From a virus, in IMG/VR virus record IMGVR_UViG_3300042525_000118, positions 1-31,181 of that record: 31,181 nt of DNA; one strand, 5' to 3'. This document shows positions 1 to 31,181 of this stretch, piece by piece. The notes below the pieces were generated by a model that was not told the origin of the DNA, made no database searches, and was given only the letters and a program-made list of their open reading frames with translations. The position numbers and the translations under genes are program-made. Position 1 is the stretch's first letter. The number at the start of each line of letters is the position of its first letter.

Positions 1-33
1 CCCATATTGTATTATCAATCGTGAATAGATGTG

Positions 34-1923
34 TCATTTGCCATATCTCTGCATAACAGTTGCTTCAGCTTCGAGAGGTAAACCTTCCGCCCACGCAGGC
101 GGCGTAGTCATAATCTTTTGTAATTTTACTTTATCTTCTTCCGGCGATGACGATTCCAAAACAATTTCGTCATGCACATGCAAAACAACATTATCAAGCT
201 GGCGTAGAGCTTCACGTAGAAGATCATGGGCGGTCGCCTGTGTAACATTCTCGCAAGCCAGTCCACGCCATAACCGCGCGCGCGGCCATTCTTTAGCGTC
301 TGCCGCAGGCTTCCAAGATGCTTTCGCATAGGTGATCGCATCATCTTCAAAACGTGCGTAAGGGTAACAAAGCACACGTCCAGACGGAAGAGAATACCAA
401 AGATGCTGCCCGTCGAACAAGTAGCTAATGCGTCCTGCATCAAAAACTTTATTTTTATTACGCAACGCGCGCGTATACGCTACCTCTAGTGTCTCCCAGA
501 ACGGAACGGCCCAAGAGTTAGCGCGACGCCATGCGTCAACCATCTTACGCGCTTCAAATTCAGGTAAATTTATTCCATAAACGCGACCCATCGCCGCAAA
601 TGCGCCAAGGCCACCACCGAATCCGCACGCAAGTTCTTGAACTTTACCGACTTGGCGTTGGTCTTTCGTTACTTCCTCGTATGTTGTTTTAAAGGTTGAC
701 ATGGCGTTAGTCTTGTAAACGTCCAAGCCAGACCGAAAGATCTCCAGCTTTTCTTCGCCCCTATTAGACAACCACGGATTCACGCGGCCTTCGATGGACG
801 ACCAGTCAGCCACAACAAACTGATGGCCTTTGGCGGGTATGATCGCAGGGCGTAACATACCCTTGAGCACGTCAGTAATTCTTTTACCGTATTTAGGCAC
901 GATCTTATGACCGCGCACCATTGCGTGCCTCACTGACTCAGGCTCGTCAGCGCATTGTCGCGTGAAGTTATGCACCTGCGCGCCGTAACTGGACGCGCGG
1001 CCTGTGGCGCTGCCGCCCGCAAACACAAACGCGCCGCGAACGCGGTGGTCTTCTCCAGCAAGATCGAATAGGCGTTTAAACTTAGCTACAGAAGAAGCCC
1101 ATAGATCGTCAGCGCATTGTATAACTTCGGCAACGTCTGGCGGCACTTGTTCAGGATCGTCCATCGCCAGAAGGTTCGCACGCGCAGTTTTGTCAATCGA
1201 AAACTTGTCGTCGCGCTCCATGAGTTTGAGCGCTTCGGGGCCGACACGATCCTGAACCCACTGGCGCATCTTGGGGCTACGGACTGATGTGATCTCGCCG
1301 TTTGTGACCTCGCGGACGATGCGCTCAATTTCGTGTAGTTCATCAGCCGCGTATCGCATCGCCGCTTGGCATAGAGGCACGTCAATAAGAACGCCCCTAT
1401 CGTTGATACGTTCATTAGCGTGATAGTCTGCAAGTTCATCATCGGTCAGATCTCGCATGGCCTGACTGGCGGCGCGCATCGTCCGCACATCTTGTTCGCA
1501 GTATTCTATCAGCTCTTGTATAAGATGTGGATCGTCTTTAAACGGTGGCACGCAACACTGACGCACAAGATAGTTGCCGCGATGATCCTTTCGCATACTT
1601 GTTCCAGCAAACCGCGCAACATCTTCAAGGCTACCCGGCGCGCAATTAGCGCGCGCTTGTGTTGCGGTGCAGTAGAACTGTTCTAATGGTATCGGCATAT
1701 TGAGCACATGCCAGAAAATCAAACGCTCAAACGCTGCGTTGTGCGCGCGGATCTGACCTGTGAGCACAGGTAGCAGTTGACCGGGACGCCAGGTCTGCAC
1801 CATGCCATCGCCAACGGCGTAGGACATGCACAACACTTGCGTCGAAGGATGACGAGCGTAGTTATATACGCCCGCCGTCTTCAGGTCGCACTCGCTGCGC
1901 GTCTCAAAATCAATCCAGATCAT
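34..1923 (-). CDS. Family A (Pol I-like) phage DNA polymerase with 3'-5' exonuclease domain
   Basis: A 629-residue replicative polymerase that extends DNA from a primer and proofreads. The N-terminal third is a DnaQ-like exonuclease: Exo I is DFETRS (D5, E7), an Exo II-like HNAAFE is near residue 62, and Exo III is YCEQDV (D145). The C-terminal half has the family A motifs: motif A VADWSSIEGR (D373), motif B RQVGKVQELACGFG (R423, K427, F435-G436), and motif C HVHDEIVLE (H584, D585). The arrangement matches phage Pol I-like enzymes that lack the 5'-3' nuclease domain. The start ATG overlaps the stop of the upstream small gene as ATGA, so translation is probably coupled. It is the last gene of the leftward replication operon that I can see; the operon may continue beyond position 1. 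Catalytic residues are intact. Very confident of function. Confidence 0.96.
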   Translation of the reverse strand: MIWIDFETRSECDLKTAGVYNYARHPSTQVLCMSYAVGDGMVQTWRPGQLLPVLTGQIRAHNAAFERLIFWHVLNMPIPLEQFYCTATQARANCAPGSLEDVARFAGTSMRKDHRGNYLVRQCCVPPFKDDPHLIQELIEYCEQDVRTMRAASQAMRDLTDDELADYHANERINDRGVLIDVPLCQAAMRYAADELHEIERIVREVTNGEITSVRSPKMRQWVQDRVGPEALKLMERDDKFSIDKTARANLLAMDDPEQVPPDVAEVIQCADDLWASSVAKFKRLFDLAGEDHRVRGAFVFAGGSATGRASSYGAQVHNFTRQCADEPESVRHAMVRGHKIVPKYGKRITDVLKGMLRPAIIPAKGHQFVVADWSSIEGRVNPWLSNRGEEKLEIFRSGLDVYKTNAMSTFKTTYEEVTKDQRQVGKVQELACGFGGGLGAFAAMGRVYGINLPEFEARKMVDAWRRANSWAVPFWETLEVAYTRALRNKNKVFDAGRISYLFDGQHLWYSLPSGRVLCYPYARFEDDAITYAKASWKPAADAKEWPRARLWRGLACENVTQATAHDLLREALRQLDNVVLHVHDEIVLESSSPEEDKVKLQKIMTTPPAWAEGLPLEAEATVMQRYGK

Positions 1924-2177
1924 TGATAGTCCAGAGGATTAATAATATTAAGTTTACTCGTGTCTACAGCTCTATTGCTATCTATTAGGTGATGCAGATC
2001 ACCCATTACTTCATCGGGCGCGTCTAATATATTGGCGTATAACCCTACTATCTGCGCCATAATAAAAATAACTTCTTTCGACGCCATTTCTGTTTTGTAT
2101 TTAACTAGATGCTTATTTAAAGTCTCTAATATACTCTGCGTCAAATCCATTCTTCGGGCGTGTGCTTCACTATTCAT
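1920..2177 (-). CDS. Small helical phage protein of unknown function
   Basis: An 85-residue predicted soluble helical protein. I chose the ATG at 2177 because GGAGG lies at 2186-2190, eight bases upstream; a longer in-frame start (91 aa) has no such site. It overlaps the previous small gene by 8 bases and its TGA overlaps the polymerase ATG (ATGA). No known domain is recognised. By eye it resembles the 72-aa protein encoded at 2294-2512: both start M-x-SE, have an Arg near residue 9, a Leu-rich helix, and an E-(I/V)-x-F....IV..Y pattern around residues 33-47. The two may be tandem paralogs. The position before the polymerase suggests an accessory or regulatory role in replication, which is inference only. 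Confidence 0.72.
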   Translation of the reverse strand: MNSEAHARRMDLTQSILETLNKHLVKYKTEMASKEVIFIMAQIVGLYANILDAPDEVMGDLHHLIDSNRAVDTSKLNIINPLDYQ

Positions 2178-2418
2178 TAACGTATCCTCCATCAACGCGG
2201 CTCCCTAATAACTCACCATTAGGCCCATTATAGACTGTGTAGTTTCCGATCTTTGGCGCGGAGATCACATCGTTGCCAAGATAGTAAAAGTTCTCAGTCG
2301 GGTAACTTAGCTCCGTTGCCACGGGGCCGTTCGGGCCGTTGAACACGCTGATCTGTTGCGCCATCAAAGGCGTCGCGGTAAGCAGCGACGATGCGATCAA
2401 GAACGAATAGTATTTCAT
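2170..2418 (-). CDS. Small secreted protein with signal peptide and repeated NGPNG motif
   Basis: An 82-residue protein that begins MKYYSFLIASSLLTATPLMA, a convincing Sec signal peptide: positive start, hydrophobic core, cleavage expected after LMA at about residue 20. The mature part is about 62 residues and contains two copies of a (V/Y)-(F/Y)-NGPNG motif, near residues 24 and 62. I recognise no family. A longer start at 2430 (86 aa) adds MRGQ and is less signal-like; GAGAGG lies just before the chosen ATG. The gene overlaps the 72-aa gene at 2294-2512 in another frame by 125 bases. A secreted protein inside a replication operon is odd; it could be a cargo gene acting on the host envelope or on superinfecting phage. 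Moderate confidence because of the overlap. Confidence 0.55.
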   Translation of the reverse strand: MKYYSFLIASSLLTATPLMAQQISVFNGPNGPVATELSYPTENFYYLGNDVISAPKIGNYTVYNGPNGELLGSRVDGGYVNE

Positions 2419-2512
2419 CTGGCCTCTCATGTTTGTCTGAGTATTCTTTGATGGTGAACAATAGATCGCCCATAAGGGCTTTTAACCGACCTTCGTTATC
2501 TTCGCTTCCCAT
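2294..2512 (-). CDS. Small helical phage protein, possible paralog of the 85-aa neighbour
   Basis: A 72-residue protein starting MGSEDNEGRL. The start at 2512 is decided by an AGAGGAG ribosome binding site eight bases upstream; a longer in-frame start at 2599 (101 aa) lies inside the upstream gene and lacks this. The chain is predominantly helical and charged, with an EILFVLDRIVAAY helix at residues 33-45 that matches the corresponding helix of the 85-aa protein downstream, and an Arg/Pro-rich C-terminus. It overlaps the upstream 199-aa gene by 31 bases and the signal-peptide gene by 125 bases. Function unknown. Confidence 0.6.
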   Translation of the reverse strand: MGSEDNEGRLKALMGDLLFTIKEYSDKHERPDEILFVLDRIVAAYRDAFDGATDQRVQRPERPRGNGAKLPD

Positions 2513-3081
2513 ACAACTGACTCCTCTACTTTCGTTGGATCTTTTGCGTCTTGCGTTAAGAACTGCGTCTTGATCGGGCCAACGCCGAGTGCCATCCAAT
2601 AACGCGCGCCTGTGGCTGGCTTACCGTTCCAGTTCTGCAAGTATGTGAACTGGATCACGTCTTGATAGTATGCGCCCATCACATTCATCTGTGATATGTG
2701 ATCTTCAAAATGCACGATCTGCACACCGCTGCTTGACGCCGGAGGCCAGCATTTGAAAAAATCAAACTTAGGATAGTTGATATAGTCCGACCCAACGTCC
2801 TGAAATTCACCCCAACCAATAGGCGGATTGAGCACTACCTTCTTATTGTTGGGATAGTCGTCGCGCCATTCAGCGACGCCGAAGCCAGGGTTGTATCGGT
2901 AGAACCATTTGTTCAACCATACGCCTGCGCTGTCGTAGTTGTTATACAACATAGAGTCGCTGCCCTTGTCATAGCTAAACACAGACGTGAACGATGGCGT
3001 GTCCGGCGCGGTATAATCAAAGCGACGCAGTTCACCCGATTTGAAGAAAGGCCAATAGGCCGGTATGAAGAGTTTGCTCAT
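2482..3081 (-). CDS. Hypothetical phage protein, 199 aa, aromatic-rich
   Basis: Starting MSKLFIPAYWPFFKSGELRR. I chose the ATG at 3081 because its codon overlaps the TGA of the upstream gene (ATGA) and AGGAAG precedes it; the frame could be extended to 3174, but that part covers the upstream gene and is not protein-like. The protein is unusually rich in Trp, Tyr and Phe and in short polar loops, suggesting a beta-rich soluble fold. It has no signal peptide, membrane segment or motif I recognise. It sits in the leftward replication operon between a 64-aa unknown and the small helical genes. Real gene; function unknown. Confidence 0.75.
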   Translation of the reverse strand: MSKLFIPAYWPFFKSGELRRFDYTAPDTPSFTSVFSYDKGSDSMLYNNYDSAGVWLNKWFYRYNPGFGVAEWRDDYPNNKKVVLNPPIGWGEFQDVGSDYINYPKFDFFKCWPPASSSGVQIVHFEDHISQMNVMGAYYQDVIQFTYLQNWNGKPATGARYWMALGVGPIKTQFLTQDAKDPTKVEESVVWEAKITKVG

Positions 3082-3272
3082 GTCATTCTTCCTAGCGTGA
3101 TATTCTTCTGTGCTCGTATATCCATGTTTGCGTATGTCCAACATTCGCCCGTCGCATCTATGAACACAACCCAAAACAGATTATGCTCTGGGCCGTAATC
3201 AATAACCATATGTGCGACGCCTGCGCCTTTCGGCGTAACTACAGGCAACGGCGGATCCAGTTGAACAATCAT
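3078..3272 (-). CDS. Small conserved-type phage protein, 64 aa
   Basis: A 64-residue protein beginning MIVQLDPPLPVVTPKGAG. Its central part, VIDYGPEHNLFWVVFIDATGECW (residues 23-45), reads like a compact beta-sheet protein. Small proteins of this type, with a PPxPVxTPKG start, a DYGPEHxLxWVVF core and an IRAQKNIT C-terminus, recur in tailed phages from memory; no function is known to me. The start and stop both overlap neighbours as ATGA, which strongly supports expression within the operon. Confidence 0.8.
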   Translation of the reverse strand: MIVQLDPPLPVVTPKGAGVAHMVIDYGPEHNLFWVVFIDATGECWTYANMDIRAQKNITLGRMT

Positions 3273-3454
3273 ATTGCCCCGCCACAGCGCACTTTATCTT
3301 TTGCAAGTGCTAGTCTTGTTCGCGCTGCGCTTGGCGTAATGCTCAAGATCACAGCGATGTCTTTAACTCTAAAGCCCTTACGGAATAGATCATAGACCTG
3401 TTGTTCTTTGGGCGTTAGACGTGTTGCGTCATTCCAAACTTTACGTTCGGTCAT
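3269..3454 (-). CDS. Small helix-turn-helix protein (LuxR/sigma-region-4-like)
   Basis: A 61-residue protein made almost entirely of one DNA-binding motif: LTPKEQQVYDLFRKGFRVKD at about residues 13-32, followed by a recognition-helix region SITPSAARTRLALAKDKV. This is the LuxR/sigma70 region 4 type of helix-turn-helix. It lacks a sensor or sigma-2 domain, so it could be a phage transcription regulator or a DNA-binding accessory protein. It follows a GC-rich hairpin at 3481-3516 that may separate it partly from the 211-aa gene upstream, and its stop overlaps the next start as ATGA. It is the only obvious regulator-type protein in the window, and so a possible, unproven, ligand of the palindromes at 30.6 kb. 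Confidence 0.78.
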   Translation of the reverse strand: MTERKVWNDATRLTPKEQQVYDLFRKGFRVKDIAVILSITPSAARTRLALAKDKVRCGGAI

Positions 3455-3480
3455 CTTCTTATCTTTCTGTTTGGAAAGTA

Positions 3481-3516
3481 ACGGGGCGGCACGGTGTCAC
3501 GCGAACGCCGCCCCGT
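3481..3516 (-). terminator. GC-rich hairpin after the 211-aa gene (terminator or attenuator)
   Basis: ACGGGGCGGC (3481-3490) and GCCGCCCCGT (3507-3516) form a perfect 10-bp stem with a 16-base loop, starting four bases after the TAA of the upstream gene. On the minus strand it is followed by TACTTTCC rather than a clean U-run, so partial termination, RNA 3'-end protection or attenuation before the HTH gene are more likely than full termination. Confidence 0.55.
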
Positions 3517-3520
3517 CGTA

Positions 3521-4156
3521 TTAGCTTCGACGACGACGGGTCGTGTTGGCCGATTCCGCAGGTGGAGCTACGTCATCAGCGCCATCGCCATTGATGCTAA
3601 TCCACTCCACTACCTCAAACACTGGCGTATAGATTTTACCATACGTCTTGTGTGGGTAGTGATCACTGGACAGTTTTACAACTGCAACTAACTTGTCTGG
3701 ATCTTTGTCAGCTTGATCCGCAACTTTGATCGCCAGCGCGTGCATGGAACGCTTGCCGCCAACTGACGTTGTAGCAAAGCGCGCTTCCATGCCTTTGTCT
3801 TCGCCCGTAAGACACTTGAGCGAAACGCCGACTTGTGGTTGCCAACCAGCCGATGCACCTGGGGGCGGTGGATCAAGTTCGGGCAGCGGTTCAGCGATGT
3901 TAACCATCTTCTCCGCTAGAACTTCACCCGTTCCCCAAGCGATATAACCGTGAACGAATGAATAAGGATTCACAGCCCACAGCGTATCTTTCTCCACTTC
4001 CGTTTGATCCGCGCCATACACCCAATGACCCGTGCGATCCATCTTAATGATGACGGTGCCAACAGGCCCGACATCAGCTTCGATAGAACGCAACGCATTA
4101 GACAATGACTGCGGCGAAGGTAGATTTGCACCACCAAACTTTACTATATTTGACAT
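3521..4156 (-). CDS. Hypothetical replication-operon protein, 211 aa
   Basis: A soluble protein with no signal or membrane segment. It starts MSNIVKFGGANLPSPQSLS, with GAGG nine bases before the ATG, and the gap to the upstream nuclease gene is one base. Its middle contains a Pro-rich linker (about residues 96-106), and the C-terminal half is beta-rich, ending in an Arg-rich tail RRRRS. I do not recognise a domain with certainty. The position beside a DUF2800 nuclease and a DNA polymerase fits a single-stranded-DNA-binding or recombination accessory role, but the acidic tail typical of phage SSBs is absent, so this is only a guess. A strong hairpin follows the stop codon. Confidence 0.75.
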   Translation of the reverse strand: MSNIVKFGGANLPSPQSLSNALRSIEADVGPVGTVIIKMDRTGHWVYGADQTEVEKDTLWAVNPYSFVHGYIAWGTGEVLAEKMVNIAEPLPELDPPPPGASAGWQPQVGVSLKCLTGEDKGMEARFATTSVGGKRSMHALAIKVADQADKDPDKLVAVVKLSSDHYPHKTYGKIYTPVFEVVEWISINGDGADDVAPPAESANTTRRRRS

Positions 4157-4157
4157 C

Positions 4158-5261
4158 TTACTTTACCTCAAGTTTAGAGAACGCGGCCCGCAACTGCGAA
4201 CCGACTTGCACCACTGACGGGCGCGGATCTGACTCCGGCGCGATAGTGTTGCCCGATGAGATAGCGGCGACGTGATCTTTAGGTAATGCCAGCTTATGCT
4301 TTTTAAGCGCCTTTTCGGCTTTCGCTGGCGAGATCAACGCCGTCTCTATCAATTCCGAATCATCAAGTCCCATTTTTCTAAGAGCTTCCAATGCGCCCTC
4401 TTCGTCAACCCATTGTCGGATGGCGCGCTTTGGCACAAGTTTGAAACCGGGAATTGTGATGTTGTTTTCAAGCGCCTGTTGCGCCATTTCACGAACGGCT
4501 TTGATCCAATCTTCAAGACGGTCTGCCATAATAAGCGCATTGCTGTAGCCTTCAGGCGTTATGTTGTTAAGTTGTGTTTTCAAGGCGCGCTCCACTTCGC
4601 CAGAGAGTAACGGACACATAGCTTTTGCCGCACACCAACGGCACCAATCGCCCGCGTTAAGCGGCGCATTAGGCATGAACGCAAGCTGCACGGCGTCATA
4701 AAGATCGCGCTCAAACTGTTGGATGCGCTCTTTAGTCGTCGTCCAAACGCGAACGCTTGGCGGCTGAACTATGTAAAGTTTTACTTCATCCGTTCCCTCA
4801 AACGCCCATTTCGTTTCGGGCGTTCGCATGGCTGCGGCTGCGTAAAAAAGAAGCTGATCATTTTCTTCGGGAAAGACTTGAACCCAATCACCAAACTTCC
4901 AATCAACCAGAATTGTAGTAGACCGTAAACGACCAAGAAGGTCACAGGAGCCAAAGACGTTTGCAAGAAAATCCCCAAAATGCACCCGACATTCCGTTTG
5001 AAATTCGAGTTGGTTATCTGGATCAATTTCGCCTAATGCCGCAATGGCAAAATCAAGTTTGGCGCGAGCGTCAACGCCCAAAGGCAAGTCATCTGGATTA
5101 GCGTCAAGTGACAGAACTTGGTGAACAGCGTCATGTAGTTTCGTTCCATCGTCAGCATATTTAGATGAGGGTTTAGGGGGTGCCTTCTGGCAAAGCGTAA
5201 CGCTGCCAGGACATTGAAGGACGCGCTTCGCAGTTGAACCGCCGACTATATTACTGTGCAT
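4158..5261 (-). CDS. DUF2800 family PD-(D/E)XK nuclease with FeS-type cysteines
   Basis: A 367-residue RecB/Cas4-like nuclease of the DUF2800 phage family. Visible features in order: GGSTAKRVLQCPGS at the N-terminus with C17; GTKLHDAV with H43; GSCD with D107; ILVDWKFGD with D120 and K122, the nuclease core; and WCRWCAAKAMCP with C207, C210 and C216. C17 plus the three late cysteines is the layout of an iron-sulfur cluster staple in AddB/Cas4-type enzymes. A helical C-terminal region follows. It probably processes DNA ends in replication or recombination. The ribosome binding site AAAGG lies nine bases before the ATG. It is the first gene of the leftward operon and diverges from a second PD-(D/E)XK enzyme (VRR-NUC). 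Family assignment confident; precise role inferred. Confidence 0.92.
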   Translation of the reverse strand: MHSNIVGGSTAKRVLQCPGSVTLCQKAPPKPSSKYADDGTKLHDAVHQVLSLDANPDDLPLGVDARAKLDFAIAALGEIDPDNQLEFQTECRVHFGDFLANVFGSCDLLGRLRSTTILVDWKFGDWVQVFPEENDQLLFYAAAAMRTPETKWAFEGTDEVKLYIVQPPSVRVWTTTKERIQQFERDLYDAVQLAFMPNAPLNAGDWCRWCAAKAMCPLLSGEVERALKTQLNNITPEGYSNALIMADRLEDWIKAVREMAQQALENNITIPGFKLVPKRAIRQWVDEEGALEALRKMGLDDSELIETALISPAKAEKALKKHKLALPKDHVAAISSGNTIAPESDPRPSVVQVGSQLRAAFSKLEVK

Positions 5262-5324
5262 ATCAAATTACCTTTCGTGATTCGGAGACTAGACTGTAAA
5301 ACAATTTTATGCAACAAGTTTTTC
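5262..5324. promoter_or_regulatory. Divergent intergenic region between the two early operons
   Basis: This 63-bp gap separates the leftward DUF2800-polymerase operon from the rightward VRR-NUC-helicase operon, so it should contain both start signals or phage-specific promoters. It is AT-rich (about 65-70 percent), but I find no convincing -35/-10 pair on either strand, and the palindrome GTTTACGTAAAC is not present. The leftward gene has an AAAGG site here; the rightward gene has none. Confidence 0.5.
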
Positions 5325-5618
5325 ATGGTTGATTTGGAAAAAGATGTGGAACGCTACTTTGTCAAGACAATTCAATCACTTGGCGGTATGGCGTTTAAAT
5401 TTAACAGTCTGTCCAACCGTGGCGTTTCTGACAGAATTGTCTGTTTACCCAACGGCGAGACGTGGTTTGTAGAAATTAAAACCGACGGCGGCAAGTTATC
5501 TGCGTTGCAAAAATTGTTTGCCGCCGACATGAAGCGTTTGAATCAGCGTTATGCGTGTCTCTGGAACCGCGAACAAGTGGATCGTTGGGCTTATGAAATT
5601 ACGACCGTATCAAGATGA
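5325..5618 (+). CDS. VRR-NUC domain nuclease
   Basis: A 97-residue stand-alone VRR-NUC nuclease of the PD-(D/E)XK superfamily. Key elements: E5 in the first helix, GVSDRIV with D36, FVEIKTDGG with E50 and K52, and a conserved LSALQ with Q62. Phages commonly encode such minimal enzymes; they are thought to act on branched or flapped DNA. I chose the ATG at 5325 because the family begins near this point; an upstream in-frame ATG at 5256 would add 23 residues unlike the family and lies inside the divergent gene's start. No good Shine-Dalgarno is visible. It overlaps the helicase gene by 26 bases, the usual VRR-NUC/SNF2 pairing in phages. Confidence 0.9.
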   Translation: MVDLEKDVERYFVKTIQSLGGMAFKFNSLSNRGVSDRIVCLPNGETWFVEIKTDGGKLSALQKLFAADMKRLNQRYACLWNREQVDRWAYEITTVSR

Positions 5619-6885
5619 AGCCGCTGACTTCTTATTTGCGCGTGACCGCGCAATGATTCTTGCGCCCGTCGGCGCAGGCAAGACAGCAATAACATTGACA
5701 GCGATGACAGAAATGTTAGCGCGTGGTTTTGTTGACCGTTGGTTAGTGTTAGCACCCAAGCGCGTTTGCACAAATGTCTGGCCTGTTGAAGGTCAGAAAT
5801 GGTGTCCTGAGTTTGAGATCGCTGTTGCTGTTGGCACGCCAGCGCAACGCAAAGCCGCTTTTGATTCAGACGCTGACATCGTGGTCACAAACTATGACAA
5901 TATTACTTCACTCGATCTTAGTAATTTTACTGGCTTTACTGGCGTTGTATTCGACGAACTTACGAAGTTAAAAAACCCAAGCGGCAAAAGGTTCAAACAT
6001 TTATGGGGTTTGATTGATCGGTTTAACGTGCGTTGGGGTTTGACAGGTTCGTTTACCTCGAACGGTCTTGAAGACGTGTTCGGCCAATGCAAGATCATAG
6101 ATCAAAAATTATTAGGCCGTAGCAAAGGCGCGTTTCTGCAACAATATTTTCACATCATAAACCGCGAATACAACCAATGGTCGCCAAACACAGGCGCGCT
6201 TGAATACATCATGGCCGCGATCAAGCCCGCAACATATGTGCTTGAGCCGGGAGAATATAAAGACAAGTTGCCGCCGCTTAACATTGTCGAAATGCCCTGC
6301 GACATGGACGACTACGACGTTTACGAAGCGATGAAAAAAGAATTTGTTGTTGAACTTGACCAGACCATTTCCGCGCCAACAGCGGCAGTTATGATTCAAA
6401 AACTACAACAGCTCGCGGGTGGATTTATCTACGGCCCTCAAGGGCCGACGTGGGTGTCAGAGCATAAGTTTGAAATGCTGGATGACATCTTAGAAGAAAA
6501 CCAGCGCGCCAACACCTTGATCATTTATAACTATCAAGAAGAGCTTGCCGAGCTTAAACGACGTTATCCACAACTCGCTACAATGGACGATAAAAACGTC
6601 GTTGACAAGTGGAACAAAGGTGAACTCGAACTATTGGCCTTGCATCCAAAGAGCGCAGGTCACGGGCTGAACTTGCAGTTCGGCGGCAACAAAATGATCT
6701 GGCTGTCGTTGCCGTGGTCGTTGGAACTTTATGAACAGACAATCGGGCGCATACATCGCAGCGGACAAACAAAAGATGTTTGGTGCTATCTGATTATGTG
6801 TAATAACACTATTGACAGTAGGATTTTAGATGCGCTGCACAATAAGCGCAAAATAGCGGAGTTAGCTTTAGATGAACTGGCGTGA
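5593..6885 (+). CDS. SNF2/SF2-type DEAD-box-like phage helicase
   Basis: A 430-residue ATP-dependent DNA translocase. It begins MKLRPYQDEAADFLF (Q-motif-like), then Walker A APVGAGKT (residues 24-31), motif Ia LAPKRV (53-58), DEAH-type box FDELTKLKNP (D121-E122), motif III GLTGS (149-153), motif V around HPKSAGHGLN (351-360), and motif VI QTIGRIHRSGQ (382-392) with its arginines. All motifs are present, so it should be active. The ATG at 5593 was preferred over one at 5551 because the family starts at the LRPYQ motif; the start overlaps the end of the VRR-NUC gene. A SNF2 helicase paired with VRR-NUC and a Pol I-like polymerase is a recurring phage replication set. Confidence 0.94.
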   Translation: MKLRPYQDEAADFLFARDRAMILAPVGAGKTAITLTAMTEMLARGFVDRWLVLAPKRVCTNVWPVEGQKWCPEFEIAVAVGTPAQRKAAFDSDADIVVTNYDNITSLDLSNFTGFTGVVFDELTKLKNPSGKRFKHLWGLIDRFNVRWGLTGSFTSNGLEDVFGQCKIIDQKLLGRSKGAFLQQYFHIINREYNQWSPNTGALEYIMAAIKPATYVLEPGEYKDKLPPLNIVEMPCDMDDYDVYEAMKKEFVVELDQTISAPTAAVMIQKLQQLAGGFIYGPQGPTWVSEHKFEMLDDILEENQRANTLIIYNYQEELAELKRRYPQLATMDDKNVVDKWNKGELELLALHPKSAGHGLNLQFGGNKMIWLSLPWSLELYEQTIGRIHRSGQTKDVWCYLIMCNNTIDSRILDALHNKRKIAELALDELA

Positions 6886-7102
6886 ACTAAACGAAGTTAT
6901 CAACGGCTTTACAGAACAAGAGGTATGGAACCTTTTGGCGGAAGAGCGCCGAAACGCTCGCAGGTCAACGGTGCTCATCAGATTACATCAGCGTTTTACA
7001 ACGCTGCGTATGATGCGCGAACGGGCCGAATTGATAGGGGAAATAGATGAATCCGCACGATCTACTACAGCAAGCCAGCGAAATCATAAGCGAGCGCGGT
7101 GA
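6872..7102 (+). CDS. Small charged hypothetical protein, 76 aa
   Basis: A 76-residue helical, Arg-rich protein (MNWRELNEVINGFTEQEVWN at the start). It overlaps the helicase gene by 14 bases and the following DUF6378 gene by 56 bases. GGAG precedes the ATG by about ten bases. The first 60 residues look like a real coiled or helical domain; the last 17 (rich in S, T, R, N) fall in the overlap. No family recognised; it is probably an accessory protein of the replication operon. Confidence 0.68.
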   Translation: MNWRELNEVINGFTEQEVWNLLAEERRNARRSTVLIRLHQRFTTLRMMRERAELIGEIDESARSTTASQRNHKRAR

Positions 7103-7496
7103 GAACTACGGTGGAATTGAGGATAATTTTCAGCTTGTTGCTGATCTGGCAAGCCTGCGTTTGGGCCGCGATATTCACCCCTTTGAGGTAGCGACCATCA
7201 TGGTCTGCGTTAAGAACGCTAGAGCGTTCAGCGATCCGACGCATATCGACAGCCGCCTTGACGCCATGAACTATGAAGCGTTCGCGGCGATGTTCGCTAA
7301 TGACTATGTGAGTCAGAAGGCCGCGACCGGCGCTAACATCGGCTACAAGAAGCGCGCTAATCTAACGCCCGCTAAGAAAGAAGAGTTAAAGCCGACACGC
7401 CGCGCGGAGCTTGCCGTAATCGACGATAAACTGAGCCGTTTCGGATCCACGGAGCCGCCTAAGTTCAGCGGCAACGGCGCGCTGTTGAGCGACTGA
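7047..7496 (+). CDS. DUF6378 domain phage protein
   Basis: A 149-residue protein. Residues 3-88 carry the DUF6378 pattern: LLQQASEIISERGENYGG, then a helix pair with D31-F32-like polar positions, VATIMVCVKNAR, and a D-RLDAMNYEAFA segment. The helical layout, with acidic residues spaced like those of all-alpha NTP pyrophosphatases, suggests a MazG-like nucleotide hydrolase, but this is an inference; the family has no assigned function that I know. GGGGAAAT precedes the ATG. Residues 114-149 (a low-complexity tail) are encoded opposite the o-spanin gene, so the 3' end of this gene is double-coding on opposite strands. Last gene of the rightward operon; a hairpin follows the stop codon. Confidence 0.82.
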   Translation: MNPHDLLQQASEIISERGENYGGIEDNFQLVADLASLRLGRDIHPFEVATIMVCVKNARAFSDPTHIDSRLDAMNYEAFAAMFANDYVSQKAATGANIGYKKRANLTPAKKEELKPTRRAELAVIDDKLSRFGSTEPPKFSGNGALLSD

Positions 7497-7607
7497 GTAT
7501 TGAGCGAGTGGCGGACACGATCCGCCGCTCGTTGACTGGCAACTAGAAAGTGCCGTTGTCGAGATCAGTAGCAGTATCGTCCACGGTTTTAGGGGCCATG
7601 ACAACAT
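7386..7607 (-). CDS. o-spanin (Rz1-like outer-membrane lipoprotein)
   Basis: A 73-residue outer-membrane lysis lipoprotein. A basic/hydrophobic signal (residues 1-19) is followed by the lipobox LSSC with C23 as the lipidated cysteine. The mature chain is short (51 aa) and contains the CPPL motif and a helix ending DYGKLRAAC, a pattern typical of Rz1-like proteins in Proteobacteria phages. With the i-spanin it would span the periplasm and fuse inner and outer membranes at the end of lysis. It starts inside the i-spanin gene in another frame, the classic Rz/Rz1 arrangement, with a 65-base overlap. Its 3' half is antisense to the last 111 bases of the plus-strand DUF6378 gene, and a terminator-like hairpin (7505-7531) lies in its coding sequence. 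Confidence 0.85.
   Translation of the reverse strand: MLSWPLKPWTILLLISTTALSSCQSTSGGSCPPLAQYSVAQQRAVAAELRRLRGSETAQFIVDYGKLRAACRL
7505..7531 (+). terminator. Hairpin between convergent operons, inside the o-spanin gene
   Basis: CGAGTGGCGGA (7505-7515) pairs with TCCGCCGCTCG (7521-7531) with one mismatch and a five-base loop. It begins nine bases after the stop codon of the rightward operon, so it may end that transcript, although the following GTTGACT is only weakly U-rich. On the other strand the same bases encode the SGGSCPPL segment of the o-spanin. Confidence 0.5.
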
Positions 7608-7755
7608 TGGTCTGTTGCGCTTTCAGTTTAGCTTGCAGGTCTGCACGGCGTAGGACTTCCTCGCGCCGCCCGCGATCATAGGCGTCAGCGATCAGCATCT
7701 TAACCGCTGCGTAAAGAACGATTAAGAATAGACCGACTAAGATAGCAGTCGTCAT
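7543..7755 (-). CDS. i-spanin-like (Rz-like) inner-membrane protein
   Basis: A 70-residue protein with one N-terminal membrane helix (residues 4-21, rich in L, I, V and A) followed by a charged helix, RGRREEVLRRADLQAKLKAQ, that could form the periplasmic coiled coil of an i-spanin. It is short for an Rz protein. Its start overlaps the holin stop (shared ATGA) and its 3' end overlaps the o-spanin start, the diagnostic nested layout. The pairing is the main evidence: the sequence alone would be called a small membrane protein. Confidence 0.72.
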   Translation of the reverse strand: MTTAILVGLFLIVLYAAVKMLIADAYDRGRREEVLRRADLQAKLKAQQTNVVMAPKTVDDTATDLDNGTF

Positions 7756-7916
7756 GCGCCGCCAGTGACGTTAAAATCTTTAGCGCCGATAAGGCCGATA
7801 GCAATTAACGCAGCTTGCAGCGAAGACCAGTCAAGCGTCTTGGTCTGCCAAGCGTTGAAGAGGACACCGATCAGAGTAATAATACCAGGGATGGTGGTTT
7901 TCCAATTCTTAATCAT
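7752..7916 (-). CDS. Holin (small membrane protein of the lysis cassette)
   Basis: A 54-residue protein beginning MIKNWKTTIPGIITLIG. It has two hydrophobic stretches (about residues 9-23 and 31-44) joined by a short polar loop, and ends with AKDFNVTGG, a C-terminal motif I associate with a common family of small phage holins. It would form inner-membrane lesions that release the endolysin. AGGAGG at 7923-7928 lies eight bases before the ATG, one of the strongest ribosome binding sites in the window, which fits the need for high, timed expression. It lies between the endolysin and spanin genes, and its stop overlaps the i-spanin start. Confidence 0.84.
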   Translation of the reverse strand: MIKNWKTTIPGIITLIGVLFNAWQTKTLDWSSLQAALIAIGLIGAKDFNVTGGA

Positions 7917-8014
7917 TCCATTGTCCTCCTAAAATAAATGCCAAGCATAAATGCTAGTTTTGCACCGTATGAAATCGAAGCGGCAACCGCGACGATATAT
8001 ACAATTCTATCCAA
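7913..8014 (-). CDS. Tiny membrane protein overlapping endolysin and holin genes
   Basis: A possible 33-residue protein with one membrane helix (about residues 4-26: VYIVAVAASISYGAKLAFML) and a basic C-terminus. It would start at TTG (8014), overlapping the endolysin stop, and end in a TGA that overlaps the holin ATG (ATGA), the same coupling seen elsewhere in this genome. There is no clear Shine-Dalgarno, so it would rely on reinitiation. Small single-helix proteins of this kind are common in lysis cassettes and could modulate the holin. The ATGA junction and hydrophobic content support it; the TTG start and length keep confidence low. Confidence 0.42.
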   Translation of the reverse strand: MDRIVYIVAVAASISYGAKLAFMLGIYFRRTME

Positions 8015-8510
8015 CAAGCGAGAGTATCTGCGCTTTAACGTCAGCGATCCGTGCAGACCAGCCTTTGCCGAACGTAGACCAGATTGACAGGGACTGCATG
8101 AACGCCAGCCGCTTGTTCGTTACCGACATCGCAACATAGGTTTTGGTGGCTTGGATAGTTGCAGGGCCGATCACGCCGTCTTGCGTAACGCCGACAATGG
8201 CCTGTAGCGTCTTAGCTGCACGGCTTACGCCGGAATTGACAGCATAGTCGAACACAGCAAAATCAACGCCAGAGGGCAGATTATCTCCAGAAATACGATC
8301 CCAGTATAGGTTCTTGTAAATCGCCGCAACTTCCGAATCAGCAATAGCGCGCACGCTTTGCGTTGTGAGATTCTGCGACTTGCGCCAATTATCATAGACC
8401 GCTTGCGTAACGCCCTTATTCGTCGGGCCGCCTGGATCTTTTGGATGGTCAACGTAGCCGCCCTCGTATTTGAGAACCTGCTTAAGCGCTTGCGCGTAAT
8501 TCTCTTTCAT
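8007..8510 (-). CDS. Endolysin, GH108 lysozyme with C-terminal peptidoglycan-binding domain
   Basis: A 167-residue peptidoglycan muramidase. The N-terminal domain has the GH108 signature: YEGGYVDHPKDPGGPTNKGV, with E16 as the expected catalytic acid. Residues from about 80 onward (FDYAVNSG..AAKTLQ..VGVTQDGVIGPATI) match the PG_binding_3 type domain that completes this family. Length is normal. There is no signal peptide, so it depends on the holin for release. Its ATG overlaps the stop of the upstream membrane protein as ATGA. Confidence 0.95.
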   Translation of the reverse strand: MKENYAQALKQVLKYEGGYVDHPKDPGGPTNKGVTQAVYDNWRKSQNLTTQSVRAIADSEVAAIYKNLYWDRISGDNLPSGVDFAVFDYAVNSGVSRAAKTLQAIVGVTQDGVIGPATIQATKTYVAMSVTNKRLAFMQSLSIWSTFGKGWSARIADVKAQILSLVG

Positions 8511-8773
8511 CTGTCTGCTTTCTGGCTGACAATATCTCGAATAGTGTCGAGCTTTGCGAACACTTGATTGAGCACGGTATTAAATTCTTCGCGTGTGATG
8601 TAACGACCAGCGACAAGCACCTCGATCTCACCAACCTTCTCGGCCAGTTCTTTGTCCGCTGCTTGCAGGTCTTTGACAGCGCCCCAGACGGTATTCAATA
8701 CCCATCCGCCTAGGACGCCGATCACGCCAACGGCCACGTCAAAAAACACTTGATATTCAGCCATTGGTGTCAT
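8507..8773 (-). CDS. Membrane-anchored coiled-coil protein next to endolysin
   Basis: An 88-residue protein with one N-terminal membrane segment (about residues 10-30, VAVGVIGVLGGWVLNTVW) and a charged helical tail containing a YITREEFNTVLNQVFAKLD segment. Proteins with an N-terminal helix plus a Y-(V/I)-x-(R/K)-x-(D/E)-(D/E)-F segment are often found beside lysis or tail genes in podoviruses. It could be an alternative holin or a membrane-tethered lysis regulator; I cannot decide. Start: the ATG at 8773 overlaps the upstream TGA; an ATG three codons later is also possible. Confidence 0.75.
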   Translation of the reverse strand: MTPMAEYQVFFDVAVGVIGVLGGWVLNTVWGAVKDLQAADKELAEKVGEIEVLVAGRYITREEFNTVLNQVFAKLDTIRDIVSQKADR

Positions 8774-10359
8774 CTCAACATCGCATTTACGCCTTGCGTG
8801 AACAAAGGCGCAGCTAAAGAAACATTTGGAGCATAAGTCGGCGCTGCAAGCATACCGCCGCGCGTAGACGCAGCAAGCTGATTTACAGCATGTTGGGCCA
8901 ACAAATGTTGACCTAAACGCGCGCCCATACCAGCGCCCGCCGCGCCAACACCAAGCGCCGCCGCACCAACAGCGGCTGGCTGGATACCTTGACCGAAAGC
9001 ATATAACGCCGCAGGCGCGGCGGTGACTGCCGCTTCTGCCATCCCAGCTAATGATCTTCCAGGCGCAAGCCCCGCTATAGCATTAAGCGCGCCTGGCGAT
9101 GTTTCACCACTAGCAAGCGCTTGAATCACCGATTGCTGATTAGGATCGAACTGTGCCATTCTGGATGGATTAGTAGCGATCTTTTGAAATTGCGTAGCAA
9201 GCGCGCCAGGAACATTTTTTCTGTAGCTTGCGCGCTCTAATATTCTTTCAATTTCATTGCTTTGGCTACGCTTACGATATAAGTCGATTGCTTCCTGAAA
9301 TGTTTGCGCGGTCTGCGCTGTATTACCTGTAGCTTTACTAAGCGTTGTTGGCGTTGTTGGATTAGTAATAAAGTCGTCCAGCGCGCCGATCATTATGCCA
9401 CCTATTTTGCGCTGCGTGGCTTGCGCCGGATCGTAACCAATCCGTAGTTCGTTATTTATTTTCTTTCGTGTATCGTGTAGATCTTTAATAGATGTTTGAC
9501 CCGCTTGCGCTTTATTAGTCAATTCATCAAGAATATCCATGACTTTAGGATTAGTTGTAGGCGAATAATTTGCCTGCAAATCTTTTTGAACGCGGTTGCG
9601 TAGATCCATAACTGCCGAAGGTTCGTAATCTAACCCAGACGCTTTAACCGTGTTAAAAGCAGCGTCGGCAGATTTCTCTAATTGTTTAGCTGATGGCGTA
9701 AATAAATTACGCACCGTTGCAACCGTCTCGCGGGCTGCGCGTCCAACGGCTGTAGGCGCGCGCCCAGCGGCATACCCACCAACAAGACTCGCGGCAAGTT
9801 GTTCACCTGGCGCGGTATATCCTTGTTGAGCCGCTAACTCAGGCGCAGCCGCGCCTACGCCACCTGCTAATGTTTGTGCGAGCGGATTAGCAGCAAGCAT
9901 GTTAAGAACACGCGAACCGCCACGAATAGCATTAGCTGCCGCACCTGCGCCGCCTGCGCTGGCTAATGTTGTAGATGCACCTTCAATGCCTGCCGCTAAC
10001 GCGCGCTCTTGCGAATTTTGCGGCGCAGTCGAAGGAAAAAGCGATTGCGTAGCGCCGCGCACATATTCATATGGAGTCTTGACGGGTTTATATCCAAACG
10101 CGCTGCGGACAAGATTTTCGCCTTGGCCGACAAGTTCCGCGCCGCCTAATGCCGCGCCACCAATAAGAGCCGCTGGCCCTAACGCTGCGCCTGTAGCCAA
10201 ACCGCCAAGCGCACCTAAACCTAAACCTGCCGCAGCCGGAGCTAGAGCGCCCGCACCAACTTGAGCTGCGCGCACGCCAGTAAGCCCCTCATCTGACCAT
10301 TTAATTTTATTAGGGTCGATGGATGAGTCCCATTTAACTTTGGCGGCGTCAATCGGCAT
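8770..10359 (-). CDS. Large Ala/Gly-rich ejection (internal virion) protein
   Basis: A 529-residue protein starting MPIDAAKVKWDSSIDPNKIK; a GTG at 10377 would add six residues. Long Ala/Gly-rich hydrophobic stretches (roughly residues 30-75 and again around 430-490) could insert in membranes; a polar helical centre with a DLHDTRKKINNEL-like segment lies between them. This composition, and the location after the connector genes and beside a transglycosylase-containing protein, fits the podovirus ejection proteins (P22 gp7/gp20/gp16 position) that leave the capsid with the DNA. The short repeat KVKWD/KIKWS near the N-terminus recurs in related virion proteins. Function by context; no enzymatic motif seen. 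Confidence 0.78.
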   Translation of the reverse strand: MPIDAAKVKWDSSIDPNKIKWSDEGLTGVRAAQVGAGALAPAAAGLGLGALGGLATGAALGPAALIGGAALGGAELVGQGENLVRSAFGYKPVKTPYEYVRGATQSLFPSTAPQNSQERALAAGIEGASTTLASAGGAGAAANAIRGGSRVLNMLAANPLAQTLAGGVGAAAPELAAQQGYTAPGEQLAASLVGGYAAGRAPTAVGRAARETVATVRNLFTPSAKQLEKSADAAFNTVKASGLDYEPSAVMDLRNRVQKDLQANYSPTTNPKVMDILDELTNKAQAGQTSIKDLHDTRKKINNELRIGYDPAQATQRKIGGIMIGALDDFITNPTTPTTLSKATGNTAQTAQTFQEAIDLYRKRSQSNEIERILERASYRKNVPGALATQFQKIATNPSRMAQFDPNQQSVIQALASGETSPGALNAIAGLAPGRSLAGMAEAAVTAAPAALYAFGQGIQPAAVGAAALGVGAAGAGMGARLGQHLLAQHAVNQLAASTRGGMLAAPTYAPNVSLAAPLFTQGVNAMLR

Positions 10360-12295
10360 ATTCAATCGTTCCGTCACTATATTTAACTACAGGGCGTTCG
10401 TTATAAGTGCCTTTAGCAACAACGCTACGTTTAACCGTTGATTCTCCCGCAACGCCACGCGGTTGTGTGCGTTCTTCAGTAGGAACCGGTTTATTCTCTG
10501 ACGGTCGTTCGTAAGGAATACCGTTTGTGCGCGACAAAATTTCTTTAATCGTTCGCCATGCGGCAAGTCGTGTTTGCGGGCTTTTATACCAAGCGCCCAG
10601 ATCACCGGCAGCTTTATCAAAGGCTTTTTTATCGGCAATCGAAACGCCCGCGCCTAAAGATCCGCCAGCCAACCCAATAGATACTTGTTCCGCCAATGAG
10701 TCTAATGTCGAATTAGCTAGTGACTCATCAGAAGGCCGACCATTAAAATCGTTCCAAGAGGCTTTCAAATAATCTGGCCCACTTTTAGAGGCTTTAGCTA
10801 AATTCTTTTCGACTTCATCTGTTCCTGTTTTAACGTCAAAGCCTACCTTATTAAGCATATCTATTGCGGTGGTTTGCGCGGCCTGTTTTGCTGTCCCTAC
10901 AGAGAATTTTTTTACGCCGGGGTAATCGGGCGTAAGTGACTCAAATTTAGCGGGCGCGGCTACAGGTGCGGCAGGCGCTGGTTGCGCCATAGGCGTTTGC
11001 GCGGGCTGCGTGATAGGTGCCTGCGCTGGGGCGGCGTTAAGTTGTGGCATTTGCACAGGCGCGGCCATAGCATTTACAGGCGGCAATGGTTCGGCCATCG
11101 CATTTACAGGTCGCTCCGTTAATGCACGAAGTGATGGATTTATGCCTGTAAGGGGAACCGTGGGAGGAGCACCATATGGCCCCATACCGCCAACAACACG
11201 CTGCACATATTCAGGCGCGCTCATGTTCACATCACGCGCGCCTGCTTTTGTCGCTTGCGCTAATGGGCGACCTGAAAACCAAACCGACGCGGCGTCTTCG
11301 ACAGTGCCGTATTTTTTAAAGTTACGTTGAAACTGACTTTCAAAAACTTTTTCTTGCGCTTCAGGCGACGCCAAAAATTCTTCTGGCGTCATGCTGCGGC
11401 CTAACGCTTGCTTAGTCCATGAAGGAATGTTTGCGCCCATGACTTGATATTTGCCATAAGCACGGTCGCCGGACTTAAGAACAGGCCCAAGCGCCGCGTA
11501 ATTTCCTTGCGGACTTCCCGATTCCGTTTTGGCAAAACCTTGTTTGACCTGCGCCATAGGGACATTGTTATACATGTCCGCAGGCGCAGCGGCAGGCGCA
11601 GCGGCAGGCGCAGCGGCAGGCGCAGCGGCAGGCGCAGCGGCAGGCGCAGCGGCAGGCGCAGCGGCAGGCGTGCCAAGCGCGTCAAACTGGTCTGGCGTTA
11701 ATCGTTGCGCGCCAGTTTTGCTTCTATAACCTGTTATGTTTCCGGCTTTATCTTTTTGTTCAACCCATTCAGTTGCTTGAGCGCGTTCAGCGCCACCGAT
11801 AGGAATTTCTTGGTTCGTAATAGGATTTGTATAAAAACGCCCTTTTACAATTTGCCCTTTTTCATTCGTATAGTCGCGTTCATATGGCGTTGTTGCTTTC
11901 ATAAATTCAGTCACGCCGGTTATCCAACGGCGTTTATTCTCTTCTGAAAATGTGCGGTCTTGCGGGAGAATGTCACCGGCAATCGGAATGTATTTAGCAA
12001 AAACTTTATCAGATTCCGCTTGGTTCTGAGCGCGGATCATATCTTCATTAAATTGATCGCGGACTTTAGCAAGATTATCAAACTGCGCGCCTTGCATTTG
12101 AACTTTGGCAAGTTCAGCTTGTCTTGCATCGCGTTCAGCCGCAATCGCCGCCGATTGTTCTGCAATACCCATCTGTTGACGCAAGCGTTCTTCTTGCAAC
12201 TGTTGTTGCTGTAACGCCGCGCCTTGAGCGTAAGCGCCCAAGAAGTTCAGGTTAGGCGCTTGGAATTGCGGTGCGTCTGGATATTGGATCGGCAT
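10349..12295 (-). CDS. Ejection-type virion protein with lytic transglycosylase-like domain
   Basis: A 648-residue protein in three parts. Residues 1-205 are helical, Gln/Ala-rich and charged. Residues 210-240 are a repeated AAPA linker (12-bp DNA repeat). Residues 245-370 resemble a lysozyme or soluble transglycosylase domain: TESGSPQGNYAALGPV with catalytic-type E258, GDRAYGKYQVMG, and a helical end. Residues after about 380 are a second Pro/Ala-rich linker and a mostly helical tail. It probably opens peptidoglycan locally during DNA entry. GGAGG lies eight bases before the ATG, and the start overlaps the upstream stop (TAATG). The C-terminus overlaps the next ejection gene by 11 bases. Confidence 0.8.
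   Translation of the reverse strand: MPIQYPDAPQFQAPNLNFLGAYAQGAALQQQQLQEERLRQQMGIAEQSAAIAAERDARQAELAKVQMQGAQFDNLAKVRDQFNEDMIRAQNQAESDKVFAKYIPIAGDILPQDRTFSEENKRRWITGVTEFMKATTPYERDYTNEKGQIVKGRFYTNPITNQEIPIGGAERAQATEWVEQKDKAGNITGYRSKTGAQRLTPDQFDALGTPAAAPAAAPAAAPAAAPAAAPAAAPAAAPADMYNNVPMAQVKQGFAKTESGSPQGNYAALGPVLKSGDRAYGKYQVMGANIPSWTKQALGRSMTPEEFLASPEAQEKVFESQFQRNFKKYGTVEDAASVWFSGRPLAQATKAGARDVNMSAPEYVQRVVGGMGPYGAPPTVPLTGINPSLRALTERPVNAMAEPLPPVNAMAAPVQMPQLNAAPAQAPITQPAQTPMAQPAPAAPVAAPAKFESLTPDYPGVKKFSVGTAKQAAQTTAIDMLNKVGFDVKTGTDEVEKNLAKASKSGPDYLKASWNDFNGRPSDESLANSTLDSLAEQVSIGLAGGSLGAGVSIADKKAFDKAAGDLGAWYKSPQTRLAAWRTIKEILSRTNGIPYERPSENKPVPTEERTQPRGVAGESTVKRSVVAKGTYNERPVVKYSDGTIEYAD
11580..11670 (-). 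repeat. 12-bp tandem repeat encoding AAPA linker
   Basis: Seven and a half copies of a 12-bp unit, GCAGGCGCAGCG on the plus strand, identical from copy to copy. On the coding strand each copy encodes four residues (AAPA), giving a flexible linker between the N-terminal helical region and the transglycosylase-like domain. Perfect identity of the copies, including silent positions, indicates recent slippage. Confidence 0.95.
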
Positions 12296-13239
12296 TATAC
12301 TGGCCTCCTACTTGGAACGCCAGAAAGAGCATATGAATTAGGCATTGGACTTCCAAGGAATCCTCGCGCTAAATTTCCTAGTCCGCCCCCGCCCGCGAAC
12401 ATAGCGCCAGCCTGCAAGCCTTGGCCTGCTAATGTGGCGAGAAGATTAGCTGAATTGGTATAAGCGGACGCATTAGCCGCACCTTGATTAACAAGACCTT
12501 GGCCGACAGCCTGACCTAACGCGTTATAGTTGGAGGCAAGATCTCTGCCTGCGCCTGTATAGACGTTTGCTAAATTGGTGCCGGTTGTGCCGTAGAGATT
12601 AGAAAGATCTCCCGCAGTGCCGCGATAGACGTTCGCCGTATTAGCGCCAGTCGTGCCAGCAAGACCAGATGAAACATTAGCCGCGTTTGCGCCAAGCCCT
12701 GCAAGGCCCGTAAGCCCTTGCGTGACCGCCGCACGATTAGCCATGAAACGGCTATAAGCGTTTTGATATTCTTGGCTTGCTTCGCCAGCACCGTAACGCG
12801 CAGCCGCTTTTAGCGCAGCGCCCGATCCAGCTAACCCACCACCGCGAGCGGCGTTAAGCATAGCTTGCTGGCCTTGTTGAATACGGAAATTATACCCAGG
12901 ATCTAAAGAAAGCTCGTCATAGGTCGGTTGCTTCGTATATACGCCGCCGGGGCCATAAAGCTGTGCAAGCTGATTAACCGCACCTGCACCTGCGCCCATA
13001 TACGGTTCTTGAAACCCTACACCCGCGCCGTAATACTTTTCTAAGCCGCCAAGCGCGCCAGTCTGGCCTTGCTGAAGCGCACCAACACCCTGTGTTTGGG
13101 CTTCTTTAATAGCCGCCGCGCTTTGCTCGCGCGCGCGGTTAATAGCATCTTCAGCGCGTCCGGCCTGAATGGCCTGTTGCAGCATAGCGCCTTGTATGCC
13201 TTGGGATTGCGACGCTGCCGCTTGATCGAACCATACCAT
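12295..13239 (-). CDS. DNA-transfer/ejection-type virion protein, Ala/Gly/Gln-rich
   Basis: A 314-residue protein starting MVWFDQAAASQSQGIQGAML. The first 100 residues are helical and rich in Ala, Gln and Glu; the middle contains LDPGYNFRIQQGQQAM and ASQEYQNAYSRF, both seen in phage proteins annotated as DNA transfer or internal virion proteins. A Gly/Ala/Asn-rich repeat region (GTTGAN..NVYRG/TTGTN..NVYTG) follows, and a hydrophobic Gly-rich C-terminus. It probably travels into the cell with the DNA. AGGAGG is eight bases upstream of the ATG. It is the first of three consecutive ejection-type genes. Confidence 0.8.
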   Translation of the reverse strand: MVWFDQAAASQSQGIQGAMLQQAIQAGRAEDAINRAREQSAAAIKEAQTQGVGALQQGQTGALGGLEKYYGAGVGFQEPYMGAGAGAVNQLAQLYGPGGVYTKQPTYDELSLDPGYNFRIQQGQQAMLNAARGGGLAGSGAALKAAARYGAGEASQEYQNAYSRFMANRAAVTQGLTGLAGLGANAANVSSGLAGTTGANTANVYRGTAGDLSNLYGTTGTNLANVYTGAGRDLASNYNALGQAVGQGLVNQGAANASAYTNSANLLATLAGQGLQAGAMFAGGGGLGNLARGFLGSPMPNSYALSGVPSRRPV

Positions 13240-13267
13240 GTGAGATGCCTCCTAGGGCATTATAGGC

Positions 13268-14671
13268 TTATTCATACAGAATGTTAACAGAGCCAGCGTC
13301 AAAAGTATTTAACGTAGTGAATATCTTTAACTGAGTCATAAGCCCAGACAGAGCCACGTCGCCGCCGCCAAAACAAGCTGTTGCCGAATTAGTTTTGCCT
13401 GTATGATTAGATACATAATAGAAGTTAGTGGCGTCTAATAAAGATATTGTCATAGTACCGCTAAGAACACGAGACGCAGCTCCAGTGCCAATAACAAAAC
13501 TATCGGTAGCGTTAGTCGTAGAAGCCGAAGTGCTATCTATAATAGCACTTGTAGATATATACCCCGTAGTAGCCAAACCACCACTAGGGCCAATCTGAAC
13601 ATATAAATAGTCTGTTCCACTTAGGGAAACGCCTCTAAACATAATCGTTACGCGCTTTACCCAAGTCGGAATACTAGAATAAGTAACATTAGTTCCGCTT
13701 GTAGTCGCCGTTGGCGTTCCTGAACTGATAATAACGCTGGACGCTGCCGTGACGCCGCTCTTTAACAAGACGCCGCCAACTGTAACGCCAGCCGAAGCGG
13801 TCTTTTCCGCAATAGTATCAACGGTTAACGTCGTGCCAACGGAAGCGGATGTCGTTGCTGTTAATGACGTGCCTGCCGTGATAGATCCGGCGGTCGCTGT
13901 AATATTACCGGCTGATGTCGAAATATTGCCCGTAGCTGACAACGTGCCTGTAACAGCCGTGTTGCCGCCTATCGTCGCCGCGCCGCTTGATTTGATCGCA
14001 CCTGTAATGTCTAATTCTACAGTAGGACTGGCATTTTTAATGCCGACAAAGCCTGAGCTAGTGCCGTAGATCAGATTGGTGCTATTGGCGTTTAAGATAA
14101 GCCCGCGCGTGCCTACTGATGTTAACGTCGTGTTAGACGCATCAGCGGCTAAGGTCGTGCGCGACGTGCCGCTAGAAGAAAGCTGGATTGTGCCGTCGTT
14201 AACGTCGAGAGCTGTGGCGGGACTGAGAGTGCCAATGCCTACTTGGCCTGTCGAATCAATAACAAAAGGCGTAGTATCAGAATTTTGATCTTCTACTTTC
14301 AACGCTAGACCTGTGCCAGTCTGCGTGATCGTTAGCGCCGTTCCCGCCGTATCCGAGTCAATCGTGACGTTACCCGACAGAACTGGCGAAAGGCCAGATG
14401 TCGGCGCGGAGATGTTATCTACCGTCCAGATTTCAGTATTAGCGGAATTGCAGAGTTTAAATTTATACGTCGCCGACCCAAGCCATATATTAGCTTCGCC
14501 GCGCGAATCCAAAACAATAGGGTTGCTATTCGCCGTTGCTGCGGTCGAATCCGTATAAGTGGTCTGCGGCGTGGTCGTGCCTGCGGCATAGGTATAGAGA
14601 AAGCCGCCAGCAAGCGGGATGCCTGCGGCGTCAATAAACTGAGCTTTGGCTGTGGGAGTTACGACGGCCAT
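13268..14671 (-). CDS. Tail fibre/tailspike with phage head-binding-type N-terminus
   Basis: A 467-residue virion protein. The first 95 residues (PTAKAQFIDAAGIPLAGG, then TYAAGTTTPQTTYTDS and ILDSRGEANIWLG) are the N-terminal tail-attachment domain common to many podovirus fibres and tailspikes. A long Ser/Thr/Gly/Ala-rich shaft (about residues 95-300) with repeated TITQT/TLTSVG/SGNIT patterns suggests a trimeric beta-structure. The C-terminal domain (from about 310) is globular and probably binds the receptor or folds the trimer. No enzymatic motif seen. It follows the 199-aa structural gene directly (TAA then ATG). Confidence 0.85.
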   Translation of the reverse strand: MAVVTPTAKAQFIDAAGIPLAGGFLYTYAAGTTTPQTTYTDSTAATANSNPIVLDSRGEANIWLGSATYKFKLCNSANTEIWTVDNISAPTSGLSPVLSGNVTIDSDTAGTALTITQTGTGLALKVEDQNSDTTPFVIDSTGQVGIGTLSPATALDVNDGTIQLSSSGTSRTTLAADASNTTLTSVGTRGLILNANSTNLIYGTSSGFVGIKNASPTVELDITGAIKSSGAATIGGNTAVTGTLSATGNISTSAGNITATAGSITAGTSLTATTSASVGTTLTVDTIAEKTASAGVTVGGVLLKSGVTAASSVIISSGTPTATTSGTNVTYSSIPTWVKRVTIMFRGVSLSGTDYLYVQIGPSGGLATTGYISTSAIIDSTSASTTNATDSFVIGTGAASRVLSGTMTISLLDATNFYYVSNHTGKTNSATACFGGGDVALSGLMTQLKIFTTLNTFDAGSVNILYE

Positions 14672-15271
14672 TTATACACCTACACAACTGGTTACGGTCA
14701 GAATGACCGATGGAATAGCGGGAACAGGAGCCGCAGCGGCTTCAGCAAGAATAGAAACCGCAGTGCTTTCTGTATCCCAATATAACTCAAAATAATCGCC
14801 TGCGGTAAGGTTTAGCAGAAAATTCCACGCGGCGACATAGGCACCGTCTTTAACGGTAACTTTCGTAGCGGTGTCAGGAACTGCGGTGCCATTAACAGCG
14901 ATCCATATACGCACAATTTTAGCTGACGAATTAGCGCTATAGAATTGTGCAGAAAATTGTATGTTGTAAGTAGATGTAATATCTACATAAACGCGCGAGT
15001 TTGGCAAACTCGTATAAACGCCATATGTTAAATCGGTGCCCTGCGCGTTTGTTGTCGTTGTATTAAACGTCATGGCATATGGCGTGTTAGCCGACGCCGC
15101 CGTCTGTGTTTGCGTGCTATAAAAAGACCCGTATCGACGCCCTGCCTCGACGGCTTGATACATATTGAAAAACCACCGATACCAAGGACGATTGACAAAC
15201 CCTGTCGCATCGTCGTTCATCTTGACGCGGGCCGCAGGAATTTGTGTGTTATTGTCGATATAACTAGGCAT
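14672..15271 (-). CDS. Virion protein with C-terminal jelly-roll-like domain, 199 aa
   Basis: Residues 1-45 (with NRPWYRWFFNMYQAVEAG) form a short helical attachment segment; the rest is beta-rich (NTTTTNAQGTDLTYGVYT, SRVYVDITSTYNIQFSAQF) and resembles a C1q/TNF-type jelly roll found in phage fibre and head-decoration proteins. The gene lies between the gp10-like protein and the tail fibre, overlapping the former by 8 bases. It could be the tail needle counterpart or a fibre adapter; not determined. Confidence 0.72.
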   Translation of the reverse strand: MPSYIDNNTQIPAARVKMNDDATGFVNRPWYRWFFNMYQAVEAGRRYGSFYSTQTQTAASANTPYAMTFNTTTTNAQGTDLTYGVYTSLPNSRVYVDITSTYNIQFSAQFYSANSSAKIVRIWIAVNGTAVPDTATKVTVKDGAYVAAWNFLLNLTAGDYFELYWDTESTAVSILAEAAAAPVPAIPSVILTVTSCVGV

Positions 15272-17237
15272 TGGTCGGACTCGCGTGCAACTCAGCGCCC
15301 ATAATCGCTATCTGCACAGGATCCGTGCCGGAGATCTCATAGACTCTATCGCGGAGCTTGAGCGTCATGCCAAGCCGACGCCAGATCGTGCGGTAGCCTG
15401 TCTGGCCTATTGGCCCCATAGATTTCCAGTGCTCGTTCGACCATGTATGACCGCCATCGTCAGACCAGCGCAACATGACCTGTGGATTAGCTCCGACCGT
15501 AACGGTGTAGTCTGCGTAGTCGCGTATCAGTAGGGGAGATCCAGCGCGGTCAAGAATATAATCATGTGCGCGATCATAAATATAAATAATATCATTGACT
15601 TCCTCTTGGCTGTAGCCTGGAAGACCCACACCGGCCTGACAGTCAAGCTGAAGACTATGCTGCGCCGTGCGGTTTAGATCGTTCTGTCCTGTCGGCAACG
15701 CGCGCCATGAGCGCAGCCATTTCTGCGTCGTGCCAGCTTCTGAATAGACATTTAAATCGTAAGCATAAAGTTCGCCCGCGCGGTAATCGCCTATGACGAT
15801 CTCATTGTTAAAGTTCATCTGACAGTTGCCGCGAGTGCGGGTGAAGGCGTCATTTTCCCAACCAGCGCGTTCATGCCATGCGCCGGTAGCCACGTCATAA
15901 ACCCATGTCGTGTCAGCGGTAGGAAAGTTTAGGACATAGAAGCTATGGCCGTCTTGCTGATAGGTATAGCCAACAGCGTCAGATAATGTCTCGTATTGCT
16001 GGATCTGCCATTCAACAGCGTGTGTCGAAACGCGCTCGCCGGAGTAGCCTTTTGAGCGGTAGACGATACCATTACCGCGAGCGTCAGCGCCGAGCCAGAA
16101 TAAGCCATTGTCGAGCTTGGCTACTGAATAGGCAGCTAGACAACCGATCTCGTTAAACGCGCCTTGAATACGCGCCATAGGAAAGTCCGGCAGTCCGGCG
16201 TCATACCAGACCTCAACTGAGTTTGTGCCGAATAGCCATATCTCGCGGTGATCCACGATTAGCGTGACGAGATTGTCGGGAGAGCCTTCGGCTGTCGCAA
16301 AATACAACGGATCAAGTGTTGTGCTTGTCGAATCTAAAACCCAGAAGATTTGACTGTTTGGCTGGTTAAACACAAACCAACCATCTAGAAATCCGCAACC
16401 GACAGCGCCTTCAAAAGGAGAGGTAAGCGTCGTAAGGAAAGGCGAAAACGTAAGTGTAACGGCAGTATTAGTGGCTGTAGCAGCCGCTGATAGAATGAAG
16501 AACGGCGAGAACGTCAGAGTAACGCCAGTGTTGGTAGCAGTAGCTGCCGCAGACAAAACAAACGTCGTCGTGTTAGTTATGCTGGCGACTCTTGCGCCGG
16601 TCGGGATACCTGTGCCTGACACAGGCTGACCAACATTAATATTAGTCGTGCTCCCACCCGAAACAGTTGTGCTTGCGTTAGTCGTGTTAAACGTAGTCGT
16701 AGTTGTATCGTAGACTACGCTGGATACTGTCGCGCCGGTCGGTATGCCGGTGCCGGATACAGGTTGGCTAGGATAGACGTAAGTTACATCTCCGCCGGAG
16801 ACAGTTGTAACGCCGTTTGTGGTATTAAACGCTGTTTTTGAATAGCTGCTATTATAGATGTATCCGTTATTTCCGGCGGCGATAAACATCTGCCGACCGT
16901 TATCTGTCATGTTGACTTGGCTAGATCCGGCGACAGTGCCGATAGCAGTCGTAGCCCATTGCGAATCAATACGGTATAAAGTCTCGCCCGAAACCGCGTA
17001 GGCGTAGTTTACCTTAGATCCTGTCGAAGATCCGACTTCATCGCTGTAGAATGTCCAAAGACCTCGAATAGGGCCAAGGCCCATACGGGCAAGAAGTCGC
17101 AGCCCAGGCGCTCGTTGAAGCCAAGCGGCCTCTTTGCCGCCTTCTGGTATGACCTCTGGATAGAGGTTGACCATGCGGCTGTCCGCCGCGTTCGGGCTTC
17201 TGGTTACATACGAGCTGCCTAAGATCGGCGTCTTCAT
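15264..17237 (-). CDS. P22 gp10-like tail hub / packaged-DNA stabilisation protein
   Basis: A 657-residue protein that begins MKTPILGSSYVTRSPNAADS and continues RMVNLYPEVIPEGGKEAAWL, the typical N-terminus of the P22 gp10 family, followed by many beta-propeller-like repeats (for example WLFGTNSVEVWYDAG and the AYDLNVYSEAG region). In P22 gp10 closes the portal-gp4 channel after packaging. This copy is longer than usual because of an insertion at about residues 135-267 composed of duplicated Ser/Thr-rich units (see the repeat entry). It overlaps the gp4-like gene by one base (TGATG) and the 199-aa gene by 8 bases. Confidence 0.86.
   Translation of the reverse strand: MKTPILGSSYVTRSPNAADSRMVNLYPEVIPEGGKEAAWLQRAPGLRLLARMGLGPIRGLWTFYSDEVGSSTGSKVNYAYAVSGETLYRIDSQWATTAIGTVAGSSQVNMTDNGRQMFIAAGNNGYIYNSSYSKTAFNTTNGVTTVSGGDVTYVYPSQPVSGTGIPTGATVSSVVYDTTTTTFNTTNASTTVSGGSTTNINVGQPVSGTGIPTGARVASITNTTTFVLSAAATATNTGVTLTFSPFFILSAAATATNTAVTLTFSPFLTTLTSPFEGAVGCGFLDGWFVFNQPNSQIFWVLDSTSTTLDPLYFATAEGSPDNLVTLIVDHREIWLFGTNSVEVWYDAGLPDFPMARIQGAFNEIGCLAAYSVAKLDNGLFWLGADARGNGIVYRSKGYSGERVSTHAVEWQIQQYETLSDAVGYTYQQDGHSFYVLNFPTADTTWVYDVATGAWHERAGWENDAFTRTRGNCQMNFNNEIVIGDYRAGELYAYDLNVYSEAGTTQKWLRSWRALPTGQNDLNRTAQHSLQLDCQAGVGLPGYSQEEVNDIIYIYDRAHDYILDRAGSPLLIRDYADYTVTVGANPQVMLRWSDDGGHTWSNEHWKSMGPIGQTGYRTIWRRLGMTLKLRDRVYEISGTDPVQIAIMGAELHASPTNA
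16437..16562 (-). repeat. 63-bp tandem duplication in the gp10-like gene
   Basis: Two adjacent 21-residue units, F-(V/I)-LSAAATATNT-(G/A)-VTLTFSPF, at residues 226-246 and 247-267. The protein copies differ at two positions while the DNA differs at many silent sites, so the duplication is not recent and is kept under selection. A larger pair of about 45 residues (FNTTN..TVSGG..QPVSGTGIPTG) lies just upstream at residues 138-182 and 183-220. Confidence 0.85.
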
Positions 17238-17953
17238 CAGTAATTGCCCGCGTAGATGTTATAGCGCTGACGTGTGCCGACGATGCTGTAAGGCAGAGCC
17301 ATGATGTCGTCAGGGTTATTGATGCGCTTCAGATCGCGCTTGCTATACATAGCGATGCGGCTAACCGTAGGCGATGGCTCAATACCAAACTCAGGCGCTA
17401 ACTCGCAGGCCAGATTGTATCGGAAAGCGCGCAGATAACCTGGCGGGAAAAGGATCGCCGTCGCCAGTGTCGCTGGCTGCGTCAGTCGCTCAACGGAAAT
17501 GAAATGCCATTCCAATAACCGCAACGGCACTGGATAGATGACCATTTCAATATTTGGATAGGTCATATTCGTAAACATGACTTGTGGATAAGTAGACGTT
17601 ACCGTTTTAACAGCAATGCCATCATATTGTTGTTGATTGATAAACTTGATTCCGTAAGACACGTTGGTCTGTGGATCGCGGAAGTAAGTCGCGTCATCTA
17701 GCAACACGGGGCGCTCGCCCACAAAGTCGCCGGTCGGGCCTAGCGTGCGGCTGCGCTCGCCTGACGGCCAGCTAAATACTTGATCCTGAGTTGAGAACAC
17801 CGCTAATCGTTCGGTATCCCAACTGTCGATCATTTGATTCAGCGCATAAAGCGCGTCATTCGCTGTCTCTGACGAGGGCGTTTCGCCTTCGGCTAACACT
17901 CCGAGGAGCCTCAGTGCTCCGCAGATCTGGTCGTATGCACTGTATGTCGTCAT
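17237..17953 (-). CDS. P22 gp4-like tail accessory / head completion protein
   Basis: A 238-residue protein that attaches beneath the portal and carries the tail hub. N-terminal MTTYSAYDQICGALRLLGVL and the following ALNQMIDSWDTERLAVFS segment are typical of the P22 gp4 family, as is the C-terminal PPGYLRAFRYNLACELAPEFG segment. The family length is about 160 to 240 residues. The 67-aa gene upstream overlaps it by 98 bases, and it overlaps the gp10-like gene by one base, giving the canonical gp4-gp10 order. Confidence 0.88.
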   Translation of the reverse strand: MTTYSAYDQICGALRLLGVLAEGETPSSETANDALYALNQMIDSWDTERLAVFSTQDQVFSWPSGERSRTLGPTGDFVGERPVLLDDATYFRDPQTNVSYGIKFINQQQYDGIAVKTVTSTYPQVMFTNMTYPNIEMVIYPVPLRLLEWHFISVERLTQPATLATAILFPPGYLRAFRYNLACELAPEFGIEPSPTVSRIAMYSKRDLKRINNPDDIMALPYSIVGTRQRYNIYAGNY

Positions 17954-18059
17954 CTGGGTCGAACCTTATCCAGCCGTTCTCTTCATCGGCTTCGGCCTCT
18001 AGGTCGAGACACGCCACTTTAACCCCATGTTCGGGGTGTTTCAAATAAATAACAGCCAT
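17856..18059 (-). CDS. Small phage head-region protein, 67 aa
   Basis: A 67-residue protein starting MAVIYLKHPEHGVKVACLDL with a following acidic segment EADEENGWIRFDP. Small proteins with the pattern M-x-V-x-Y-L-(K/R)-H-P-x-H-G-x-K-V-A and a GW-(I/V)-RFDP segment recur beside coat genes in phages; function unknown to me. The last half overlaps the gp4-like gene by 98 bases. GAAAG is a plausible ribosome binding site. Confidence 0.75.
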   Translation of the reverse strand: MAVIYLKHPEHGVKVACLDLEAEADEENGWIRFDPDDDIQCIRPDLRSTEAPRSVSRRRNALVRDSE

Positions 18060-18081
18060 TGGTTACTTTCTAAAGAAATAC

Positions 18082-18099
18082 AGCGGCCCGTAGGCCGCT
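18082..18099 (-). terminator. Hairpin after the 151-aa gene
   Basis: AGCGGCC (18082-18088) and GGCCGCT (18093-18099) form a 7-bp GC stem with a four-base loop, six bases after the preceding stop. On the minus strand it is followed by GTATTTCTTT, a modest U-rich tail. It may reduce transcription into the tail genes below the coat region. Confidence 0.6.
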
Positions 18100-18104
18100 A
18101 TATA

Positions 18105-18560
18105 TTAAGAAGCAAGCAGCGGGACAGAATACCAAGTCGTCGCGTCATAAGCGATGAGCAACGAAGAAGTATTGGCCGCAAGCACATAGTTGGAATCAAC
18201 CGTGATTGCATTGATGCCGTCGCCTGTAGCAGGCCATACCTTCAAAACAGCATTAGCGCCGTTTTTAATGATGACCGTGCGTCCTGCGATAGCCGCTGGA
18301 AGTTTAACGCCTTTAGTAGCATCAGCCGCTGTCACAAGCGTGAGGCCGTCTGATATTGAAGCTGCGTCAGATTGTGTTGAACCAGTAGCAGCAACAGTAG
18401 CTGTCTTTAGATAAAGACCGCCGGTCGTGGTTATATCGCTTGCGCTGACTGATGTAGCGCTCGAAATGGTGCCCCCACTGATCGTCGCGCCCGTAATGGT
18501 TGTGCCACTTACGAGTTCGGGATCAGAGAAGGCAACACCGACAGGTTTAGTGTTAGGCAT
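18105..18560 (-). CDS. Beta-rich virion-type protein, 151 aa
   Basis: A Ser/Thr/Ala-rich protein with an N-terminal repeat pattern (TTITGATISGGTISSATSVSA) like a fibre shaft, followed by a compact beta domain (GVKLPAAIAGRTVIIKNGAN, LKVWPATGDGINAITVDSN). The C-terminal half resembles the beta domains that recur in phage fibre and capsid accessory proteins. GAGAGG precedes the ATG. It lies between the 159-aa protein and the connector genes, so a capsid decoration or head fibre role is plausible. Function inferred only. Confidence 0.72.
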   Translation of the reverse strand: MPNTKPVGVAFSDPELVSGTTITGATISGGTISSATSVSASDITTTGGLYLKTATVAATGSTQSDAASISDGLTLVTAADATKGVKLPAAIAGRTVIIKNGANAVLKVWPATGDGINAITVDSNYVLAANTSSLLIAYDATTWYSVPLLAS

Positions 18561-18575
18561 TGCCCTCTCCTATGG

Positions 18576-19055
18576 TTACGCGATGCGGTAGATCGAGTAT
18601 GCAGCCGTGCCGGTTTTACGGAAACGGAAGATAGCCGATGAGGCATTTGTCGTCGTAGCGTTGTCGATAAGAACCGCGCTACCTACAATGGTGTTGCCCG
18701 TGCCAGCGCCAAACGTCACGTCGTTAGCAGCATTGTCGCCAATGTTGATAAAGCTAACGTCAAAGCTAGTGTTGACAGCGACGCTTGGGAAAGCGGCGTC
18801 GATCAACGCGCCTGTTGGGAACGTGTAGGTGCCAGCGTCTGTTCCGCCGGAATCAATCGTCACAATACCAGCGGAAAGATTAGCCGCCGTAATCGTAACA
18901 GTTGCGCCGGTCAGATCAGCCGAAGCTGCCTGTGCGCGGATCAAAGGTTCGCCGCGATCACCTGCGGAAAACTGATAGCCGCCAGTGCCCTGTGGAATAG
19001 CACCGTAAGGGCCAAACGTCTCAAGCGGATAAGCCGCGTTCTGAGTAGTTGTCAT
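18576..19055 (-). CDS. Beta-rich virion-type protein downstream of coat, 159 aa
   Basis: A 159-residue beta-rich protein (AQAASADLTGATVTITAANL; TFPTGALIDAAFPSVAVNTS; FINIGDNAANDVTFGAGTGN) without membrane segment or signal. The pattern is like capsid decoration or accessory domains that sit on the shell. GGAG is eight bases before the ATG. It directly follows the coat gene and its hairpin, so decoration or head-stabilisation is a reasonable guess, not shown. Confidence 0.72.
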   Translation of the reverse strand: MTTTQNAAYPLETFGPYGAIPQGTGGYQFSAGDRGEPLIRAQAASADLTGATVTITAANLSAGIVTIDSGGTDAGTYTFPTGALIDAAFPSVAVNTSFDVSFINIGDNAANDVTFGAGTGNTIVGSAVLIDNATTTNASSAIFRFRKTGTAAYSIYRIA

Positions 19056-19084
19056 GGGTTAAACTCCAAAAAAGATAGGAAAGG

Positions 19085-19102
19085 ACGGGTCTTTAGACCC
19101 GT
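19085..19102 (-). terminator. Terminator-like hairpin after the coat gene
   Basis: ACGGGTCT (19085-19092) and AGACCCGT (19095-19102) are perfect inverted repeats with a two-base loop, eight bases after the coat stop codon. On the minus strand a pyrimidine-rich stretch ending in six T follows within 20 bases. This may cap the abundant coat transcript while letting some read-through reach the downstream genes. Confidence 0.68.
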
Positions 19103-19109
19103 CGCTTAA

Positions 19110-20306
19110 TTAGCCCCAAAGGCGAACGGCCATCTGCGGACGAATCACGCTGTAGCCATAGAGCACGTCAATACGGCAAGGCAGACGGTCGTTGTTGATG
19201 TCATACTGACGAACAACGCGTAAGCTGATGCCATTGTGAACCTGACGGCTTGCCATATCGACACCCTGCGGAAGCAGAAGATCGGCGGTAGCGAAGCTGA
19301 TCGCGTCACGGTGATAGATCAAGTTCTGTGGATACTGCGTAGAAGCAGCGCCGAGGAACGTGACAGCCGCGCCGGAAACCGGCAGAGCGTCAACCGTAGC
19401 AAGAGCCTGAGAAGCCGAATACATCGCAGGAACAGTGACCGTAGCGGTCGTTGACGCCGTAACGTCAGCAAGAGCCACGAACTGATAGAGCGAGCCGGTT
19501 GACTCACGGGTCTGTGGGTTAACAGCGTAGACGCTACCAATGGTGAACACGTCGCCAGCTTTGATCGTCGTTGAGCCGAGGCCCGTCAGAACGATGCTGG
19601 TTGAGCCTTCAGCGGTAACGGTCGTGCTAACCGTAACGGTGCCAGCGCGCGAGCCCGTCGTGAACTGCTTGATTGACTGAGACATATTCAGCTCGTCGTA
19701 GCCGAGGATGCCTTCACCAAACATGCCGTTTTTGAACTGCTTGCTGATAGCTGACACAGGGTTGAAGAGGCCTTTCATGCCTTCGATCAATGCAGCGTTA
19801 GCGGCTGGATTGACGGTAGCATAGCGAGGCGACATAACCGCAGCGTTCTCGTTGAGCTTTTGTTGAGCTTGCAACAAGACCAGCGACGTAGCAGGCGTGG
19901 TGCCTGGGGTGCCGACTGAGTTGCCGATGTATTTGAAGCTGTTCGCAACGTCTGCGTCGATAGAAGACGCAAGCTGCGAAATACGAGGCTTCAGAACACG
20001 TTCAGCGAAGTCGTCCAACTGCATCGTCAGTTCGGCAGTCGTGAAGTTCACGCCGATGTGCTTCTGGCTGGAGACAGTGAGCGTGGTGTATTGCTCGTTG
20101 TCGTCCTGAACCTGAAGGGCAGCGCCATCCGTAACCAATGCGCGGTCAGGAAGACGGATGCGGAGGGTCGAGCCGATCTTAGCGCCTTCTACAGCGAAAG
20201 AGTCGTCATACTGACGGTTTACAGTGCGGGTGAGGACAAGACTATTCTCAAGGATCTCAAGAGCCTTGCGAGTAATCATGTCGATTGTTAAAATCGAGTT
20301 AGACAT
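19110..20306 (-). CDS. Major capsid (coat) protein, P22 gp5-like
   Basis: A 398-residue coat subunit. The N-terminus (MSNSILTIDMITRKALEILE, then NSLVLTRTVNRQYDDSFA) and the following KIGSTLRIRLPDRALVTDGA segment are characteristic of the P22 gene 5 coat family with the HK97 fold; HIGVNFTTAELTMQLDDFAE and the later FNPVSAISKQFKNGMFGEG and GYDELNMSQSIKQFTTGSR support this. Length is close to P22 coat (430). The inserted beta domain (about residues 220-300) is Thr/Ser-rich, as in that family. It directly follows the scaffold gene (eight-base spacing), and a hairpin follows. Confidence 0.94.
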   Translation of the reverse strand: MSNSILTIDMITRKALEILENSLVLTRTVNRQYDDSFAVEGAKIGSTLRIRLPDRALVTDGAALQVQDDNEQYTTLTVSSQKHIGVNFTTAELTMQLDDFAERVLKPRISQLASSIDADVANSFKYIGNSVGTPGTTPATSLVLLQAQQKLNENAAVMSPRYATVNPAANAALIEGMKGLFNPVSAISKQFKNGMFGEGILGYDELNMSQSIKQFTTGSRAGTVTVSTTVTAEGSTSIVLTGLGSTTIKAGDVFTIGSVYAVNPQTRESTGSLYQFVALADVTASTTATVTVPAMYSASQALATVDALPVSGAAVTFLGAASTQYPQNLIYHRDAISFATADLLLPQGVDMASRQVHNGISLRVVRQYDINNDRLPCRIDVLYGYSVIRPQMAVRLWG

Positions 20307-20313
20307 GATTTAA

Positions 20314-21093
20314 TTACCTACGGTTTTGCGCTTCCCACTTCTTGATCTGTCGCAACCGTTCGGCTTCAATCCATTCTGACGTTGACATCGACTTTGTAGA
20401 CCGTGGGTCTGTCGTATCAAATCTAGGGCCGGAGCTTGACCGAGTAGCCGTGACAGGAGCAAGAGGAGCTGGCGCAGTTGAAGTGCGTTTTGTCGGCGGA
20501 TCCGCGACCAGTTTGGCCTCGATTCTACCGATCTCCATTGCCTGCAAAATCGGCGGCAAATTGGCGATCCGTTGGGCTTCTTTAGGATTAGACCCTAAGT
20601 GATAGATCACTTCGGGGCCAATGCTAGAAGCCTGGATAGCTTGAGCCATATCGTTCGTTACGGGGAGGTTCGGATTATACGCGACTTGTTCAAAGTCATC
20701 GTATCTATCTCGCGCTTCCTCTTCACGGTCTTTATACGACTCAAGTAGAGCTGCCTGTTGTTTTGCGGCCTCTCGTCGTGCCAGTAGCTCTTGAGCTTTT
20801 TGCTCGGCCAGTGCTTCCGCATAGGCTTGAGCGTTCTCAAAATCATCTGGCGCTGGGGGAGGTGCGACGGGCTGTCTAGCCTGTTGCTCCGCAAGCAACT
20901 GTGCTTGCTCTCTTTCCCATTTGCGCTGTTCTCTTGCGAGGCGTTTGCCTACAATAGCGTCCAACTCTTCTTGAGAGAACGATTTCGTAGACTGTTGTTC
21001 CTCCGGCGTCGTCTCAACAGATTCAGGTGCCGCCGTGGCTTCCTGTTCCGGCGCGGGGCTGATCTCCGCTACAGCCTGTTCTTCGTCGCTCAA
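20314..21093 (-). CDS. Scaffolding protein
   Basis: A 259-residue highly charged, helical protein: acidic Pro/Glu/Ala-rich start (residues 1-35), then SFSQEELDAIVGKRLAREQR and a long coiled-coil region to about residue 120, and a basic C-terminus (DQIKKWEAQNRR-like). This is the composition of phage scaffolds that guide coat assembly and leave before packaging. The start codon is TTG at 21093 with AAGGAAG five bases upstream; no ATG is available before the acidic segment. It immediately precedes the coat gene as in P22. Confidence 0.86.
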   Translation of the reverse strand: MSDEEQAVAEISPAPEQEATAAPESVETTPEEQQSTKSFSQEELDAIVGKRLAREQRKWEREQAQLLAEQQARQPVAPPPAPDDFENAQAYAEALAEQKAQELLARREAAKQQAALLESYKDREEEARDRYDDFEQVAYNPNLPVTNDMAQAIQASSIGPEVIYHLGSNPKEAQRIANLPPILQAMEIGRIEAKLVADPPTKRTSTAPAPLAPVTATRSSSGPRFDTTDPRSTKSMSTSEWIEAERLRQIKKWEAQNRR

Positions 21094-21143
21094 GGCAACT
21101 TCCTTTCTGACCTAGCTATCCGGCTAGTCGGTAACGTATATAT

Positions 21144-21278
21144 TTACTCGTTTACAGAAACATCGTCAACGGCTTGTTTCTGGATCTTGGCTATGAGTTC
21201 AACAACTTCGCCATAAGGACGTTGAGCCAATACGTTTAAAATGTAAGCCCATTCTTGCGATGTAAGTTCGATCTTCAT
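21144..21278 (-). CDS. Small protein, 44 aa, upstream of scaffold
   Basis: A 44-residue helical protein starting MKIELTSQEWAYILNVLAQR and ending VDDVSVNE. Its ATG overlaps the TGA of the 133-aa gene (ATGA at 21275-21278), which is the coupling pattern of this genome, and the composition is protein-like. It is amphipathic with alternating Leu/Ile and charged residues. No family recognised. Sits between the host-recognition module and the scaffold. Confidence 0.7.
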   Translation of the reverse strand: MKIELTSQEWAYILNVLAQRPYGEVVELIAKIQKQAVDDVSVNE

Positions 21279-21676
21279 GGTATTTCTACCAAATCCCACG
21301 ATTGCGTTGCTTCGTTCCAAACATACCTTTGCCCATCAGTAGGTTGCGGAACAGGTGCGTCCCATAAACAAGTTTGAGTATTTAATAACCAAGATGGGTA
21401 GGGTTTAGGCGGTATAAAAGCATCTAATACAACATCATATACATACCCTATGCCTGCATAATTTTTTCTAAAGGCTTTTGACTGATCGGGGTCTGGGATG
21501 TCTGTGTTGGGGATATAGTAAACGCCGCCGCGCGTATTATATGATGTGCGTTTACATGGCTGGCCCTGAAAATTACCATACCATTCTTCCCAATTTACGC
21601 CGTCTTCGCCTTCATCTTTTCCGACGATGACTTGAGTAACAATATTATGCTCATTTAAAAACGCATAATGCGCCAT
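21275..21676 (-). CDS. Fibre-associated phage protein, 133 aa
   Basis: A 133-residue soluble protein of a type common in marine and freshwater phages: MAHYAFLNEHNIVTQVIVGK at the start, then QPCKRTSYNTRGG, FRKNYAGIGYVYD and FIPPKPYPSWLLNTQTCLWD in the middle and C-terminal half, and a Tyr/Trp-rich end. It is usually found next to fibre genes; function unknown, perhaps a fibre assembly or capping factor. AAGGA is six bases before the ATG. Confidence 0.82.
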   Translation of the reverse strand: MAHYAFLNEHNIVTQVIVGKDEGEDGVNWEEWYGNFQGQPCKRTSYNTRGGVYYIPNTDIPDPDQSKAFRKNYAGIGYVYDVVLDAFIPPKPYPSWLLNTQTCLWDAPVPQPTDGQRYVWNEATQSWDLVEIP

Positions 21677-21685
21677 GGTTTGTCC

Positions 21686-22513
21686 TTAACTAAACGTAAC
21701 AGTGCCTGTTCCTGCGGTGCAAGTGTAAGTAGTAAAACCGCCCGATGTTGAAGATGTTTGCGTAATTCCCGAAAATGTAGCGGTATAAACACTAGGCGCT
21801 TTTATAATAACCACACCCGATCCGCCAGCCCCACCATTACTTGCGTATCCGCCGCCGCCGCCACCACCGCGATTCGTAGCCCCAACGCCGCCAGTACCAC
21901 TAAGCAAAACGCCATTACCACCTACACCAGATCCGCCAGTTCCAGCTGTACTAGATCCCCCACCACCACCACCGCCAGCGTATGCAATACTTGTAATGGT
22001 AGATGTTGATCCTACCCCGCCATTTCCACCTACGCCTGAAGTAGCAGTTGCGCCTGTTCCCCCCGCACCGCCGCCACCGCCGCCAGCATTACCACCTGTT
22101 ACGCCAGCGCCGCCGTTATTTCCGCCGGTAGTTCCGTTGCCGCCAGCGCGTCCTGTGTATGGGCTGCTACTATCTGTGCCGCCACCGCCGCCAGACCCAC
22201 CATCAGCGCCAGTGGCGTTCGTATTACTAAATGCACCACCACCACCACCGCCAGTTGACGTTATAGTGTCAAAAACCGAATTAGATCCATCAGTTCCTTT
22301 AGTGCTAATTGTTCCACCACCACCACCACCGCCAACTGTTACAGTGTAAGCGGTTCCGGCGGTTAAATTTTGACTTGTAAGCTCACGATATGCGCCAGCG
22401 CCGCCGCCGCCAAAGCCACCACCACCGCCAGCGCCAGCAACAACAAGAAAATCAACAGTTAGGGGTGCTTTCCCTATGCCACTGGCGAGTAGCATTGCCA
22501 TAATGCCAGACAT
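21686..22513 (-). CDS. Glycine-rich adhesin-like tail protein
   Basis: A 275-residue protein with about 40 percent glycine. Residues 1-18 are hydrophobic (MSGIMAMLLASGIG); then VDFLVVAGAGGGGGFGGGG and, between residues 30 and 240, many runs of four to seven Gly separated by short polar loops. A compact beta end (SGVVIIKAPSVYTATFSG) follows. This resembles glycine-rich phage adhesins in which polyglycine-II strands pack in a sandwich exposing variable loops (T4-type gp38 proteins), and the Gly-rich 2 families. It is probably the distal receptor-binding subunit or its assembly partner. TAATG overlap with the 906-aa fibre gene supports a paired function. Confidence 0.78.
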   Translation of the reverse strand: MSGIMAMLLASGIGKAPLTVDFLVVAGAGGGGGFGGGGAGAYRELTSQNLTAGTAYTVTVGGGGGGGTISTKGTDGSNSVFDTITSTGGGGGGAFSNTNATGADGGSGGGGGTDSSSPYTGRAGGNGTTGGNNGGAGVTGGNAGGGGGGAGGTGATATSGVGGNGGVGSTSTITSIAYAGGGGGGGSSTAGTGGSGVGGNGVLLSGTGGVGATNRGGGGGGGYASNGGAGGSGVVIIKAPSVYTATFSGITQTSSTSGGFTTYTCTAGTGTVTFS

Positions 22514-25233
22514 TAGCTGACGTTTCCTGAAACAACGCAGATTGTGCCGCTGATGAACAAGACCGTGGCTACGCCTCTTGTGGCTAATGTCATCGTATCT
22601 TTATCAGTGTTTGTTCCGGCAATATAAGCTGTAGTAATTGAACATGTAAGCGTAATATTGCCGGTTGTATTGTTGAAGATGGTTATAATATCACCTTCAG
22701 CAAAAGTTGAGTTTGGGATCGTAATAGACCCTCCCGTTACTTGGACATATTTACCAACGTCGGCAGTAGCTAATGAATACGCGCCGCTTGATTTAGTGCC
22801 GACAGGAGGGATGTTGAGATAACCAATGCTTGATGACGTTGACGGAAACGTCATTGTCGTTGAATCAGTGCCAGCAAAAGTTATTGAGTTACTGAAAGAA
22901 GCCGTTTTACCGTTGGTAACGGTCAGCGTGCCAGTGGACGATGTGATCGTCAAACCATTGATGCTTGTAGCTGTTGCTGCACCAAGAACAGGCGTAACAA
23001 GCGTTGGGCTGGTTGAAAACACAAGGTTAGTGCTTGTCGTGCCCGTAGCGCCAGAAGCTGTATAGCCCGTAATGTTGTTAAATGCTGTAATACCAGCGGT
23101 TGATGCACCTGTGCCGCCGCCCGAAACGCCAAGCGTTCCGAACGTCATAGACGATGCGCCGCCGCCACCTGACAGTAATGGCTGGCCTGAAGTTCCGGCG
23201 CTCGTAGGTAAGTTAAAGTTATACGTTCCCGCGCCCGCTGCGCCTTGGATTGATATGGTTCCCGATGTCGATCCCGCAATGCCAAGAACGCCCGCTGTAG
23301 ACCCTGAAACGCCAAGCGTAAATAAGCCCTTAGTCGTGCTAAACTGAGCCGATACACCGCCGCTTGTATAAATTGAAAGCGGTAGATATGTGCCTGTGCC
23401 ATTGATACCTGACACCAACTGAACGTCCGTATTGTCGTTCGTGGTTATCATTATCTTACTGGCATTAGTCGGATCAGAATTATTTGTAGCCTGCCAAGCT
23501 GCGCCGGTAGCGTTGCCGTTTGGCAGAGCGTAAATACCTGTCAGACCATTCGTTGTGCTAGTTTGGAAAGAAAAACGGCTTGCAACAGTTGCATTACTAA
23601 AGTCAGCTAAGAATAGCGCGCCAGTGCCGGTATGTGTTTCATTACCGCTGATAGTAGGCGTCGTAATCGTTGGCGACGTGCCGAAAACAAGTGACCCACT
23701 ACCTGTTTCGTCCGTAACAGCCGCTGCTAAATTGGCCGATGATGGCGTCCCTAAGAATGTAAGGATACCTGTGCCTGTCGTTGTGCCGGAAAGCGTATTT
23801 GTGCCACTGTAGTAGGTAAGTTGACCGACAGTGCCGGTGTTGATCGTGCCTGCCGCAGCCGCAGCCCATGTCGTGTTGCCAGAGCCGTCAGTTTGCAGGA
23901 AGTAGTTGGCTGTGCCGCCAGATGTTGGCAGCGTAAGCGACCAAGCAGAGGCGTTATTGCCTGACTTTAAGCTGACGGCATTGGCGCTGGATGAATTGTA
24001 TAAATTTAACGCTGCGCTGGTCGTAGACGCAACGCCGAGCGACATCGTAGCTGTGCCGGTGCCATTTACGAAGGTAAAGGCTGCGTCGCCGCCAAAAGTG
24101 CCCGCATTATTGAACTGAACCTGCGTGGTAGACCCACCGGGTGACCCACCACCACCGCCGCCACCTGCCGCCCATGACAGAACGCCGTTCGTGTCTGTCT
24201 GGAGGTAGTAACCGTTGACAGGTGAAGCCGCTGGGAACGTCAGCGTGTAATTAGCCGCCGTCGAATTAGACGATTGTAGCGTGACCGTATTAGCGCTTGT
24301 GTTGGATAGAACCAACGTGCCGCGTGTCGAACTAGCCGTGCCGAGCGTAACTTGAGACGTAAAGGTCGGGCTGGTTGCGAAGACTAGAGGCCCAGATCCC
24401 GTCTCATCAGTGACAGCCGCCGCGAGATTCGCGCTCGTCGGCGTCGCCAAGAACGTCGCAACACCTGTCCCAAGGCCGTCAACGCCTGTGCTAATAGGTA
24501 ATCCCGTCGCATTTGTCAGAGTCCCTGACGATGGGGTGCCTAATGCACCGCCATTAACAACGAAAGCGCCCGCAGAGCCGACATTTACTGCTAATGCAGT
24601 CGCTACGCCCGTTCCAAGGCCACCAAGACCTGAAACTGGATAGCCTGTGCAATTTCCTAAATTACCGCTGCTAGGCGTGCCAAGCGCGCCGTTAAACGTA
24701 ACAAACGCGCCCGCAGAGCCAACATTAACAGCTAAAGCCGTCAAAACACCCGTGCCAGCGCCCGTTAAATTTCCTACCGCGTAGCCTGTGCAACTCGACA
24801 AGACGCCGCTGCTAGGTGTGCCGAGTGCAGGCGTCACAAGCGACGGGCCTGTTGCTAATACGATGCTGCCAGAGCCGGTTGTCGTGTTGCCGAGCGCTGT
24901 GACCGTGCCGCTCGTTGGGAACGTCAGCGTGGTCGTGCCTGAGAAGGTGAAGGTGCTAGAATAAGCCCCTGACGTTACAAAAGTAGAGCCATCAGCCAGC
25001 GTCAGCGTAGCACCAGTCGCTGGAGCCGTCATTGTAATCTTATTGACGCTGCCGTTTAGGACTAAATTACCGCTTTTATCGACGACAAAAGAGGCCGTAG
25101 AAGCCCCTGTAACGGTCAAATTAAGCAGTTTGGACGATGAATCAGAACCAGAGTTGGTAACGGCTAATTTAATGCCATTCCAAGTAGTTGCAGCATCATT
25201 CCATGTGTCGCTAAGATTATAAATAAAGGCCAT
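22513..25233 (-). CDS. Large repeat-containing tail fibre
   Basis: A 906-residue fibre. The N-terminus MAFIYNLSDTWNDAATTWNG is a typical small attachment region followed by a shaft. Residues 136-265 contain three copies of a 47-residue unit (ALGTPSSG..L..CTGY...G.GTGV.TALAVNVGSAGAF), and an ATPTSANLAAAVTDETGSG-type segment occurs twice (about residues 262-292 and again near 500-530). The chain is Ser/Thr/Gly/Ala-rich and beta-structured throughout with few charged residues. It is presumably a trimer that projects from the tail or the head. Overlaps the Gly-rich gene by one base (TAATG). Confidence 0.85.
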   Translation of the reverse strand: MAFIYNLSDTWNDAATTWNGIKLAVTNSGSDSSSKLLNLTVTGASTASFVVDKSGNLVLNGSVNKITMTAPATGATLTLADGSTFVTSGAYSSTFTFSGTTTLTFPTSGTVTALGNTTTGSGSIVLATGPSLVTPALGTPSSGVLSSCTGYAVGNLTGAGTGVLTALAVNVGSAGAFVTFNGALGTPSSGNLGNCTGYPVSGLGGLGTGVATALAVNVGSAGAFVVNGGALGTPSSGTLTNATGLPISTGVDGLGTGVATFLATPTSANLAAAVTDETGSGPLVFATSPTFTSQVTLGTASSTRGTLVLSNTSANTVTLQSSNSTAANYTLTFPAASPVNGYYLQTDTNGVLSWAAGGGGGGGSPGGSTTQVQFNNAGTFGGDAAFTFVNGTGTATMSLGVASTTSAALNLYNSSSANAVSLKSGNNASAWSLTLPTSGGTANYFLQTDGSGNTTWAAAAAGTINTGTVGQLTYYSGTNTLSGTTTGTGILTFLGTPSSANLAAAVTDETGSGSLVFGTSPTITTPTISGNETHTGTGALFLADFSNATVASRFSFQTSTTNGLTGIYALPNGNATGAAWQATNNSDPTNASKIMITTNDNTDVQLVSGINGTGTYLPLSIYTSGGVSAQFSTTKGLFTLGVSGSTAGVLGIAGSTSGTISIQGAAGAGTYNFNLPTSAGTSGQPLLSGGGGASSMTFGTLGVSGGGTGASTAGITAFNNITGYTASGATGTTSTNLVFSTSPTLVTPVLGAATATSINGLTITSSTGTLTVTNGKTASFSNSITFAGTDSTTMTFPSTSSSIGYLNIPPVGTKSSGAYSLATADVGKYVQVTGGSITIPNSTFAEGDIITIFNNTTGNITLTCSITTAYIAGTNTDKDTMTLATRGVATVLFISGTICVVSGNVS
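24439..24828 (-). repeat. Three tandem 141-bp (47-aa) units in the fibre gene
   Basis: Residues 136-182, 183-229 and 230-265 of the fibre start with ALGTPSSG and share the TALAVNVGSAGAF(V) and GLGTGV(A)T phrases; the third copy ends early. The DNA copies differ at silent sites. Such unit-length variation is a usual route to length change in phage fibres. Confidence 0.85.
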
Positions 25234-25238
25234 TTAGA

Positions 25239-25508
25239 TTACTCGAAAAGAATAGTAACCACAGGATTTGTGCCGCCGAGAACAACATAAAGGCCGTTAT
25301 TTAGACTGATGCCTTCCGCCGTAAAAACGTAATTCCCAGGCGTTGCAGCCGTAAATTGCGAGATAACAACAGGATCGTTGGTGTCGCCGTCAGGCGTATC
25401 GTAAACAGCTACTGTTGGCGATGAGCCGGAGCTGGCAAAAATGCCTTTCAGCTTGCCAAGACCGACCTTAAGCTGTGTTGTGGCGGTCAATTTTGCATAA
25501 TAAGCCAT
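25239..25508 (-). CDS. Small beta-rich structural protein, 89 aa
   Basis: An 89-residue protein, MAYYAKLTATTQLKVGLGKL at the start and then SGSSPTVAVYDTPDGDTNDP. This pattern (LKxGxGxLKGIFxSS....VYD...GDTNDPV) belongs to a common group of small beta-sandwich phage proteins located near fibre or head genes. Strong GAGGAAATC ribosome binding site seven bases upstream. Probably a virion accessory protein. Confidence 0.8.
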   Translation of the reverse strand: MAYYAKLTATTQLKVGLGKLKGIFASSGSSPTVAVYDTPDGDTNDPVVISQFTAATPGNYVFTAEGISLNNGLYVVLGGTNPVVTILFE

Positions 25509-25515
25509 GATTTCC

Positions 25516-25878
25516 TCACGCTAGGAATTTCAATTTATACAGGGTTTTCAGATAAAGACCAACTATCTCGTCGATAATGTTTTGGATCGCCGTATCGTCC
25601 TTTTCACAGACTTTATAACGAAGATCCTCGACATCTTTCATCGAATCTTCGAGAAACTCGACAACATTGGTAGTTTTCTTGGCCGAATGGAGCGTAATCG
25701 GCCCGATTAGGCCGTGTCTACCTTGGTAGGCTTCGGCCAAATCGTCTGCTAACTCGATTACATTGTTATAAAACCCGCCTAAAGCCTTATGTTTTGCATA
25801 AGAACGGGTGTTTAAATGCACGCTGTGAGTCACATCGCGGGCTAAAAACAGGTGTCCTATTAGATCCGCGCAGCTCAT
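25516..25878 (-). CDS. DUF5856 helical, ferritin/Dps-like phage protein
   Basis: A 120-residue all-helical protein. LIGHLFLARDVTHSVHLNTR, then SYAKHKALGGFYNNVIELAD and DLAEAYQGRHGL, followed by a C-terminal IIDEIVGLYLKTLYKLKFL helix, match the DUF5856 family, which looks like a four-helix Dps/ferritin-type bundle. His, Glu and Asp spacings (H15/H17/H21-like in helix 1; E43, D46) could bind a metal, but I cannot show a ferroxidase site. It overlaps the portal stop (ATGA) and is therefore co-translated with it. Role unknown; DNA protection or metal storage are only ideas. Confidence 0.82.
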   Translation of the reverse strand: MSCADLIGHLFLARDVTHSVHLNTRSYAKHKALGGFYNNVIELADDLAEAYQGRHGLIGPITLHSAKKTTNVVEFLEDSMKDVEDLRYKVCEKDDTAIQNIIDEIVGLYLKTLYKLKFLA

Positions 25879-28019
25879 TGTTCTAATCCCGGTAATTGTG
25901 GTTGCTCAGGCTGGCGCAACGGTGCGCTACCTGGCACTAGATCGCCTGTGTCCAGCGCCGCAGCGACTGTCCCCATTACGATGTCTTGGATCTGTTCAGG
26001 CGTCATATTAGCCGCTGTCGCTTGTATCCGCTTCGTCTCTGCGTCATACGCCTTAATCTGCGTATTTTGCTCGTCAATAGCCAGTTTCTGCATATCGTAT
26101 GACTGTTGCAGTTGCTGAACCAGCGCCGCAGTCTGTTCCATCTGGTTCGCCATGTCGTTCATCTGAGCGCGCATCATCTGCGCTTCTGGCGACTCATCAG
26201 TATTATCCAGAACCTTCGGATCGAGCGTCTTGGCGAATCTTGCCGCCATTTCCTGCGCTCCAGGCCAGTCCATGTTCTTAATGAACAGGTCGCCTGCCAC
26301 ACCCCAGAGCTGCGGGTTGGTCTGCAAGATCATCTGCATCGCTTCCATCGCCTCTTGGCGCTTGGTTGCGTAGCTTGGGCCTGTCGTGACTACCACGTCG
26401 TAGGTGCCGACTGATGGGTTGTAGATCTTTTCAATGTCCAAGCCCGTGATCGGATCCTTGATGACGCGCACTGGTTCTGGCTGATTTGGATTGATCTTCA
26501 CCATATCCACTTCGCCGTCTAACCCGACGATACGAGCCACGCGCTCAGTATCATAGATCTTAGGGATCAGATCGACGAGTTGTCTTGTCGTATATCGAAC
26601 CGCTCGCGCCAGATTGTCCACGTAGTGATATGTGGATGTGTCGCCTTGGTTTTGCCGAGCCAGAATCGCACGACCCGTCCTCTCGTTACTGGTCGCACCA
26701 ATGGAACTGTCATACTGACCCGTGGTCGATTTAATATCTTCCCCAGCGCCCATTTTGGCCTGGATAAGGCCGGTTTGCGCCATAGGTGGCTGCGCGCGTT
26801 CAGGTAATGGCAGAGGAGATCCTGCACCATCGGTGACATCGGGGTTGACTTCGAGGTAGGGCCAGTTGTTCGTATTGGCCGTTTTCCAGTTTGTTTCGTA
26901 TCCTTCAAACTGTCCCCCATATCCGATAAACGGTGCTTTCGGAGCCAGCGCCAGCATCTCTGCCTCTTGGCTGACCCAATAGTTATACATGCGCTGCGCG
27001 TCTTTGGCGTTTCTCACCAAGCCGCTGATGTATAACTGCCCGTCTACCTCAAATTCATTGCCTACGACGCGGACGACAGGAATCCATTTACCCGCCCAGT
27101 CGCGTTCCTCTAATACTTCAAAGCCGTTTGTCTTCAGCCACTTCACCTGTCTGTGCTCGCTTGTGCGAGACTTCAGCGGTTTGCCGAACATAGCCTTGAG
27201 CTGCTTATCCTGCGGCGAACCATTAAACGCCGTGATATTGTCAGGGTAAAGATTCAGCGTCTTTTTTTGGTGTTCTATGTAGAAATACTCAGCGATGCGA
27301 ACCGTCTCTTGACTCATCCACATGCTAAGTGACTGATCGCCAACGCCCTGCGACATCATTACAGAGATCGGCAGCGCGTCTGGATATAGACGCTCATACT
27401 CTTCTTTAGGAATGTCTTCTGTTATGAAGCACCATTCCGCGTCTGATCCGCATGGGTCGTGGATCATCGGATCCATATAGACGCTGAAGCTGTTACGGAC
27501 GCGACCGATCTTTAGGTCTTGGTCAAACGAGTCTTCGCGGCAATATTCCGTAAGGATTCGGATATAACCTTCGCCGTAGGTAACTTGATTGTCGCAGGCT
27601 GTATCATATGCAACGTCCGCGTCGGAAAGGTATTCGATGTGTCTAACGATACCTTGAAAGACTTCTGCGACCGCGACGTCGGCTTTATCGTCCGCTGGGA
27701 TGACTTTGCCGGAGGGGCGGTTCTGTCGTTGTTCATTTGTTACCAGCCTAACATGCTGTGGCAGCTTGTTAATCGTCAGGCATGGCCGCGCGTTGATCGT
27801 CTGGCCCTGCACCGCACCTCTGGTCGCCAAGACGTCGGCAGGCCATTGCCAAGCATTATCTGGAGAGCCTGCCATAAAACGCAAGTCGTCCAGCTCATCT
27901 TCTCTTGAATCTGAATAGGCTGCGCTCGCCACCGTAAAGCGGTGGCGCATCGTCGCCAGACGGTCGCCGTCTGGGTTGTCGGATACTTTGCCTGCGGCTT
28001 CTACGTCACTTGCAGCCAC
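25875..28019 (-). CDS. Portal protein, P22 gp1-like
   Basis: A 714-residue portal (P22 gp1 is about 725). The region after residue 20 ([19 protein letters not shown], then [38 protein letters not shown]) is a strong family match, and the middle has the [20 protein letters not shown] loop and a long C-terminal helical barrel region. I prefer the GTG at 28019 because AAGGCGG precedes it; a TTG at 28067 (730 aa) would overlap the 49-aa gene by 62 bases. It forms the dodecameric DNA-entry channel and docks the terminase. Stop overlaps DUF5856 start (ATGA). Confidence 0.92.
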
Positions 28020-28155
28020 TTTTGCCGCCTTTTTTAGCCGAACGCTTGACAGAATACGCGATTGCAACAGCCTGCTTGACCGGCTTACCGGCAGCGACTT
28101 CAGCTTTTATGTTCTTCCGAAAGGCGTTCTTAGATGATGACTTAACTAGAGGCAT
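28006..28155 (-). CDS. Small basic DUF6496-type protein, 49 aa
   Basis: A 49-residue Lys-rich protein beginning [20 protein letters not shown] and continuing [20 protein letters not shown]. This is the DUF6496-type pattern (K-x-AF..N....E...GKP.KQA.AIAYS..R). Its ATG overlaps the TAA of the previous tiny gene (TAATG), and its 3' end overlaps the portal start by 14 bases (with the GTG start). No function is known; it is too small for a catalytic enzyme and could bind DNA or RNA through its many Lys/Arg residues. Confidence 0.78.
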
Positions 28156-28304
28156 TATTTCTTCCTCGTCTTGGCGGATTCTTTGAACGCCTTGGCCGTA
28201 GGTGCGCCTTTAGCGCCGACCTTACGCATCTTCTCGCCTGAACCGGCTGCGATGCGCGCCTTCTTGGCATGGATGTTGGCGTATAGCCCTGGCTTACTTG
28301 CCAC
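28155..28304 (-). CDS. Small basic phage protein, 49 aa, GTG start
   Basis: A 49-residue Lys/Arg-rich protein with a GTG start at 28304. Residues 4-36 read [20 protein letters not shown] then [15 protein letters not shown], a pattern seen in many tailed phages near terminase and portal genes, of unknown function. It overlaps the upstream gene by 11 bases and its stop overlaps the next start (TAATG). About 30 percent Lys plus Arg, so probably disordered or nucleic-acid binding. Confidence 0.78.
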
Positions 28305-28545
28305 AGTTCCACCTCTTCATAGATGCTTTAGCGCGGTCTGCGTTCTTAGACTTAGCGACTACGCCGCCCATTCGGGCGCAAAAACTAGCCTTGCGGCCCT
28401 TGTCAGCGTCTGTCTTAGGGTTCGGCGCAGGTGCCTTTAACTTGCTGCCAGTCGCCTTGTTGTATTTGGCGCGGCCTTTGGCTGTTAGTCCAGCGCCCGC
28501 TTTCGTCGATAGCTTCTCGCCACGACCAACAGATAATGATACCAT
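28294..28545 (-). CDS. Small basic DUF6321-like protein, 83 aa
   Basis: An 83-residue Lys/Arg-rich protein with the segments GEKLSTKAGAGLTAKGRAKY and KAPAPNPKTDADKGRKASFC, followed by ARMGGV and a C-terminal [10 protein letters not shown]. The pattern matches the DUF6321 family of phage proteins as I recall it. I chose the ATG at 28545 because it overlaps the terL stop (TAATG), like its downstream neighbours; an ATG at 28560 (88 aa) inside terL is also possible. Two Cys are present, too few for a zinc ribbon. Function unknown. Confidence 0.78.
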   Translation of the reverse strand: MVSLSVGRGEKLSTKAGAGLTAKGRAKYNKATGSKLKAPAPNPKTDADKGRKASFCARMGGVVAKSKNADRAKASMKRWNCGK

Positions 28546-30071
28546 TAACTTGCCATCCAACCAGACGATGCGGAGCCTTGACCATAACTGACCCGACGTG
28601 TGTTGTCTACACGCTGTTCACGTCTGGCGACAGGAAATGCGAAGGTTATTGCGATGGCGTCCGCCGCGTCGGGCGACGCCAGACCTCTGCTTTTCATGTC
28701 CTTCTTAGACTCTAAGAAGATCGTTCCCTTAGAGTCCGGCTTCATCATCGGCCCGATGAGGTCTGACTTCAGATACCGATCCTTTGGTATGCTCGCGTCT
28801 TTCAGCCAGTCCTTCATCGCGCCCCACATCTCCGCGCGCTTGTTCCCATACATCATAGGCTTCGTGCTCTTATTGCCGAAGTTCACCCCGCGCACCTTGT
28901 AGCGCTGTTCCTTCAGCCGATCCACCACGCCCGCGCCTAGTCCGCCTTCGTCGATAACCACTAAGGCTGGCTTGAACTCTTCGATCACGTCGATCACCCG
29001 CCCAACGACCTCCATCGTGTCGTCGCCCCTGTAGCGCTTTATGCCTATGACGTCTCTGCCCTGTCGTATGGCTATAACGGTGGCGTCGGCACCAAAGCGT
29101 GCCGGATCCACTCCGACCACGATGGGGGCGGACTGGTCGGCGTGAGCTGCACGTTCCATTGCCTCGTCAACCAGCGCGTTTCCGATGAACTGGTCGTCGC
29201 TTGCGTTCGGGAACTGACCGTAGACTTCGACGTGTGCGGCGCTGGAGTCTGGCCCATACTCGTCAATGATCTGCTGGTAGACGGCTTTATCCGTCCCTTC
29301 GACAGATCTGGCATCGACAATCTTATTTCGCCAGAAGTCGCGCTTGGAGTTAAAACACTCATAAAAGTAACCAGAGTTACGACGGGGGTTGCTGAAGCAC
29401 AACCAAAAGCGATTAGGGGTATTTTCCGTAAAAAAGCCCGCTGCAACTGACCAGATAGAATCATCAATTCCGCTTGCCTCATCGAATACCAGCATGACAC
29501 CCGCGAAGTTGTGCACGCCAGCATATGCGTCAGGATTCTCCGCACTCCACAACCGCCCTTCTACGCCCCAATAGCGCGTTCCCATCTTCAGATCACGTTC
29601 GACCAGTTCCGCTATCCACTTGGCCGGTAGCACCCGCGTCGCGGATACCTCGAACCAATGCGTGTGGATCGCCATACTCAACCACTTCGTTATCTCAGCC
29701 CAGGTGACGCTGCGGAGCTGCGCTTCCGAGTTAGCCGACACGATGGTCGTCGATCCAATCCGTGTGGTCAGCATCCAGATCGTCAGCCAGCTTACGAGGG
29801 CAGACTTACCGATACCGCGTCCTGAACTGACCGCCAGCCGTAGCGTCTCGAAGTCTATCTTACCGTTGTTCGCGTGGATGTGATCGCGCAGTTCGACCAA
29901 CACCTCGCGCTGCCATTTGCGCGGGCCTTCGAAGTGCTCAAGTGGCGTATTCGGCTTCCCCCACGGAAAGGCTAGTCTCACGAAGGCCAGCGGGTCGTTC
30001 TTCAGCGCGGGGTTCCACAGCGTCGCCATTAAGCGCTGTTCTTCCTCCGGCGAATATACCGTCGTTTGCAT
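28545..30071 (-). CDS. terL: Terminase large subunit
   Basis: A 508-residue packaging motor. The ATPase domain has Walker A SSGRGIGKS (residues 82-90, K89) and Walker B VMLVFDE (192-198, D197-E198), with the coupling motif around SNPRRNSG. The RNase H-like nuclease domain has VGVDPARFGADA (D322), VVIDEGGLGAG (D374) and a third acidic site in SPDAADA (D468/D471). All are intact. It hydrolyses ATP to drive DNA into the capsid and cuts concatemers. The ATG lies 134 bases inside terS in another frame. Transcribed with terS, the tiny basic genes and portal. Confidence 0.96.
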   Translation of the reverse strand: MQTTVYSPEEEQRLMATLWNPALKNDPLAFVRLAFPWGKPNTPLEHFEGPRKWQREVLVELRDHIHANNGKIDFETLRLAVSSGRGIGKSALVSWLTIWMLTTRIGSTTIVSANSEAQLRSVTWAEITKWLSMAIHTHWFEVSATRVLPAKWIAELVERDLKMGTRYWGVEGRLWSAENPDAYAGVHNFAGVMLVFDEASGIDDSIWSVAAGFFTENTPNRFWLCFSNPRRNSGYFYECFNSKRDFWRNKIVDARSVEGTDKAVYQQIIDEYGPDSSAAHVEVYGQFPNASDDQFIGNALVDEAMERAAHADQSAPIVVGVDPARFGADATVIAIRQGRDVIGIKRYRGDDTMEVVGRVIDVIEEFKPALVVIDEGGLGAGVVDRLKEQRYKVRGVNFGNKSTKPMMYGNKRAEMWGAMKDWLKDASIPKDRYLKSDLIGPMMKPDSKGTIFLESKKDMKSRGLASPDAADAIAITFAFPVARREQRVDNTRRVSYGQGSASSGWMAS

Positions 30072-30465
30072 CTATGATCTGCCCTTCGATGACTCGTTGC
30101 TGCGCTTCTTGCAGCGCCGCCGTAATAGATATGGTCTGGTTCACTTCTACGCTGACGGCCTGCTTGGCGACCCAACCATGCGCGTGCTTCAGCATTTCAA
30201 GCGCTGCTTTGCTATCGCCCGCTAACGCCGCCGTGCGGAGCACCGCAGCCATCTCCGCCTCGCCTTCAGCGCGGCCCTTGTATTCGGCATACTCAGCTAT
30301 CGGGTCAAGCTGTATCAACCGCCGATACTCTTGTGGCGTCATCCCCGCTGCATACGCCAGTGCGTCGCCCTTCAAGCCTTTGCGCGCGGCGTCGTAAATC
30401 AGTTCGAGATTTTTTTCTGTGGCCTCTATTGTTCGAGGCTCGTAGGGCAGAGACTGGAATGTCAT
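29938..30465 (-). CDS. terS: Terminase small subunit (putative)
   Basis: A 175-residue protein: helical N-terminus with a helix-turn-helix-like segment (AARKGLKGDALAYAAGMTPQ then EYRRLIQLDP), a central coiled-coil-like helix with AGDSKAALEMLKHAHGWVAK, and a polar C-terminal tail. This fits small terminases that bind the packaging site and form rings. The position immediately before terL is the best support. The last 44 residues overlap terL in another frame. The start ATG at 30465 is preceded by GGGG at 30469-30472 and lies seven bases after a possible -10 box, so transcription could begin nearly at the start codon. Confidence 0.85.
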   Translation of the reverse strand: MTFQSLPYEPRTIEATEKNLELIYDAARKGLKGDALAYAAGMTPQEYRRLIQLDPIAEYAEYKGRAEGEAEMAAVLRTAALAGDSKAALEMLKHAHGWVAKQAVSVEVNQTISITAALQEAQQRVIEGQIIDANDGIFAGGRTALNGDAVEPRAEERPAGLRETSLSVGEAEYAT

Positions 30466-30472
30466 AGCCCCA

Positions 30473-30501
30473 GATATACGTCAAAAGATGTTTGATGACA
30501 A
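30473..30501 (-). promoter_or_regulatory. Possible promoter for terS/late operon
   Basis: On the minus strand TTGTCA (30496-30501) and TATATC (30473-30478) are separated by 17 bp. Five of six and four of six positions match the sigma70 consensus. Transcription would start at about 30466, giving an almost leaderless terS message, which is a reason for caution. A weaker pair (TTTACG-17-TAAAAA) sits upstream. Confidence 0.4.
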
Positions 30502-30545
30502 TTTTTAAAAATAAAAAAAGTTTGCGTAAAGCCTGTATAGATATT

Positions 30546-30572
30546 CCCGCCTTCCCCAAGGCCCAGCCCCCC
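30546..30572 (-). other. G-quadruplex-type motif
   Basis: On the minus strand this stretch has four G-tracts of 6, 3, 4 and 3 bases separated by loops of 2, 4 and 5 bases. It meets the usual G3+N1-7 rule. It lies between the palindrome array and the AT-rich run (30501-30520) upstream of terS. If transcribed leftward it would be in the RNA leader. Confidence 0.55.
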
Positions 30573-30647
30573 GGCTTCGAGCTGAATGTAAACACGAAGC
30601 TGATTGTAAACTTGTTTACATAAACACGGAGCTGAATGTAAACTTAA

Positions 30648-30676
30648 TGTTTACGTAAACATGTTTATGTAAACAA
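30648..30676. repeat. 29-bp direct repeat, copy 1 (two palindromes)
   Basis: Consists of a perfect palindrome (30649-30660) and the variant GTTTATGTAAAC (30663-30674) separated by AT, so the two centres are 14 bp apart. Identical to 30703-30731; the two copies are 55 bp apart, start to start. Confidence 0.95.
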
Positions 30677-30702
30677 GGCGCATGTTTATAATCATGTGGC
30701 TG

Positions 30703-30731
30703 TGTTTACGTAAACATGTTTATGTAAACAA
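30703..30731. repeat. 29-bp direct repeat, copy 2 (two palindromes)
   Basis: Second exact copy of the double-palindrome unit, with the palindrome at 30704-30715 and the variant at 30718-30729. The sequence between the copies contains TATAAA-like bases but no further palindrome of this class. Confidence 0.95.
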
Positions 30732-30892
30732 ATGTGTGGCAGATAACGTGCGCGCGCTTGCTGAATGTAAACGAACGCGAGCTTATTGATGTAAACGTGT
30801 TTACGTAAACAAAGCGGTGCGCGCTTACTGAATGTAAACTAAAGATCGCTTGGCGGCGCGCACGGCGCGCGCTCGCCTGTTAGCGTGCTCGT

Positions 30893-31021
30893 TTACCGAC
30901 GGCGAAAGCGTGGGTATGGTGTGCAGTTTAGTTCGTTCTGCCACCAAGCGCTTAAAGTCATTACGTGCGCGTTATGTTGCATCGCTGCGTTCCAGGCTAT
31001 TACGTGTGCGTCTTGTTGCAT
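30893..31021 (-). CDS. Possible small protein, 42 aa, with internal repeat
   Basis: An ORF of 42 residues starting MQQDAHVIAWNAAMQHNAHV and ending in Arg-rich PRFRRR. AAGGA lies eight bases before the ATG and a near-consensus promoter lies 35-65 bases upstream, so expression is likely if the region is transcribed leftward. The first 23 residues contain two imperfect copies of MQ(Q/H)(D/N)AHV, matched by a 26-bp imperfect direct repeat in the DNA. An overlapping 21-residue ORF (30972-31037) starts sooner with its own AAGG. Trp-rich middle (AWW). No family recognised; it could instead be a repeat-containing untranslated leader. Confidence 0.35.
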   Translation of the reverse strand: MQQDAHVIAWNAAMQHNAHVMTLSAWWQNELNCTPYPRFRRR

Positions 31022-31055
31022 TGTCGTGTTCCTTCATTTGACCTTCGATGATTCG

Positions 31056-31084
31056 TTTATAGCGCGGCGCGCACTCTTTGTCAA
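31056..31084 (-). promoter_or_regulatory. Strong sigma70-type promoter facing the late genes
   Basis: On the minus strand TTGACA (31079-31084), a 17-bp spacer and TATAAA (31056-31061): six of six and five of six consensus matches. An AT-rich block (31085-31115) lies upstream like an UP element, and the perfect palindrome at 31116-31127 is centred near -72. It would transcribe the small ORFs and then the palindrome array toward terS. Confidence 0.75.
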
Positions 31085-31115
31085 ATACTTTTTTACAGAA
31101 ATTGAAAATAAATTA

Positions 31116-31127
31116 GTTTACGTAAAC
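31116..31127. promoter_or_regulatory. Isolated GTTTACGTAAAC palindrome upstream of the strong promoter
   Basis: A perfect copy of the 12-bp palindrome of the array, about 280 bp from the nearest other site and about 31 bp upstream of the -35 box. Position suits an activator or a looping operator rather than a direct blocker. Confidence 0.7.
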
Positions 31128-31153
31128 ATTGACGGCGCGCGCGTAATATGTTA

Positions 31154-31173
31154 CTGCGTCATTACTGACGCAG
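31154..31173. other. Perfect inverted repeat near the right edge
   Basis: CTGCGTCA and TGACGCAG form an 8-bp perfect stem with a four-base loop. No U-run on either side, so it is more likely an operator or the foot of a structure shared with sequence beyond the window than a terminator. Confidence 0.5.
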
Positions 31174-31181
31174 CGAGGGAA

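Follow-up and report, generated by a model that had tools for sequence, protein, structure and literature searches.

In the satellite phage P4, the alpha primase-helicase binds ori and crr, and one motif occurs in both. Repeated terminase sites are found in phage P1, whose pac carries hexanucleotide repeats, and in lambda, as the R sites of cosB. The stoperators of mycobacteriophage L5 are asymmetric sites of fixed direction that are spread across the genome and serve as binding sites of a temperate-phage repressor, and the iterons of mini-F are 19 bp long. A single mini-F initiator, RepE, acts as a monomer on the iterons and as a dimer on inverted repeats (PMC13028717).

The stretch of DNA analyzed here (the window) is a virus record of 31,181 bases, a freshwater fragment of a podovirus with a P22-type capsid. 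Toward its right end it carries an array of short sites (array A). As in mini-F oriS-incC (PMC13028717), one half-site motif occurs as both direct and inverted repeats, which form a cluster in the vicinity of an AT-rich segment. Unlike in mini-F, the sites are a 7-bp half site and 12-bp dyads, no RepE-like initiator was found among the genes examined, and the AT-rich island lies several hundred base pairs off, beside a second, different repeat. The locus resembles that of P4 in its short iterons, which vary in orientation and lie close to an AT-rich region, and in a fused primase-helicase, a likeness that is closer for the 9-bp repeats of the island than for array A; in contrast to P4, two arrays with different motifs are present. 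Short repeated sites at or near terS recall P1 pac and lambda cosB, but TerS does not appear to track the motif here. Asymmetric sites in a fixed direction are also a property of the L5 stoperators; however, the sites of the window are confined to one gap, with four heptamers outside it, and no integrase (PF00589) was detected in 13 related records, not all of which are complete. A CI-type repressor was likewise sought in these 13 records, and HTH_3 was matched in one (G008), which is without the array motif. The clustering of direct repeats of a single motif is a property that the array shares with iteron origins. We found no paper describing this motif.

Site content and setting of the array

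The genes of the window include those for a P22-type coat protein, a portal, a family-A DNA polymerase, a DUF2800 nuclease and an SNF2-type helicase. The terminase genes run leftward from 30465 on the minus strand and comprise a terS candidate (29938 to 30465, 175 amino acids) and terL (28545 to 30071, 508 amino acids). The array lies 120 to 370 bp upstream of the terS start. Between the two lie an A-run (30500 to 30519) and a noncoding block conserved in relatives (30520 to 30574, minus strand; GATATTCCC..CAAGGCCCAGCCCCCC), which contains a GCCTT-CCCC-AAGGC dyad (30549 to 30562) and may be a late promoter or a packaging site.

A motif scan of the array (30587 to 30839) identified six dyads of the GTTTACRTAAAC type and six isolated TGTAAAC half sites. 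Three of the dyads are perfect copies of GTTTACGTAAAC (30649 to 30660, 30704 to 30715 and 30799 to 30810), and three carry one change (GTTTACATAAAC at 30614 to 30625; GTTTATGTAAAC at 30663 to 30674 and at 30718 to 30729). The scan thus reproduced the three perfect and three near-perfect palindromes and the six half sites described by an earlier reading of the letters alone (the sequence-only reading), which had missed a fourth perfect dyad standing by itself to the right of the array (31116 to 31127). The near-perfect copies proved not to be random near misses, as in all three the change is confined to the central CG, which is replaced by TG or CA, while the arms are intact. Deamination at methylated CpG is a possible origin of the variants at 30614, 30663 and 30718. 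The relative MW202483 has an early cytosine methyltransferase gene.

The isolated half sites all lie on the plus strand, at 30587 to 30593 (in the context CTGAATGTAAAC), 30605 to 30611, 30637 to 30643, 30766 to 30772, 30790 to 30796 and, finally, 30833 to 30839. Three dyads contain the heptamer as well, at 30668 and 30723 on the plus strand and at 30614 on the minus strand. Two pairs of dyads are set at a 14-bp step (30649 and 30663; 30704 and 30718), and two half sites, those at 30605 and 30790, end 2 bp ahead of the dyads at 30614 and 30799. Alignment revealed in addition a decayed reverse half site, GTTTATA (30684 to 30690, minus strand), which reads GTTTACA in L084, L088 and others.

Among 2,000 order-1 Markov sequences, built from the array itself, the maximum was one dyad and two heptamers, compared to six and eight observed in 260 bp. 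The clustering of sites is real and not a product of chance. Elsewhere in the window, the dyad at 31116 is the only one with zero or one mismatch, and the four heptamers in the remainder of the 31 kb are about at chance level for the whole window. Only short, unsupported open reading frames cover the array, in agreement with the sequence-only reading, which had seen no credible gene there. Matches to a sigma-70 promoter were no commoner in the array than in shuffles, no Rfam match to a known RNA was obtained for it, and no plasmid relatives of it were found.

The end of the record at 31181 cuts through a hairpin, whose left part (31168 to 31181, plus strand) was recognized by comparison with L084, where the complete hairpin spans 2262 to 2296; folding of L084 2238 to 2300 gave −26 kcal/mol (z, −3.9). 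By these features, the hairpin cut at 31181 looks like a rightward intrinsic terminator. The terminator-like hairpin (ACGCAGCgAGGGAATTCCCTgGCTGCGTTTTT) is preceded by an overlapping hairpin (CTGCGTCAttacTGACGCAG) (window 31140 to 31181; L084 2240 to 2300).

Conservation of the array and the AT-rich island of relatives

The array is shared by relatives at the same position relative to terS. More than 20 related contigs carry the same element in the gap from which the terS-terL operon runs leftward and an early operon rightward. The nearest relatives have six to nine dyads (the solitary dyad counted), MW202483 (Manatee Spring) has the array as well, and the 12 IMG/VR contigs in which the pattern GTTTAYGTAAACRTGTTTAYGTAAAC was found all belong to this phage group. 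The solitary dyad is present in every array-rich relative that reaches it (L081, L082, L084, L085, L088, L090, L091 and L094). Farther relatives have small or degenerate arrays (ATGTMAAC): those outside the array-rich clade whose terL is 80 to 97% identical have ATGTMAAC half sites with one or two dyads at this position, and the small arrays adjoin a conserved block containing CAAGGCCCAGnnCCCCC. In L138, which comes from a betaproteobacterial metagenome-assembled genome, this position is taken by an array built on another palindrome (GTTAGTGAGCACTCACTAAC). DSL-LC05 is a metagenome-assembled relative (PMC10611076) with a 65% identical terL; the array motif is absent from it, and the corresponding gap holds a dense repeat of its own (CCCAGTGGGTCAG). 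An HNH endonuclease gene that is absent from the window lies between terS and the array in L082 (5276 to 5722), L090 (1233 to 1679) and MW202483 (27644 to 28090).

In the relatives, TGTMAAC was about 34 times as dense in the 450 bp next to the conserved block as in the rest of the contigs, a count in which L091, with the same array, stands in for the window; the motif is confined and not scattered. Neither of the two outcomes that the sequence-only reading had named as speaking against it, absence from close relatives and random scatter of the motif, was thus observed. Sequence identity in an alignment of eight arrays was 96.8% at sites versus 85.5% outside, a comparison that is biased somewhat in favor of the sites because these are motif defined. 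The boundaries of large indels in this alignment fall at sites, which is what recombination between copies would produce. The single direction of the half sites noticed by the sequence-only reading holds in the window and its near relatives (93 versus 16, in sequences related by descent) but is reversed in L042 to L046.

Beyond the end of the window, the gene order was taken from L084, L082 and MW202483. The gap continues for several hundred base pairs to the right, past the window end, to an AT-rich island that has inverted 9-bp repeats at its sides, and the gap also includes an early promoter that is sigma-70-like. The rightward early operon that follows includes genes for a DUF6011 protein (L084 and MW202483) and a DnaA-domain-IV protein (PF08299; E, 5e-17). 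These are followed, on the opposite strand, by a primase-helicase (DUF5906, with a RepB_primase match just under the cutoff) and a polymerase; the replication genes found are those for PolA, the RepB-primase/DUF5906 protein and the DnaA-domain-IV protein. From this gene order it follows that the array parts late genes from early genes. Its earlier description as lying upstream of the terminase genes was right about the position, but the same gap also divides the two sets of genes, a fact hidden from the sequence-only reading by the end of the record at 31181.

The 9-bp repeat differs in nearly every phage (TTGGGTAGT in L084, TTGGTAGTG in MW202483, TTAGGGCAA in L002, TTGGTCATT in L006, TTTGGGTCA in L080 and TTTATGCAG in L044), and that of L137 (TTGTCCACA) is DnaA-box-like. 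Copies on either side of the island are inverted. Direct 9-bp repeats occupy 2400 to 2620 in L084 and have equivalents in L080, L079, L044, L031 and L137. Sites of the array A type (ATGTNNAC) also occur at the islands, with 24 matches on 15 of 44 nonredundant islands versus about 2.5 expected; this count leaves out one array-rich contig mis-anchored on its main array, and since the islands share ancestry, the enrichment does not stand for that many independent events. The array-rich clade itself has no obvious array-type site at its AT-rich island.

The sequence-only reading had proposed a replication origin, an idea that gains partial support: an origin is plausible for this neighborhood; however, the more origin-like feature is the island to the right of the array, outside the window. 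Judged by its composition and repeats, the AT-rich island with its inverted, rapidly turning-over 9-bp repeats is a better origin candidate than the array. An origin likely lies somewhere in this gap, and its core is probably not the array. Because the origin-like island is several hundred base pairs to the right, an accessory or control function is more likely for the array than that of a melting site. GC skew, suggested earlier as a check, did not point to this gap: the cumulative extremes of the complete relatives lie elsewhere, and the minimum of the window at 30572 is probably a fragment effect.

Candidate binding proteins and competing explanations

Our tentative interpretation, favored with less than firm confidence, is that the array is a cis-acting multi-site binding element of an origin/late-switch control region. 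It draws on the site content, the position, the conservation and the copy number variation of the array and on the fact that sites of its type reappear at the AT-rich island in relatives. The array would be a site cluster for one sequence-specific DNA-binding protein, most likely phage encoded, whose target would be TGTAAAC, alone as a half site or doubled as the GTTTAC-GTAAAC dyad; from the two forms of the site, we infer monomer and dimer binding modes. With the late (terS-terL) operon on one side and the candidate origin/early operon on the other, the array would load bound copies side by side, in 14-bp steps between paired dyads. The loaded array would then set the state of the region, through origin firing, switch-on of the leftward late operon, or both. 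Binding by a protein, its phage origin and this output are all suggested by the arrangement of sites and genes.

Two phage proteins that were considered as binders did not appear to track the array. The predicted helix-turn-helix region of TerS is kept while the array motif differs or is missing, and the recognition helix of the DnaA-domain-IV protein is unchanged across different arrays: RDH[ST]T is kept, except in L014 to L020 and L059, while both arrays change. Presence of the DnaA-domain-IV protein was uncorrelated with array A (Fisher P = 1) in a test that used a window of 600 bp, in which L082 and L094 were scored as lacking the array because the HNH gene pushes it outside this range, and in which the sample also held one array-rich contig anchored on its main array and not on the AT island; moving L082 and L094 to the array-bearing group gives no clear association. 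Early promoters of the array-rich clade carry exact DnaA boxes (TTATNCACA/TTGTNCACA) in a head-to-head arrangement, and the sequence context suggests early-promoter control as the role of the DnaA-domain-IV protein. The head-to-head TTATNCACA overlaps the −10 element of early sigma-70-like promoters (L084 2678 to 2695 and 3187 to 3204; equivalents in G021, G022 and G023), and phages with DnaA boxes on early promoters encode a stand-alone DnaA-domain-IV protein. Second DnaA-domain-IV genes, encoding longer proteins, are located near the replication operon in G006 (35580 to 36173), G008 (19956 to 20441) and G011 (29868 to 30554), and the protein of G011 has an extra HTH-like C terminus.

One candidate binder, named by association, is a stand-alone helix-turn-helix protein of 61 amino acids that resembles sigma-70 region 4 (Sigma70_r4_2; 3269 to 3454, minus strand). 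Its gene occurs in the window, in G002 and in each further array-rich genome that was tested (G021, G022, G023 and W01) and is absent from seven other records, an association with the large array that is drawn from few, related genomes. This distribution would also fit an explanation that we regard as doubtful, namely, that the array serves transcription control only, with no role in replication, as a multi-site operator or activator of the leftward late operon to which a small HTH protein from the replication operon binds, turning terS-terL and the downstream genes on or off. The distance of the array from the terS start is suitable for such control, and the half site, read toward terS, may be likened to TTTACA/TTGACA, the −35 type read by region 4. 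However, no −10 element is correctly spaced from the half sites, G003 and G004 have the motif and no Sigma70_r4_2 match, and this explanation leaves the array-type sites of the AT-rich island unaccounted for; as the HTH family follows the clade, the association may moreover reflect ancestry only.

Packaging had also been raised by the sequence-only reading, and repeated terminase sites such as those of P1 pac and lambda cosB, together with the proximity of the array to terS and to a strongly conserved noncoding block, speak for a part in a pac- or cosB-like packaging start bound by the small terminase ring. Covariation with TerS gave this idea no support, given the constancy of the predicted HTH region, and the conserved block separates the array from terS; we consider it unlikely. 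Recruitment or titration of a host regulator would account for a core heptamer that is common to many relatives while several phage proteins vary, but the different palindrome of L138 and the growth and shrinkage of arrays by lineage argue against it, as does the uncertain host, and it appears improbable. The least probable explanation is neutral repeat expansion or chance, or else a partition (centromere) site. Copy number does vary among close relatives, and the dyad resembles a shortened parS. The sites, however, are better conserved than the spacers and hold their position, and partition, another of the earlier suggestions, is unlikely with ParB_N (PF02195) matched in none of the 13 related records, several of them incomplete, and with no integrase found.

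Implications for this phage group

The tentatively favored origin/late-switch control element may be one of two arrays. According to this proposal, which is itself open to considerable doubt, array A beside the late operon and an array B of 9-bp repeats beside the early operon would be read by different, fast-evolving proteins. If this holds true, each phage would replicate and switch to late genes in a self-specific manner, similar to plasmid incompatibility groups. The start of replication and the late switch seem to be undescribed for environmental podoviruses with a P22-type capsid and this replication module, and the comparison singles out a compact segment of about 1 kb in L084 as a candidate for origin activity. 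With a conserved site and fast-changing repeat arrays, the dozens of sequenced relatives form a natural data set in which binding motifs could be matched to DNA-binding proteins of the phages.
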